From contig NZ_JACVQC010000001.1 of assembly GCF_018881505.1 (NCBI RefSeq), forward strand, positions 310,001-374,000: a DNA stretch of 64,000 nt, read 5' to 3'. A program made the position numbers and the translations under genes. The notes beneath the pieces are model-generated. The model was not told the origin of the DNA. It made no database searches and saw nothing but the letters and a program-made list of their open reading frames with translations. Shown in pieces: positions 1 through 64,000 of the stretch. The DNA comes from Polynucleobacter sp. UK-Mo-2m-Kol15 (lineage in GTDB: Bacteria; Pseudomonadota; Gammaproteobacteria; Burkholderiales; Burkholderiaceae). Position 1 is the first letter of the stretch; the number at the start of each line of letters is the position of its first letter.

Positions 1-35
1 TAAGTCTGCACTTATTCAGTCTTCATCCTCGCAGA

Positions 36-1704
<1,669 letters not shown>

Positions 1705-1818
1705 GTCCAGAAGCTATTGTAAAATCACGCAAAATCATGAAATATCTCATGGTGTTGGGTAAAAGGTTGTAAAAGTAGGGCCCAAACACTTTTAGGAATT
1801 TTTGCCAAGGTAAACATA

Positions 1819-2544
1819 ATGCGTCAAACCTCTCAAATCTCCAAATTAACTAGCTTACGCGCTGGCTTTGCAGTCCTGTCTATTTTCGCTCTAAGCGGGC
1901 TTACCCAACAAGCTTTTGCAGCTGATCCAGCGCCCATGGCAGCAACTGCAGAGGCAAAGGCTGTGGTTCCAGGTAAGCCAAAGGTTGACGTGGCTGCTGG
2001 CGAAGCACTCTATAACTCCGGAGATGCAACTCGCGGAGTTGTGGCTTGTATTACATGCCATGGCCCCAAGGGTCAGAGTGCCATATCTACTTGGCCCAAG
2101 CTTTCTGCTCAGCATGCTGCATACACAGCAAAGCAGTTGAAAAACTTTAAAGAAGGTACTAGAGCGAATGCGATCATGATGGGTATGTCTATGCCTTTAA
2201 ATGATCAAGATATGGCCAATATTGCCACTTTCCTCGCTCAGCAGGCTCCATCCCAAGGCCTTGCTCAAAGTAAAGATACCATCCAGCTGGGCAAGAGTAT
2301 TTATGGTGGCGGTATTGCGTCAAAGGGTGTTCCGGCTTGCGCTGGCTGTCATAGCCCGAATGGGGCAGGCATTCCTGCGCAATATCCTCGCCAAGGTGGG
2401 CAGTGGGCTGAATATTCCTATAATCAGCTAGTGAGTTTCCGTGAAGGTACTCGCAAAAATAGCACACAGATGACAACGATTGCTACCAAGCTTTCTGATC
2501 AAGAAATGAAAGCAGTTTCTGATTACATGGCAGGCTTGCATTAA
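1819..2544 (+). CDS. Di-haem cytochrome c4-type protein
   Basis: Periplasmic electron carrier with two covalently bound haems. A signal peptide (about residues 1-35, ending in a hydrophobic stretch and QAFA) is followed by two similar c-type domains with CITCH and CAGCH haem-binding motifs. Methionine ligands are likely in the MGMSMPLND region and in the matching part of domain 2. Length is 241 residues. The AAGG before ATG (1819) is a good ribosome-binding site. In this lineage such a protein commonly stands next to ysxC, possibly passing electrons from the bc1 complex to oxidases; that role is inferred. A strong terminator follows. Confidence 0.9.
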   Translation: MRQTSQISKLTSLRAGFAVLSIFALSGLTQQAFAADPAPMAATAEAKAVVPGKPKVDVAAGEALYNSGDATRGVVACITCHGPKGQSAISTWPKLSAQHAAYTAKQLKNFKEGTRANAIMMGMSMPLNDQDMANIATFLAQQAPSQGLAQSKDTIQLGKSIYGGGIASKGVPACAGCHSPNGAGIPAQYPRQGGQWAEYSYNQLVSFREGTRKNSTQMTTIATKLSDQEMKAVSDYMAGLH

Positions 2545-2567
2545 TCATTATTTAAGTACAAAACAAA

Positions 2568-2594
2568 AACCCCGCTGGTGTAGCGGGGTTTTTT
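2568..2594. terminator. Bidirectional Rho-independent terminator
   Basis: A perfect 8-bp stem (AACCCCGC / GCGGGGTT) with a 7-base loop is followed by T's on the plus strand, and by a TTTTTGTTTT run on the minus strand. It sits between the convergent cytochrome c4 and lysA genes and can serve both. Confidence 0.9.
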
Positions 2595-2638
2595 ATTGCA
2601 TAGAGATTTACCAAGCAAAATGAATTTTTTAATTACAT

Positions 2639-3937
2639 TTATTTTGGCAGGGTAGATTCACTAGCGAAGAGATCGGAAACATTTTCACGAGTACGAATGA
2701 CATATGCATTCTTACCGTCAACCATAATTTCTGCAGGTTTTGGTCTAGTGTTGTAATTCGAAGCCATTACAAAACCATAAGCGCCAGCAGACAGAATAGC
2801 CAGTAAATCACCTTCTTCTACTGCAAGCTCACGGTCCCTGCCGAGCCAATCACCAGACTCACATACAGGCCCAACGATGTCATACATAGAGTTTGCAATA
2901 TGCTTGCTTTGGACTGGAACAATGGCGTGATAAGCCTCATAGAGGGCGGGACGCATTAATTCTGTCATCGCTGCATCCACAATGCAAAAGTTTTTCTCGG
3001 CACCTGGCTTGAGGTATTCCACTTGGGTCAAGAGGACGCCAGCATTGCCAACCAATGATCTACCGGGCTCTAAGACCACATCGAGGTGAGCAAAGCCACG
3101 CTCGGCAACACGATTGAGCAAGGTATTAGTGAACTCAGTAATGTCAGGTGGGTTGTCATCGCCATAAGAAATCCCAAGTCCTCCACCCAAATCGAGATGA
3201 TGAATCTCAATACCCTCTTTTTTCAATTGAGCAACTAATTCGAGTACCTTATCAAGTGCATCAAGATAGGGTGCAGTGCTTGTGATTTGTGAGCCAATAT
3301 GACAATCAATACCAACCACATCAATTTGTGAAAGTAATGCAGCCTCACGATAGGTTTTTAGAACCTCGTAATAAGCAATACCAAATTTATTTCCTTTTAA
3401 TCCGGTAGAAATATAAGGATGTGTTTGCGCATCCACATCGGGATTTACTCGTAAGGAAATTGGGGCGCGGCAGTTAAGCTTAGTGGCAACCCGATTAATT
3501 TGATGGAGCTCTGCAATCGATTCCACATTGATGCATTTAACACCCGCTTGCAATGCTTGGGTGATTTCCTTTGTAGACTTACCTACACCTGCGAAAACCA
3601 AACTTTTTGGATCTGCACCAACTGCAATGGCACGAGCTAATTCGCCGCCACTGACTAAGTCAAAGCCAGAACCTAATTTTTTAAAACAATCAATTACCGC
3701 TAAATTGCTATTGGCTTTCATGGCGTAGTGAACGCGAGCACGCCTTTTTCCAAAAGGGTCAACACAAGCTTTGTCATAGGCTTGATAAGCCTCGGTTAAC
3801 GCTTTTTTGCTGTAAACATATAAAGGCGTACCAAACTCTTTAGCTAAATCTGCCAGAGGAATTTCTTCTGCATACCAGGCGCCATTACGCTCTGTAAATC
3901 CCGCTAAGTTGGGGAGTGGAATTGCTTTAATTGTCAT
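2639..3937 (-). CDS. lysA: Diaminopimelate decarboxylase
   Basis: PLP enzyme for the last step of lysine synthesis, meso-diaminopimelate to L-lysine plus CO2. An alanine-racemase-like TIM barrel comes first, with the PLP lysine in VHYAMKANSN, the HIGSQ stretch and the GGGLGI phosphate loop. The C-terminal beta domain carries the CESGDWLGRDREL signature, whose cysteine reaches the partner active site. Length 432 residues is typical. The ATG overlaps the stop of the small lipoprotein gene lptM by 4 bases, so the pair is translationally coupled. Confidence 0.96.
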   Translation of the reverse strand: MTIKAIPLPNLAGFTERNGAWYAEEIPLADLAKEFGTPLYVYSKKALTEAYQAYDKACVDPFGKRRARVHYAMKANSNLAVIDCFKKLGSGFDLVSGGELARAIAVGADPKSLVFAGVGKSTKEITQALQAGVKCINVESIAELHQINRVATKLNCRAPISLRVNPDVDAQTHPYISTGLKGNKFGIAYYEVLKTYREAALLSQIDVVGIDCHIGSQITSTAPYLDALDKVLELVAQLKKEGIEIHHLDLGGGLGISYGDDNPPDITEFTNTLLNRVAERGFAHLDVVLEPGRSLVGNAGVLLTQVEYLKPGAEKNFCIVDAAMTELMRPALYEAYHAIVPVQSKHIANSMYDIVGPVCESGDWLGRDRELAVEEGDLLAILSAGAYGFVMASNYNTRPKPAEIMVDGKNAYVIRTRENVSDLFASESTLPK

Positions 3938-4125
3938 TGCTTGGCCGATGTTGGGTTGTTAGCAGCTGGGCTTTGGGGTGGATAGAGCTTGCCTTTGGGC
4001 TCTGCCTCAGAAGGGGGAGCGGGTGCGGGCGGTACGTTTGGTAGATATAAGGGCCCTCTAACCCCACATCCAGCAAGGGATATTAGAAGGCTAATGCCAA
4101 GAGTTCTTTTAAGAATCGCTATCAT
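3934..4125 (-). CDS. lptM: Small LptM-type lipoprotein (YifL family)
   Basis: A 63-residue lipoprotein. The signal peptide MIAILKRTLGISLLISLAGC ends in a lipobox, and the mature protein begins CGVRGPLYLPN, which is the family signature seen in E. coli LptM (CGLKGPLYFP-like). The rest is a proline-rich tail. LptM assists maturation of the LPS translocon LptD in enterobacteria; the same role here is by family inference. The start at 4125 was preferred over a longer frame because it starts the signal peptide. Its place between cyaY and lysA is the conserved proteobacterial position. Confidence 0.85.
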   Translation of the reverse strand: MIAILKRTLGISLLISLAGCGVRGPLYLPNVPPAPAPPSEAEPKGKLYPPQSPAANNPTSAKQ

Positions 4126-4172
4126 GAATGTCTCTAAAACGAATGATTGAATATAGCATGCAGGACTCCAAT

Positions 4173-4556
4173 ATGAAGCTAGGCAATTTAACGACGGAAA
4201 CCATTGATGACAAGCAATTCCACCAGTTGGGTAGCAATTTGTTGCAGTCGATAGAGGTGGCTTTGGAAGCTGCGGACGACGCACTGGATCTAGATCTCGA
4301 TGTAGAGCGTCAGGGTGGCAACGTAATTAATATTCGATTTAGGGATCGTAGCGTCATTGTCGTCAATACACAGCCCCCTTTACATGAGATTTGGGTAGCA
4401 GCTAAATCTGGTGGCTATCACTATAGATGGGCTGGCACTCTGGCCTCCCCATTGTGGTTAGATACTAAAACTGGGCGCGAATTAATGGGCGATTTATCAG
4501 AATTTGCCAGCGCTCAAGCTGGGCAGGCAATTACTATTAGCCTACTTCAGAAATAA
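4173..4556 (+). CDS. cyaY: Frataxin-like iron-binding protein CyaY
   Basis: Small cytosolic alpha-beta protein that binds iron and modulates Fe-S cluster assembly at IscS. The acidic first helix (about residues 13-42, rich in D and E) and the strands NVINIRFRDRSVIVVN, HEIWVAAKSGGYHY and the conserved tryptophans match the family. The ATG at 4173 is preferred because AGGA lies 8 bases upstream; three in-frame ATGs (4128, 4143, 4158) would add residues with no homologue. It is divergent from lptM-lysA. Confidence 0.9.
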   Translation: MKLGNLTTETIDDKQFHQLGSNLLQSIEVALEAADDALDLDLDVERQGGNVINIRFRDRSVIVVNTQPPLHEIWVAAKSGGYHYRWAGTLASPLWLDTKTGRELMGDLSEFASAQAGQAITISLLQK

Positions 4557-4568
4557 GTAAGGAAATAA

Positions 4569-5651
4569 TTAAACTGCCCCGGTCGCCATTAAGGTCTCGA
4601 TGACCTGAGCGTCGGGTACGCTCTTAATTTGAGCTTTACCAATTTTTTCTAAAACGACGTAGCGAATCTGGCCGCCTTCAGTCTTTTTATCTACTTGCAT
4701 TAATTCCATATAACGCTGTGTGCCGAACTTCGGTGGCGCAATAGGTAGGTTCATCGCTTGAATAATCTGAGTTAAACGATCAACCTCAGCTTGAGTGATG
4801 AAGTTCAGACGTCGTGAGAGGTCTGCACCCATGACCATGCCGCAACCAACAGCCTCACCATGCAACCACTCGCCGTAACCCATGCCGGCTTCAATCGCAT
4901 GGCCAAAGGTATGTCCGAAATTGAGTGTGGCACGAATTCCACCCTCTCTCTCGTCTGCTGAAACAACTGCTGATTTAATTTCACAAGACCTTAAAACTGC
5001 ATGAGCCATTGCTGCCGTGTCACATGCCAGTAATGCTTTTGCATTTGCCTCAATCCAGCTTAAGAATTCAGCATCTGCAATAGCGCCATGCTTTACCACT
5101 TCAGCTAGGCCCGCAGAGAGTTCGCGTGCAGGTAATGTCTTCAAAGTATTGAGATCGGCAATGACTGCTACTGGCTGATGAAATGCTCCGATCATATTTT
5201 TCCCCAGCGGATGGTTGATGCCCGTCTTACCACCTACAGATGAGTCCACTTGAGCCAATAATGTTGTTGGCACTTGAATGAAGCGGATGCCACGCATAAA
5301 ACTGGCAGCAGCAAAGCCAGTCATATCACCGATGACGCCACCCCCCAAGGCCAGCAACATGGTTTGACGATCAGCGCCAAACTTGAGGAGGTCATCAAAA
5401 ATCAACTGAAGATTTTTCCAGTCCTTATAAGACTCCCCATCAGGCAAGACAATCGTTCTGACGGGCTTACCTAGTTTTTCTAAAGTCTTAGTGAGACGCT
5501 GTGCATATAAGGGAGCAACAGTTGTATTGGTAACGATATAAATCGATGTCGCTTTTTTGCAAGCGCTAAATAGCTCTGGTTGATCTATTAAATCTGTACC
5601 AATATGAATGGGGTAACTGCGGCTGCCTAGATCAACTTCTAATGTTTTCAT
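4569..5651 (-). CDS. aroB: 3-dehydroquinate synthase
   Basis: Second step of the shikimate pathway, DAHP to 3-dehydroquinate; uses NAD and a divalent metal. Visible are the NAD-binding [14 protein letters not shown], the [21 protein letters not shown] stretch, and metal ligands in [27 protein letters not shown] and [11 protein letters not shown]. Length 360 residues is normal. It follows aroK by 8 bases in the conserved aroK-aroB pair. Confidence 0.97.
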
Positions 5652-5659
5652 GGATAGAT

Positions 5660-6184
5660 TTATGCGGAGAGTTCGAGTTGCATGATGAGAGTGTTGACCA
5701 GTTGATTAACACTAGGTTTGCCAGTCTCAATGACATAGTCAGCGATTTCGCGATACAGGGGGTCACGAATAGCATAGAGGTTTTCTAAAATCTTTTTTGC
5801 ATCACCATTCTTAAGAAGTGGCCTACCTTCGCCGCCTTTGGTGCGATGCCACAGTTCTATGGGATTAGCATGGAGATAAATTACTGTGCCTCTTTTACTA
5901 AGAAATTGACGATTTTCGGGAAGGAGAACAGCCCCGCCCCCGGTAGCCAAAATGAGCTCATGTTCAGCTGTAATATCTTTTATGGCCTGAGCCTCGCGTT
6001 TGCGAAAGCCATCCTCGCCTTCCATTTCAAAAATGACGGGAATCTTGACGCCACAACGCTCTTCAATCACATGGTCGGCATCTAAAAAACGACGACCTAA
6101 TTTCTTGGCCAGCAATTTCCCGACCGTCGACTTTCCGGCGCCCATGAGGCCAATAAGAAAGATATTGTTGGATGAAGTGTTCAC
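5660..6184 (-). CDS. aroK: Shikimate kinase
   Basis: Phosphorylates shikimate with ATP. P-loop GLMGAGKST, shikimate-binding DADHVIE and the ATGGGAVL motif are present; 174 residues. The start is GTG at 6184 and no ATG fits the N-terminus. There is no useful ribosome-binding site: instead TAAAAT (6191-6196, minus strand) ends exactly 6 bases before the GTG, a possible leaderless promoter. It lies 12 bases behind the secretin gene. Confidence 0.96.
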
Positions 6185-6190
6185 CCTATG

Positions 6191-6196
6191 ATTTTA
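6191..6196 (-). promoter_or_regulatory. -10-like box TAAAAT, 6 bases before aroK GTG
   Basis: On the minus strand TAAAAT, six bases, then the GTG start of aroK. With usual spacing transcription would start at the G of the start codon. It overlaps the pilQ stop. No clear -35 is seen. Inference only. Confidence 0.4.
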
Positions 6197-7318
6197 TTAG
6201 TGTTTGTCCAGGATGGTGGGGGTTAAGAAGACTAATAATTCAGTTTTATCTGCCAATTTGGATTTATGGCGAAATAAATGCCCAATCAAAGGAATGTCAC
6301 CCAGTAAAGGTACTTTGATCTCGTCATCGCGTTCGGTGGTTTGAAAAATCCCGCCTATGATCGCTGTACCCCCATTTTCAACTGTGACTTCGGAGCTGAG
6401 ATTTTTGGTATCAATCGCATAACCCTGCTCAGTTTTCATGCCAATGGTGTCTTTATTAATACCCACCAACATAGAAATTTTCCCATCCGGATGAATCTTA
6501 GGCAGGACTTCTAGCCGTAAATTAGCTTTGCGAAACTGTAATTTACTCCCGCTTTGAGAGCTCACTTGGTAGGGCAACTCAGTTCCTTGTTCAATCGTTG
6601 CTTTCACCTGATCGCCTGTCATGATGCGGGGGTTGGAGAGAATCTTACCTTGGCCATCGGATTCGAGGGCTGAGAGCTCAATTTGTAATTGACGGGCCGC
6701 ATTTTTAGAAACTAAAGTTGCAGCTAATGTAGCTGGATTGAATCCAGCCAAGCCAGTTCCGGCGAGATCAAGGTTAGCGCTTGCATTTTGGTTTGGGTGG
6801 TTGCCAATTGCATTAGCTTGAAATCCCAACTTCATACCTAGCTCACGGGCAAAGCGCTGATCGGCTTCAACGATACGAGCCTCTATGAGTATCTGGCGAG
6901 GGCTATTGATGTGGTCTCCCCCAAAAGGCAGTGCAGCATCCTCCCGTCGAAATTTTTGAAAAGTTTGAATTTCTGCATGAGGACCAATCCAGTAAATATC
7001 GCCATTTCGGACCAGCCGTAATCCTCGGCTAGCTAAGATCGAATGGAGGGCGGTTTGCCAAGGAGTATTTTTGAGATCAACTGAAATCTTGCCCTCAATC
7101 GATTCGCTGAGGAGAAAGTTGGTATCTCCCATTTTGGCTAAAACTTGCAAAAGCTCAGTCAATTCAATTTGGCTAAATTGCAGGCTAATTTGACTTTCTT
7201 CAGGCTTGCTTGATGAGCTCATTTCAGCGTGATTTCCCAGCGCTGGCTTGAGTAATAAAGCCAGGATTATGAGCGGCATACTGGCAGAGAGTTTTGGAAA
7301 GATTTTCAATAAAGTCAC
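6197..7318 (-). CDS. pilQ: Short PilQ/HofQ-type secretin
   Basis: Outer-membrane secretin of the type IV pilus or DNA-uptake family. After an N-terminal signal-like segment comes an STN-type domain (about residues 45-115, LQFSQIELTELLQVLAKMGDTN region), a secretin short domain (ILIEARIVEADQRFARELG) and the secretin core ending in the family signature VPLLGDIPLIGHLFR. At 373 residues it is about half the length of usual betaproteobacterial PilQ and lacks the AMIN domains; size and layout resemble HofQ. Its start overlaps the stop of the upstream membrane protein by 4 bases. Normally pilMNOP precede pilQ at this spot. Confidence 0.85.
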   Translation of the reverse strand: MTLLKIFPKLSASMPLIILALLLKPALGNHAEMSSSSKPEESQISLQFSQIELTELLQVLAKMGDTNFLLSESIEGKISVDLKNTPWQTALHSILASRGLRLVRNGDIYWIGPHAEIQTFQKFRREDAALPFGGDHINSPRQILIEARIVEADQRFARELGMKLGFQANAIGNHPNQNASANLDLAGTGLAGFNPATLAATLVSKNAARQLQIELSALESDGQGKILSNPRIMTGDQVKATIEQGTELPYQVSSQSGSKLQFRKANLRLEVLPKIHPDGKISMLVGINKDTIGMKTEQGYAIDTKNLSSEVTVENGGTAIIGGIFQTTERDDEIKVPLLGDIPLIGHLFRHKSKLADKTELLVFLTPTILDKH

Positions 7319-7995
7319 TCCGATCGGGTGGATTTAAAGGTGATAGATTTGCCTTTGGGGTGGGTCAAGACGGCCAGCTCTTTTGACAATTGAGTCAGTC
7401 GCCATTCCCCTAAAGCTATTGCCTCCTTGAGCACCATGGTGGTGGATTTGCCGGTATGGAAAAAAGCTTGCTCCGTCATGCCAATTCGGGCGATACCTAA
7501 GTATCTCCAGCGACGAAGGTCTGCTTCCTCAGGAATAACCATGGGCTTGTTTTGGGGCGCCTGAATTGGTGGTTTTATCTCTAATAAGTGAATACTTACT
7601 TCTATTTCATCAATTGCTTCGTATAGATCTTCTTGCTCAGAATGCCATTTGCTTTGAGAGTATTCAAATTCCTCTTTGAGTGTTAAATGCTGATTCTGTA
7701 AGGTGCTAATTTCTATCTCAGCCCCAGATTGTTTTGTTTCAAAATAAAAAAAGAGGCTGCCTCCAAAGAGTATTAAGCTTCCACCAAAGACCCAAAGTGG
7801 GCTGCAAGTAAGGCTGTTGAGTTCAAACCAGTTAGTAGAAAAAAAGGGCTTTGGAGGCTTACTTTGGGGCCCCATATCCACCCCTCTAGGAGATGATGTT
7901 TTGCGAATTCCGTGGGGATCTGGAATGGCGGGGTCATCACCCAGCTCGCTCAAAATATCATCAAATGTTTGGGGGGAGATATGGCGTGCAGGCAT
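7315..7995 (-). CDS. Composite inner-membrane protein, probably replacing PilN/O/P
   Basis: 226 residues, no family recognised with certainty. Residues 1-60 are polar and proline-rich. One membrane segment covers about 67-85 (LWVFGGSLILFGGSLFFYF). A likely coiled coil follows (about 92-140, rich in E, Q, L), then a proline-rich linker and a C-terminal beta-type domain (about 155-226, with RWRYLGIARIG, QAFFHTGKS and LGEWRLTQLS). That order of cytosolic tail, membrane helix, coiled coil and small beta domain looks like PilN/PilO plus a PilP-type domain in one chain. It overlaps the secretin gene by 4 bases, so the two are surely linked. Function is inferred from layout and position. Confidence 0.7.
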   Translation of the reverse strand: MPARHISPQTFDDILSELGDDPAIPDPHGIRKTSSPRGVDMGPQSKPPKPFFSTNWFELNSLTCSPLWVFGGSLILFGGSLFFYFETKQSGAEIEISTLQNQHLTLKEEFEYSQSKWHSEQEDLYEAIDEIEVSIHLLEIKPPIQAPQNKPMVIPEEADLRRWRYLGIARIGMTEQAFFHTGKSTTMVLKEAIALGEWRLTQLSKELAVLTHPKGKSITFKSTRSE

Positions 7996-8002
7996 GCCAT
8001 AT
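7979..8002. repeat. Inverted repeat across a start codon
   Basis: Arms ATATGGC (7979-7985) and GCCATAT (7996-8002) with a 10-base loop that contains the ATG of the composite pilus-like gene (7993-7995, minus strand). In the mRNA it could fold over the start codon, or it could be an operator in the divergent region with the PBP1A gene. Confidence 0.4.
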
Positions 8003-8121
8003 TGTTCAATATGGGGATGTTAAAGGCGATCAGGAAAAGCAGAATTTAGCGTCAGAAAAATCAGCCCAGAAATATTTCAAACAAGGGTTTTGGAGCTTTA
8101 AGGAAAAGTCGGTAAGCACCC

Positions 8122-8127
8122 TATAAT
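8122..8127 (+). promoter_or_regulatory. Consensus -10 box TATAAT, 8 bases before the PBP1A gene
   Basis: A perfect TATAAT lies 8 bases before ATG 8136. There is no good -35 at 16-18 bases and no clear ribosome-binding site. If used, the mRNA would have a leader of 0-2 bases. Confidence 0.45.
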
Positions 8128-8135
8128 TTGAGTCT

Positions 8136-10472
8136 ATGGCTCTACCTCCAAAAGACAGGCCGCCCTTAAATCGGCGGTTTAACCGACAGCCTGATAAACG
8201 TCCCAGTCAGCAAAGAGGGGAAAATTTCTCGTCTGCTAAGTCAGGAGGCAACCCCCTCATTAAGGCGCTGCTCATTATCAGCGTGGTCTTTGCTGTAGTG
8301 ATTACGCTATTGCTGGGGTACGCCTTTTTAATAGCAAAGCCGAATTTGCCCAAGATCTCGGCATTGGTTGATTACAACCCGAAAACACCATTACGGATTT
8401 ATACGGCTGACAAAGTGCTTATTGGTGAGTTTGGAGAGGAGCGCCGTAAGGTGATCCCTTTGAATGAGATACCAATGAGTATGCGCAATGCAGTTTTAGC
8501 CATTGAGGATGATCGCTTTTACTCACATGGTGGAGTGGATTACATAGGCATCCTCAGGGCTGCGTTAACTAATTTGCGCGGTAACCTCTCCCAAGGTGCA
8601 TCAACCATCACCATGCAGGTGGCACGAAACTTTTTTCTTAGTAACGAGAAGACTTTCAGTCGCAAGATTTATGAGGTGCTTCTGTCTTGGGAAATCGAGT
8701 CTCAATTAAGTAAAGACAAGATTCTTGAGATTTATATGAATCAGATCTTTTTGGGTCAGAGAGCTTATGGATTTTCTAGTGCGGCTCAAATCTATTTTGG
8801 TAAAGAATTAAAGGACATTACCATTGCGGAGGCCGCCATGTTGGCAGGATTGCCTAAAGCACCCTCGGCTTATAACCCCGTCAGCAATTTCCGCCGCGCC
8901 AAGATTCGTCAGGAATATATTTTGCAGCGTATGCGTGATTTGTCCTACATCACGCCTGAGCAATATCAAATCGCCATGGCTGAAGAGTTAAAAATTCGAG
9001 GCTTGGGAAATGAATTTAGTACCCGCGCCGATTTTGCTGCGGAGATGGTACGTCAATTGTTGTTTACCCAATATGGCGAAGCAATTTATTCTCAGGGAAT
9101 AGACGTTTACACCACGATCTTGAAGGCAGATCAGGAAGCAGCCTATAGAGCAGTGCGTCGCGGTATTTTTGAATATGATTTACGGCACGCATATCGTGGA
9201 CCAGAGGGATTTATTGATTTGCCACAGGATACTGTGAAGCGTCAACGGGCAATTGATGAGGCCTTGTTAGCTTACCCGCAGTTAGATGATTTACAGTCCG
9301 GCGTAGTGCTTGATATCAAACCAAAAGAAATGCAAGTGATGATTTCAACTGGAGATATGATCACACTCAAAGGCGAGGGCTTGAAGCTTGCGGCCGCCTC
9401 CTTGACTGACAGTACGCAACCCAAAAAACGTTTACGCCCTGGTGCGATTGTGAGGTTGCTTTCCGATGGTGGCATTTGGAAGTTAGCGCAGTTACCACAA
9501 GTTGAAGCAGCCTTTGTTTCTATGAATGCCGAGACGGGTGCGATTCTCTCCTTGGTGGGCGGCTTCGATTTTCGCCGCAATCAATTTAATCACGTGACTC
9601 AGGCACAACGTCAGCCGGGCTCTTCATTTAAACCCTTTATTTATGCCGCTGGAATTGAAAAAGGATTCTCTCCAAGCACGATGGCCAATGATGCGCCGCT
9701 ATCCATTGGCAGCATGGAGACTGGTAGTAAAGCTTGGGAGCCTAAGAACTACGATGGTAAATATGAGGGCATGATGCGCTTACGTACAGCTTTGGCTAAA
9801 TCGAAAAACTTAGTTTCGGTGCGCCTTATTCGCGCCATCGGCCCCTCTTATGCGCAGGAATATATTCAGCGCTTTGGTTTTGAGTCAGAAAAGCACCCGC
9901 CTTATTTAACAATGGCTTTAGGTGCTGGCTCTGTAACGCCTCTGCAAATGGCATCGGCTTATAGTGTGTTCGCTAATGGTGGCTATCGCGTAGATCCATT
10001 CTTGATTAATAAGATGACGGATTCAAAAGGAGTGGTCTTATTTGAGGCCAAACCAACACATGCAGGCGAAGATGCGACTCGTGTTCTAGACGCTCGTACA
10101 GCCTTCGTAATGGACAGCATGTTGCAAGAGGTTACAAAAACTGGGACTGCGGGAAGTGCAAGAGCGAAATTAGGTCGTAGTGATATCGCAGGTAAAACAG
10201 GCACAACCAATGACTCACACGATGCTTGGTTTGCAGGGTACAGTCCAAAGGTAGTGGCCATTGCATGGATTGGTTTTGATAAGCCTGTAAGTTTGGGTGA
10301 TCGTGAAACCGGTGGTGGCCTTGCCTTACCAATGTGGATCTCTTACATGAGTACGGCCTTAAAAGATCATCCCCAACAAGGTCGTGAAGTTCCTGCGGGT
10401 GTAACCCAAGTTGATGGTGATTGGTTTATTCCCGAGTTTTCTAATAGTGGCGGTGCGCGCGAACTGCAATAG
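8136..10472 (+). CDS. mrcA: Bifunctional penicillin-binding protein 1A
   Basis: Class A PBP that polymerises glycan strands and cross-links peptides. A basic cytosolic tail (1-40) and one membrane helix (about 41-67) are followed by the glycosyltransferase 51 domain with catalytic EDDRFYSHGGVD and QGASTITMQVARN, an OB-like insert, and the transpeptidase domain with S496-x-x-K (GSSFKPF), the SKN triad and KTGTTN (K near 687). Length 778 is typical. The ATG is the only start that precedes the membrane segment. It is divergent from the secretin cluster, as usual for ponA next to pil genes. The stop codon lies inside a short hairpin (10460-10476). Confidence 0.96.
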   Translation: MALPPKDRPPLNRRFNRQPDKRPSQQRGENFSSAKSGGNPLIKALLIISVVFAVVITLLLGYAFLIAKPNLPKISALVDYNPKTPLRIYTADKVLIGEFGEERRKVIPLNEIPMSMRNAVLAIEDDRFYSHGGVDYIGILRAALTNLRGNLSQGASTITMQVARNFFLSNEKTFSRKIYEVLLSWEIESQLSKDKILEIYMNQIFLGQRAYGFSSAAQIYFGKELKDITIAEAAMLAGLPKAPSAYNPVSNFRRAKIRQEYILQRMRDLSYITPEQYQIAMAEELKIRGLGNEFSTRADFAAEMVRQLLFTQYGEAIYSQGIDVYTTILKADQEAAYRAVRRGIFEYDLRHAYRGPEGFIDLPQDTVKRQRAIDEALLAYPQLDDLQSGVVLDIKPKEMQVMISTGDMITLKGEGLKLAAASLTDSTQPKKRLRPGAIVRLLSDGGIWKLAQLPQVEAAFVSMNAETGAILSLVGGFDFRRNQFNHVTQAQRQPGSSFKPFIYAAGIEKGFSPSTMANDAPLSIGSMETGSKAWEPKNYDGKYEGMMRLRTALAKSKNLVSVRLIRAIGPSYAQEYIQRFGFESEKHPPYLTMALGAGSVTPLQMASAYSVFANGGYRVDPFLINKMTDSKGVVLFEAKPTHAGEDATRVLDARTAFVMDSMLQEVTKTGTAGSARAKLGRSDIAGKTGTTNDSHDAWFAGYSPKVVAIAWIGFDKPVSLGDRETGGGLALPMWISYMSTALKDHPQQGREVPAGVTQVDGDWFIPEFSNSGGARELQ

Positions 10473-10479
10473 TTCGTTT
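10460..10479 (+). terminator. Weak hairpin at the end of the PBP1A gene
   Basis: CGAACT (10460-10465) pairs with AGTTCG (10471-10476), followed by TTT. It overlaps the stop codon. It is short and probably inefficient. Confidence 0.35.
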
Positions 10480-10484
10480 TAGTA

Positions 10485-11189
10485 ATGGCAAGGCAAGCAC
10501 GCACCATTATTCCTGGCCAAGCAATGCATGTCATGGTTCGCGGCAATAATCGGGAAATACTTTTTTTTAATGAGACTGATCGACGCAGATATTTGGATTG
10601 GCTGCGAGAAGCTGCAAAGCAATTTGGTAGTTCGGTCCATGCATTTGCTTTGATGCCTAATCATGTACATCTCCTGATGACTCCCCAAAATACGGATTCT
10701 CTGGCAAAGACGATGCAATCTTTAGGTAGGCGTTATGCCCAGTATTTCAATCAACAGCACAACCGCTCGGGAACTATTTGGGAGGGACGCTATCGCTCTT
10801 CGCTGATAGACCCTGATTATTTTTTACGTTGTCAACGCTATATTGAGCTTAATCCTGTGAGGGCTGGTTTTGAAGCTAGCCCCCAAGGTTCCACTTGGAC
10901 CAGTTTTGCTTCCCACATCGGTGGAAATGCAGAGCCATGGTTAGTGGATCACCAACATTTTTGGAAGTTAGGTAATACTCCTTTTGAGCGACAAATGACT
11001 TGGGCGGCATTTGTGAAGGAGGGCGCGCCCCATTGGGAAGACCGCCAAATTACCGATGCATTGCTAAGATCTAAGCCCTGGGTAGGCGATATCTATGCAA
11101 AAAATGTATTTAAAGAGAATCCTGAGCAGGCATTAATCCGCCAGCGTGGTCGCCCAAAGAAATTAATCCCTATCAATTCAGTAAGTTAG
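10485..11189 (+). CDS. Y1 (IS200-like) transposase of the REP-associated RAYT type
   Basis: HUH-type single-strand transposase domain. The N-terminal HVMVRGNNREILFF, the HUH pair in MPNHVHLLM (about residues 64-72) and the downstream helix with tyrosine in CQRYIELNPVRAGF match the Y1 family; RAYT proteins share the long C-terminal extension seen here (residues about 140-234). Length 234. It stands alone, 12 bases after the PBP1A gene, without IS ends in the classic sense but with stem-loops downstream. RAYT genes are usually single-copy and vertically kept, so it may be domesticated rather than a fresh insertion. Confidence 0.85.
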   Translation: MARQARTIIPGQAMHVMVRGNNREILFFNETDRRRYLDWLREAAKQFGSSVHAFALMPNHVHLLMTPQNTDSLAKTMQSLGRRYAQYFNQQHNRSGTIWEGRYRSSLIDPDYFLRCQRYIELNPVRAGFEASPQGSTWTSFASHIGGNAEPWLVDHQHFWKLGNTPFERQMTWAAFVKEGAPHWEDRQITDALLRSKPWVGDIYAKNVFKENPEQALIRQRGRPKKLIPINSVS

Positions 11190-11190
11190 A

Positions 11191-11307
11191 TGATTTTCTA
11201 AAATCAATTTACTTGATGCTGCTGGCATCAAGTATTGACTCTGTCCCTTTTTTTATAATTCATTTTGCTAAAAGTCTAATTTAAATGGGACGGACTCATT
11301 TTATTTC
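11191..11307. repeat. REP-like stem-loops and inverted pair behind the RAYT gene
   Basis: Three pieces follow one another: TGATTTT-CT-AAAATCA (11191-11206); ACTTGATGC-TGCTG-GCATCAAGT (11211-11233), a perfect 9-bp stem; and an inverted pair GACTCTGTCCC (from about 11237) with GGGACGGACTC (ending near 11297), matching at 9 of 11 positions. A T-run after the first arm could also end transcription. REP-type hairpins near RAYT genes are established; that these are the cognate sites is inference. Confidence 0.5.
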
Positions 11308-11383
11308 TATTGCATCAGCATGGGTATTCCCCTATATTTGATCCTCCAAAAGTAATCAAGCCCGCTGGGCCATCGGAAATACC

Positions 11384-14300
11384 ATGACTACACAAATGAA
11401 TACAGACCTTCGTCCAATCTCACAGGGCCTCTACGATCCGCAAAATGAGCATGATGCTTGCGGCGTCGGATTCGTCGCTCACATCAAGGGAAAGAAGTCC
11501 CATGAGATTGTTGCTCAGGGATTAAAAATTCTTGAGAACTTGGATCACCGAGGAGCAGTAGGCGCTGACCCGCTAATGGGTGATGGGGCTGGAATTTTGA
11601 TTCAGGTCCCCGATACTTTATATCGCGAAGAGATGGCAAAGCAGGGTGTAGAGTTGCCCCCCTTTGGTGAATACGGTGTTGGCATGATTTTCTTGCCTAA
11701 AGAGCATGCCTCCCGTTTAGCTTGCGAGCAAGAATTAGAGCGCACCGTTCGCTTAGAGGGTCAAGTTGTTTTGGGTTGGAGGGATGTGCCGGTAGATGTG
11801 AAATTACCAATGTCCCCAACCGTGCAAATGACAGAACCATTTATTCGTCAAATTTTTATTGGACGCGGTCGCGAGATCATGACAACTGATGCGCTTGAGC
11901 GCAAGTTGTACGTCATTCGTAAGACAGCGAGCCATGCAATTCAGGATTTACATTTAAAGCACGGAAAAGAATACTTTGTTGCTTCGATGTCAGCTCGAAC
12001 TATTGTTTATAAGGGTTTGTTGTTAGCTAACCAAGTGGGTGCCTACTATCAGGATTTGCAAGATAAGCGCACAGTATCAGCGCTAGCATTAGTGCATCAG
12101 CGTTTCTCAACCAATACATTCCCTGCTTGGGAATTGGCTCACCCTTATCGCATGATTGCGCACAACGGTGAAATCAATACAGTTAAAGGTAACGTGAATT
12201 GGGTGAACGCACGGGAAGGCGCTATTAGCTCCCCGGTGCTAGGGGAAGATCTCAAAAAATTATGGCCACTGATTTACCCAGGCCAGTCTGACACGGCCTG
12301 TTTTGATAACTGCTTAGAGTTATTAGTCATGTCAGGTTATCCATTGGCACAAGCGATGATGATGATGATTCCAGAAGCATGGGAACAGCACACATTGATG
12401 GATGAAAACCGTCGTGCATTTTATGAGTACCACGCCGCAATGATGGAACCATGGGATGGCCCAGCAGCAATGGCGTTTACTGATGGTCGTCAAATTGGTG
12501 CAACCTTGGACCGTAATGGTTTACGTCCAGCACGTTATTACGTTACCGATGATGACTTGGTCATTATGGGTTCTGAGGCAGGTGTATTGCCTATTCCAGA
12601 AAGTAGGATTATTCAAAAATGGCGCTTGCAACCAGGCAAGATGTTCATGATTGATATGGAACAAGGGCGCATTATTGATGATGTCGAACTGAAGGACGCC
12701 GTCTCAAAAGCCAAGCCATATAAGAGTTGGATCGATGCAGTGCGTGTGAAGCTCGATGAAGTTGATGCAACTAAGGATGACTTGGTTGATGAAAAGATAA
12801 CTATTCGCCCAGCAGCAAAATTACTAGATCGTCAGCAAGCCTTTGGTTACACCCAGGAAGATATTAAGTACCTCATGGCACCAATGGCTATGAATGGCGA
12901 AGAAGCGATTGGATCGATGGGTAACGATAGCCCATTAGCCGTGTTATCAAATAAAAACAAGCCACTCTATAACTACTTCAAGCAATTATTTGCTCAGGTG
13001 ACCAATCCCCCGATTGACTCTATCCGTGAAAACATGGTGATGTCTTTAGTATCCTTCATTGGGCCTAAGCCGAATTTGTTGGATACCAACAATATCAACC
13101 CACCAATGCGCTTGGAAGTAAGCCAGCCGATTTTAGATTTTGATGATATGACTAAAATTCGTCATATCGGTCATTACACTAGCGGTAAGTTCCGCTCATA
13201 TGAGCTAGACATTTGCTACCCAGCATCTTGGGGCAAGGCTGGTATTGAAGCCCGCTTAGCATCCTTATGCGCTGAAGCGGCTGATGCGGTCCGCTCTGGT
13301 TATAACATCTTGATCGTGAGCGATCGTCAGGTTGATGAGCAGCATGTTGCCATTCCAGCATTGTTAGCTACTTCAGCCATTCATCAGCACTTGGTGGAAA
13401 AAGGTTTGCGTACCAGTGTTGGTCTCGTAGTTGAGACTGGAAGTGCCCGTGAGACACATCACTTCGCACTCTTGGCTGGCTATGGCGCTGAGGCAGTTCA
13501 CCCATACCTTGCAATGGAGACTTTGGCTGAGATGGCTAAAGGTTTATCTGGTGATCTATCGGCCGAAAAAGCCGTCAAGAATTTTGTGAAAGCAGTTGGT
13601 AAGGGTTTGCAAAAAGTAATGTCTAAAATGGGCATCTCTACTTATATGTCTTACACCGGTTCTCAGATTTTTGAAGCGATTGGTTTAAATAAAGACGTTA
13701 TTGATCATTACTTCAAAGGCACGCCATCTAACGTGGGTGGCATCGGTGTATTTGAAGTAGCTGAAGAGGCCTTGCGCATGCATCAGTCTGCATTTAGTAA
13801 TGATCCTGTATTGACCAATATGTTGGATGCTGGTGGTGAGTATGCATTCCGCATTCGTGGTGAGGACCATATGTGGACTCCGGATACGATTGCGAAGTTG
13901 CAGCACTCTACTCGCGCTGGTATTGATAAGGGCTATCAAACTTATAAAGAGTATGCCAATCTGATAAATGACCAAACCAAACGTCAGATGACCCTGCGTG
14001 GCTTGTTTGAGTTCAAGATTGATCCAGTTAAAGCAATTCCATTGGACGAAGTAGAGCCTGCAAAAGAAATCGTTAAACGTTTTGCAACGGGCGCGATGTC
14101 TTTGGGTTCTATCTCTACTGAGGCACATGCTACTTTGGCAATTGCTATGAACCGTATTGGCGGTAAGTCCAATACTGGTGAAGGTGGTGAAGATCCGAAT
14201 CGTTATGTAAATGAGCTCAAAGGCATTCCAATCAAGAAGGGCGAAACCTTAGCCAGCATTTTGGGTGACGATGTGGTTGAGGCAAATATCCCTTTGCTTG

Positions 14301-16129
14301 ACGGTGATTCACTGCGCTCCAGAATTAAGCAGGTTGCTTCAGGACGTTTTGGCGTTACTACTGAATACCTTCGCTCTGCCGATCAGATTCAGATCAAGAT
14401 GGCTCAAGGCGCTAAACCAGGTGAAGGCGGTCAATTGCCAGGCGGCAAAGTTTCTGATTACATCGGTAAGTTGCGTTTCTCTGTGCCGGGCGTTGGTTTG
14501 ATTTCTCCGCCTCCACATCATGATATTTACTCTATTGAAGATATCGCCCAGTTGATTCATGATCTGAAGAACGTGAACCCAGCCGCTGACGTATCAGTGA
14601 AGTTGGTATCTGAAGTAGGTGTTGGCACGATCGCTGCTGGTGTTGCTAAAGCAAAAGCGGATCACGTAGTGATTGCCGGGCATGATGGCGGTACCGGTGC
14701 ATCACCACTATCCTCTATTAAGCATGCTGGTTCCCCTTGGGAATTGGGCTTAGCTGAAACACAACAAACATTAGTACTTAATGGTTTGCGTAGCCGCATT
14801 CGCGTACAGGCTGATGGCCAAATGAAAACCGGTCGTGATGTTGTGATTGGCGCATTGTTAGGCGCAGACGAGTTCGGCTTTGCAACAGCGCCATTGGTTG
14901 TTGAGGGTTGCATCATGATGCGTAAGTGTCATTTGAACACCTGCCCAGTTGGTGTGGCTACACAAGATCCTGAATTGCGTAAAAAGTTCTCAGGTAAGCC
15001 TGAGCATGTTGTGAACTTCTTCTTCTTTATTGCGGAAGAGGTACGCGAGATCATGGCGCAACTCGGTATTCGTAAGTTTGATGATTTGATCGGTCGCGTT
15101 GACTTCCTAGATACCCGCAAAGGTATTGAGAACTGGAAAGTACATGGTTTAGATTTCAGTAAGATTTTTGCTGAGCCAGCTGTAGCCAAAGATGCTCCTC
15201 GCTACCAGATCTTGACCCAAGATCATGGTTTAGATAGTGCTTTAGATAACATTCTTATCGAAAAGAGTGAGCCTGCGCTTGAGCGTGGCGAGAAAGTCTC
15301 CTTCATTGTTCCAGTAAAAAACGTGAATCGTACTGTTGGCGCAATGCTCTCCGGAGAAATCGCTCAGCGTTATGGCCACGCTGGTTTGCCTGATGACACT
15401 ATTCATATTCAATTGAACGGCACTGCAGGACAAAGTTTTGCAGCATTCTTGGCTCGCGGAATCACGCTAGACTTGGTTGGCGATGGTAATGACTACGTTG
15501 GTAAAGGCCTGTCTGGTGGACGCGTGATTGTGCGTGCGCCACACGAATTCCGTGGCGACACAGCGAAGAACATTATTGTTGGTAACACTGTTCTCTACGG
15601 CGCAATTGGCGGTGAAGCATTCTTCAATGGTGTTGCAGGCGAGCGTTTTGCAGTTCGTAACTCTGGTGCAACAACTGTAGTTGAAGGCACCGGTGATCAT
15701 GGTTGCGAATACATGACTGGGGGTACTGTAGTTGTATTGGGTGCAACTGGCCGTAACTTTGCGGCAGGTATGAGCGGCGGCATTGCTTATGTTTACGATG
15801 AAGATGGCCTCTTTGAGAAGCGTTGCAATACCAGCATGGCAACCTTGGAAAAAGTATTGCCTTCAACTGAGCAGATTGCCAAGATGCCTCAGTCACAGTG
15901 GCATGCTCCAGTCGACGTCAAAGATGGTGGCGAGCGCATGACAGACGAGCAAATTTTGAAGAGTCTAATTGAGCGTCATTTCCGCCATACAGGTTCAGAG
16001 CGCGCTAAAGCGCTCCTGGCTGATTGGGAAAACGCTCGCGGTCGTTTTGTGAAGGTGCTGCCTACTGAGTACAAACGTGCTTTGGGTGAGCTATGGGAAA
16101 AAGCGCAAAACAAAACTGTTGCAGCTTAA
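11384..16129 (+). CDS. gltB: Glutamate synthase [NADPH] large subunit
   Basis: Makes two glutamates from glutamine and 2-oxoglutarate together with GltD. The class II glutaminase domain starts after a short propeptide at Cys26 ([10 protein letters not shown]); a central domain is followed by the FMN/2-oxoglutarate barrel ([46 protein letters not shown]), the 3Fe-4S cysteines in [19 protein letters not shown], and the C-terminal GXGXG beta helix ([21 protein letters not shown]). Length 1581 is slightly longer than E. coli GltB and normal for betaproteobacteria. gltD follows after 38 bases. Confidence 0.98.
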
Positions 16130-16167
16130 TTAATAAAGACATTAAGAAAAGATACTAAGGATTCAAT

Positions 16168-17631
16168 ATGGGTAAGGTCACTGGATTTATGGAGTTTGAG
16201 CGCGTAGATGAAACCTACGAAGCCCCCGTTAAACGCCTCCATCACTACAAAGAGTTCGTTGCAGTATTAACGGATGATGAAGCCAAAGTACAGGGCGCAC
16301 GCTGTATGGATTGCGGTATTCCATTTTGTAATAACGGCTGCCCTGTAAATAACATCATCCCAGACTTCAATGATTTGGTATTTCATGATGACTGGAAGAA
16401 TGCATTAGACGTTTTACAATCGACCAACAACTTCCCTGAGTTCACTGGTCGTATTTGTCCGGCACCTTGCGAAGCTGCCTGCACTTTAGGAATCAATAGC
16501 GATGCAGTGGGCATTAAGTCTATCGAGCACGCCATTATCGATAAGGGCTGGGAGAATGGTTGGGTTAAGCCGCAACCACCTAAAACTAAGACAGGTAAGA
16601 AGGTTGCTGTAGTTGGCGGTGGACCTGCTGGCATGGCTACTGCTCAGCAATTGGCGCGCGTTGGTCATGAGGTTACCGTATTCGAAAAAAATGATCGTGT
16701 CGGCGGATTGTTACGCTACGGTATTCCTGATTTCAAGATGGAAAAGTGGTTGATCGATCGTCGCGTTGAGCAAATGCAAGCTGAAGGCGTGAAGTTTGAG
16801 ACTGGTGTATTTGTTGGCAAAGAAGCAATTGGTGCTGAAGTAAAAAACTACTCAACAAAAACAGTTTCACCTGATCAGTTGATGAAAGATTTTGATGCAG
16901 TTGTAATTAGCGGTGGATCTGAGCAACCGCGTGACTTGCCAGTTCCTGGCCGTGAGTTGAAGGGTGTTCACTACGCTTTGGAATTTTTGATTCCACAGAA
17001 CAAAGAAAACGCTGGCGATTTCAAGAACGAAATTTCTGCATCTGGCAAGCATGTTGTTGTGATTGGCGGTGGTGATACTGGATCTGATTGCGTAGGTACT
17101 TCGAATCGTCATGGCGCCGCCAAGATTACCCAATTTGAATTATTGCCACAGCCACCAGAAACTGAAAACAAGCCTTTGGTATGGCCTTACTGGCCAACTA
17201 AGTTGCGTACTTCATCTTCGCATGAAGAAGGTTGTGAGCGCGATTGGTCTGTTGCGACTAAGCGATTTGAAGGCAAAGATGGCAAGCTTGAGAAGTTGAT
17301 CTGCGTCCGCCTAGAGTGGAAAGACGGCAAAATGTCAGAAATGCCAAATTCTGAATTTGAGATTAAGGCAGATCTGGTTTTCTTGGCAATGGGTTTTGTG
17401 TCTCCTGCAGCCCAAGTCCTCAATGCCTTTGGTGTTGAAAAAGACGCTCGCGGTAATGCAAAAGCTCCTGTTGATGGTCAAAATGCCTACCAAACCAATG
17501 TTCCAAAGGTATTTGCTGCTGGCGATATGCGTCGCGGACAATCTTTGGTGGTTTGGGCGATTCGTGAAGGTCGACAAGCTGCGCAGGCAGTAGACGAGTA
17601 TTTAATGGGGTCATCCGTTCTCCCGCGATAA
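16168..17631 (+). CDS. gltD: Glutamate synthase [NADPH] small subunit
   Basis: Feeds NADPH electrons to GltB through FAD and 4Fe-4S clusters. N-terminal cysteine clusters are [17 protein letters not shown] and [13 protein letters not shown]; the FAD fold has [17 protein letters not shown], the NADPH fold [15 protein letters not shown], and the C-terminal FAD segment [18 protein letters not shown]. Length 487. The SD before ATG is AAGG. A 10-base gap to mlaF follows. Confidence 0.98.
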
Positions 17632-17641
17632 TATCCAGGAT

Positions 17642-18508
17642 ATGAACAGTAGCCACTCCAACCCCGCGGAAGTAACGCAAAATACCGTGAGTGGTGGGCA
17701 TGGCGAAGTTGTCGTTTCAATCAAAGACGTCAATTTCTCTTATGCCCCCGGGGAGCGGCAAATTTTATCGGGACTTAATATGGAGTTCCGTCGTGGCCAA
17801 GTGGTTGCCGTGATGGGCGGCTCTGGTTGTGGCAAGACTACTATTTTGAGGCTCATTGGTGGTCAGTTCACAGCACAGTCTGGCCAAGTTTTATTTGAAG
17901 GTAGTGACATTGGCAAAATGAACAGCTCTGAATTAATGGCTGCTCGTCGTCGTATGGGTATGCTCTTTCAGTTTGGAGCGCTCTTTACGGACCTTAGTGT
18001 TTTTGAAAATGTTGCCTTTCCTTTGCGTGAACACACCGATTTAAGTGAAGATCTATTACATTCCTTAGTGTTGATGAAGCTCAATGCGGTTGGTTTACGT
18101 AGCGCACGTGATTTAATGCCCTCACAAATTTCTGGTGGCATGGCGCGACGTGTTGCTTTAGCAAGGGCAATTGCGCTTGACCCCCCATTGATCATGTATG
18201 ACGAACCTTTCGCTGGCTTAGATCCAATCTCCTTGGGGATTACTGCGCGTTTGATTCGGGATTTGAATCAAGCTCTGGGCGCAACGAGTCTATTGGTGAC
18301 GCACGACGTTGAAGAAACCTTTGAGATTGCAGATTACGTTTACTTTATTGCTAATGGTCGTATTGGTGCTCAAGGCACTCCGGAAGAGTTGAGTCGCTCA
18401 AGTGATCCGTTTGTTCGTCAATTTCTAGATGCATCACCTGATGGCCCTGTGCCATTTCATTATCCAGGCCTAAGCCTTGCGGAAGATTTTGGGGTGAGCT
18501 TGAAATGA
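17642..18508 (+). CDS. mlaF: Mla phospholipid transporter ATPase
   Basis: ATPase of the inner-membrane MlaFEDB complex that moves phospholipid between outer and inner membranes. Walker [11 protein letters not shown]-loop LFQFGALF, signature [15 protein letters not shown], Walker [14 protein letters not shown] and switch His in LVTHDVEE. The N-terminal 25 residues are an extra, variable tail. Length 288. AGGA lies close before the ATG, and GATAAT (17627-17632) could drive it from inside the end of gltD. Overlaps mlaE by 4 bases. Confidence 0.95.
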
Positions 18509-19302
18509 GCATAATTCATAGCGCCGTAGATTTTTTTGGTGACCTTGGTTTTTTTGTTCGTCGCAACTTAACGAGCCTTGGACTTGCTGCGCGCATGTTC
18601 GCCGCAGTGATTTGGCGCTCAGGCTTTTTATTAAAAAGACCTCGCTTAGTTTCTGATCAAATTTTGTTTGTCGGCAATCATTCGTTTGTGATTATTGCGG
18701 TTTCTGGTTTATTCGTTGGTTTTGTTCTAGGTTTACAGGGTTATTACACCCTTAACCGCTATGGTTCAGAGCAGGCTTTGGGTTTATTGGTGGCACTCTC
18801 ACTAACTCGTGAATTAGGGCCCGTGATTACCGCTTTGTTATTTGCGGGCCGTGCTGGTACGTCTTTAACTGCCGAAATTGGTTTGATGAAAGCTGGCGAA
18901 CAACTCAGTGCAATGGAAATGATGGCAGTAGACCCATTGAGTCGAGTGATTGCTCCGCGTCTATGGGCTGGGATTATTGCTATGCCGATTTTGGCTACGA
19001 TCTTTACTGCTGTTGGTGTGATGGGCGGTTACTTTGTCGGAGTTCCCTTAATTGGAGTGGATTCCGGAGCCTTTTGGTCCCAGATGCAGGGCGGGGTAGA
19101 TCTTTTTTCTGATATTGGGAATGGCTTGATTAAAAGCTTGGTATTTGGTGTGGCTGTGACTTTTATAGCGCTGTATCAAGGTTATGAAGCCAAGCCTACA
19201 CCTGAGGGAGTATCGCAAGCAACCACCAGAACGGTGGTCATCTCCTCCTTATCGGTTTTGGCATTGGATTTCTTGCTGACCGCGATGATGTTCTCGAATT
19301 AG
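18505..19302 (+). CDS. mlaE: Mla phospholipid transporter permease
   Basis: Membrane subunit of MlaFEDB. About five hydrophobic segments; the family core [41 protein letters not shown] is present at the usual place (contains the EQ coupling helix). Length 265. The start is coupled to mlaF and mlaD follows after 21 bases. Confidence 0.95.
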
Positions 19303-19323
19303 AAAGAATAAACTGGGACTCTT

Positions 19324-19806
19324 ATGAGAAAAAGTGCAATTGATGTTTGGGTTGGAATCTTTGTAGCCATTGGTTTGCTGGCTGCTTTATTTCTGGCATT
19401 GAAGGTCGGCAATATGAATGCCGTTTCCTTTGCTCCTACTTACAAAATTTCTGCGCGTTTTGACAATATCGGTGGACTCAAACCACGTGCACCTGTCAAA
19501 AGTGCTGGTGTAGTTGTTGGCCGTATTGCCAATATTGCTTTTGATGACAAGACTTATCAAGCTACTGTCACTATGACCATTGAAGATACTTATAAATTTC
19601 CTAAGGATTCTGCTGCCAAGATTTTGACCTCAGGTTTATTGGGTGAACAATATATTGGGCTTGAAGCTGGTGGCTCTGATGAAATGTTAGCTACTGGAGA
19701 TAAGATTACTCAGACTCAGTCTGCGGTTGTCCTTGAAAATTTGATTAGCCAGTTCTTGTATAACAAGGCTGCCGATAGCGGTAAAGATAAGGGCGCTGAA
19801 AAGTAA
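19324..19806 (+). CDS. mlaD: Mla transporter MCE-domain subunit
   Basis: One N-terminal membrane anchor (about residues 7-28) followed by one MCE domain (about 35-115, FDNIGGLKPRAPVKSAGVVVGRI and LTSGLLGEQYIGLEAGG). Forms the periplasmic hexameric ring of MlaFEDB. Length 160, usual. Shares one base with mlaA (TAATG stop-start). Confidence 0.94.
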   Translation: MRKSAIDVWVGIFVAIGLLAALFLALKVGNMNAVSFAPTYKISARFDNIGGLKPRAPVKSAGVVVGRIANIAFDDKTYQATVTMTIEDTYKFPKDSAAKILTSGLLGEQYIGLEAGGSDEMLATGDKITQTQSAVVLENLISQFLYNKAADSGKDKGAEK

Positions 19807-20552
19807 TGCAGTGGCTTGTGAAACTTAAACGTCTTGTTCTGCTTGGCATGGCAGCTGGAATGGTAGGTTGTGCCTCTATTCCTGCTGGCGTAGAGCCTTC
19901 CCCACAGGATCCATGGGAGCCGTTCAACCGTTCTGTTTTTGAATTCAATGAAGGCTTAGATGCCTATTTACTCAAGCCAGTAGTCGCTGGCTACCGCTTT
20001 GTCTTGCCAGAGTTTGTGCGTGACGGCATTTATAACTTCTTTAGTAACTACAGTGATATCTACACCGCATTGCAGAATCTTTTGCAGGGCAAGCCCGACT
20101 ATGCCTTTAGTGATCTTATGCGGGTAGTGGTCAACACCACCTTTGGTTTGGGAGGCCTAATCGATATGGCAACGCCTGGCGGCCTACCGAAGCATAAGGA
20201 AGATTGGGGTCAAACCTTTGGCGTCTGGGGCATTCCTTCTGGCCCATATGTGGTTTTACCGTTCTTTGGCCCCAGTAGTGTCCGAGATACCTTTGGGACG
20301 GCAGCTGATTTGGAGTCAGATTATCTTTTTGCTTACGTTAAAGATATTGGTTTGCGTAATAGCATTACTGGCCTGCGCGTAGTTAACGCGCGTAACACGT
20401 ATTACGAAGCGGGCGACCTATTAGACGGGGCAGCAATCGATAAATATAGTTTTATGCGAGATGCTTATATTCAGCGACGGGAATATCAAATTAATGAAGG
20501 ACGCGAAGATAGGGAGCCCCTCATGCCGGTTTATGAAAACCCCTACGAATAA
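19806..20552 (+). CDS. mlaA: Outer-membrane lipoprotein MlaA (VacJ)
   Basis: Lipoprotein that takes misplaced phospholipids from the outer leaflet and hands them to MlaC. Signal peptide with lipobox GMVGCAS (Cys about 22), then the family core DPWEPFNRSVFEFNEGLDAYLLKPVVAGYR and GVWGIPSGPYVVLPFFGPSSVRDTFG. Length 248. Translation is coupled to mlaD. Having mlaA inside the mlaFEDCB operon is normal in betaproteobacteria but not in E. coli. Confidence 0.95.
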   Translation: MQWLVKLKRLVLLGMAAGMVGCASIPAGVEPSPQDPWEPFNRSVFEFNEGLDAYLLKPVVAGYRFVLPEFVRDGIYNFFSNYSDIYTALQNLLQGKPDYAFSDLMRVVVNTTFGLGGLIDMATPGGLPKHKEDWGQTFGVWGIPSGPYVVLPFFGPSSVRDTFGTAADLESDYLFAYVKDIGLRNSITGLRVVNARNTYYEAGDLLDGAAIDKYSFMRDAYIQRREYQINEGREDREPLMPVYENPYE

Positions 20553-20625
20553 AGGCGATCAAGCCTAGGCTGATTTCCTTTAAGGGCTAAAATGAGACCC
20601 AATGACCGTCATTAATCGAGGACAC

Positions 20626-21273
20626 ATGAAAAGCCAAAAAACGATTCAAAAATACTTTGCAGCAATGCTATCAAGCTTGGCTTTGTTTGCCGCTAGCGTT
20701 TCTGCTCAGGCAGTTGATCAGTCCACGCCAGACGGTTTGATTAAGACTGTAGTGTCTGACGTGATGGCTTCCGTGAAGTCTGATCCGGAAATTCAAAAAG
20801 GGAATATTCCGCGTATCGTAGAGCTGGTAGAAAAGAAAATTCTTCCTTATGCCGATATGCGCCGCACTACTGAAATGGCCATGGGGCCCAATTGGAAAAA
20901 AGCAACGCCTGAACAGCAAGTGCAATTGGTTAATGAGTTTAAAAGCTTGCTCATTCGCACATACTCTGGCGCCTTGAGCCAGTTGCGTGACCAGACTATT
21001 CAATTTAAACCTTTGCGTGCAGCTCCAGATGACAAAGAGGTAGTTGTGAGGACTGTAGTGATTGGTCGTGGTGATCCGATACCGCTTGACTATCGCCTTG
21101 AAAAAACAAGTAATGGCTGGAAAGTCTATGACATGAATATCATGGGTGTCTGGTTGGTTGAGGCCTATCGCAATCAATTTGCGAATCAAATTAGCCAGAA
21201 TGGTGTCGATGGTCTCGTGAAGTTTTTGCAGGATCGTAATAAACAGCTTGCTGCTACGAAGCCAGCCAACTAG
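20626..21273 (+). CDS. mlaC: Mla periplasmic phospholipid-binding protein
   Basis: Soluble lipid carrier between MlaA and MlaFEDB. Signal peptide (KSQKTIQKYFAAMLSSLALF to SAQA) and the Tol-Tol-Ttg2-type fold with YADMRRTTEMAMGPNWKKATPEQ and LVEAYRNQFANQIS. Two starts are possible: ATG 20626 (215 residues) with GAGGA just upstream, or ATG 20602 (223 residues) placed 8 bases after TAAAAT (20588-20593). The first gives a normal signal peptide and is chosen. Confidence 0.92.
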   Translation: MKSQKTIQKYFAAMLSSLALFAASVSAQAVDQSTPDGLIKTVVSDVMASVKSDPEIQKGNIPRIVELVEKKILPYADMRRTTEMAMGPNWKKATPEQQVQLVNEFKSLLIRTYSGALSQLRDQTIQFKPLRAAPDDKEVVVRTVVIGRGDPIPLDYRLEKTSNGWKVYDMNIMGVWLVEAYRNQFANQISQNGVDGLVKFLQDRNKQLAATKPAN

Positions 21274-21306
21274 ATGTCACATAAGACCAATTAAAGAAAA
21301 TATCAG

Positions 21307-21567
21307 ATGCCATTTTTATTGCCCGTTTCTGTGACACAGGACAATGTCTTGCAATTAGAAAAAGATGGCCTGTTAAATCTTGCGACATTGAAAACGGTGG
21401 ATTGCATCAATCTCAAGGATTTTGACTCTACAGTATTAACGGTTTTATTAGCGTGGCAGAAAAAACTACAGGCAGATGGCCGGCAGATTTCAGTGCAAAA
21501 CGTACCAGAAAAATTAACTGTATTAGCTAGGGTGTATGGTGTTGCAGAGTTGCTAGGTTTGTCATAG
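21307..21567 (+). CDS. mlaB: STAS-domain protein MlaB
   Basis: 86-residue single STAS domain (strand-helix pattern with LKDFDSTVLTVLLAWQKKL). In the Mla system MlaB binds MlaF and stabilises the complex. Position directly after mlaC supports the call although the sequence itself is weakly conserved. One base separates it from the next ABC gene. Confidence 0.85.
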   Translation: MPFLLPVSVTQDNVLQLEKDGLLNLATLKTVDCINLKDFDSTVLTVLLAWQKKLQADGRQISVQNVPEKLTVLARVYGVAELLGLS

Positions 21568-21568
21568 C

Positions 21569-22321
21569 ATGCACGCAGCAATATCCATAAAAAACGTATC
21601 TAAAAATTATGGTGCACTCCAAGCCTTAGATGACGTTTCCTTATCAATTGAGCAGGGCGAGTTCTTTGGTTTGCTTGGCCCCAATGGTGCAGGTAAGACA
21701 ACCCTTATCTCCATTCTTGCTGGCTTAATTACTGCGGATAGCGGGTATGCAGAAATTATGGGTGCTGATGTTCAATTTCGCTTTCGTGATGCGCGCCGAA
21801 TGCTAGGTGTGGTGCCACAGGAGTTAGTATTTGATCCCTTTTTTACCGTTAGAGAGACCTTGCAATTTCAGTCTGGTTATTTTGGCATTCGTCACAACGA
21901 TGCTTGGATTGACGAGATTATGGCCAACTTAGATCTCACTAATAAAGCTGATAGTAATATGCGCTCCTTATCTGGCGGTATGAAGCGCCGTGTATTGGTG
22001 GCGCAGGCTTTAGTTCATAGACCACCCGTGATTATTTTAGATGAACCTACAGCAGGTGTTGACGTAGAGCTGCGGCAATCTCTCTGGCAATTCATTAGTC
22101 GATTAAACCAAGATGGCCATACGATTGTTTTAACAACCCATTACCTCGAGGAAGCTGAGGCATTATGTCAGCGCATTGCCATGCTCAAGCAAGGCAAGAT
22201 TGTTGCCTTAGACACTACTGCGAATTTATTGAGTCAATATGGCTCGGTAAAAAAAGATGGTGAGGGCAAGACGGATCTCGAAGATGTGTTTGTCAACATC
22301 ATGTCGGGAGGCGCTCGATGA
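21569..22321 (+). CDS. ABC transporter ATPase, YadG/DrrA-like
   Basis: Walker A GPNGAGKTT, Q-loop VPQELVFDP, signature LSGGMKRRVLVAQAL, Walker B VIILDEPTAGVD, switch TTHYLEEAE. Length 250. Forms an ABC-2 exporter with the next gene, overlapping it by 4 bases. Substrate unknown; the place between mlaB and ibaG suggests an envelope role, but that is inference. Confidence 0.9.
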   Translation: MHAAISIKNVSKNYGALQALDDVSLSIEQGEFFGLLGPNGAGKTTLISILAGLITADSGYAEIMGADVQFRFRDARRMLGVVPQELVFDPFFTVRETLQFQSGYFGIRHNDAWIDEIMANLDLTNKADSNMRSLSGGMKRRVLVAQALVHRPPVIILDEPTAGVDVELRQSLWQFISRLNQDGHTIVLTTHYLEEAEALCQRIAMLKQGKIVALDTTANLLSQYGSVKKDGEGKTDLEDVFVNIMSGGAR

Positions 22322-23106
22322 AATCTGTTTTGAATAAATTACCCATCTCTTATGGCAGTGGCTTTCCAACGCTTCTACGAAAAGAAGTGAAGCGTTTTTA
22401 TAAGGTGGCGTTTCAGACGGTTGCAGCTCCAGTTCTTACCGCTGTGCTGTATTTAATGATTTTTGGGCATGTGCTCGAGGGCAAAGAGGTGTACGGTCGT
22501 CTCAATTACACGGCCTTCCTAATTCCTGGTTTAGTCATGATGAGTGTGTTGCAAAATGCATTTGCTAATACCTCCTCATCAATCATTCAATCTAAGGTGA
22601 CGGGAAATCTAGTTTTTGTCTTACTGGCCCCTTTTAGTCACTTAGAGTTTTATGCTGCGTATGTCTTGGCTGCAGTGTTGCGTGGCATTGTCGTGGGCTC
22701 CGGTGTATTGCTGATTACCGCCTGGTTTGCTATGCCATCTTTTGAATATCCACTATGGATCATAGCGTTTGCGCTTTTGGGCGCTGCAATTTTGGGAAGC
22801 ATGGGTTTAATTGCAGGTATCTGGGCCGATAAGTACGATCAATTGGCGGCCTTCCAGAATTTCATCATCATGCCAGCAACAATGCTATCGGGCGTGTTTT
22901 ATTCCATCCATTCTTTGCCAGCAGCATGGCAAGTGGTCTCTCACTTCAATCCATTTTTCTACATGATTGATGGATTCCGCTACGGCTTCTTTGGAGTGTC
23001 AGATATTTCTCCTTGGAATAGTTTTGCGATTGTTGCTTGCTTCTTTATTGTGGTATCAGCAATCGCTTTACGTTTGCTACAAAAAGGCTACAAGCTCAGG
23101 CACTAG
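22318..23106 (+). CDS. ABC-2 type permease, YadH-like
   Basis: 262 residues with about six hydrophobic segments and the ABC-2 family stretch (NYTAFLIPGLVMMSVLQNAF and SGVFYSIHSLPAAWQ). Partner of the preceding ATPase. Substrate not known. Confidence 0.9.
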   Translation: MKSVLNKLPISYGSGFPTLLRKEVKRFYKVAFQTVAAPVLTAVLYLMIFGHVLEGKEVYGRLNYTAFLIPGLVMMSVLQNAFANTSSSIIQSKVTGNLVFVLLAPFSHLEFYAAYVLAAVLRGIVVGSGVLLITAWFAMPSFEYPLWIIAFALLGAAILGSMGLIAGIWADKYDQLAAFQNFIIMPATMLSGVFYSIHSLPAAWQVVSHFNPFFYMIDGFRYGFFGVSDISPWNSFAIVACFFIVVSAIALRLLQKGYKLRH

Positions 23107-23172
23107 TTGAGCTTGAGCTTTCCCCAAATACATACGAAGCATTATTCAGAAATTAGAAATCAGGAGATTGTG

Positions 23173-23421
23173 ATGTTCCCAACCCCAGAGCAAATTGAAG
23201 GCTATATTCAGCAAGGCCTCACATGCACTCATGTCAAAGTTGAAGGTGATGGTCAACACTTCTTTGCGACGATTGTGAGTCCAGAGTTTGAGGGTAAGCG
23301 TTTGATTCAGCGCCATCAATTGGTATATGGTGCCATGGGCGATCGCATGAAAGCAGAAGTTCATGCTTTATCAATCAAAGCGTTTACGCCACAAGAGTTT
23401 TCGCAAAGTACCCCAACTTAA
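23173..23421 (+). CDS. ibaG: BolA-family protein IbaG (YrbA)
   Basis: Small BolA-type protein that partners monothiol glutaredoxin in Fe-S handling; a CGFS glutaredoxin gene is present at 46.8 kb. The fold is seen in VEGDGQHFFATIVSPEFEGKRLIQRHQLVY and AEVHALSIKAFTPQEF. The start ATG 23173 has AGGAG 6 bases upstream; upstream in-frame starts are rejected. Length 82. The ibaG-murA order is conserved. Confidence 0.9.
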   Translation: MFPTPEQIEGYIQQGLTCTHVKVEGDGQHFFATIVSPEFEGKRLIQRHQLVYGAMGDRMKAEVHALSIKAFTPQEFSQSTPT

Positions 23422-23454
23422 AATACGACATTAGCTTTTCATTGGAATAGATTC

Positions 23455-24729
23455 ATGGACAAATTACGAATGGTTGGCGGCACCCCCCTGAAGGGTGAGG
23501 TAGCGATTGCTGGCGCAAAGAACGCGGCATTACCAATTTTATGCGCTTGTTTACTCACTGATCAGCCCATTAGTTTGCAAAATGTTCCTGACTTACAAGA
23601 TGTTCGAACCATGCTCAAGCTCTTGCAAGAAATTGGTGTGCTCGTTACCTTCCCAGATACGAATAATCGCAATCATGTAGTGCTAAATGCGGCTAATATT
23701 AAGAGCTCTGAAGCAACTTATGAGATGGTGAAAACCATGCGCGCCTCTATTTTGGTACTGGGCCCACTTCTTGCCAGAATGCATAGCGCTAAGGTTTCAC
23801 TACCGGGTGGGTGCGCGATTGGCGCGCGTCCAGTTGATCAGCATATTAAGGGTCTAAAAGCGATGGGTGCCACGATCACGATTAAGAGTGGCTACATCCA
23901 GGCAGAAACTAAATCTACCTCGGGTCGCTTACAAGGCGCTTCAATCTTGACTGACATGATCACCGTAACCGGTACAGAGAATTTATTGATGGCCGCTACT
24001 TTGGCATCGAGAACAACCATTCTCGAGAATGCCGCACGTGAGCCTGAAGTAGGTGACTTAGCAGAGTTGCTCGTCAAAATGGGTGCGAAGATTACCGGTA
24101 TCGGTAGTGATCGCTTAGTCATCGAGGGGGTTGAAAAGCTTCATGGCGCAGAACATGCTGTGATTGCCGACAGGATCGAGGCGGGTACATTTTTGTGCGC
24201 AGTCGCAGCTACTGGCGGTGAGATTTTAGTAAAGCACTGCCGCCCAGATACATTAGATGCTGTAATCGTCAAACTTAAAGAAGCCGGTTTAGAGATGGAA
24301 GTGGGCCCTGATTGGATTAGGGCCTCCATGAAAAGCCGCCCAAAAGCAGTTAGTTTCCGTACCTCTGAGTATCCGGCTTTCCCAACGGATATGCAGGCTC
24401 AGCTCATGGCAGTCAATGCGATTGCTGTAGGTAATGCCACGATCACTGAAACGATCTTTGAAAACCGCTTTATGCACGTCCAAGAGATGAATCGCCTCGG
24501 CGCAGATATTGCGATTGAAGGCAATACAGCGATTGCGCAAGGTGTAGAGAAGCTTTCTGGGGCAATCGTGATGGCTACAGATTTACGAGCATCCGCCAGC
24601 CTGGTGATTGCCGGACTGGCCGCCCAAGGTGAAACCCAGGTGGACCGAATTTATCACTTAGATCGTGGTTATGACCGCATGGAGCAAAAGTTGACCCTGT
24701 TAGGAGCCAACATTCAGCGAATCAAGTAA
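23455..24729 (+). CDS. murA: UDP-N-acetylglucosamine 1-carboxyvinyltransferase
   Basis: First committed step of peptidoglycan precursor synthesis. EPSP-synthase-like fold; K22-N23 equivalent in GAKNAALP; fosfomycin-target Cys120 in [28 protein letters not shown]-type segment in the C-terminal half. Length 424. The Cys is intact. Confidence 0.97.
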
Positions 24730-24737
24730 GCCTGATG

Positions 24738-24743
24738 GATAAT
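24738..24743 (+). promoter_or_regulatory. -10-like box GATAAT, 6 bases before hisG
   Basis: GATAAT ends 6 bases before ATG 24750 and no ribosome-binding site is visible. Possible leaderless start for the his cluster. No clear -35. Confidence 0.35.
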
Positions 24744-24749
24744 TAGTCC

Positions 24750-25376
24750 ATGAAGTTAACTCTAGCCCTCTCGAAGGGGCGCATCTTCGAAGAAACCGCC
24801 GAGATCTTATCTAAGATCGGCATTCGTCCGCTTGAGGATCCAGAGAAGTCACGCAAACTCATTATTGAGACCTCAAATCCAGATGTGCGCCTCATTATTG
24901 TGCGCGCTTCAGACGTGCCGACTTACGTTCAGTTTGGCGGGGCGGATTTTGGGGTTGCCGGCCTTGATGTCTTGATGGAAAACGGCACCGATGGCCTATA
25001 TGTTCCATTTGATTTGAATATTGCTAAATGTCGCATGTCTGTTGCGGTTAAAGAAGGTTTTGATTACGCTGCTGCAGTAAAGCAGGGTTCTCGTTTAAAA
25101 GTTGCCACTAAGTATGTCAATTGCGCACGCGAACACTTTGCCAACAAAGGTGTTCACATTGATACGATTCATTTATATGGTTCGATGGAGTTAGCTCCCT
25201 TGGTTGGTCTAGCAGATGCGATTGTGGATTTAGTGTCTACAGGCAATACCTTACGCGCAAATGGTTTGGTTGAGGTCGAACCAATCGCTGATATCAGTGC
25301 ACGCTTAGTGGTTAATCAAGCTTCTTATAAACGTAAGCGCACAAAGCTTCAACCATTCTTTGAGTTGCTGAAGTAA
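24750..25376 (+). CDS. hisG: ATP phosphoribosyltransferase, short form
   Basis: First step of histidine synthesis. 208 residues, ending before the C-terminal regulatory ACT-like domain of long-form HisG, so it should need the HisZ regulatory subunit encoded elsewhere. Motifs [29 protein letters not shown] and [18 protein letters not shown] are present. Confidence 0.96.
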
Positions 25377-25386
25377 AGAAATTCAC

Positions 25387-26709
25387 ATGTCAGCAGACGT
25401 CAAAGTCAAACTCCTTAATAGCCAAGATGCAGGGTTTATGGCAACCTTGCTCTCTAGCCTATCTTTGCCAATGGCAGATGATGAGGCAATTGATGCTGCA
25501 GTAGTTAACATCTTGGCGCAAGTAAAGGTGAATGGCGATGCTGCAGTGCTGGATTTCACAAAACAGTTTGATCGCTTAAATGTTGCTAGTGTTGCTGAGT
25601 TAGAGATATCTCAAGAAGCATTAAAAAATGCTTACGATGATTTATCGGTTGAGCAAAAAAATGCCTTAGATATTGCTGCACAGCGAGTACGCTCATATCA
25701 CGAGAAGCAAAAGAATGAAGCGGGTTGTCACTCTTGGGAGTACGAGGAGGCTGATGGCACGCGTTTGGGTCAAAAAGTCACAGCATTAGATCGCGTCGGA
25801 ATTTATGTTCCCGGCGGTAAAGCTGCCTATCCATCCTCCGTGTTAATGAACGCGATCCCTGCAAAAGTTGCTGGTGTCAAAGAAGTCATCATGGTGGTAC
25901 CTACCCCCGATGGCGCTCGTAACCCTTTAGTTTTGGCAGCCGCTTATTTATCTGGCGTTGATCGCGTCTTTACGATTGGTGGTGCCCAAGCTGTTGGTGC
26001 TTTAGCCTACGGCACACAAACTATTCCGCCGGTAGATAAAATTGTTGGTCCTGGTAATGCCTATGTAGCAGCAGCTAAGCGCAGAGTATTTGGCACCGTT
26101 GGCATCGATATGATCGCCGGCCCTTCAGAAATTTTAGTTCTCTGTGATGGCTCTAGCAATCCTGATTGGATTGCAATGGATTTGTTCTCGCAGGCTGAGC
26201 ATGATGAGTTGGCGCAATCTATTTTGCTTTGCCCAGATGAGCAATTTATTCTGCAAGTGCAAGCAAGTATTAATAAGTTATTACCTGAAATGCCTAGAAA
26301 GCAAGTGATTGAAACATCGCTTACTAATCGTGCGTTATTGATTAAGGTAAATGATATGGGTGAGGCCTGTGAAATTGCTAATGCGATTGCTGCGGAACAT
26401 TTAGAGATTTGTGCTGGTGAGCCTCGCAAGTGGGCTGAGTTAATTCGTCATGCCGGCGCTATCTTTATGGGTAACTACACCAGTGAATCCTTGGGTGATT
26501 ATTGCGCTGGCCCAAATCACGTTTTACCAACAGCTCGTACTGCGCGCTTCTCTTCTCCATTGGGGGTGTATGACTTTATCAAGCGCTCGAGCATGATTGA
26601 GGTGAGCGAAGCAGGAGCTCAAACACTAGGTGTTGTCGCCAGTACACTCGCACATGGTGAGGGCTTAACAGCTCATGCCCGTGCTGCAGAGATGCGCCTG
26701 AATAAATAA
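25387..26709 (+). CDS. hisD: Histidinol dehydrogenase
   Basis: Zn enzyme oxidising histidinol to histidine with two NAD. Signature [38 protein letters not shown] and [14 protein letters not shown] are visible. Length 440. The stop is 2 bases from the stop of hisC on the other strand. Confidence 0.97.
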
Positions 26710-26711
26710 AT

Positions 26712-27785
26712 TTAAGCGCTAGCCAAAATTTCCTTTAGGGCGCTAATCAATTCATTTGTTTGATCATCGGTACCAATGGTGATGCGCAGAAATTCTTCAA
26801 TCCTTGGTGACTTGAAGTGACGCACAATAATTCCACGATCGCGTAAAGATTGATATAGCTTTGCACCAGCGTATTTCGCATGGCGCGTAAAAATAAAGTT
26901 GGCTGTTGATGGCAGAGTGTCAAAACCTAGCGCTGCCAGTTCATTTACCAGGTGCTCGCGAGTCTGAATTACCTTTTTACTCGTCGATTCTAAATGGGCT
27001 GGATCTCGTATTGCAGCAATTGCTCCAGCTTGTGCCAAGCGGCCTAGTGGGTAGGAGTTAAAACTGTTCTTGACTCGCTCTAGACCCTCAATCAGCGCCG
27101 GGTGCCCCACTGCAAATCCTACTCGTAGTCCTGCCAGAGCGCGTGACTTTGATAGGGTATGAACGACCAAGAGGTTTTCTGGGCAAGCATTCCCGCGAAG
27201 CAATGGAATGCAAGACTCGGTTCCATAGTCGACATAAGCTTCATCAATCACCACTACGGATTCTGTATTTCTGTGGAGAAGGGTCTCGATGTCTGATCGT
27301 GGAATGGCGCGACCAGTAGGGGCGTTGGGATTGGGGAAAATAATTCCGCCATTAGGGGCTTTGAGGTTCTGGGTTTGGATCTCAAAATTGCTACCCAAGG
27401 GAACTGTTTGGTAGTCGATACCAAATAACTTGCAATACACTGGGTAGAAGCTATACGTGATATCCGGAAATTGGACCGGTTGAGCTTGTTTGAGGAGGCC
27501 TAAAAAGACGTGAGCCAGCACTTCATCGGAGCCATTTCCTAAAAACACCTGTTTAGGGTCTAGACCGTGTAAATCGGCTATAGCCCTTTTAAGAGCCATT
27601 CCTTCTGGGTCTGGATAGAGCCTTAAATCATCCGTGTTTTGCTGATTAATGGCAGCCAAAGCCTTAGGGGAGGGACCATATGGGCTCTCATTCGTATTGA
27701 GCTTTACCAAGCGTTGCATTTGCGGTTGCTCCCCGGGAACGTAAGGGGTAAGGGTCTGAACAACGGGGCTCCAAAAGCGGCTCAT
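26712..27785 (-). CDS. hisC: Histidinol-phosphate aminotransferase
   Basis: PLP fold-type I aminotransferase. [47 protein letters not shown] and the PLP lysine in [15 protein letters not shown] are present; 357 residues. It lies on the strand opposite to all other his genes here, placed between hisD and hisB where hisC normally sits in the same direction. TAGAGT (27791-27796, minus) lies 5 bases before the ATG, so it has a candidate promoter of its own. Confidence 0.96.
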
Positions 27786-27790
27786 GAGGG

Positions 27791-27796
27791 ACTCTA
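27791..27796 (-). promoter_or_regulatory. -10-like box TAGAGT, 5 bases before hisC
   Basis: Minus-strand TAGAGT, five bases, ATG. No ribosome-binding site. Candidate near-leaderless promoter; -35 not clear. Confidence 0.3.
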
Positions 27797-27865
27797 GTCA
27801 AAAATCAGCAAAAATGAATAAAAGCCAGCAATCAAAATCGGCATTTATATCTCTATTAGGAATGA

Positions 27866-27871
27866 TATTAT
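27866..27871 (+). promoter_or_regulatory. Possible -10 box (TATTAT) for hisB and downstream his genes
   Basis: Lies in the 126-base divergent gap between hisC and hisB. Since hisC is inverted, hisB-hisE need transcription from here or read-through across hisC. No good -35 was found. Confidence 0.3.
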
Positions 27872-27911
27872 GAGGCTTCAATCAACACTTCGCCTCGCGG
27901 CGCACTGAAGC

Positions 27912-28499
27912 ATGCGGCAAGCCGACGTTACCCGAAACACTTCGGAAACCAAAATTCAAATTGCCATCAATTTAGATGGCACAGGTAAAGCTGAGCTAGC
28001 CTCTGGCGTGCCCTTTCTGGACCATATGTTGGATCAAATTGCCCGTCACGGCATGATTGACCTTAAAGTGGTCGCAAAAGGCGATACCCATATTGATGAT
28101 CACCATACTGTTGAAGATGTGGGCATTACCTTGGGCCAGGCATTTGCCAAGGCGGTTGGCGATAAAGCAGGCATTACTCGTTATGGCCACTCCTATGTTC
28201 CTTTGGATGAAACCCTTTCCCGCGTAGTGGTTGATTTTTCAGGTCGTCCAGGCTTGGAGTTCAACGTTCCATTTACCCGTGCACGTGTGGGTGACTTTGA
28301 CGTAGATCTCAGCATCGAGTTCTTCCGTGGTTTTGTAAACCACGCTGGTGTGACTTTGCATATTGATAATTTACGCGGAATTAATGCTCATCACCAAATT
28401 GAAACCGTGTTTAAGGCCTTTGGTCGTGCTTTACGCATGGCCCTAGAGCTCGATCCACGCGCTTCCGGTGTCGTTCCTTCTACTAAAGGCAGCCTCTAA
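27912..28499 (+). CDS. hisB: Imidazoleglycerol-phosphate dehydratase
   Basis: Mn-dependent dehydratase of histidine synthesis. Metal-binding [10 protein letters not shown] and [19 protein letters not shown], plus [12 protein letters not shown]. Monofunctional, 195 residues (no phosphatase domain, unlike E. coli HisB). Confidence 0.97.
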
Positions 28500-28500
28500 T

Positions 28501-28515
28501 CTAGAAAATTTCTAG
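28501..28515. repeat. 15-base palindrome CTAGAAA-A-TTTCTAG
   Basis: Perfect 7-bp arms around one base, directly behind the hisB stop, in the 62-base hisB-hisH gap. Could be a weak hairpin or a binding site; no T-run follows. Confidence 0.4.
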
Positions 28516-28561
28516 CGTTGAGTAGAAGACTGTCAAAAAACTACAGAACATAGGCTAACAA

Positions 28562-29224
28562 TTGGCGCAGACCATTGCGATCATTGACTACGGAATGGGT
28601 AATCTACGTTCCGTATATCAAGCCTTTCAGCATGTGGCGCCCGATGCTAATGTGCTGATTGCACATACTCCAGCAGAGATCAACTCCGCAGAGCGGGTAG
28701 TACTTCCAGGCCAGGGCGCCATGCCAGATTGTATGAAGCATCTCGAAGAGTCTAGTTTATTGGAGGCACTGTTGGATGCCGTTAAAAATAAACCACTTTT
28801 AGGTGTTTGTGTGGGCGAGCAGATGCTCTTTGATCAAAGCGCAGAAGTGCGAGCAAATTCCCCATCAGATTGGACTCCATGCTTGGGATTAATTTCTGGC
28901 GAAGTACGACGTTTTGACTTGGCTGGAAAATTACAGCCAGATAACTCCGTATACAAGGTGCCACATATGGGCTGGAATCAGGTTCGTCAGGATTCTCAGC
29001 ATCCGCTTTGGGCTGGTATTCCGGATTTGACGAGCTTTTATTTTGTACATAGTTACTATGCTGTCCCGCAGCGCAAGGAAGATATTGCAGGCTCAACAGA
29101 ATATGGTGATTGGTTTACTTCTGCAGTTGCAAGGGATAATATTTTTGCAACGCAATTTCACCCAGAAAAAAGTGCAGAATACGGATTAAAGCTCTACAAA
29201 AACTTTGTTTCTTGGCAACCTTAA
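28562..29224 (+). CDS. hisH: Imidazole glycerol phosphate synthase, glutaminase subunit
   Basis: Supplies ammonia to HisF. Class I glutaminase with nucleophile Cys in [10 protein letters not shown] and the His-Glu pair in [12 protein letters not shown]. The start must be TTG 28562: an in-frame TAA lies two codons upstream, and the next ATG would remove the conserved [17 protein letters not shown] lies about 10 bases upstream. Length 220. Confidence 0.95.
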
Positions 29225-29242
29225 TATTTTCTAATTACCGCT

Positions 29243-30004
29243 ATGCTGCTGATTCCCGCGATTGACTTAAAAGACGGCCACTGTGTTCGACTCGAGCAAG
29301 GTGACATGGATAAAGCCACTGTGTTTTCTGAGGATCCAGGGGCGATGGCTGCCCATTGGATTGGTAAGGGCGCGCGCCGTTTACATCTCGTAGATTTAAA
29401 CGGAGCTTTCGCTGGCAAACTGAAGAATGAGTCTGCAATCAAATCTATTTTGAAAGCAGTAGGAGATGAGATTCCAGTTCAGTTAGGTGGCGGTATTCGA
29501 GATCTTGAAACCATCGAGCGTTTATTGGATGATGGTATTAGTACTGTGATTATTGGTACTGCCGCAGTCAAGAGCCCCGGCTTTGTACAAGATGCCTGCA
29601 CAGCTTTTCCTGGTCAAATCATGGTAGGGTTAGATGCACGTGATGGCAAGGTAGCAACAGATGGCTGGAGCAAGATTACTGGACACGAAGTGATTGACCT
29701 TGCAAAGAAATTTGAAGATTACGGTGTTGAGGCAATCATCTATACCGACATTGGCCGAGACGGCATGATGAAGGGCATCAATATGGATGCCACTATTAAG
29801 TTAGCACAAGCTATTCGAATTCCGGTGATTGCTAGTGGTGGCTTATCTAACAATCAAGACATTGAAGCGCTCTGCGAAGCTGAATCTGAAGGTGTTATGG
29901 GTGTAATTGCCGGGCGTTCAATTTACGCTGGTGATTTAGATTTAACTTCAGCGCAAAAATATGCTGATGAGTTAACGCTGAAGTTCGCTAAGAAAATTAC
30001 CTAG
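29243..30004 (+). CDS. hisA: Phosphoribosylformimino-5-aminoimidazole carboxamide ribotide isomerase
   Basis: TIM-barrel isomerase. [20 protein letters not shown] with the catalytic Asp8, QLGGGIRD, and [15 protein letters not shown] with the second Asp. Length 253. No ribosome-binding site is seen; TAATTA lies 5 bases before the ATG. Confidence 0.97.
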
Positions 30005-30015
30005 AGTGCTTATCA

Positions 30016-30774
30016 GTGCTAACTAAGAGAATCATTCCTTGCCTTGATGTCACAGCAGGGCGCGTAGTTAAGGGTGTGAACTTTATTGGCCTGCGTGATG
30101 CAGGTGATCCAGTAGAGATTGCAAAACGTTACGATACTCAGGGTGCGGATGAGCTTACTTTCTTAGATATCACTGCGACTTCCGATGGACGCGATCTGAT
30201 ATTGCACATCATTGAAGATGTTGCATCCCAGGTATTTATTCCTTTGACTGTTGGTGGCGGTGTACGTGCAGTAGCTGATGTACGTCGCTTACTTAATGCC
30301 GGTGCTGATAAGGTCAGCATGAACTCTTCGGCTGTAGCAAACCCAGATTTAGTTTCAGATGCAGCAGCTTATTACGGTTCGCAGTGTATCGTCGTTGCTA
30401 TAGACGCTAAAAAAACTGTAGCCGGTAACTGGGAAGTATTTACCCATGGTGGAAGAACTGCGACAGGTATGGATGTAGTTACCTGGGCCTGTGAAGTTGC
30501 CAAACGTGGCGCTGGAGAAATTCTACTCACCAGCATGAACCGTGACGGTAGCAAAGATGGTTTCGATCTAGAGCTGACTGCCGCAGTAAGTGATGCAGTG
30601 ACTGTCCCTGTGATTGCCTCTGGTGGTGTGGGTAATCTACAGCATTTGGTCGATGGCATTACTAGAGGTCATGCTGATGCAGTACTTGCAGCAAGTATTT
30701 TTCACTATGGCGAATACACTGTTAGCCAGGCAAAAGAATATATGGCGAGCCAAGGTATCCCGGTTCGCATTTAA
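30016..30774 (+). CDS. hisF: Imidazole glycerol phosphate synthase, cyclase subunit
   Basis: TIM barrel forming IGP and AICAR with His[20 protein letters not shown] (catalytic Asp), [12 protein letters not shown], and VAIDAKKTV around the second Asp. Start is GTG 30016 (only start that keeps the conserved N-terminus). TAGAGT (30002-30007) lies 8 bases upstream. Length 252. Confidence 0.97.
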
Positions 30775-30806
30775 AGCTCAACAAAATAAATTCAGAGAAA
30801 ATCTAC

Positions 30807-31208
30807 ATGAGCGCATTCACCCCCATTGAATCTTTACAGGCAGGAACATGGCTAGATGCTGTTACTTGGAATGAGCAGGGTTTAGTACCGGTGATCGCTC
30901 AAGAGGTGGGTAGTAAAGATGTCTTGATGATGGCCTGGATGAACCGCGACGCCCTATTGGCTACTTTGCGTTTGGGCGAAGCTGTTTACTGGACACGCTC
31001 AAGGCAAAAACTGTGGCACAAGGGTGAAGAGTCTGGTCATACTCAAAAGGTGAGCGAAATTCGCCTTGACTGTGACGGCGATACGATTTTGCTTATGGTT
31101 GAGCAAAAAGACGGTATTGCTTGCCATACTGGTGAGCACAGCTGCTTTTTTCTGAGATGGGATTCTGGTACATCCGCTTGGGTTGATGAGTCTAAGGACC
31201 ATAAATAA
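30807..31208 (+). CDS. hisI: Phosphoribosyl-AMP cyclohydrolase
   Basis: Zn/Mg hydrolase opening the adenine ring of [53 protein letters not shown] and [11 protein letters not shown] carry the metal ligands. 133 residues, separate from HisE as in most betaproteobacteria. AGAGAAA lies upstream as ribosome-binding site. Confidence 0.97.
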
Positions 31209-31240
31209 TGCTGTCTTGTCCTTTTCGGCAATAAAAGACA

Positions 31241-31246
31241 TAAAAT
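31241..31246 (+). promoter_or_regulatory. -10-like box TAAAAT, 6 bases before hisE
   Basis: TAAAAT, six bases (CGTTTT), ATG 31253; no ribosome-binding site. TTGTCC at 31216 is a possible -35 but 19 bases away. Candidate leaderless start. Confidence 0.45.
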
Positions 31247-31252
31247 CGTTTT

Positions 31253-31654
31253 ATGACTAGTCCAGTACAAAAACCCTCTAATTTAGATTTCGCTTTGGCT
31301 CATTTGGCTGATGTGGTCGATCAGCGACGTGATGCATTTAAAGCTGGTCAAGCTGATCCAAAGACTTCGTACACTGCCTTGCTTTTCTCAAAGGGCGACG
31401 ATGGGATCTTAAAGAAGATTGGTGAAGAAGCTACCGAGACGGTGATGGCAGCTAAAGATGTGCGCAGCTCCAATCTGGACCCCGAGCAGCTAAAACTCTT
31501 GGTGGGTGAGATGGCTGACCTTTGGTTTCACTGCCTGATTGCCTTGTCACAGTTTGGTTTACGCCCTGAAGACGTTGTCGCGGAGCTCAATCGTCGTTTG
31601 GGTACTTCTGGCATTGAAGAGAAGGCTGCTAGAAAAGCTGCTGGTCAAGAGTAA
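31253..31654 (+). CDS. hisE: Phosphoribosyl-ATP pyrophosphatase
   Basis: MazG-like all-alpha hydrolase of [37 protein letters not shown] and [18 protein letters not shown] hold the acidic metal-binding residues. 133 residues, slightly longer than usual with a C-terminal tail AARKAAGQE. Last his gene of the run. Confidence 0.95.
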
Positions 31655-31695
31655 GTAAAAAACCTTATAAATTCATCAAAACTAGAGGCGAAAGC

Positions 31696-32052
31696 GTGAG
31701 CCACGATCCGAATTGCTTGTTTTGCAAGATCTCCATGGGTGAAATCCCGTCCCAAAAAGTGTATGAGGATGATGAGATTTATGCCTTTAAGGATATTAAT
31801 CCAGCCGCCCCCGTTCATTTTTTGATGATTCCCAAAAAGCATATTCCCATGCTGGAGTCTGCGGATGTGGCAGATGCGCCATTGCTAGGTAGAATGATGG
31901 AATTAGCACCACGTCTCGCCAAAGAGCAGGGTTGCCGTCCCGGTAAAGATGGTGGCTTTAGATTGGTAGTGAACAATGGTGCAGATGGTGGGCAAGAGGT
32001 ATATCACTTGCACTTGCATGTGATGGGCGGTCCCCGCCCCTGGAAAAAATAG
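31696..32052 (+). CDS. HIT family protein (HinT-like)
   Basis: Histidine-triad purine nucleoside phosphoramidase family. N-terminal [20 protein letters not shown] and the triad HLHLHVMGG near the C-terminus. Start GTG 31696 with AGAGG 8 bases upstream. 118 residues. The hisE-HIT-tatABC order is common in betaproteobacteria. Confidence 0.93.
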
Positions 32053-32068
32053 TCCGAGGAGATTAAAA

Positions 32069-32299
32069 ATGGGTTCATTTAGCATTTGGCATTGGTTAAT
32101 TGTTTTGGTAATCGTGATGTTGGTATTTGGTACCAAGAAATTGCGCAATATCGGTACAGACCTAGGCGGCGCTGTTAAGGGTTTTAAAGATGGTATGAAA
32201 ACCCCTGAAGAGGCTGAAGAGAAAAAAGAGCAGATTCAGAGTGCTGCCGCATCAACAGAAAAAACTGTAGATGTGCAGGCAAAAGATCTGAATAAATAA
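32069..32299 (+). CDS. tatA: Sec-independent translocase TatA
   Basis: One N-terminal membrane helix (about 5-22) then amphipathic helix [19 protein letters not shown] and an acidic-lysine tail. 76 residues. Strong GAGGAG ribosome-binding site. Pore-forming part of the Tat system. Confidence 0.95.
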
Positions 32300-32326
32300 T
32301 TTAGATTGAAATAATGCGCGCCTGCA

Positions 32327-32803
32327 ATGATTGATCTCGGAGTTTCAAAGCTTGCACTCATTGCAGTAGTTGCATTGGTGGTGGTTGGTCCAGAACGTCT
32401 TCCTAAGATAGCCCGTATGGCGGGTAATTTGTTCGGACGCGCTCAACGCTATATGGCGGATGTGAAATCTGAAGTCAGTCGCCAGATGGAAGTCGAGGAG
32501 TTTAAGAAGCTGCGGGAGGAGAGTGTATCTGCATTTAAGGATGTGGAAAGCAGTCTTCAGTCCACCGTTCAAGAAGCTGGCGTAAATCTGAGTGATCAGG
32601 CGGATATCTTTGAAAATAACTACACCAGAGCGCCGCTGGATGAAAAAGAAGTTTTGCAAAAATCGATACGCCAGGGTCGTAAAAGCTGGGGCGTTAAGCG
32701 TGCTGCCAGACCAATTTGGTTTAAGCACACTACAGGCATGCGAACACGCGTTCAATCCGGCGCTGCAAGAATGAAACGCTTTCATCACAGCGCCGGCAAA
32801 TAA
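32327..32803 (+). CDS. tatB: Sec-independent translocase TatB
   Basis: Membrane helix (about 4-20) followed by GPERLPKIARMAGNLFGRAQRYMADVKSEV and a long charged helix. The VGPERLP motif separates TatB from TatA. 158 residues. Receives twin-arginine substrates with TatC. Confidence 0.95.
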   Translation: MIDLGVSKLALIAVVALVVVGPERLPKIARMAGNLFGRAQRYMADVKSEVSRQMEVEEFKKLREESVSAFKDVESSLQSTVQEAGVNLSDQADIFENNYTRAPLDEKEVLQKSIRQGRKSWGVKRAARPIWFKHTTGMRTRVQSGAARMKRFHHSAGK

Positions 32804-32835
32804 ATACGCTTATAGCCAAGTAAAAAATCTTATAA

Positions 32836-33627
32836 ATGACGCAAAATAACTCAACAGAAGATTCAGGCCTACAAGAATCTTTTCTATCTCATTTGTTTGA
32901 GTTGCGCGATCGTATTATTAAGGCAGCATTAGCCATTATTGTGGTTTTTGTTTCTCTCGTATATTGGGCGCCTGACATTTTTCATTTCTTTGCGCAGCCG
33001 CTCCTGGACTCATTACCTTCTGGTGGCAAGATGATCGTAACTGACATCACGGGATCATTCTTTGTGCCCATGAAGGTCACCATGCTGGTTGCCTTCTTAA
33101 TTGCATTACCAGTGGTGATGTATCAACTTTGGGCATTTATTGCACCTGGCTTATATCAACATGAGCGTAAGTTGATCGTGCCACTCATTTTGAGTAGCTA
33201 TAGCTTGTTTATATTTGGTATGGCATTCGCCTACTTTTTGGTATTTCCTACTGTATTTGAATTTATGGCCAGCTATAACGCGCCCTTGGGTGCGGAGATG
33301 TCTACTGATATTGATAAGTACCTGAGTTTTGCTATGAATACTTTCCTAGCATTTGGACTTACTTTTGAAGTTCCGGTTGTTGTCGTTGTGTTGGTTCGAA
33401 TGGGTATGGTTCCCCTGGAAAAGCTCAGAGAGATTCGTCCCTATGTGATTGTTGGCGCATTTGTTATTTCAGCGATAGTGACACCGCCAGATGTACTTTC
33501 ACAACTGCTCCTGGCAATACCAATGAGCTTGCTCTATGAGTTGGGCCTCTTAATTGCGCGTTTCTATGTCCCTAAACCTTCGGATGATGAGGACACAACA
33601 ACTCCGGATACTCAAGCTAGCGCCTGA
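32836..33627 (+). CDS. tatC: Sec-independent translocase TatC
   Basis: Six membrane helices; conserved SFLSHLFELRDRI at the N-terminus (signal-binding), FxxPLxxxLP, and FGLTFEVPVVVVVLVRMG. 263 residues. The end overlaps the convergent Sel1-repeat gene by 16 bases. Confidence 0.96.
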   Translation: MTQNNSTEDSGLQESFLSHLFELRDRIIKAALAIIVVFVSLVYWAPDIFHFFAQPLLDSLPSGGKMIVTDITGSFFVPMKVTMLVAFLIALPVVMYQLWAFIAPGLYQHERKLIVPLILSSYSLFIFGMAFAYFLVFPTVFEFMASYNAPLGAEMSTDIDKYLSFAMNTFLAFGLTFEVPVVVVVLVRMGMVPLEKLREIRPYVIVGAFVISAIVTPPDVLSQLLLAIPMSLLYELGLLIARFYVPKPSDDEDTTTPDTQASA

Positions 33628-35066
33628 TCTTGTGAGAATGTGGCCTTAAGCCATTCTGTAACTCGGTCAAAACGATAGCGCCTTTGTCGTAGGTTGCCCT
33701 CCTGCTCCGTTTCAATACCGACAAATGCTTTGCCAGCGGCTAATAGAGTGCGACGCTGTTGAGTGCTATCTATCTGAATTAATCTAGGTAGGATTTTCGG
33801 AAGCTCATGACGAATATCCACAACTACACAGTGCTCATGTTGCAGCTGCCCGACATCACATAAAAGTAATTCTGCCTTGCTGAAATTAAATTGATTAGCA
33901 ATGATGATGCGATGACATAGCAAGATCCATTCTTCATCCAATTTATGTTCGGCATGATGGTTTAGCGCTTCTTCAGCAAAAGTAGCAAGCTCATGCCAAT
34001 CATTCTGTTTTGGGTTCGAAACGTTTTCAAGAATTTTCCCTAGTAGCTCTTTTGCTTCAGGTACGCCTTGTTGGTGGGCTTGCCATATCCAATACGAGGC
34101 TTGCAAGCCACGAACTTTCTCTTCAATTTTTTCGCGCTTGCGCCATAAGTTAGCGCCCCTTCTCAACTGGGCTTCCGCATGACCTAAGTCTGCCGCACGA
34201 TCAAAGCATCGATCACTTTCCGCAGCGTTATATCCAGAAAATTGTGGGCGACGATAAATTTCTCCCAATGCAAACCATGCAGCACGATCACCATCTTTGG
34301 CTGCTAACTCTAACCAGTAGGCCGCCTTCTTGAGGGAGGCATTCGATTTACCGATTGACTTGCTACTAGACTCATGGAGCTGAGCTAGTCTTAAGCCTAA
34401 GGTTAATCTCGCCACTGTTAGACCTAGTTCAGCTGCTTGTAAAAGCGCGTCTTCGTTTTGATCGATAAGCCAGCTATTCCAGAGAGAGGTGAGCGCTTCA
34501 TCTTTTGGTTGAAGCTTGATCGATAGCTCTTTTGCGAAATTAGTGAAAGCATTTTCTGATTCAGCTAACTTGGATAAAAATTGCTTGGCGATTTTTATCA
34601 GTGATGCAAGATCTTTATCCCCCTCTTGTTTAGAAAGCCAATTCGCAATCTCCGCTTGAAGATCTTTTTTATCGGGATGTAAAAGTAGTTCAGCAAGTTG
34701 CCACTGTGCCGCATGGCTTTCAGGAATATGAGATTCAGCCAGCGCCCAAAATGATTTCCAGCCAAATGAAAAGGCTGGTGAATCTAAGGTTTTTACCAAA
34801 GGCACTGCTGAGATTTGCTGGAGCACCCTCAAAAACTCAGGAGAAGTACTGTCAAATTCAGGGGGCTGAGTATCGTCTGGACTTAGTTGGTTAGCTAGTT
34901 GATTCTGAATGGATAAATAAGATTTCTCCAGCCAAATCAGGGCGTTAGCGGGTTGGATAGGGGTTTTAAAGGCTCCCGTCAAATAGGCTGACGCCAAACT
35001 TTGTTGTGCGGATACATCACCTATTCGGGCGGATTGCAGGATTTTTAAGAATTCTCGGCTTGCCAT
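33612..35066 (-). CDS. Sel1-repeat (TPR-like) protein of unknown role
   Basis: 484 residues, no signal peptide visible. Sel1-type repeats are seen at the N-terminus (ARIGDVSAQQSLASAYLTGAF with NALIWLEKSYL) and at about 230-340 (AAYWLELAAKDGDRAAWFALGEIYRR, CFDRAADLGHAEAQLRRGANLW, YWIWQAHQQGVPEAKELLGKIL). The middle (50-220) and the C-terminal 150 residues show no family I recognise. Such repeats mediate protein contacts. Stop lies inside the end of tatC. Confidence 0.75.
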   Translation of the reverse strand: MASREFLKILQSARIGDVSAQQSLASAYLTGAFKTPIQPANALIWLEKSYLSIQNQLANQLSPDDTQPPEFDSTSPEFLRVLQQISAVPLVKTLDSPAFSFGWKSFWALAESHIPESHAAQWQLAELLLHPDKKDLQAEIANWLSKQEGDKDLASLIKIAKQFLSKLAESENAFTNFAKELSIKLQPKDEALTSLWNSWLIDQNEDALLQAAELGLTVARLTLGLRLAQLHESSSKSIGKSNASLKKAAYWLELAAKDGDRAAWFALGEIYRRPQFSGYNAAESDRCFDRAADLGHAEAQLRRGANLWRKREKIEEKVRGLQASYWIWQAHQQGVPEAKELLGKILENVSNPKQNDWHELATFAEEALNHHAEHKLDEEWILLCHRIIIANQFNFSKAELLLCDVGQLQHEHCVVVDIRHELPKILPRLIQIDSTQQRRTLLAAGKAFVGIETEQEGNLRQRRYRFDRVTEWLKATFSQDQALA

Positions 35067-35155
35067 ATGACAATTTTGGCATTCATGGCCTCAAAAAGAC
35101 AGAAATCAAAGCCCTTGTTGCCCTGATACAACGAAGAAAGCCAAAAAACTGCCTT

Positions 35156-35182
35156 TTGACAAGCAAAAAGAGCTCCTAATTA
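35156..35182 (+). promoter_or_regulatory. Candidate porin promoter
   Basis: A perfect -35 TTGACA (35156-35161) with TAATTA (35177-35182) at 15 bases, or ATTACC at 17. The long 5-prime leader (about 90 bases) contains a hairpin CCCAG-N5-CTGGG (35191-35205), unlike the near-leaderless pattern of many neighbours. Confidence 0.5.
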
Positions 35183-35274
35183 CCCTTACCCCCAGTCTAG
35201 CTGGGCAAAACAAGCAAAATTCGTAAGTCCCAGTTTTATTTGGGCATTACTTTCAATTTATGGAGATTTAAAGA

Positions 35275-36417
35275 ATGAAAAAATCGCTATTCGCAGTTGC
35301 AGCGTTATCAGCTATTGCTGGTGCAGCTCAAGCTCAGTCATCAGTGACTGTTTATGGTATTTTGGACGTTGGCTATTCCAATACATCAACACGTAATGCA
35401 GCTACTAAACAAAACACAAGCCTGTTCGATCAATCACGTGAAACTTCAAGCCGTTTAGGTTTCAAAGGTACTGAAGATTTGGGTGGCGGCACTTCAGCAT
35501 TCTTCACTGCTGAGTTTGGTTTAACTCCACAATCTACAACCGCGTCTAGCATGGATAACCGCCAGACATTCGTTGGTTTAGCTAAAAAAGGTTTGGGTAA
35601 AACTTCCTTAGGTACTCAGTACACTGTTCTGCATGATCAAGTATCAGCAACTGATCCAGGCGGAAGCAATAACGTGGTTGGCTCTATCATTCGTCCAGCT
35701 GGTAGCTCCACTAACCAGGAATCTGGTCAATACAATGCTTCTACTGCTGAAGTAGTTGCTTCTACCAACAACTTGAAGTTCAACACCGAAAAGTTTGCTG
35801 GTTTTGGTCTGAATGCAATGTATGTACAAAATGGTAAGAATGCAACTCAGACTGCTACAAATACTGGTGGTACCACTAACTACTCAGGTTGGGGTGTAAC
35901 TGGCGATTATTCATGGAAAAAATTGTATGCAACAGTTGCATACCAGTCATTTAAGCAGGAGCAAACTAGCTCTGCAACTGCAGCCATTCCAACTAGCTGG
36001 TCAACCGACAACACTGTTAGCACTTCAAGCAATACAACAGATAATGGTTTCTACGGCGCGGCTACTTATGACTTTGGCATCCTCAAAGCATATGCTAACT
36101 ACATCAGCCGTAAGATAACTAGTAACGTCGATAGCAGCCAGTACCTCAAGCGTTCTGGTCAGCAGATTGGTGTTCGTAGCTACATCACTCCAACAATCGA
36201 AGGTTGGGCCTCTATTGGTACTGGCCGTTACTCTGCTTATGGTGCAAACAAACCAACAGCTAACTTCAATGCATGGCAGTTGGGTTCAAACTACTACCTC
36301 AGCAAGCGTACAAATCTGTACGGTATCTATGGTCAAAGTTTGACATCAAGCACAACTAATACAGTTGGCGGTGCTGCTGCTAGCCAGTTCGCAGTTGGCG
36401 TACGTCACACTTTCTAA
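35275..36417 (+). CDS. Gram-negative general porin (trimeric, 16-stranded)
   Basis: Outer-membrane channel. Signal peptide MKKSLFAVAALSAIAGAAQA, mature start QSSVTVYGILDVGYS, typical SRLGFKGTEDLGGGTSAFF and NRQTFVGLAKKGLGKTSLGTQY, C-terminal strand QFAVGVRHTF ending in Phe as needed for BAM recognition. 380 residues, of the betaproteobacterial OmpC-like family. Strong GGAGATTT ribosome-binding site and a terminator after the gene suggest high, monocistronic expression. Confidence 0.95.
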   Translation: MKKSLFAVAALSAIAGAAQAQSSVTVYGILDVGYSNTSTRNAATKQNTSLFDQSRETSSRLGFKGTEDLGGGTSAFFTAEFGLTPQSTTASSMDNRQTFVGLAKKGLGKTSLGTQYTVLHDQVSATDPGGSNNVVGSIIRPAGSSTNQESGQYNASTAEVVASTNNLKFNTEKFAGFGLNAMYVQNGKNATQTATNTGGTTNYSGWGVTGDYSWKKLYATVAYQSFKQEQTSSATAAIPTSWSTDNTVSTSSNTTDNGFYGAATYDFGILKAYANYISRKITSNVDSSQYLKRSGQQIGVRSYITPTIEGWASIGTGRYSAYGANKPTANFNAWQLGSNYYLSKRTNLYGIYGQSLTSSTTNTVGGAAASQFAVGVRHTF

Positions 36418-36424
36418 TTTAAAG

Positions 36425-36438
36425 CTAGCTTAAGCTAG
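36425..36438. repeat. Perfect 14-base palindrome CTAGCTTAAGCTAG
   Basis: Lies 8 bases behind the porin stop and before its terminator. May protect the mRNA 3-prime end or be a binding site; no function is evident. Confidence 0.35.
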
Positions 36439-36468
36439 TTTTAGACTAAGAAATTAGTTGTAAATTTG

Positions 36469-36500
36469 AACCCATCGTGGAAACGCGATGGGTTTTTTAT
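36469..36500 (+). terminator. Rho-independent terminator of the porin gene
   Basis: AACCCATCG (36469-36477) pairs with CGATGGGTT (36486-36494), then TTTTT. Confidence 0.9.
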
Positions 36501-36555
36501 TGCTTAGCCATATCGAAGCAATGCCCACATCAATTTTTAATTAAGCCATCAAGAT

Positions 36556-36705
36556 ATGAAATTTTTCTCAACAGCTTTTTTAGTTCTACTAACACTCATA
36601 TTGAGCGGCTGCCTTGCAAGCACCACTTCACCTGTCGGCGTAAACTGTGAATATGATCAGAACACTCCGCTATGGCAAATGCCTGTGGTATGCCAAGGCC
36701 GCTAA
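36556..36705 (+). CDS. Tiny lipoprotein, 49 residues
   Basis: ATG 36556 to TAA 36705. Protein begins MKFFSTAFLVLLTLILSGC, a complete signal peptide with lipobox LSGC (Cys19), and the mature part is 31 residues with two further cysteines (NCEYD, VVCQG) that could form a disulfide. No family recognised. It stands alone between the porin terminator and mscL. The signal peptide makes it a real gene more likely than chance. Confidence 0.65.
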   Translation: MKFFSTAFLVLLTLILSGCLASTTSPVGVNCEYDQNTPLWQMPVVCQGR

Positions 36706-36745
36706 TGAATTAGCTGGCCGTACGATGCGGGTCTACAAGTTTGAA

Positions 36746-36761
36746 AGGGTGCAAGCACCCT
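36746..36761. terminator. Short hairpin between the tiny lipoprotein and mscL
   Basis: AGGGTGC-AA-GCACCCT, a perfect 7-bp stem with a 2-base loop. It lies between two convergent genes; no immediate T-run, so termination would be weak. Confidence 0.4.
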
Positions 36762-36769
36762 GATTTAAT

Positions 36770-37192
36770 CTACTTTTTTAAGCTATCCCTAATCTCTCTT
36801 AGAAGAATAATATCTTCTGGGGTTGGTGAGGCTGGAGGGGCATCCATAGCCCGTACCTTGTTCACAATCTTGACCATCTGAAAAATCACAAATGCCAGCA
36901 AAATAAAGTTGATGGAGATGGTGATGAAGTTGCCATATGCAAAAATGGGGACTCCAGCCTTCTTGAGAGCATCAAATGTGCGAGGTACACCTTCTGGGAT
37001 CTTGCCAAGCACTAAAAATAGGTTGGTAAAGTCAATATGCCCCCCAAGTAGGGTTGAAATGATGGGCATGACAATGTCATTTACTAGGGAGTCGACGATT
37101 TTCCCAAAAGCCCCTCCGATGATTACGCCAACTGCTAAATCAATCACATTGCCTTTGACTGCAAAGTCCCGAAACTCTTTTAAAACCGCCAT
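36770..37192 (-). CDS. mscL: Large-conductance mechanosensitive channel
   Basis: Osmotic safety valve. N-terminal amphipathic [40 protein letters not shown] (TM1 with the pore gate), TM2 ([19 protein letters not shown]) and a charged C-terminal helix. 140 residues. AAAGG ribosome-binding site. Confidence 0.97.
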
Positions 37193-37329
37193 AAATACCT
37201 TTCTTTCCTATTAGATTGAGATTAACTCAAGATTAACCCCATAACTTACTTGCATACCCCACTTTTTACTTTAAAATCTTAGCTTTAAGCAATTTCGACC
37301 TATAAATGCTCTTCCGAGGAATTTTGTAA

Positions 37330-37932
37330 ATGAGTGACAAGCCCTGTATGGACAAGGATCGCCGTAATTGGTTGATCGCTACGTCAGCGGTTGGCGGCGT
37401 TGGTGCTGCAGCAGCCCTTTATCCTTTTGTAGATAGTTTTGAGCCCTCAGAGAGAGCTAAGGCGGCTGGAGCTGCAGTTGAGATTGATATTTCCGATATG
37501 AAGCCCGACGAGATGCGGATGGTTGAGTGGCGTGGAAAGCCTGTTTGGGTGGTACGCCGTACCCCTGAGCAGGTTGCTGAGCTCTCTAAAATTGACTCAG
37601 AGCTTGCAGATCCAGATTCATTAAGAGATCCAGCTCAATTCACCCCACCTTATGCCCAAAATCAATGGCGCTCCATCAAGCCCGAATATATGGTGGTAGT
37701 GGGTATTTGTACGCATTTGGGTTGCTCCCCTACACCTAAGTTTGAGGCTGGTGCCCAGCCTTCTTTGCCTAACACCTGGCAGGGTGGTTTCCTATGCCCA
37801 TGTCATGGCTCAACCTTTGATATGGCAGGCCGTGTATTTAAAAACAAACCAGCCCCAGACAATATGGAAGTACCGCCACATATGTATTTGAGCGATACCA
37901 AGATTCTGGTTGGCGAAGATAAGAAGGCCTAA
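37330..37932 (+). CDS. petA: Ubiquinol-cytochrome c reductase Rieske Fe-S subunit
   Basis: Twin-arginine signal or anchor DRRNWLIATSAVGGVGAAAALYPF, then the 2Fe-2S domain with CTHLGCSP and CPCHGSTFD. Length 200. Needs the Tat system, whose genes are 4 kb upstream. First gene of petABC; GAGGA ribosome-binding site. Confidence 0.96.
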   Translation: MSDKPCMDKDRRNWLIATSAVGGVGAAAALYPFVDSFEPSERAKAAGAAVEIDISDMKPDEMRMVEWRGKPVWVVRRTPEQVAELSKIDSELADPDSLRDPAQFTPPYAQNQWRSIKPEYMVVVGICTHLGCSPTPKFEAGAQPSLPNTWQGGFLCPCHGSTFDMAGRVFKNKPAPDNMEVPPHMYLSDTKILVGEDKKA

Positions 37933-37942
37933 GGAGAGATAA

Positions 37943-39343
37943 ATGGCATTTCACGAAAAAGAAGTCCCAGCGGACGCATCCGGAGCCCAAAAGTTAATGG
38001 CTTGGGTGGATTCACGCCTGCCTGTAACAGAAGCTTTTAAACGTCACATGAGCGAGTATTACGCTCCAAAAAACCTAAACTTTTTCTACATCTTTGGCGC
38101 ATTAGCCATTGTTGTATTGGCCATACAGATTATTACCGGTATTTTTTTGGTAATGAACTACAAGCCAGATGCTGCTAAAGCGTTTGAATCCGTTGAGTAC
38201 ATCATGCGCGAAGTGCCATGGGGTTGGTTGATTCGCTATATGCACTCTACTGGCGCTTCTATGTTCTTCGTTGTGGTTTACATGCACATGTTCCGTGGCT
38301 TAATTTATGGTTCATATCGCAAACCTCGTGAGCTTATTTGGATCTTCGGTTGTGCAATCTTCTTGTGCTTGATGGGCGAAGCCTTCTTTGGTTACTTGCT
38401 TCCATGGGGTCAAATGTCCTATTGGGGTGCTCAAGTGATCGTGAACTTGTTCTCTGCTATCCCATTGATTGGGCCAGACCTTTCTTTATGGTTGCGCGGA
38501 GATTATGTCGTTGGTGACGCAACACTGAATCGCTTTTTTGCATTTCACGTGATTGCTATTCCACTGGTATTGATTGGATTAGTTGCGGCTCATATTCTTG
38601 CTTTGCACGAAGTAGGCTCAAATAATCCTGACGGAATAGAGATTAAAGATACGCTTGATGCGAATGGTCATCCAGTTGATGGCATTCCATTTCATCCGTT
38701 CTACAGCGTGCATGACATAATGTACTTAGGTGGTTTCCTGATTATTTTTGCGGCAATAGTGTTTTTTGCGCCAGAAATGGGCGGATATTTCTTGGAAGCG
38801 AATAACTTTATTCCTGCAAATCCATTTGTAACTCCAACGCATATTGCACCGGTTTGGTATTTCACACCGTTCTATTCAATGCTGCGTGCAACTACTTCGA
38901 ATTTCTTATTACCACTGTGGATTTTCTTGGCCGTGATTTTGGGAATGTTTGCACTCAAGTCCAACAATATTAAGGTCAAGGGTGCTTGTGCAGCAATTGC
39001 AATTGTGTTGGCTGCAGGCTTCTATGCGTTTGATGCGAAGTTTTGGGGTGTTGTCATCATGGGCGGTTCAGTTGTCATACTGTTCTTCTTGCCCTGGTTA
39101 GACCACTCCCCAGTGAAGTCGATTCGTTATCGTCCACAGTTCCATAAATATATCTACGGAGTATTTATTGTGAGCTTTGTCATCTTGGGCTACTTGGGTA
39201 TCGAGCCGCCATCACCCGTATTTGAAAAGATTTCTCAGATTTGTACGATTTACTATCTGGGCTTCTTCTTGGCAATGCCTTTTTGGAGCAAGCTTGGTAC
39301 ATTCAAGCCAGTTCCAACTCGCGTTACTTTTAAGTCCCATTAA
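37943..39343 (+). CDS. petB: Cytochrome b of the bc1 complex
   Basis: Eight-helix subunit with two b haems. Haem ligands in the second and fourth helices (RYMHSTGASMFFVVVYMHMFRG; FAFHVIAIPLVLIGLVAAHILALHE), PEWY-type quinol motif seen as PVWYFTPFYSMLR. 466 residues, normal for betaproteobacteria. Confidence 0.97.
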   Translation: MAFHEKEVPADASGAQKLMAWVDSRLPVTEAFKRHMSEYYAPKNLNFFYIFGALAIVVLAIQIITGIFLVMNYKPDAAKAFESVEYIMREVPWGWLIRYMHSTGASMFFVVVYMHMFRGLIYGSYRKPRELIWIFGCAIFLCLMGEAFFGYLLPWGQMSYWGAQVIVNLFSAIPLIGPDLSLWLRGDYVVGDATLNRFFAFHVIAIPLVLIGLVAAHILALHEVGSNNPDGIEIKDTLDANGHPVDGIPFHPFYSVHDIMYLGGFLIIFAAIVFFAPEMGGYFLEANNFIPANPFVTPTHIAPVWYFTPFYSMLRATTSNFLLPLWIFLAVILGMFALKSNNIKVKGACAAIAIVLAAGFYAFDAKFWGVVIMGGSVVILFFLPWLDHSPVKSIRYRPQFHKYIYGVFIVSFVILGYLGIEPPSPVFEKISQICTIYYLGFFLAMPFWSKLGTFKPVPTRVTFKSH

Positions 39344-39372
39344 TTCAGATATCCGAGAAATTAGGAACTAGT

Positions 39373-40146
39373 ATGAAACGAATTCTGCACACATTGATGG
39401 GCATCTGTCAGGTTACAGTTTTGGCTGTTGCCCTTGGTTTTGGTTTAACTGCAAATGCAAGCGAGGGTGGTTTCCCATTAGAGACTGCCCCAAATCGCGT
39501 TAGCAATAATGCTTCTTTGCAAAACGGAGCCAAGATATTTGTCAACTATTGCTTGAACTGCCATTCGGCCACAAGCATGCGTTACAACCGCTTGCGTGAC
39601 ATTGGTTTGACTGATCAGCAAATCAAAGATAACTTGATTTTGACTGATGCTAAGGTTGGCGACCTGATGACGATATCCATGACACCAAAAGAAGGCAAGG
39701 CATTCTTTGGTAAGACGCCTCCTGATTTATCTGTTGAGGCTCGTGCACGCGGTAATGATTGGCTCTACACGTATTTCCGCACTTTCTATAAAGACGACAC
39801 CACTCAAACTGGTTGGAATAACTTGGTCTACCCGAACGTCGGTATGCCGCATGTTCTTTGGGAGTTGCAGGGTGAACGTGCCGCAAAGTTTGAAGAGCGC
39901 AAAGATCCACATGATGCGAGTCGTATGGAAAAAGTGTTCGTGGGCTTTGAGCAACTAACACCCGGAACTATGAAGCCACAAGAGTATGACGATAATATTG
40001 CTGACTTGGTTGCTTTCATGTCCTGGATGGCAGAGCCTGTACAGCTCGAGCGTAAGCGCCTTGGCGTTGTTGTGCTGATCTTTTTGGCGATCTTTACTTT
40101 GTTAGCATGGCGTTTGAATAAAGCTTACTGGAAAGATATCCATTAA
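39373..40146 (+). CDS. petC: Cytochrome c1 of the bc1 complex
   Basis: Signal peptide, haem motif CLNCH, axial Met in the MPHVLW/TMKP region, and a C-terminal membrane anchor (about 230-248). 257 residues. Passes electrons from the Rieske protein to soluble cytochrome c. Confidence 0.96.
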   Translation: MKRILHTLMGICQVTVLAVALGFGLTANASEGGFPLETAPNRVSNNASLQNGAKIFVNYCLNCHSATSMRYNRLRDIGLTDQQIKDNLILTDAKVGDLMTISMTPKEGKAFFGKTPPDLSVEARARGNDWLYTYFRTFYKDDTTQTGWNNLVYPNVGMPHVLWELQGERAAKFEERKDPHDASRMEKVFVGFEQLTPGTMKPQEYDDNIADLVAFMSWMAEPVQLERKRLGVVVLIFLAIFTLLAWRLNKAYWKDIH

Positions 40147-40224
40147 GTTTAAGCTTTAACGGATTTAAGCCGCAGCAGGTTATGCGTTTGTTGTATTGAA
40201 GTAGATATTTAAGGAAATCAATTT

Positions 40225-40836
40225 ATGATGGTGTTGTACTCGGGCACAAACTGCCCATTCTCGCAACGCTGCCGTTTGGTGCTTTTTGAAAAAGGCATGG
40301 ACTTTGAGATCCGTGATGTGGACTTGTTTAACAAGCCAGAAGACATCTCGGTGATGAACCCTTATGGCCAAGTTCCAATCTTGGTTGAGCGTGACTTGAT
40401 CTTGTATGAGTCAAACATCATCAATGAATACATTGATGAGCGCTTCCCTCATCCCCAATTGATGCCGCCTGACCCTGTTGCACGCGCACGCGCACGTCTC
40501 TTCCTTTTCAATTTTGAGAAAGAATTATTTGTTCATGTCTCAGCCCTGGAGAACGAAAAAGGCAAACCAGCAGAGAAGTCTCATGAAAAAGCGCGTTTAG
40601 CTATTCGTGATCGCTTAACTCAGCTTGCCCCGATTTTTGTGAAGAACAAGTACATGTTGGGCGAAGAGTTCTCTATGCTTGATGTAGCTATCGCCCCTTT
40701 GCTGTGGCGTTTAGAGCATTACGGTATAGACCTCTCGCGTAATGCAGCCCCTCTCTTGAAGTACGCGGAGCGTATTTTCAGTAGGCCTGCTTACATTGAA
40801 GCCTTAACTCCTTCAGAGAAGGTAATGCGCCGCTAA
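40225..40836 (+). CDS. sspA: Stringent starvation protein A
   Basis: GST-fold protein that binds RNA polymerase under starvation and acid stress. N-terminal thioredoxin fold YSGTNCPFSQRCRLVLFEKGMDFEI, then NPYGQVPILVERDLILYESNIINEYIDERFPHP. 203 residues. AAGGA ribosome-binding site; the second codon is also ATG. In betaproteobacteria it regularly follows petABC. Confidence 0.95.
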   Translation: MMVLYSGTNCPFSQRCRLVLFEKGMDFEIRDVDLFNKPEDISVMNPYGQVPILVERDLILYESNIINEYIDERFPHPQLMPPDPVARARARLFLFNFEKELFVHVSALENEKGKPAEKSHEKARLAIRDRLTQLAPIFVKNKYMLGEEFSMLDVAIAPLLWRLEHYGIDLSRNAAPLLKYAERIFSRPAYIEALTPSEKVMRR

Positions 40837-40867
40837 GCGGCTCATTATTCAGGCTAGCAAAATAGGC

Positions 40868-41269
40868 ATGTCTGATATCCCAAGCAATAAACCCTACCTA
40901 ATCCGTGCCCTACATCAGTGGTGCACGGATTTTGGTTTTACACCCTTTATGGCGGTATTTGTAGACTCTAGTGTTGAAGTCCCCATGGAGTTTGTGAAAA
41001 AGGATGAAATTGTTTTAAATCTATCGATTGAGGCATGCCATCAGCTACAGCTAGAGAATGACTGGATCAGTTTTCAGGCAAGATTTGGTGGGGTCCCAAG
41101 AAAAATCATGGTTCCGGTAAGCCACGTTTTGGCAATCTATGCGCGAGAAAATGGTCAGGGGATGTCCTTTCCTTTTGATGCTAGCGAGTCGAAAAAGTCC
41201 AAAGACATAAGCCCTGAGAATGCTGAAAAGCCAAAAGCTAGTAGACCCATCTTTACAATTGTGAAATAG
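40868..41269 (+). CDS. sspB: ClpXP adaptor SspB
   Basis: Binds ssrA-tagged peptides and delivers them to ClpXP. Core KPYLIRALHQWCTDFGFTPFMAVFVD, DWISFQARFGGVPRKIMVPVSHVLAIYARENGQGMSFPF, disordered linker and a short C-terminal ClpX-docking segment. 133 residues. Confidence 0.95.
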   Translation: MSDIPSNKPYLIRALHQWCTDFGFTPFMAVFVDSSVEVPMEFVKKDEIVLNLSIEACHQLQLENDWISFQARFGGVPRKIMVPVSHVLAIYARENGQGMSFPFDASESKKSKDISPENAEKPKASRPIFTIVK

Positions 41270-41287
41270 GTTAAAATATTATCCGTT

Positions 41288-41363
41288 GCCCCTTTAGCTC
41301 ATCTGGTAGAGCAACTGATTTGTAATCAGTAGGTGGTCTGTTCGAGTCGGACAAGGGGCACCA
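41288..41363 (+). tRNA. tRNA-Thr (anticodon TGT)
   Basis: Acceptor arms GCCCCTT (41288-41294) and AAGGGGC (41353-41359), discriminator A and encoded CCA (41361-41363). Anticodon stem ACTGA/TCAGT with loop TTTGTAA, anticodon TGT (41321-41323). T-loop TTCGAGT is present. TTTACA and an AT-rich box lie just upstream within the end of sspB. Confidence 0.95.
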
Positions 41364-41451
41364 CCATCTCCTAATCAATTTAATCTCAAGATAAAAAGAG
41401 TTTAGAGATTCTATAGGTTGATTATTGCCATAAGCATTTGGGAAGAAAAGA

Positions 41452-42936
41452 ATGAGCAACCAACTTAACTTTCTTCTTAATCAAGCATTACTTTATATTC
41501 AAAGCAGTAACTTTAGCAGCGCTAAATTGCTTTTGAAGCAAATCATCAAAGTGAGGCCAAATCATTCTGAGGCACTCAGATTATCTGCAGTCATTTCTGC
41601 CCAAGAAGGTCATAATAATCTCGCGTTAGAGATGATCGAAAAAGCCATTCTTGCCGATAAAAGAAACGGGATTGCTTATAGCAATCGAGGGAATATTCAA
41701 CTCAGCCTGGGAATGCTATCAGAAGCGATTGCATCTTATGAGGTGGCAATCAAGCAGAGCCCTTCATATGCAGAGGTATATAGCAACCTAGGCAATGCCT
41801 ATCAAGAGCTTGGTGAAAATACAAAAGCCATTGATTTATATAAGAGGGCAATTTCAATTGATTCAAATAACCCTGAAGTTTTTTGTAATTTAGGCAACGC
41901 TTATTGGAAGCTAGATATGCTGGGGGATGCAAGGAAAAGTTATGGGAGGTCGATTGAGCTGGCGCCAAGCCATGTGAATTCATTGCATAATTTGGCCCAT
42001 TTAGACTTGCGCGAATTTAATTTTTCTGAAGGCTGGGATCGGCATGAGGCTCGATGGTTTATAACTGAGCAGGATAGGCCCATAGCAATAAATTCATCTA
42101 GGCCACGGTGGGACGGTCTTCCAAGAGATGGTCGTTTGTTTATTTGGGCTGAGCAGGGAATTGGTGACCAAATTCTATATGCATCAATGCTGAAAAATTT
42201 AGACCAGTATCCGCAAACCAAGATTGTCTCAGTTGATAAAAAATTAATCCCTATTTTTCAGAGGTCTTTTCCAAGCATAAAGATCGTGGATAAAGATATT
42301 GATTTACCAGAGGAGGATTATGACGAGCAAATTCCCATGGGAAGTCTTGGACAGATTCTGAGATCTTCTATAGAGTCTTTTAAGAGTGCAAAGTTTCCAT
42401 ATCTCCTTCCAAAATTACCTCAGACCGATGGCCTTAACTTGAACAAGCCATCAGAGGGTAATATTCAGTGCGGATTATCTTGGAAGAGCGGTCGTGCCAA
42501 GCTTGGAGTGAATAAAAGTATTCCAATCCTATCGTTGGCGCCATTACTAAGCCTTAAGGGGATTAATTTTGTCAATCTCCAGTATGGAAATGTCGGGGAT
42601 GAAGTCGATTTAGCTAGGAATGATCTTGGGGCGCATATCCAAATCATTGAAGATATTAATCTTTATGACGACATTGATGGCCTGATATATATTTTGGATG
42701 CATGCAATATAGTTCTGACAACGAGCAATTCGACCGCCCATTTTGCCGGCGCTCTGGGCAAGGAAACCTTGTTATTGCTCCCTTGTGGAAATAGTAGGTT
42801 TTGGTACTGGCATGATATAGATGGGATAAGTCTATGGTACCCATCTATAAGGGTATTTAAGCAAGAGAGGTATGGGGATTGGTCCAAGCCAATTGGGGAA
42901 TTAAAGACATACTTGGAGAGTAGATTTGCAATCTAA
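41452..42936 (+). CDS. TPR protein with glycosyltransferase-like C-terminal domain
   Basis: Residues about 1-180 hold five TPR units (for example IAYSNRGNIQLSLGMLSEAIASYEVAIKQSP, EVYSNLGNAYQELGENTKAIDLYKRAI). From about 200 on comes a GT9/GT41-like domain: the WDRHEARW join, PRDGRLFIWAEQGIGDQILYASML, and the donor-site-like TSNSTAHFAGALGKETLLLLP. 494 residues, no signal peptide or membrane segment. Such proteins often add sugars to surface proteins or glycans. AT-richer than its neighbours and first of three overlapping or adjoining genes. Target not known. Confidence 0.8.
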   Translation: MSNQLNFLLNQALLYIQSSNFSSAKLLLKQIIKVRPNHSEALRLSAVISAQEGHNNLALEMIEKAILADKRNGIAYSNRGNIQLSLGMLSEAIASYEVAIKQSPSYAEVYSNLGNAYQELGENTKAIDLYKRAISIDSNNPEVFCNLGNAYWKLDMLGDARKSYGRSIELAPSHVNSLHNLAHLDLREFNFSEGWDRHEARWFITEQDRPIAINSSRPRWDGLPRDGRLFIWAEQGIGDQILYASMLKNLDQYPQTKIVSVDKKLIPIFQRSFPSIKIVDKDIDLPEEDYDEQIPMGSLGQILRSSIESFKSAKFPYLLPKLPQTDGLNLNKPSEGNIQCGLSWKSGRAKLGVNKSIPILSLAPLLSLKGINFVNLQYGNVGDEVDLARNDLGAHIQIIEDINLYDDIDGLIYILDACNIVLTTSNSTAHFAGALGKETLLLLPCGNSRFWYWHDIDGISLWYPSIRVFKQERYGDWSKPIGELKTYLESRFAI

Positions 42937-43603
42937 GATATCAGTTGTTGTTGGGTTTGATCAGCGCGAGGCAGTCGCTTACCATGTCTTTTGTCAAAGC
43001 GTTATTGAGAAATCGAGCACTCCAATTCAATTCTTGCCTTTAGCGGAAAATAACTTACGTGAATATAAAGAAGTACACACTGATGGAAGTAATAAATTCA
43101 TTTATTCTCGATTCCTAACTCCATTTTTAATGAATTATTTAGGCTGGGCAATTTTTGCCGATGGGGATATGGTTTGTCAGACAGATATTTCTGAGTTGTG
43201 GGCTTTGCGTGATGAATCTAAGGCTGTGATGGTTGTTAAGCATGACTATAAAACAAAAGCTAGTAAAAAATATCTAGGCAATAAGAATGAAAACTATCCA
43301 AGGAAAAATTGGTCTAGCCTAATTTTGTGGAACTGTGCGCACCCGTCTAACAAGCTGTTATCACCGGAGTTTATTCAGAATCAACCCGGCTCCTATCTCC
43401 ATAGATTCTCATGGCTTACTGATGATTTAATTGGCGAACTCCCAATCGAGTGGAATTGGCTTGCTATTGAGTACCCTGAAAATCCTGGCGCAAAGCTAAT
43501 TCATTACACTCTTGGAACACCATGCTTTAAAGATTATGCTATGGAATCTATGTCCCATCATTGGAAAAAGGTTTATGACAGAAGTGCTGAAGGGTTTGAT
43601 TGA
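42926..43603 (+). CDS. Glycosyltransferase, GT8-like
   Basis: 225 residues. ISVVVGFDQREAVAYHVFCQSV at the N-terminus and a DxD-type motif in AIFADGDMVC (about 72-81) fit a retaining GT-A fold. Starts with TTG 42926 inside the end of the TPR gene (11-base overlap); GGAGAG lies about 6 bases upstream. No membrane segment. Acceptor unknown. Confidence 0.75.
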   Translation: MQSKISVVVGFDQREAVAYHVFCQSVIEKSSTPIQFLPLAENNLREYKEVHTDGSNKFIYSRFLTPFLMNYLGWAIFADGDMVCQTDISELWALRDESKAVMVVKHDYKTKASKKYLGNKNENYPRKNWSSLILWNCAHPSNKLLSPEFIQNQPGSYLHRFSWLTDDLIGELPIEWNWLAIEYPENPGAKLIHYTLGTPCFKDYAMESMSHHWKKVYDRSAEGFD

Positions 43604-43605
43604 TA

Positions 43606-44163
43606 ATGGATAGAGCTACAATTTCTTATGAATACCTTTTGGAGCAGAAGGCGCTTCACCAGAACCCAAATTATGGCGTTGCATCCCTTTCTTTCGCCCC
43701 AATAGTAGCTGACTTTATTCGTCAGACTGGCGTTCGAACGATTTCTGATTATGGTGCTGGCAAGAAAAATTTATTAGTAGGGCTAAAAAATGCAGGGGTT
43801 GATCCTATTGAATATTATCCCTATGATCCTGCATTTGAGGATTATGGAGAGCCCCGTAGTGCAGACTTAGTTTGCTGTATTGATGTTTTGGAGCATATTG
43901 AGCCTGAGAGGCTTGAGCATGTGCTTTTAGAATTATCAAAGATAACATTGAATTTTGGATTTTTCTCTATACACATGGGTCCTGCAGCCAAAATATTATC
44001 AGATGGACGAAATGCCCATTTAATTCAAGAGCCTAGCTCTTGGTGGCTCCCAAGATTAACAAAGTATTTTGAAATTTTGCACTTGCAATCCCACCACATG
44101 ATGGGAGATGGGATTTGGATTGTTGTACGACCTAGAAATAATTCTGGTACGCTAGCTAGCTAG
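43606..44163 (+). CDS. SAM-dependent methyltransferase (class I-like)
   Basis: About 185 residues. SAM-binding motif I is weak but present (TISDYGAGKKNLLVGLKNAG), followed by the acidic motif and the post-motif DLVCCIDVLEHIEPERLEHVL. Start: ATG 43606; TTG 43600 has better spacing from AAGGG and cannot be excluded. Third gene of the glycan module; its stop overlaps the convergent MFS gene by 12 bases. Confidence 0.75.
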   Translation: MDRATISYEYLLEQKALHQNPNYGVASLSFAPIVADFIRQTGVRTISDYGAGKKNLLVGLKNAGVDPIEYYPYDPAFEDYGEPRSADLVCCIDVLEHIEPERLEHVLLELSKITLNFGFFSIHMGPAAKILSDGRNAHLIQEPSSWWLPRLTKYFEILHLQSHHMMGDGIWIVVRPRNNSGTLAS

Positions 44164-45471
44164 ATTAATTTTTCTAGTCTCCGGTAAATAGAGTATTGCC
44201 ACTATTGCGCCACTAGCTAAAAAAATAGTCGGATACCAAAGTCCTACAATGCTACTTTCCCAGGATTGATTCAACCAGGTCACAATAAGTGGAAGAAGTC
44301 CCCCAATCCAGCCTGCAGCGAGGTTATGGGGCAGAGTGGCTGCGCTATTTCTGGTTTTAGCTGGGAAAAGTTCTGCAAGTAGGGCTGTTTGTGGGCCAAC
44401 TACTAGTGCAAGGATTGTCGATAGGCCAATCAAGACGCCTGTTATCAATAAGATAGATCCGTTATTACTTTGTAGTAAATAAAACGCTGGCAGAATTACT
44501 GTGGCACCTAAGATCAGGCCACTGACAACCACAGGCTTTCTGCCAATCTTGTCTGAGAGCCATCCTGCGAATACGGTGAGGGGTAATAGGGCAATCGTGG
44601 CATAAACACTCAACTGATCTACTAATTGAGGAGCTAGCTTGACAGAAGTCTTCAGAAAGATAGATGTATAAACCTGTACGCAGAAAAAGAGTACTGCACC
44701 CCCAGCAGAGATGCAGAAGAAAAGTAGAAACATTCTTTTTCTGGTTTCGGGATCTTTGAGGTTATCTCGTAATGGACTCTTTGATTGAGCCTCTTTATTG
44801 CTTAGCTGTAAATATATTGGCGTCTCTTCTAAAGCCATTCTTGCTTTAAATGCAATTAATAGCAAAAGTAGCGAAATCCAAAATGGCACTCGCCAGCCCC
44901 AGGATAGAAATTCTTCTGGAGTGAGGTAGCTCTGAAGTAGGGCAATTTGTAGAGTTGACACCAAGATACCCAGCGGCCCCATTAGCTGTAGGAAGCTGGT
45001 TTTAAAACCGCGATTGGATTCACCGGCATGCTCGGTTAGATAGACTGCGCTTCCCCCAATTTCTCCTCCTGCTGAAAGACCCTGAAGTAGTCTGAGGCTA
45101 ACTAGCAGAATGGGTGCCCAGATCCCGACTTGAGCATAGGTCGGCAAAAAACCAACGCAGACTGTAGCAATGCCCATGAGGGCAATGGTGATCATAAAGA
45201 CGGGGCGCCGCCCAATGCGATCGCCAATACTTCCAAAAATGGCTGCTCCTATAGGTCTCACGACCATACCTACTCCGAATGTCGCAAGGCTCGCTAAGAG
45301 GGCTGTACTAGGGTCGCTTGATGGGAAAAAGAGGGGGCCAAAAGCTACAGCCAGAGTAGCAAAAGTAAGAAAATCGTACCACTCTAGAAAGGTTCCAAAG
45401 CAGGCTGCAATAGCTACTTTTCTATAGGAGTGCTTTGAAGCCGGTGTTTCTGATGCGTGCGTAGCAGTCAA
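44152..45471 (-). CDS. MFS transporter of the metabolite:H+ symporter type (ProP-like)
   Basis: Twelve hydrophobic segments; family marks FGTFLEWYDFLTFATLA, FGSIGDRIGRRPVFMITI, LLQGLSAGGEIGGSAVYLTE and the second half-repeat GWLSDKIGRKPVV. 439 residues. Only TTG 45471 can start it. Members carry osmolytes or organic acids; the substrate here is not clear. Lies 3 bases behind rmuC. Confidence 0.88.
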   Translation of the reverse strand: MTATHASETPASKHSYRKVAIAACFGTFLEWYDFLTFATLAVAFGPLFFPSSDPSTALLASLATFGVGMVVRPIGAAIFGSIGDRIGRRPVFMITIALMGIATVCVGFLPTYAQVGIWAPILLVSLRLLQGLSAGGEIGGSAVYLTEHAGESNRGFKTSFLQLMGPLGILVSTLQIALLQSYLTPEEFLSWGWRVPFWISLLLLLIAFKARMALEETPIYLQLSNKEAQSKSPLRDNLKDPETRKRMFLLFFCISAGGAVLFFCVQVYTSIFLKTSVKLAPQLVDQLSVYATIALLPLTVFAGWLSDKIGRKPVVVSGLILGATVILPAFYLLQSNNGSILLITGVLIGLSTILALVVGPQTALLAELFPAKTRNSAATLPHNLAAGWIGGLLPLIVTWLNQSWESSIVGLWYPTIFLASGAIVAILYLPETRKINLAS

Positions 45472-45474
45472 TTT

Positions 45475-46749
45475 TTATTCAAAGTCGGTTGACGATTCAA
45501 TTAAGGGGGCAGATAAATTTTTACTTGGCTTAACACCGAGCTCACGCACTTTTTCTGCAGTACGAATCAGATTACCTTTGCCAGATTTCAGTTTATTAAA
45601 TGCATCGTGATAACTCGTTTGGGCTTGATCTAGGCGTTGACCGAGTTTTTCAAGATCATCTACAAATCCAACAAACTTGTCATAGAGCGTGCCACATTGT
45701 TTTGCAATTTCTAGAGCGTTGCGATTTTGATGATCTTGACGCCAGAGATGCGCAACGGTTCTGAGCGTAGCCATCAAGGTACTTGGGCATACCAGCACAA
45801 TATTTTTTGCTAGTGCCTCTTGGTACAAGTTAGGAGCCGTCTTCAAGGCTAGCAGAAATGCGGGTTCAATTGGCACAAACATCAACACAAAGTCTACTGA
45901 GCCAATGCCGTATAAGGAGCTGTAGTTCTTACTTGAAAGCCCTTGAATGTGTTGTCGAAGAGACTGAATATGTGCCGTCAGTTCTTGTTCTGAGATGGCC
46001 GGATCGGTTGCCTCTGCATGGCGTGAGTACGCGGTAATAGAAACCTTGCTATCGACTACAAGACTTCTACCTTCTGGCAGCTTAACTACAACGTCCGGCT
46101 GAAGACGTGAGCCATCAGTCTGAGTGTGGCTATCTTGAACGAGGTATTCTTCGCCCTTACGAAGCCCTGAAGATTCAAGAATGGACTCTAAAACCAATTC
46201 ACCCCAATTACCTTGCACCTTCGAGTCGCCCTTCAGCGCTTGGGTCAGCGAACGTGTCTCATCTGACATACGTAAATTCAGATTGGCTAGACGCTCGATC
46301 TCATTCTTCAGCGCAAAGCGTTCTCGTGCTTCATTGCCATAGGAGGTATTTACCTGCTCTTTAAATTCAGCAAGCTTGGTTTGCAGTGGTTTGAGTAATG
46401 CATCTAGATTGGCAACATTCTGCTCGGTGAAGCGCTTCGATTTATCCTCCAGGATTTCATTGGCTAGATTTTTGAATTGATTTGTAAGCGCTTCTTTAGC
46501 CTCATTGAGGGATTCAATTCTGCCCAAGCCTTGCTTACGCTCAGAATCCAGCGCCGCCTCAAGTCGAATCGCATTTTGTAATGCCTGATCACGCTCTACT
46601 CGTAAACTGGCAGAAAGTGCAGCATCAGTTTGAATTTGCTGCTCAACTCTAGTGAGGGCTGAGCGTAAATTGAGTGCATAGACTAAAAGGCCTGCGCACA
46701 TACCCAATGGCAGGCCAAATAGAAGAAGGGAGCCTAAGTCAAAAGTCAC
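45475..46749 (-). CDS. rmuC: DNA recombination protein RmuC
   Basis: N-terminal membrane anchor (about 7-25), long coiled coil (about 30-170) and a restriction-endonuclease-like domain (QGNWGELVLESILESSGLRKGEEYLVQ, RLQPDVVVKLPEGRSLVVDSKVSITAY). 424 residues. GTG start at 46749. Limits DNA inversions in E. coli. Confidence 0.94.
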   Translation of the reverse strand: MTFDLGSLLLFGLPLGMCAGLLVYALNLRSALTRVEQQIQTDAALSASLRVERDQALQNAIRLEAALDSERKQGLGRIESLNEAKEALTNQFKNLANEILEDKSKRFTEQNVANLDALLKPLQTKLAEFKEQVNTSYGNEARERFALKNEIERLANLNLRMSDETRSLTQALKGDSKVQGNWGELVLESILESSGLRKGEEYLVQDSHTQTDGSRLQPDVVVKLPEGRSLVVDSKVSITAYSRHAEATDPAISEQELTAHIQSLRQHIQGLSSKNYSSLYGIGSVDFVLMFVPIEPAFLLALKTAPNLYQEALAKNIVLVCPSTLMATLRTVAHLWRQDHQNRNALEIAKQCGTLYDKFVGFVDDLEKLGQRLDQAQTSYHDAFNKLKSGKGNLIRTAEKVRELGVKPSKNLSAPLIESSTDFE

Positions 46750-46779
46750 TGATGAAGCAGACCCAAAATCAGTTGGGTA

Positions 46780-47088
46780 TTAGGCTTTAACTAATTGCTG
46801 TAACTCACCACTTTGATGCATCTCAGTCATGATGTCTGATCCACCAATGAATTCACCATTGATGTAGAGCTGAGGAATAGTTGGCCAGTTAGAAAATTCT
46901 TTAATCCCCTGACGAATATCTGCATCGTCTAAAACATTCACTGTATGTAGTGTTTCTACGCCACATGAGCGCAGGATATTAACTGCATTTCCAGAGAAAC
47001 CACACTGAGGAAATTGGGCGTTACCCTTCATAAATAAAACAACGGGATGGCTGCTAACAATTTCTTGAATTTTTGCTTTGGTATCCAT
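46780..47088 (-). CDS. grxD: Monothiol glutaredoxin (CGFS type)
   Basis: 102 residues; [24 protein letters not shown] holds the single active Cys, followed by [20 protein letters not shown] glutathione-binding stretch. Start ATG 47088 with AGGA upstream; the longer frame is rejected. Works with BolA-type IbaG (23.2 kb) in Fe-S transfer. Confidence 0.95.
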
Positions 47089-47194
47089 AATTTTTTTCCT
47101 AAATTTATGCTGTAAGGCGCTCTTGATTTGCAAGGAGCAATCGGAGTAATTTTAAGGCTATCTTGGGAAAAAGGTTACTCCCGATGTTTGGTTT

Positions 47195-48043
47195 TTACAG
47201 TCTATTTCGCCCAGAGCTTACTCGGAGGTGTCCTGCTAAATCTGGGTGTACCTGTATATCCACCAAACCTGTGGCTTGCATCAGTTGGGCGACCGCCCCC
47301 GATTGATCAAAGCCATGCTCAAGGGCTAGCATGCCACCGGGCTTGAGGTGATTAAGGGCGCCGATAATAATTAGCTCTAAACAGCTCAATCCGCTCCCAA
47401 AATCGGTCAATGCTGACGCAGGCTCAAACCGTAAATCCCCTTGAGTGAGATGGGGGTCTTGATTAGCAATATATGGTGGATTGCTCAAAATGAGGTCAAA
47501 CTGGCTTTGTGGGCTTATCGCCTCATACCAACTGCCTTGAAAAAAATCGACCTGATTTGTCAGATGAAGTAATTTGGCATTTTGTCTCGCAATAGTTAAA
47601 GCCTCCAGCGATTGATCAGTTGCGATGAGCGATGCAAGTGGAGATGCGCTTGCTATAGCCAACGCAATCGCCCCAGAACCTGTGCCCAGGTCTAATACTT
47701 TGGTGGGCGTATTGTGTTTGGCGATTTCAACTAGGCCAATATCTACCAAGAGCTCAGTCTCGGGACGTGGAATCAGTACCCCGGGCCCTACCTTCAGCTC
47801 AATATGATGAAACCCTTTCTTACCCAGGATATAGGCAATGGGTTCGCCTTGTAATCTCCTGGAGACTAGGCTATCCCACTCTTGAGAGGCGCTTGTATTT
47901 AAGCTCATATCGTCACGGGATAACAAAGCTGAGCGAGGGAGTTGATAGTGTTTCTCTAGCACGAGAGCTAGCAGTATCCTCGCCTCATTCGCTGGCAATG
48001 CGCAATTACTCAGCAAAGCACGTAAAGACTGGCTTTCACTCAT
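47195..48043 (-). CDS. prmC: Release factor glutamine methyltransferase
   Basis: Methylates the GGQ glutamine of RF1/RF2. SAM motif VLDLGTGSGAIALAIA and catalytic LSNPPYIA; N-terminal helical domain. Start ATG 48043 (282 residues) is preferred because the family start aligns there and it clears prfA; ATG 48076 would overlap prfA. It follows prfA by 10 bases. Confidence 0.94.
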   Translation of the reverse strand: MSESQSLRALLSNCALPANEARILLALVLEKHYQLPRSALLSRDDMSLNTSASQEWDSLVSRRLQGEPIAYILGKKGFHHIELKVGPGVLIPRPETELLVDIGLVEIAKHNTPTKVLDLGTGSGAIALAIASASPLASLIATDQSLEALTIARQNAKLLHLTNQVDFFQGSWYEAISPQSQFDLILSNPPYIANQDPHLTQGDLRFEPASALTDFGSGLSCLELIIIGALNHLKPGGMLALEHGFDQSGAVAQLMQATGLVDIQVHPDLAGHLRVSSGRNRL

Positions 48044-48053
48044 TCTGGTTGCA

Positions 48054-49133
48054 TTAAGTATCGCCAAGTGCTGCAAGTAGCTCTGCCTGATGCTCCGATG
48101 CTAAGGCATTGCAAAGATCATCTAGATCGCCATCCATCATGGCATCGATTTTGTAGAGCGTGAGATTGATGCGGTGATCAGTAATGCGACCCTGCGGAAA
48201 GTTATATGTCCGGATACGATCACTACGATCCCCGGATCCAATTAAAGACTTTCTAGTTTGCGCTTCGAGCTGGTGTTTTTCACGTTCACGTGCATCCATG
48301 ATGCGTGAGACAAGAACTTTCATGGCTTGCTCGCGATTACGATGCTGACTGCGATCATCCTGACACTCAACCACCGTACCCGTTGGTAAATGGGTAATGC
48401 GGACAGCAGAGTCTGTTTTATTAATATGCTGCCCTCCAGCACCTGAAGCCCTAAATGTATCAATGCGCAGTTCGGCGGGATTGATTTTCACGGCTTCTAA
48501 CTCGTCGGCCTCCGGCATGACTGCTACTGTACAGGCTGATGTATGAATGCGTCCCTGAGTTTCTGTTTGAGGTACGCGTTGAACCCGGTGACCACCCGAT
48601 TCAAATTTGAGGCGCGAGTAGACTGATTGACCTACTAAGCGCAGGACAACTTCTTTATAGCCACCCAGATCGGATTCAGCAGCATTGACAACTTCCACCT
48701 TCCAGCCTTGGCGTTCTGCAAAGCGCGTGTACATTCTGAGTAAGTCGCCTGCAAAAAGTGCGCTCTCATCACCACCAGTACCCGCCCGAATCTCTAAGAA
48801 AACATTACGCTCGTCATTTACGTCTTTAGGTAGAAGCAGTTTTTGAAGAACGCTTTCGAGCCCAAGCATTTTTGCCTCAGCTTCTTTTTGCTCTTCATCG
48901 GCAAAGTCCTTCATTTCAGGATCTTTACGCATCTCTTCGGCAGCTTGTGCATCTGCCTCAGCCTGTTTGTAAAAACCAAATTGCTCCACTACCGCTGCGA
49001 TATCAGAATGCTCGCGTGTGAGCTTCCGATAGTTATCCATGTCTTTCGTGGACTCTTCAGTGGTTAATAGGGAGTTGAGTTCGGCTAAGCGTGTATCTAG
49101 GTGGTCTAGCTTAGCCCGCATGCTGGGCTTCAT
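48054..49133 (-). CDS. prfA: Peptide chain release factor 1
   Basis: Reads UAA and UAG. GGQ motif in [22 protein letters not shown]-terminal helical domain and the [25 protein letters not shown] stretch of domain 2. 359 residues. Starts directly after hemA with no gap. Confidence 0.97.
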
Positions 49134-50450
49134 CTAATGGTCTTCTGGCTTGGAGTGCGAGGTGAATAATTTAGGGAGCAACTTAATCAGGACATCACGC
49201 TCGGCACCATTAGAGTGTTGTAAAGCATGTAAAGAGCCATGCAGGAACTTATTCGTTAAGCCTTGGGCCATTGCGTTAAGAACTTCTTGGGGGTCTTCAC
49301 CACGCATCAACCTTTTCATCGCGCGATCCAATTCGAGCTGTCTAAGATGTTCACCTTGCTGTTGAATATCTTGAATCAGAGGAACCGTTTTGCGACCTTG
49401 CATCCAGTGCATGAAGTTACCAACACGATCTTCAATTATTGCTTCAGCCTGACTCACTGCAGCTTGACGTAAGGAGGTTCCCGTTTGAATCATGACACCT
49501 AAATCATCTACCGTATAAAGATATACATCATTTAGTCTCGATATTTCAGGCTCAAAGTCACGGGGTACAGCTAAATCAATCATCACGATCGGCTTATAGC
49601 GACGCTGCTTTAGCGCGCTTTCCACCATGCCTAAGCCAATAATAGGAAGTGAGGATGCAGTGCTTGAGATGATGATGTCAAATTCATGCAGTCGCGAGGG
49701 AAGCTCAGACAATTTGAAAGATTCCGCTTCAACATCTTGAATCGAAATCGAGTCTGCCAATTCTTGCCCACGTTCAATAGTTCGATTAGCAATGGCTACT
49801 GTTTTTGGTTTACGCGCAACGAAATGCGTGGCACATAAGGTGATCATATCGCCAGCGCCAATAAACAAAACACGTTGATCTGCAATGCTTTCAAAAATAC
49901 GTTCAGCCAAACGAACTGAGGCGGCTGCCATCGAAATCGAATGCGCGCCTATTTCTGTAGAGCCACGCACCTCTTTTGCAACGGCAAAGGTTTTCTGAAA
50001 GAGTTGATTGAGGTAAGTGCCAAGAACACCTGCATCATTTGCAGTGCGAACAGCATCTTTCATTTGCCCCAAAATTTGGGTTTCACCAATCACCATGGAA
50101 TCTAATCCACAAGCAACTCTGAATGCATGACGTACCGCATCAGACTGCGGTAGTGAATAAATATGAGGTTGTAAGCTACTAGGAGCTAGCTGTTGAGTTT
50201 TTGCAAGCCAGTCAAAAGTAGCTTCATGTAATAGGCTAGCTGCATCTGCATCATTTGCAGCGCAATAGACTTCAGTGCGATTACAAGTTGACAGAATGGT
50301 GGCCTCGGGCAGCCCGGCCTGATTCGTGCCAACGAGATGTTGGCGAAGATCGTGCAACGCTTCTTGAAGAAATTCAGGATCAAAGGCGACCTTTTCCCGA
50401 ATGGCGACCGGCGCTGTGTGATGATTGATGCCGAGTGTCAACAACTTCAT
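49134..50450 (-). CDS. hemA: Glutamyl-tRNA reductase
   Basis: First enzyme of C5-pathway haem synthesis. Catalytic Cys in [35 protein letters not shown] site [17 protein letters not shown], and C-terminal dimerisation helix. 438 residues. A perfect TATAAT ends 7 bases before the ATG with no ribosome-binding site. Head of hemA-prfA-prmC. Confidence 0.97.
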
Positions 50451-50451
50451 A

Positions 50452-50751
50452 ATGGTGATTATAGATTTGATGGCGGCAATATTGGGGGCAACAATGGGGT
50501 TTTTGGCTTTTCTGGTGATTGGCGGCTTAACTGGCGTATTTGCTTGGGTGTTCTACCCTGGAGGGCGTCAATCTAAGTCTAGAGCCAAGAAATTATTGAT
50601 GGCTGCCTTGATTGGCTTCATAGCTGCCCTGACTAGCTCGTATGCAGGGCAATTTACAGGCTTATTTCAGTCAGGCCAGATGCTGGAATGGCTAAGTGCT
50701 ATAGGGGCCTCTTGCCTTGTAGGCAGCCTTTATGCCGCAATGAGTCATTAG
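50452..50751 (+). CDS. Small three-helix membrane protein, GlsB/YeaQ-like
   Basis: About 99 residues with three hydrophobic segments ([63 protein letters not shown]). The glycine-rich first helix followed by YPGGRQSKS resembles the transglycosylase-associated GlsB family (PGR turn). Start uncertain: ATG 50452 chosen; ATG 50470 or 50428 possible; no ribosome-binding site. Back-to-back with hemA and its stop overlaps ung by 4 bases. Confidence 0.65.
50458..50463 (-). promoter_or_regulatory. Consensus -10 box TATAAT, 7 bases before hemA
   Basis: On the minus strand TATAAT, seven bases (CACCATT), ATG 50450. No ribosome-binding site. Candidate leaderless promoter for hemA-prfA-prmC; lies inside the opposite small gene. 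Confidence 0.5.
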
Positions 50752-51524
50752 TTGAATAAGTTGGCCTGAGGGGTGGCGTAGCTATTTTTCCCCGTTGGTG
50801 CAACCCAGCTAATGGGACTTTCTTGATGTTTTGCTAGCCATTCATTGGCTTTAGTGAAATGCCCGCAACTTGTCTTTGCGCCGGGCTCCAGAAAGGGTCG
50901 ATCTGTTTTGTAGACCCCCAGACCAGAGGGATGTGAGGATTGAAGAATCAATTGCTCTGATGCTGCTTCAATCAGGGGCAGCTTTGATTGGGCATGACCA
51001 CCCCATAGCATCCACACCAAATGGGGTTTTTGTAGTGCTAGGGCGCTAATAAGCTTATCAATAAGGGATTTCCAGCCTAAATTGGTATGGCTGCCGGCGT
51101 CACCTAATTTGACGCTGAGGGCGGTATTGAGCAGCAATACACCTTGCTCAGCCCAAGCGTGAAGATCACCATTCGGAAGGATCCCAAAACCCTCTAGGGC
51201 TAGCGCTTTGCTGATATTACGTAAAGAGCTAGGAAATTGACGTGAATTTCTTGGGATACTGCCAGGAATTGAAAAAGCTAGTCCTTGAGCAAGTCCCGGA
51301 GAGTGATAAGGATCCTGACCAAGGATCACAACTTTTACCTTGGCAAGCGAAGTCAGCTTAAGCGCCTTGAAGAAGTTCTGCGGTTCAGGGCAAATCTTCC
51401 CCTCTTCTTTATTGAGCTCGGCCCTAAGATTGGTTTGTAGTGTTTCCCACCCCAAAGACTCAAAATAATCTCCGAGCAGGGCGCGCCAATCTTCCGGAAT
51501 ATCGGCCGCAGAAAACGAATACAT
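50748..51524 (-). CDS. ung: Uracil-DNA glycosylase
   Basis: Removes uracil from DNA. Catalytic VVILGQDPYHSPGLAQGLAFS and the His loop HPSGLGVYKTDRPF (normally HPSPLS); 258 residues. TAATG coupling with the M61 peptidase gene upstream. The C-terminus extends about 25 residues beyond the usual end. Confidence 0.95.
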   Translation of the reverse strand: MYSFSAADIPEDWRALLGDYFESLGWETLQTNLRAELNKEEGKICPEPQNFFKALKLTSLAKVKVVILGQDPYHSPGLAQGLAFSIPGSIPRNSRQFPSSLRNISKALALEGFGILPNGDLHAWAEQGVLLLNTALSVKLGDAGSHTNLGWKSLIDKLISALALQKPHLVWMLWGGHAQSKLPLIEAASEQLILQSSHPSGLGVYKTDRPFLEPGAKTSCGHFTKANEWLAKHQESPISWVAPTGKNSYATPQANLFN

Positions 51525-53314
51525 TAGTTAGAAGGGGTGATGGTGTATTGAGCTGGAATTTGATCATCCTTAAGAACAGTCATGCATTCGTGCTCTAAGT
51601 CATCTCGGTAAAAGCAAATTTGAATTGACTGTCCCGTCATTAGGCTAGATAAAACTTTATCCCAGCGCGCTGCAGTAATACGTTCACCATTGATGCTTGC
51701 CAGAAGGTCTCCAGCCGCTAGGCCGGCTAATTGAGCAGCTCCCCCATCAAGCACATGAGTTACCTTAAGCCAGCCAGCAATCTCGGCATGGCGTAATCCC
51801 AGTTGTAATTTAATTTTTTCAAGCTTGGAGTGAGTTTTATGTTTAACCAGAATTGTTTTCGAATCAATCCATTTTTTAATTGGAATATCTTCTGCGCCAA
51901 AAATATAGCGAGATTTAAATTCAGACCAGGTTTTCAAGAATCCTTTACCAAACAATTGGTGTATCAACTCATCCAAACCATCTTCCGCAATCCCCTCTAG
52001 TGTGACTCCATGGGTTTGCCAAATGAGACGCATCAAATCATCTAGAGATTGATGATTGTTAGTGAAAGCGCGAATTTTTAAATCTAAACCTAGGGCTAGT
52101 AATGCACCTTTGCCGTAATAGCTTACTACCGCATTTGGAGTGTTCTCATCAGCTTGATAGTATTTAGTCCAGGCATCAAAAGAGCTATCTGCTAGGCTTT
52201 GCTTGAGTCGTCCTGGCCCACGCAGAATGCCATTCCAGTTATTGGCAACCAGCTGAAGATAGGTTGTGAGATCAATGCGATTACTGCGGAATAGCTGTAA
52301 GTCATCGTAATAGCTGGTAAAGCCTTCAAATAACCAGAGTAGGTGCGTATGGTTTCTGCGATCAAGTTGGTATGGTTGAAATGCTTTAGGTTGAATACGC
52401 TTTACCAGCCAAGCATGAAAATACTCATGACTGCAGAGACCTAAAAACTCACGATAGGACGCTTCATCCAAAGGAGAATTCACTTGAGGAATCTGATCGC
52501 GACGACATAGTAGAGCAGTGCTGTTGCGATGCTCAAGTCCTCCATATCCGGAGAGAACGGCATTAACTAAAAATAAATAATTTTGGAAGGGCGCTCTTTT
52601 AGTCTTTGGTTCAAAGAGATTAATTGTGGAGGTACAGATAGCCTGAAGATCTATTGCTAAACGCTCTAAATCAATTTCATGAACGCAGCCTTGAATCGCC
52701 ATGCTATGTGATACACCATTCGATTTCCAGTGAGTAATTTGAAACTCACCCATAGCCACAGGATGATCAAGCAGATCATCATAGTTTTTAGCCAAATAAA
52801 ATCCATAGCCTTGGGTATCTGCTTTCGCGAGCTGTAATCCTGTCTGCACAGTCCAGTGATTTGCGCATGCATCTTTAGGGGGAATAAGCACTAGGGCGCA
52901 TGGCAAAGACTCTTGCCCTTTGACTGCTAAGCATAGACTACTGGGATTGATAAATGCACGCTCAGTATCAAGATAGGCTGCACGTACTGAAGAATCAAAT
53001 GCATATACCGTTGTCAAAATCTCTACTGGACCAGCTACTTTAGGTAGCCACCACTGATCATTATCAATACGCTCTAGCGGCAGAGATTCATTGGGGTTGG
53101 CAAGAGCAAAGGCTTCAATGGTTTCAATTTGCTTACTGAAATCCCGAATCAAATAACTGCCTGGAATCCATGCTGGCATTTGTAGAATTTGTCCATTAGG
53201 CAATGGATTTTCAATGTGCAATTTCACATGAAAGCGATGGCCGTGAAGGTCTTCCGACCAAATGGTGTATTGGATTAAAGGCAGATCAGAGGTGTTCAGT
53301 TTATTCATCAGCAT
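51524..53314 (-). CDS. M61-family peptidase with PDZ domain
   Basis: 596 residues. N-terminal beta domain (about 1-190), thermolysin-like catalytic domain with HEYFH in GLCSHEYFHAWLVKRIQP and the third Zn ligand Glu in LLWLFEGFTSYYDD, and a C-terminal PDZ domain (GGAAQLAGLAAGDLLASINGERI). Glycyl-aminopeptidase type; no obvious signal peptide, so probably cytosolic. In the ubiH-dsbC-M61-ung operon. Confidence 0.92.
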   Translation of the reverse strand: MLMNKLNTSDLPLIQYTIWSEDLHGHRFHVKLHIENPLPNGQILQMPAWIPGSYLIRDFSKQIETIEAFALANPNESLPLERIDNDQWWLPKVAGPVEILTTVYAFDSSVRAAYLDTERAFINPSSLCLAVKGQESLPCALVLIPPKDACANHWTVQTGLQLAKADTQGYGFYLAKNYDDLLDHPVAMGEFQITHWKSNGVSHSMAIQGCVHEIDLERLAIDLQAICTSTINLFEPKTKRAPFQNYLFLVNAVLSGYGGLEHRNSTALLCRRDQIPQVNSPLDEASYREFLGLCSHEYFHAWLVKRIQPKAFQPYQLDRRNHTHLLWLFEGFTSYYDDLQLFRSNRIDLTTYLQLVANNWNGILRGPGRLKQSLADSSFDAWTKYYQADENTPNAVVSYYGKGALLALGLDLKIRAFTNNHQSLDDLMRLIWQTHGVTLEGIAEDGLDELIHQLFGKGFLKTWSEFKSRYIFGAEDIPIKKWIDSKTILVKHKTHSKLEKIKLQLGLRHAEIAGWLKVTHVLDGGAAQLAGLAAGDLLASINGERITAARWDKVLSSLMTGQSIQICFYRDDLEHECMTVLKDDQIPAQYTITPSN

Positions 53315-53320
53315 GACCCA

Positions 53321-54037
53321 TTACTTCAGGCTATTAAATTTCTTTTCAATGTCAGTAATTTGAACAGCGCCTGGAAAGCGGCTGCCATCAGTAAAGAAGA
53401 TGGTAGGGGTGCCTGTAATGCCATAGGTTTTCGCAAAAGCCATGTTTTTATCTAGAGGTGTGCTGCAGTCACTTTTGCCGCTCGGTGTGATGCCATTAAT
53501 CATCCAGTCAACATAGCTTTTCTGGGGATCGGCAGAGCACCATATTTGCTTGGACTTCTGTGCAGAGTCGGGTGATAGGATGGGAATCAAATAGGTATAG
53601 ATTGTGACGTTGTCTAATTGCTGAAGTGATTTATCCAGACGCTTGCAGTAGCCACAGTTCGGGTCGGAGAAAACAGCCATCTGACGACTACCGTTACCAC
53701 GCACAAACTTTAAGGCGTTTGATGGATTGAGCTCAGACCATTTAATACGGTTGAGATCTAACTGTCGCTGTTCGGTAATATTTTTGCCTGTAGCAAGCTC
53801 AACGACTTCACCTTGGATTAAATATTTACTGTTGGCATCAGTATAAAAAATCTCATTACCAATAAGTACTTCATAAATTCCAGGAATGGGTGAGGCAGAA
53901 ACACTTTTAACTTTGGTGTTAGCACCTAACTTCTTTTGTAACTCAGATCTGACCTGCTGGTCTGATTGTGCATTGGCTAGGCCTGTTAACAGAGTGAGTG
54001 AGCAAATTAAGGCCAAAGTAGAAAATAATTTATTCAA
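53321..54037 (-). CDS. dsbC: Thiol:disulfide interchange protein DsbC
   Basis: Periplasmic disulfide isomerase. Signal peptide ends LTGLANAQ, dimerisation domain, then thioredoxin domain with FSDPNCGYCKRLDKSL. The TTG at 54037 is the likely start (238 residues): it begins a standard signal peptide, has GGAG 9 bases upstream and overlaps the ubiH stop. The ATG at 54064 would add nine residues before it. Confidence 0.93.
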   Translation of the reverse strand: MNKLFSTLALICSLTLLTGLANAQSDQQVRSELQKKLGANTKVKSVSASPIPGIYEVLIGNEIFYTDANSKYLIQGEVVELATGKNITEQRQLDLNRIKWSELNPSNALKFVRGNGSRQMAVFSDPNCGYCKRLDKSLQQLDNVTIYTYLIPILSPDSAQKSKQIWCSADPQKSYVDWMINGITPSGKSDCSTPLDKNMAFAKTYGITGTPTIFFTDGSRFPGAVQITDIEKKFNSLK

Positions 54038-55304
54038 AATCAATATCTCCGAGGGCGCGCTCAATCAGGCGCCGTTTAATAAAGTGACTGCGATTCACTA
54101 AGCCCAATCCCCAATTACGTAATTGCTTTTCAGTGCTACTGCTTGCTGAAAATAGTTTTTTAAGTCTATCTGTTACCCAGAGCAGTGCACTGGTATCGCC
54201 TTGCCGTTGACGCTCGTAACGACGCAGTAACACGATGTCATGTAATGATCGGAAAGATTCGCGTTTACTCAAAATATTGAGCAATGTTGCAACATCTCTT
54301 AATCCCAGGTTGAGACCTTGCCCAGCTAGTGGGTGCATGACATGGGCCGCGTCCCCAATAAGAAGTGCTTTCGGATTTTCGGCAGGACCAATAAATCGAT
54401 TTGCCCGAATTCGTCTAAGTGGGAAAGCTGCTGGTGTTGAATGTAGCGTTAGCCTTCCAAGCTCAGCAACTATTGCACCATGAGCAATTGAGGAAAACAT
54501 CTCATTCCATGCTGACGAGTCTAGCTTTAAAAGTTCCGCAGCGTTTTCTGGTGAGGTAGACCACACCATAGAAACCTGCTTATTAGGCAATGGCAGCATG
54601 GCCACAATATCACCGCCTGGTAAAAACCATTGATATGCTGTTTCCAAATGGGCGTTGCTGCAAATCCAATTAGCTACCACCGCACTCTGTGAATAACTTT
54701 CTTCTTGCATAGAAATACCTAGCTCAGCACGAATGGGCGAGTTGGCACCATCAGCAGCAATTAGCAATTGGGCTCGCAAGGCGGATCCATTTTTCAGATA
54801 CAGAGTTGCCCCATCAGAATCCATCTGAATGTTTTCCACTGCATCACTGACGCGCTCCAATTTATTTTGAAAACGGGAGGCTTGATCCAAGGTGTATTCG
54901 ATGACATTCGATTCGCCAATCCAGGCTAATTGGGGTGTTCCCGCTTCAAAAGCAGACAGATGTAGTTGATCTTGTTTTTCTCCGCGATCACCAAAAATCC
55001 GCATATCTCGGACAGGCTGCAAGCGACTGTGATCAATGGCGTCCCAAACCTGTAGCTTAGCTAATAATTTTTGGGTGCTAGGAGAAAAAGCGTAAATCCG
55101 TTGCCCCCATTGATCACCTTGAGGGGCGGCAATAGCTTGCCCCAAGTCAGGAGCGATTTGAATGGTTTGTAGGCCAAGTTGAGCTAGCCCTAGGGCGCAA
55201 GCCTTGCCTGCTATACCTCCGCCTACGACGACGACATCGGCCGTACGCATTTGGGGGGTATTTTTAGACAATTTAGTGGAGATATTCTGGTGAACTTCTG
55301 ACAT
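54030..55304 (-). CDS. FAD-dependent ubiquinone hydroxylase (UbiH/UbiI/UbiF family)
   Basis: Class A flavoprotein monooxygenase. FAD motif [23 protein letters not shown] motif [17 protein letters not shown] and [22 protein letters not shown]. 424 residues. Which ring position it hydroxylates cannot be told. TATCAT lies exactly 6 bases before the ATG. Confidence 0.9.
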
Positions 55305-55310
55305 ATCTCG

Positions 55311-55316
55311 ATGATA
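55311..55316 (-). promoter_or_regulatory. -10-like box TATCAT, 6 bases before the ubiH-type gene
   Basis: Minus-strand TATCAT, six bases (CGAGAT), ATG 55304. It is part of TCGAT-GAT-ATCGA, a 13-base inverted repeat (55308-55320) in the divergent gap to ychF. Candidate leaderless promoter. Confidence 0.45.
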
Positions 55317-55331
55317 TCGAAACTAGCCCTT

Positions 55332-55337
55332 TACAAT
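55332..55337 (+). promoter_or_regulatory. -10-like box TACAAT, 6 bases before ychF
   Basis: TACAAT, six bases (ACGGCT), ATG 55344; no ribosome-binding site. Candidate leaderless promoter; read in reverse, the same bases give TTGTA near the -35 place of the divergent gene. Confidence 0.45.
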
Positions 55338-55343
55338 ACGGCT

Positions 55344-56438
55344 ATGTCTTTGAAATGTGGCATCGTCGGCCTGCCTAACGTCGGCAAATCTACCCTCTTT
55401 AACGCGCTTACCAAGGCTGGAATCGCGGCGGAAAACTATCCCTTCTGCACGATCGAGCCTAATGTGGGTGTGGTCGAGGTTCCTGACCCCCGTCTTGCCG
55501 CTTTGGCTGAGATCGTGAAGCCCGAGCGTATCCTGCCCGCAGCAGTTGAATTTGTCGATATTGCTGGCTTGGTGGCTGGAGCTTCCAAGGGTGAGGGTCT
55601 GGGCAATCAGTTTTTAGCGAATATTCGCGAAACTGATGCGATTACCCATGTGGTGCGCTGTTTTGAGGATGCCAACGTGATTCACGTGGCTGGAAAGATT
55701 GATCCGATTTCTGATATTGCCGTGATTGATACCGAACTAGCCTTATCCGATCTAACAACAGTTGAAAAAACACTCCAGCGTTCAAGCAAGGCCGCTAAAT
55801 CAGGCAATGATAAAGAGGCTGCTGCTCTGGTAGCTGTTTTAACGAAGGTGCAGGCCCACTTGGATCAAGCTCAGCCGGTGCGTAGCTTAAAGCTGACGGA
55901 AGAAGAGAACTTACTTTTAAAGCCGCTTTGCTTAATCACTGCAAAGCCAGCAATGTATATTGCAAACGTCAAAGAAGATGGCTTTGCCAATAATCCTTAT
56001 TTAGAGGCGGTGATGCAGCATGCAGCCAAAGAGGGTGCACCAGTAGTTGCAGTATGTGCAGCAATCGAAGCCGAGATCGCTGATTTAGATGACGCTGACA
56101 AAGTTGAGTTTTTGGCCGATCTAGGCATGGAAGAGTCTGGCTTAGATCGTGTCATTCGTGCTGGCTATAAGTTATTAGGCCTGCAGACCTACTTTACTGC
56201 TGGTGTTAAAGAGGTTCGCGCCTGGACAATTCACCAAGGCGATACTGCCCCCCAAGCTGCTGGGGTGATTCATACTGATTTTGAGCGCGGTTTTATTCGT
56301 GCACAGACCATTGCCTATGAAGACTACATTCAATTCAAAGGTGAATCTGGTGCCAAAGAGGCTGGCAAGATGCGTGCTGAAGGTAAGGAATATGTTGTCA
56401 AAGATGGTGATGTTTTGAACTTCCTATTTAATGTTTAA
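55344..56438 (+). CDS. ychF: Redox-regulated ATPase YchF
   Basis: Obg-family P-loop protein that binds ATP. G1 [18 protein letters not shown], then [14 protein letters not shown] and [18 protein letters not shown] (G3), C-terminal TGS domain ([29 protein letters not shown]). Start ATG 55344 gives the usual 364 residues; the frame open upstream to 55311 is not used. Strong terminator after. Confidence 0.96.
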
Positions 56439-56449
56439 ATTTACCCCAT

Positions 56450-56488
56450 AATTAAAAAAGCCCTTAACTAGTAAGGGCTTTTTTAATT
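56450..56488. terminator. Strong bidirectional terminator
   Basis: A perfect 17-bp stem (56450-56466 with 56472-56488) around ACTAG, with A/T tracts on both sides. Serves ychF and the convergent winged-helix gene. Confidence 0.95.
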
Positions 56489-56501
56489 CATAGAGATTGA
56501 A

Positions 56502-56852
56502 TTAATTTACTTTGACAGCCTTTTCCAGGCACTTGGAAATTTCTTCATAGCGCTTAATGGCAGCCTTTGTAGGCACCACCTCTTTCTTTCGGCCATCTTC
56601 ATTTGCCGCCATCTGGATATAACCCATTGCACTCAGGTTCTTCAGTCGACCATGAAGAGTTGCTTGGGAGCCTAGCTCTGACATACAGATCAAATCGCCA
56701 ACCAAAATGGCTTGCTTTGCATGAAAGCTCAAAATGATTTTATCAAGCAGCTTCTCTTCAGTAGAGTCGAGTTTTTTCCCTGGGTTGATGCGGTCGAGAA
56801 CATCAATCAGGTTTAAGAATCGAATGTAGCAAGCAGATTTAGCGGTCGACAT
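56502..56852 (-). CDS. Small winged-helix (MarR-like) regulator
   Basis: 116 residues: N-terminal helices, a helix-turn-helix region (GDLICMSELGSQATLHGRLKNLSAMGYIQ) and a wing with EDGRKKEVVPTKAAIKRYEEIS, the usual DxRxK-type end of MarR-like proteins. No ligand domain. Target unknown. CATAAT lies 5 bases before the ATG, and the gene is divergent to the MASE1-like one, which it might regulate. Confidence 0.8.
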   Translation of the reverse strand: MSTAKSACYIRFLNLIDVLDRINPGKKLDSTEEKLLDKIILSFHAKQAILVGDLICMSELGSQATLHGRLKNLSAMGYIQMAANEDGRKKEVVPTKAAIKRYEEISKCLEKAVKVN

Positions 56853-56857
56853 ATTTA

Positions 56858-56863
56858 ATTATG
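56858..56863 (-). promoter_or_regulatory. -10-like box CATAAT, 5 bases before the winged-helix gene
   Basis: Minus-strand CATAAT, five bases (TAAAT), ATG 56852. No ribosome-binding site; candidate near-leaderless promoter. Confidence 0.35.
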
Positions 56864-56925
56864 TAATCAAAAGTTGTTAGCTTAAAGGCTAATTCTATTG
56901 TAGGCCTATTTGACTTGTTTGTAAC

Positions 56926-56954
56926 TTGTACGCAAACTAAAAATCAACCATACT
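56926..56954 (+). promoter_or_regulatory. Candidate promoter of the MASE1-like gene
   Basis: TTGTAC (56926-56931), 17 bases, CATACT (56949-56954), then 7 bases to ATG 56962. Transcription would start at or next to the start codon; no ribosome-binding site. Confidence 0.45.
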
Positions 56955-56961
56955 CGCGGTA

Positions 56962-57516
56962 ATGAATAAATTTTTACACGACTGGACGCTTGGTTTATTA
57001 ATCAGCGTTTTGGCTTATGCGTCCCTGTTTTATTTAAATGCATGGCTTACAGCTAACTTAAGTTATGGTTTGGGCGTGAACTGGATATACCTTCCAGCTG
57101 GCCTGCGTCTATTTTTGACATTGATATTTGGATTGCCTGGGGCGCTTGGAATTGCGCTCGCATCATTTCTAATTAGCTATTTAGGTGAATTCCCACAAGA
57201 GCTAATGACCTGTCTAGGAGTGGGTTTAATTTCTGGCTTTGCCCCTTATTTAGCCAGGATCTTTGTAATGAGTAATGTAAACATCTCAAGCGATCTCAGT
57301 AATTTGAGTTTGCCTAAATTAATCATCTGCATCTTGATATATTCAGCGCTTAGCGCAGGATTGCATCAATGGTGGTTTGCAGTTCGAGGTCTAGATGATG
57401 CCGGAAGCTTCAATCACTTCCTAGTGATGTTCATTGGTGATGTTCTAGGGGCAGTGGCGCTAATTGGCCTTGTTAAGTACGGTCTAGACTTGTTAAAACC
57501 ACCTAAAGCAACTTAG
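56962..57516 (+). CDS. Multi-pass membrane protein, MASE1-like
   Basis: 184 residues with about five membrane segments. [36 protein letters not shown] resembles the start of MASE1 sensor domains (W-P-G-R pattern), but no output domain follows. It could be a stand-alone sensor or partner protein. Stop overlaps convergent trpC by 4 bases. Role not known. Confidence 0.7.
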
Positions 57517-58316
57517 TTAAATAATTCGTTTAAAGCCACTCCGGGATCACTGGCACGCATGAATGCCTCGCCCACTAAGAATGCATTAATCTGATGATCA
57601 CGCATGAGCTGCACATCAGCACGACTCATAATTCCGGATTCAGTCACCAGCGTTTTTCCTGGTGGAACCATGGACATTAGGGATAGGGTTGTTTGCAGAG
57701 TCACTTCAAACGTTTTCAAATTGCGATTATTAATTCCGAGTAATGATGTCTTTAACTCAAGCGCTTGCTCTAATTCAGGGGCATTGTGAACCTCAACCAA
57801 TACATCAAGACCAAGTTCATGCGCACAGGCTTCTAACTCTTTCATTTGATTGAGCTCTAGGCAGGCCACAATTAATAAAATGGCGTCGGCGCCAATCGCT
57901 CGCGCTTCATAAACTTGGTATGGATCAATCGTAAAGTCTTTGCGAAGCACTGGAATGCCACATGCCGCTCTTGCGGACTGAAGATAAGCATTGGCACCTT
58001 GAAAATAATCTTTATCCGTAAGAACAGATAAGCAGGCTGCGCCATTTTTTTCATAGGACTGTGCAATTTCAGCTGGCTGAAAATTTTCTCGCAAAATTCC
58101 TTTGCTAGGACTAGCCTTTTTAATCTCAGTAATAACGCCAGCTTTACCGGCTGCAATCTTTTGCTCGATAGAGCGAATAAAGCCTCGTGGCTTTAGTAGT
58201 GCATTGCGATTATTGTCTTCGGCCTGATCACGGTGATTAGCTAAAGAGATTTTTTTGGAATCTGCGGCAACCTCAATTTTTTTAGTCGCAACAATTTTAT
58301 CGAGGATATCACTCAT
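57513..58316 (-). CDS. trpC: Indole-3-glycerol phosphate synthase
   Basis: TIM-barrel enzyme of tryptophan synthesis. [58 protein letters not shown], and [12 protein letters not shown]. Monofunctional, 267 residues. Last gene of rpe-trpEGDC; 11 bases behind trpD. Confidence 0.97.
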
Positions 58317-58327
58317 GAGGCTCTTAA

Positions 58328-59350
58328 TTAGTTTTGGGTTGCTGCTACAAATTGATCTAACTTTTGACGGGCAGCGCCAGATGCAATAGCTGCTTGTGCC
58401 ATCTGAATACCGCTAGCTATGCTTGGTGCTACATCAGCCACATACAGAACTGCTCCAGCATTGAGGCAAACAATGTCGCTCGCAGGGCCAGGTGTTTTAT
58501 TGAGCACATTCATCACAATGGCTTTAGATTCCTCAGCATCGCCCACTTTAAAACTATTGCTTGGGGCTGTACTCAAACCAAAGTCTTGTGGATGAATTTC
58601 ATATTCACGAACTTGGCCATCCTTTAGTTCGCCTACGAGGGTAGGGCCTTCAAGAGAGATCTCATCTAAACCATCTCGGCCATAAACCACTAATGCATGG
58701 TCCATTCCCATCGCCTGTAACACACGCGCCTGAATGCCGACCAAGTCAGCATGGAATACGCCCATTAGAATGCGCTTGGCATCCGCCGGATTTGTTAGGG
58801 GACCCAGAATATTAAAAATCGTGCGCACCCCTAAATCTTTACGAATGGGCACGACATTCTTCATCGCTGGGTGGTGGTTTGGGGCAAACATAAAGCCTGC
58901 GCCTACTTCAGATATACATTTCGCGACTTGCTCTGGTGAAAGTGACAGCTTGACACCCAGGGACTCCAGAATATCAGCGCTACCAGATTTGCTACTCACG
59001 CTGCGATTACCATGCTTAGCAATTTTTGCACCAGCTGCTGCTGCCACAAACATTGCTGCAGTAGAAATATTGAAGGTATGGGCACCATCACCACCAGTGC
59101 CCACTACATCGACTAAATTTTTTCTATCTTCCACAATAACTGGCGTTGCAAACTCACGCATCACTTGGGCAGCTGCAGCGATCTCGCCAACGGTCTCTTT
59201 TTTAGTGCGTAAGGCAACTAGTAGGCCAGCAACTAACGTTGGCGGCATCTCTCCGCTCATGATCAGACGCATCATTGCGGTCATTTCATCATGAAAGAGT
59301 TCACGGTGTTCAATGCATCGTTGCAATGCTTGTTGAGGGGTAATAGACAT
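58328..59350 (-). CDS. trpD: Anthranilate phosphoribosyltransferase
   Basis: [45 protein letters not shown] is the PRPP/anthranilate site; [31 protein letters not shown] follows. 340 residues, not fused to TrpG. Confidence 0.97.
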
Positions 59351-59373
59351 AGGGGGCGGATGAATACTCTTGG

Positions 59374-59940
59374 TTATTTGGCTTGGAGGAAATTCTTGAG
59401 TAGTGCATGACCATGCTCTGAGAGAATTGACTCTGGATGAAATTGCACGCCCTCTACCGCCAGTTCTTTATGACGCACACCCATAATTTCGCCATCGGAA
59501 GAGGTGGCAGTCACTTCGAGCATGTCTGGTAAGGAATTCTTCTCAATTGCAAGAGAGTGATAACGAGTTACTTTAAAAGGGTTTGGCAGATTTTTGAAAA
59601 CGCCAACACCAGTATGGTGAATATCATCCGTTTTGCCATGCATGACTTTTTGGGCGCGAATAATCTTGCCGCCGAATGCCTCGCCAATTGCTTGGTGGCC
59701 AAGACAAACACCAAGAATTGGGATTTTTCCGGCATATCGTTGAATCGTAGCTACTGAAATCCCTGCTTCAGTGGGGCTGCAGGGCCCTGGTGAAATACAA
59801 ATACGTGCAGGGTTTAGTTTGGCAATCTCTTCAACGGAAATTTCATCATTACGAAAAACTTTTACTTCCTCACCCAGTTCTGCAAAATACTGAACCAGAT
59901 TGTAGGTAAAAGAATCGTAGTTATCAATCATGAGGAGCAT
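59374..59940 (-). CDS. trpG: Anthranilate synthase, glutaminase component
   Basis: Class I glutaminase. Nucleophile Cys in [17 protein letters not shown], His/Glu in [13 protein letters not shown], and [17 protein letters not shown] at the start. 188 residues. Overlaps the trpE end by 17 bases. Confidence 0.97.
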
Positions 59941-61429
59941 CGAGTCCCCCTTGCACTAAATCAGCTGCCATTAATACCGCTCGAGCCTTGGCTTCCGTTT
60001 CTTTCCATTCCGCAGTGGGATCAGAATCTGCAACTACACCGGCACCCGCCTGAGAATGTAGGATGCCATTACGAATTACGCCAGTGCGAATGGCAATTGC
60101 TACATCCATATCCCCAGAGAAAGAAAGGTAGCCTACCGCACCTCCATAAACACCACGTTTCACAATTTCCATCTCATCAATAATTTCCATTGCCCGGATT
60201 TTTGGGGCGCCCGATAAGGTGCCGGCTGGGAAGGTTGCACGAAGAACATCCATATTGCTCATATTGTCTAGTAACTCACCTTCAACAGAGCTCACAATGT
60301 GTTGCACATGGGAATACTTTTCAATTGACATCGAGTCGGTTACTTTGACAGTACCAGTCTTTGCAATACGTCCTACATCGTTACGTGCCAGATCAATCAA
60401 CATGACATGTTCGGCAATTTCTTTTGGATCGGCAAGTAATTCAGTAGCAAGACGTTCATCTTCTTCGGGTGTCGCACCACGAGGGCGCGTGCCAGCTAGC
60501 GGGCGAATCGTCACAATCTTCTGACTCTCGCGTTGCTCTTGACGCACTAAGATCTCTGGAGATGAGCCCACTACTTGTAAATCACCAAAGTCATAGAAGT
60601 ACATATAAGGCGATGGATTCAAAGAGCGCAATGCACGGTAAAGGGCTAGCGGTGAATCTGTAAATGGCTTGCTAATACGTTGGCCAATGACGACCTGCAT
60701 ACAATCACCAGCTAAAATATATTCTTTAGTTTTCAGAACAGCATTTTCAAAATCAACAGCTTTGAACTTGCGCACTAACTCTGTATTAGTACTTGGTAAT
60801 GACTCTGGCATGCTCACAGGTTTACTCAAGCAAGCAAGCAATTCTTTTAATCGAGCCTGACCTTTTTCAAAGCTATCTGTAATGCTAGGGTCTGCGTAAA
60901 CGATTAAATAAATACGCCCTGCAACATTATCAACCACTGCTAATTCCTCAGTGAGCATCAATTGAATATCAGGCACGCCTAATTCATCAGGTAGATTGTG
61001 TTTTGCTAAACGCGATTCAATATAGCGAACCGTGTCATAGCCAAAGTACCCTGCAAGTCCACCACAGAAGCGTGGGAGACCAGGCTGTACAGCGACTCTG
61101 AAGCGTTTGAAATAAGCATCTACAAAATCTAATGGGTTATCGTGATTGGTTTCAATCACTGCATCATTGAAAAGCACTTCGGTCAGTGGCATATCTGGTG
61201 TACCCACTGTTCTTAAAACAGTTTTTGCAGGTAAGCCTATGAAAGAGAAGCGACCAAAGCGCTCGCCACCTAAAACAGATTCAAGTAGGTAAGTATTTTT
61301 GTGTCCAAAGGCTTGAGTAAGCTTAACGTAAAGAGAGAGCGGCGTTTCTAAATCAGCCAACACTTCCTTTACCAATGGAACGCGATTGAAACCCTGTTTT
61401 GCTAGGGCAAGAAATTCTGCGTGCTGCAT
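59924..61429 (-). CDS. trpE: Anthranilate synthase, component I
   Basis: Chorismate-using enzyme. [18 protein letters not shown] holds the tryptophan feedback site (LLES), then [31 protein letters not shown] and [20 protein letters not shown]. 501 residues. TAATG coupling to rpe. No leader peptide or attenuator is seen before it, because rpe is directly upstream. Confidence 0.97.
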
Positions 61430-62154
61430 TACGCTTTTCCTGATGTCGCTAGTTCTGCGCGCATCGCCTTAATCACGTCGACGTAATTTTCTTCACCAAA
61501 GATTGCGGAACCAGCCACAAAGGTATCTGCGCCAGCTTTGGCTACTTCTGCAATATTGTCAACTTTAATGCCTCCATCCACCTCAAGGCGAATCTGGCGA
61601 CCAGTTTCTTGTTGATGACGATCTAGACGCGCTCGCACTTGGGCAATCTTATTTAGGGTACTTGGAATGAATGACTGTCCACCAAAGCCTGGGTTTACAG
61701 ACATCAGTAAGACTAGGTCGAGCAACTCGAGGGTGTGGTCTAAGTGATGTAGTGGTGTCGCAGGATTAAGCACTAAGCCCACTTGACAGCCTTGATCACG
61801 AATCAAGTTAATTGTGCGATCCACATGAGGACTTGCCTCTGGATGGAAGCTAATGAGGTTTGCACCTGCTTTTGCAAAATCCGGAATCAGGCGGTCTACC
61901 GGCTCAACCATTAAATGCACATCGATCATGGCGGGCTTGCCATCTTTTGTCGCGTGGGGGCGAATCGCCTCGCATACAAGTGGGCCAATAGTCAGGTTGG
62001 GGACGTAATGGTTATCCATCACATCAAAGTGAATCCAGTCTGCACCCGCTAAGAGAACATCTTGAACTTCTTTGCCTAGGCAGGCAAAGTCAGCCGACAA
62101 AATGGAGGGGGCGATGACAAATTGGCTATTTGAGTGTGATTTCTGGCTATCCAT
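61429..62154 (-). CDS. rpe: Ribulose-phosphate 3-epimerase
   Basis: TIM-barrel epimerase of the pentose phosphate pathway. [52 protein letters not shown] and [14 protein letters not shown]. 241 residues with a short extra N-terminus. First gene of the trp block. TAGAAT lies exactly 6 bases before the ATG. Confidence 0.96.
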
Positions 62155-62160
62155 CCCTAG

Positions 62161-62166
62161 ATTCTA
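62161..62166 (-). promoter_or_regulatory. -10-like box TAGAAT, 6 bases before rpe
   Basis: Minus-strand TAGAAT, six bases (CTAGGG), ATG 62154. The GGG is too close to act as ribosome-binding site. Candidate leaderless promoter for rpe-trpEGDC. Confidence 0.45.
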
Positions 62167-62168
62167 GC

Positions 62169-62197
62169 TTGCAGTTGGCCTTAGGATAGAGCAGAAT
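62169..62197 (+). promoter_or_regulatory. Candidate apaG promoter
   Basis: TTGCAG (62169-62174), 17 bases, CAGAAT (62192-62197), then 7 bases to ATG 62205. GGGGG touches the start codon. Divergent with the rpe box. Confidence 0.4.
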
Positions 62198-62204
62198 TCG
62201 GGGG

Positions 62205-62579
62205 ATGAATCCTCATGAAATTAGCATTACTGTCAAAACCCAGTATTTGCCCGACCAGTCTGACCCCGATAACCGCCAGTTTGCGTTTGCCTATACCGTC
62301 ACCATTCGAAATACCGGTACGGCCAGCATTCAGCTCATTGCCCGCCATTGGTTCATTACCGACGGTGACAATGATGTCCAGGAAGTACGTGGTTTGGGGG
62401 TTGTAGGCCAACAACCCCTGTTAAGGGCGGGCGAGCAATTTGAGTACACCAGCTGGGCTACCTTGCCGACCCCAGCGGGAACGATGCGTGGGGAGTATTT
62501 CTGTGTGACCGAGGAGGCCCAGCTTTTCCAAGCCCCAATCCCAGAATTTGCCTTGGTAATGCCAAGAACCCTGCACTAG
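62205..62579 (+). CDS. apaG: ApaG/DUF525 protein
   Basis: 124-residue fibronectin-III-like fold; FAYTVTIRNTGTASIQLIARHWFITDGDNDVQEVRGLGVVGQQPLLRAGEQFEYTSW and MRGEYFCV are the family marks. Role is unclear (linked to Co/Mg in enterobacteria). Confidence 0.95.
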   Translation: MNPHEISITVKTQYLPDQSDPDNRQFAFAYTVTIRNTGTASIQLIARHWFITDGDNDVQEVRGLGVVGQQPLLRAGEQFEYTSWATLPTPAGTMRGEYFCVTEEAQLFQAPIPEFALVMPRTLH

Positions 62580-62591
62580 GTTCTCAAAGGG

Positions 62592-62705
62592 CTATTTTTT
62601 ACCCTTACCAGTCCAAAGGACAATAAACAGTAGGAGTGCTAAAGCAATGCCTCCCTCGACGACAAATAGGATCATGGGGTATTCATCGAGTAAATTGGCA
62701 ATCAT
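62592..62705 (-). CDS. Possible 37-residue membrane peptide
   Basis: Begins [10 protein letters not shown] and has one strong hydrophobic segment (about 12-31, FVVEGGIALALLLFIVLW) followed by TGKGKK, a normal positive-inside tail. It fills the apaG-mltA gap on the minus strand, and its start codon overlaps the chosen mltA start (shared CATG). No ribosome-binding site. Could be chance. Confidence 0.35.
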   Translation of the reverse strand: MIANLLDEYPMILFVVEGGIALALLLFIVLWTGKGKK

Positions 62706-63858
62706 GATTTCTATATCCACATTAATAAGTCGCGAGAATTTTTCACGAATTCTTCTTCGCAGTGTATTCGCTATTGGCATTACCAGCATATTGGCTGCTT
62801 GCTCCACTCCTTCCACTAAGGGGCCTAGTTACCGCTCCAGCGGTTCTGCTCCATCTTCCTACAGCTCTTCGATTGCAGGCTTTCGATTAGTCTCATGGCA
62901 GGATTTACCTGGCTGGCAAGAGGATGATTTAACGCAGGCTTGGTCTGCTTGGCTTAAGAGTTGTGAAGCCTTGCGAAAGCGCAATGGTGAGATTAACTGG
63001 CGCCAGGTGTGCTTCCAGGCTTCAGAGATTTCAGCCCGCGATAAGCAAGCGATTCGCCAGTATTTTGAGGGGAACTTTCAGGCATATGAAGTGCGCAATA
63101 GTGCTACTGGTAAAGAATCTGGACTGATTACAGGCTACTACGAGCCGGTGATGGCTGGCTCCCAGACCCGCACTGCAACCTATTCCGTGCCCTTATATGG
63201 CCTACCTAGAGCCTGGAAGGTCACTAAACCCAGCCCTGCGCCAACCCGAGCAGAGCTTATGAGCTCTGGGGTGCTGCGCGGTTCAGAAATTGCCTGGGTG
63301 CAAGATCCTGTGGCTGCTGCCTTCATGCAAATTCAAGGTTCTGGAAAAATTCGTTTAGAAGATGGGCGCGTATTGAGACTTGGCTATGCTGGTACCAATG
63401 ACCAACCCTTTAAGTCTTTTGCGCAGTGGCTGCTTGATCGCAAGGAAATTACCCGTGGCGAAGCCACAATGCAAGGTATTTCTGCATGGGCCAAGCGTAA
63501 TCCAGGGCGTGTAGAAGAGATGCTCAATGCCAATCCACGCTTTGTATTCTTCAAAGAGTTACCGGGCAATGTCAGTGCTGATTTGGGACCTATTGGCGCT
63601 TTAGGAGTACCTTTGACAACTGAGCGCAGCATTGCAATTGATCTGAAAGCAATGCCTTTAGGCGCCCCGGTATTTTTAAGTACAACCAAACCCTTGAGCA
63701 GCCAAATCTTACAAAAATTGGTGATGGCTCAAGATACGGGTAAGGCCATTGTCGGTGGTGTGCGAGCAGATTACTATTGGGGATCAGGGGATTCTGCAGG
63801 TGAATTGGCGGGACGCATGAAGCAGGATGGCAAGATGTGGTTATTACTGCCGCGCTGA
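62704..63858 (+). CDS. mltA: Membrane-bound lytic transglycosylase A
   Basis: Outer-membrane lipoprotein that cleaves peptidoglycan. Signal peptide ending with lipobox ILAAC, then the MltA domain ([44 protein letters not shown]) and the 3D domain near the C-terminus with the catalytic Asp in [21 protein letters not shown]. Start ATG 62704 (384 residues) or 62674 (AGGA just upstream); the choice is open. Confidence 0.92.
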
Positions 63859-63884
63859 ACGAATATATTTTTGGAAAGAGATCG

Positions 63885-64000
63885 ATGACCTACAACACCA
63901 TATTGACTGAAGTGGATGGCAAAGTTGCCGTTATTACCCTCAATCGCCCTCAAGTATTAAATGCCCTGAATGATGAGTTAATGGATGAGCTGGGTGCAGC
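63885..64000 (+). CDS. Enoyl-CoA hydratase/isomerase family protein (5-prime end only)
   Basis: Begins [20 protein letters not shown] followed by [16 protein letters not shown], the standard crotonase N-terminus. GGAAAGAG lies upstream. Cut by the window edge, so substrate cannot be judged. Confidence 0.85.

Follow-up and report, generated by a model that had tools for sequence, protein, structure and literature searches.

Two minus-strand genes sit between the PBP1A gene and aroKB in the window, the stretch of 64,000 nucleotides analysed here, which belongs to a Polynucleobacter genome of 2.18 Mb that is 99.98% complete. The first gene of the pair encodes a protein of 226 residues, hereafter the composite, which was delineated from its ORF, an alignment and a predicted model (7315-7995, minus strand, ATG start). 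The second encodes a PilQ-type secretin of 373 residues, recognised by Pfam, NCBIfam and PDB alignments (6197-7318, minus strand, GTG start). According to the ORF coordinates, the stop of the composite and the GTG start of the secretin overlap by 4 bases (7315-7318, minus strand), an arrangement suggestive of translational coupling. A two-gene locus of this kind had been described in the earlier note, and both reading frames were recovered with the lengths and overlap given there.

Site of the pair and domain make-up of the secretin

As indicated by locus comparison, the genes flanking the pair, aroK (5660-6184, minus strand) and the divergent PBP1A gene (8136-10472, plus strand), mark the pilMNOPQ site of other genera. 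The presence of this cluster at the same place in other bacteria, stated in the earlier note, was found in two other genera (G268 and G264), where PBP1A, pilM, pilN, pilO, pilP, pilQ, aroK and aroB follow each other in that order. The same PBP1A and aroK flanks occur in G127, G213, G188 and G149, as in the window, with only the composite and the short secretin inside; for G127 and G188, the composite was taken as the ORF in that place, a BLAST search with the window protein reaching neither. The order PBP1A, composite, secretin, aroK and aroB recurs in 67 of the 73 loci compared; in the remaining six, PBP1A and the composite alone are seen. These comparisons support the conclusion that the pair occupies the pilMNOPQ place of the two other genera.

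The window secretin matched the Pfam families STN (N0) and Secretin over their cut-offs, and no Pfam match was obtained with AMIN or Secretin_N (N1). Since AMIN, STN, Secretin_N and Secretin were all matched in control PilQs of 691 and 705 amino acids from the same locus in two other genera, N1 is missing from the window secretin as well as AMIN. The lack of AMIN domains had been proposed in the earlier note and is borne out by Pfam; the loss of N1 had not been remarked. The N0/STN domain (residues 44-113; 6980-7189, minus strand; Pfam and PDB alignments) is the putative docking site of the HR domain carried by the composite (see below). It is directly followed, via a short linker and with N1 absent, by the pore-forming part (residues 140-370; 6209-6901, minus strand). 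Consistently, the secretin family profile aligned with Neisseria PilQ over N0 (profile positions 26-115) and resumed at position 134, with 87 residues separating the two aligned stretches in the Neisseria chain (418 to 506). The absence of N1 is based on Pfam, with the two control PilQs, and on PDB alignments, the structure prediction of the secretin (mean pLDDT 34 with 11 similar sequences) being no basis for modelling the N0-HR contact. Among NCBIfam models, the cut-off of PilQ was passed (TIGR02515, 306.7 bits, cut-off 284.35), the score with HofQ remained below the cut-off of that model (203 bits), and the cut-off of the GspD model was missed (174.9 bits, cut-off 351.35). Only one secretin match was found in the source genome. 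The secretin of G127, a very divergent member of the genus, has the same domain make-up, although its STN score (23.7 bits) falls short of the cut-off (28.4 bits).

The composite and its C-terminal domain

The composite reaches no Pfam cut-off and matches no NCBIfam model; among the Pfam families searched were PF04351 (PilP), likewise unmatched elsewhere in the genome, and those of PilN and PilO. Twelve relatives share 36-47% identity with the composite, and the first 32 residues are almost invariant in all of them. This N-terminal motif (residues 1-32; 7900-7995, minus strand), which probably lies on the cytoplasmic side, accounts for 24 of the 45 columns that are invariant in the 13-row alignment, and its residues 8-18 form a helix of modest confidence in the AlphaFold model (block pLDDT 65-70). 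In this model, computed with 37 sequences, one continuous helix follows (residues 66-140; 7576-7800, minus strand), comprising a membrane span (residues ~67-85) and then a coiled coil, with seven strands located between residues 164 and 222. The pTM is only 0.41, because the parts are flexibly linked. The membrane helix, the coiled coil and the small beta domain that had been read from the sequence are thus all seen in the predicted model, and the resulting topology, a single membrane span and then an HR domain, is that of GspC. One membrane span was found in all 37 family members, none of which shows a lipobox pattern in its first 40 residues. The C-terminal domain measures 58-75 amino acids in 36 of the 37, the one exception (L143) reflecting an earlier motif picked up by the domain-length count. 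When two separately aligned groups of 11 and 26 composites were compared with hhalign, they matched each other with a probability of 99 (E 3e-18), and reversed halves gave 0.7 and 4.6. The N-terminal starts of the L163 and L164 composites are uncertain, and the composite pick of L162 (G094) was left out.

The seven-stranded beta domain (residues 156-226; 7318-7530, minus strand) was assigned to the PilP/GspC HR type from the predicted model, VIA, Foldseek and profile comparisons. Its residues 161-220 reach a block pLDDT of 97-98. The first eight VIA rows are all PilP or HR domains of GspC/PulC, with Z scores of 9.5 (3jc8_Pa, counted as PilP from its chain name), 9.4 (2y4y), 9.0 (2lc4), 8.8 (2y4x), 8.6 (3oss), 8.1 (2ivw), 7.5 (4av2) and 6.9 (6hcg); the best row outside the HR and secretion families is beta-lactoglobulin (5.9). 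The first four Foldseek matches belong to the PilP and GspC HR families with a probability of 1.00, the best being 3oss_C (GspC HR), and none reaches E 0.001. A profile of 11 divergent composites, searched against 177,635 PDB sequences, ranked two PilP chains first (E 0.031 and 0.048), and whole-length hhalign comparisons of the composite with PilP gave probabilities of 34 and 15. Over the whole length, PilO and PilN score as high as PilP, which makes this comparison uninformative, and the composite profile was split into N- and C-halves, with reversed sequences as controls. The C-half matched PilP with a probability of 74 with all 37 members, 32 with the 11 divergent ones and 8.5 with the other 26, which include the window protein; PilO, PilN and the reversed controls gave 0.1-0.5. 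These data support the prediction of a PilP-type (HR) domain, the sequence match being weak. In reported experiments, PilP binds N0 of PilQ and not N1 (PMC3441751), and the HR domain of GspC binds N0 of GspD in type II secretion (PMC3169554). The HR match extends to residue 226, the last of the composite, with no PDZ or coiled-coil domain after it.

PilN and PilO carry a ferredoxin-like globular periplasmic domain; none is present in the model of the composite, which contains only helices and the HR domain. The N-half matched PilO with probabilities of 47-80 in two of three groupings (reversed PilO, 1-2) and PilN with 53-73 in the same two groupings, and both fell to 8-13 in the most divergent group. 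The matches span 9-36 columns of membrane span or coil, and because PilN and PilO are matched about equally over such short stretches, the helical half is assignable to neither. The view that PilN/O and PilP functions had merged into one chain therefore stands in part: the comparison with PilN, PilO and PilP returned a PilP-like C-terminal fold, not an unrelated one, and the PilN/PilO share of the claim finds neither a globular domain nor a helix that prefers one of the two.

Similarity of the N-half to PilO, together with the adjacency of pilO and pilP at this site in other genera and the PilO-PilP fusions known in a few species (PMC3169554), would fit another origin. The composite might derive from a pilO-pilP (or pilN-pilP) fusion from which the PilO globular domain and the PilP lipoprotein leader were deleted, its helix being the PilO or PilN span and coil. 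However, PilN is matched alike, the columns involved are of a kind that many such helices may match, and both signals drop in the most divergent group, so that we consider this history possible but rather doubtful. It concerns origin and is compatible with the mechanism proposed below for the HR tether.

Remaining pilus genes, distribution and selection

In the source genome, the PilN, PilO and PilP profiles gave no match at E 0.1, and the two weak matches of the PilM profile are MreB (491 bits) and FtsA (172 bits). The lack of a PilM counterpart, first remarked for the window, thus holds genome-wide, and a full pilMNOPQ cluster sought elsewhere in the genome was not found. As positive controls, three other genera yielded the targets of the PilM and PilO profiles, with E values of 1e-47 or lower, and the PilN profile matches PilN over cut-off in two of these three; among 24 genomes from other genera of the order, 18 contain PilP.

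The genome contains one T2SSE ATPase (356 amino acids), which is closest to PilB, both among models (PilB 374.4 bits, GspE models 371 and 354, ComGA 255, PilT 161) and among PDB chains (PilB 275, GspE 264, PilT 104 bits). Its alignment begins only at PilB position 173-199, which indicates that it has no N1 domain, and with N1 absent, it falls short, with its 374.4 bits, of the PilB equivalog cut-off of 675.65 bits. Since this PilB-like protein is the sole T2SSE match, PilT was not found in the genome. The ATPase gene lies in a cluster with the order CorC-like, ATPase, PilC (352 amino acids), PilD (166 amino acids), coaE and zapD-like, in which coaE, zapD and CorC were named by eye. PilD usually carries an N-terminal methylase part; here (L050:7593-8093), as in L053 and L055, only the Peptidase_A24 part is present (151-166 amino acids in the three), so pilins may be cleaved and not N-methylated. 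Similar short forms of the ATPase, PilC and PilD are present in G127 and G012. The major pilin is of type IVa (PF00114 Pilin, 60.2 bits, cut-off 22), and four likely minor-pilin genes form a cluster, one being over a curated cut-off (GspH), one having matches below cut-off and two being assigned by place and N-terminus only. ComEC is also present (PF03772, E 1.9e-65), which fits DNA uptake without proving it. The suggestion that the pair might serve DNA uptake rather than fibres is unlikely in its second half: since the genome carries the pilin and minor pilins as well as the ATPase, PilC and PilD just described, a fibre is probably made. The reduction is also larger than the earlier note had it, as the secretin N1, the ATPase N1, the PilD methylase part and PilT are gone too.

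Searches with the window composite matched 14 of the 15 listed genomes of the same genus and none of 135 other genomes of the family (1 of 25 genera), the named relatives being Polynucleobacter species and metagenome bins labelled Burkholderiaceae, Betaproteobacteria or Polynucleobacter. The 13-row composite profile matched 97 of 121 genus genomes. Sixteen of the 24 unmatched genomes were inspected; in 15, a divergent composite immediately precedes the short secretin, and the other, G237 (91% complete, ~160 contigs), gave no secretin match. Together with G127, a gene of like build is thus found directly upstream of the short secretin in 16 loci that the profile does not match. The secretin profile matched 29 of 30 selected genus genomes, four of these in pieces or as a fragment. 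A class-wide search with the composite profile (369 genomes, including the source genome) gave matches at E <= 0.01 in 127 genomes; among the matches listed, none is full-length apart from that of the source genome, nearly all lying in the membrane-span and coiled-coil part and a few in the HR part, and none was read as a relative of the composite.

PilN was matched over cut-off in 5 of 81 genus genomes, and in G149 and G181, the match lies in one frame with PilM, in an additional island separate from the minimal locus. Frames of ~540-580 amino acids bearing PilM or PilM-PilN, which we take to be MSHA/T2SS-like, were observed besides the minimal locus in L041 and L051 (G149), L040 (G181) and L248 (G213), and G149 additionally has extra ATPases. 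ComEC was matched in 12 of 13 genus genomes tested, the G094 copy being a fragment. In G213 (L277), the composite and secretin are open and ComEC was not matched; its pilus may have another use, or ComEC may be missing from the data. We know of no experiment on this reduced pilus system. Among the open-licence papers listed, no title or abstract start reports Polynucleobacter pili, transformation or such a locus, and the genus is not named in the main text of Denise et al. (PMC6668835).

Both genes are under purifying selection in the window lineage. When the window was compared with 18 relatives, the composite gave dN/dS values of 0.11-0.23 and the secretin, in the 16 that allowed a calculation, values of 0.04-0.07, some of these comparisons being near saturation at synonymous sites; over pairs with dS 0.05-1.2, the median is 0.20 for the composite (66 pairs) and 0.05 for the secretin (61 pairs). 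L178 and L181 were left out of the set of 20 loci by a motif filter; the pair is intact in L178, and L181 (P. necessarius PPGSP2) has an in-frame stop in the composite and an open secretin frame. The earlier reading of the overlapping genes as intact, selected and not decaying is thereby confirmed for the window.

Broken copies occur in some relatives, namely G094, G164, G247 (composite broken, secretin open), G249, G228 and P. necessarius PPGSP2. In G094 (1.66 Mb; L278, L054 and L091), the composite, the secretin, the ATPase, PilC and two minor pilins are broken. The best ORF covers less than 0.8 of the gene in 6 of 8 matched pilus genes, against 7 of 28 other genes (Fisher p 0.016), in a comparison that covers three stretches and excludes 10 ORFs without a match (including a V-like minor pilin) and one antisense ORF. 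Broken non-pilus genes include corC and ribBA, whereas aroK, aroB, PBP1A and PilD are intact; with 7 of 28 non-pilus genes broken, G094 decays broadly and not in this pathway alone, and the joint breakage of its pilus genes lends the machine proposed below weak support. The name P. necessarius was proposed for obligate endosymbionts of ciliates (PMC5018217), and it may be that symbionts lose the pair and free-living species retain it.

The proposed reduced type IVa pilus and its alternatives

We propose, with a probability of about 0.7, that a type IVa pilus has been secondarily reduced here and that the pair makes up its envelope-spanning part, a GspC-like tether having taken over from PilMNOP; the pilus probably serves DNA uptake. 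Computed here were the genes present, their position and domains, the HR fold in the predicted model and the purifying selection; we infer the side of the N-terminus, the HR-N0 contact, the docking of the N-terminal peptide, pilus formation, retraction and DNA uptake. The composite would be anchored in the inner membrane by one helix, with its conserved N-terminal peptide in the cytoplasm, touching the ATPase or the platform. The near-invariance of this N-terminus suggests a partner on the cytoplasmic side, for which, PilM being gone, the ATPase and PilC are the candidates. The coiled coil would extend into the periplasm with the HR domain at its tip, where it may bind N0 of the short secretin; the locus has retained exactly HR and N0, a pair known to bind elsewhere, and dropped the rest. 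The composite alone would thus perform the bridging job that is split among PilN, PilO and PilP elsewhere, and PilM, the N1 domain of PilB and the N1 ring of the secretin would be dispensed with. The pilin, the minor pilins, one PilB-type ATPase, PilC and PilD would complete the machine, whose retraction, as no PilT was found, would be passive or driven by the single ATPase. For ComGA, extension and retraction by one ATPase is one of three possibilities discussed (PMC6370729), and by analogy, one ATPase driving both would be the simplest reading here. DNA would most likely be caught and then passed to ComEC.

On a more general level, and at what we regard as even odds, it may be possible to build and retract a diderm type IVa pilus that has a single motor and no PilM, PilN or PilO. 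One bitopic protein with a conserved cytoplasmic peptide and an HR tip would physically couple the ATPase or platform to a secretin made of N0 and pore. A genus-wide lineage would thus have returned nearly to the five-component machine suggested for the superfamily ancestor, with one tether added.

A role of the pilus in attachment, phage reception or twitching instead of DNA uptake would accommodate G213, with its pair and no ComEC match; yet ComEC is matched in nearly all genus genomes tested, even if as a fragment in G094, and the absence of PilT makes twitching less likely, so that such uses seem unlikely, though not negligibly so. A clearly improbable reading is that the genes belong to a type II secretion system in reduced form, with a tether like GspC, a pore like GspD and a pseudopilus that would push proteins out. 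The topology of the composite is that of GspC, its best Foldseek match is a GspC HR domain, and there is no PilT; however, the secretin passes the PilQ and not the GspD cut-off, the major pilin belongs to PF00114, and the pair occupies the pilMNOPQ site. The ATPase scores best with PilB, GspE trailing slightly (374 against 371 and 354 bits; 275 against 264). The PilM and PilN profiles found no counterparts of GspL or GspM in the source genome either. Marginally less credible still is that PilM, PilN and PilO lie elsewhere in the genome and have diverged beyond the reach of the profiles. PilN and PilO, like other small proteins of the periplasm, do diverge fast, but the same profiles, as the controls above illustrate, find PilM, PilO and mostly PilN in other genera, PilP is found in most genomes of other genera, and the locus itself has no room for PilM, PilN and PilO. 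That the pair is a decaying remnant, as the broken copies in six relatives might suggest, is most implausible given the intact genes of the window, their low dN/dS and the order kept in nearly all loci, the others showing PBP1A and the composite only.

The pair is thus real, found across the genus and selected, and probably belongs to a type IVa pilus in which one HR tether stands in place of PilMNOP, with matching losses in the ATPase and secretin; the fibre and its use are predicted. Such a reduced PilMNOP-less pilus is a new form of a known machine, and each of its relatives differs from it in some part. The HofQ competence secretin is likewise a short relative of PilQ; it has N0 and N1, whereas the window secretin has no N1. 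PilP of the type IVa pili of Neisseria and Pseudomonas ends, like the composite, in an HR-type beta domain (Z 7.5-9.5). However, PilP is described as a lipoprotein with an unstructured linker (PMC3441751), whereas the composite has a membrane helix running into a coiled coil and no lipobox, and its C-terminal domain is short by comparison. GspC/PulC shares the short cytoplasmic part, the single membrane span and the HR domain, but its chain is reported to contain a Pro-rich linker, and its HR domain to be followed by a PDZ or coiled-coil domain (PMC3169554); in the composite, the coil precedes HR, which comes last. The PilO-PilP fusion of Pseudomonas putida (PMC3169554) likewise combines an inner-membrane anchor and HR in one chain; going by its description, the composite differs from it in having no PilO globular domain, and PilM and PilN are absent as well.

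Among whole machines, the monoderm Com pilus likewise does without PilMNOP and PilT, and is described with a single ATPase without N1, a platform, pilins and a peptidase (PMC10191384, PMC6370729). It has no secretin, whereas Polynucleobacter keeps an outer membrane secretin and an HR tether, and for the ATPase, platform and secretin found here, the models of PilB, HofC/GspF and PilQ give higher scores than those of ComGA and ComGB. The chlamydial type II system without GspL/GspM (PMC6668835) is likewise a diderm superfamily machine without L/M parts, but by description, it belongs to the type II secretion lineage of an obligate intracellular group, whereas the machine found here is of pilus type. 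A 2023 review, noting that the assembly of Com pili does not involve MNOP, raises the question why the other machines have these extra inner-membrane proteins (PMC10191384), and PilMNOP are regarded by Denise et al. (2019) as later additions that other systems do without (PMC6668835). The systems said there to do without MNOP include Com, type IVb, Tad and archaeal pili, and the chlamydial type II system without GspLM is named as well (PMC10191384, PMC6668835). That MNOP, the ATPase N1 and the secretin N1 are all absent together in a diderm genus suggests that these parts work together. The genus thus offers a natural test of which pilus parts are needed, with one bridging protein and a cut-down pore in place of five genes, and a small N0-HR pair for structure work. 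With sequenced named strains of a genus that is abundant in fresh water (PMC5069759), the minimal needs of an outer-membrane pilus are directly testable.

A Y1_Tnp (IS200-like) gene lies beyond PBP1A (10485-11189, plus strand), between it and a glutamate synthase gene. As similar ORFs occur near the same locus in G149, G213, G188 and G127, this transposase-like gene may have been domesticated; the G094 copy is broken.
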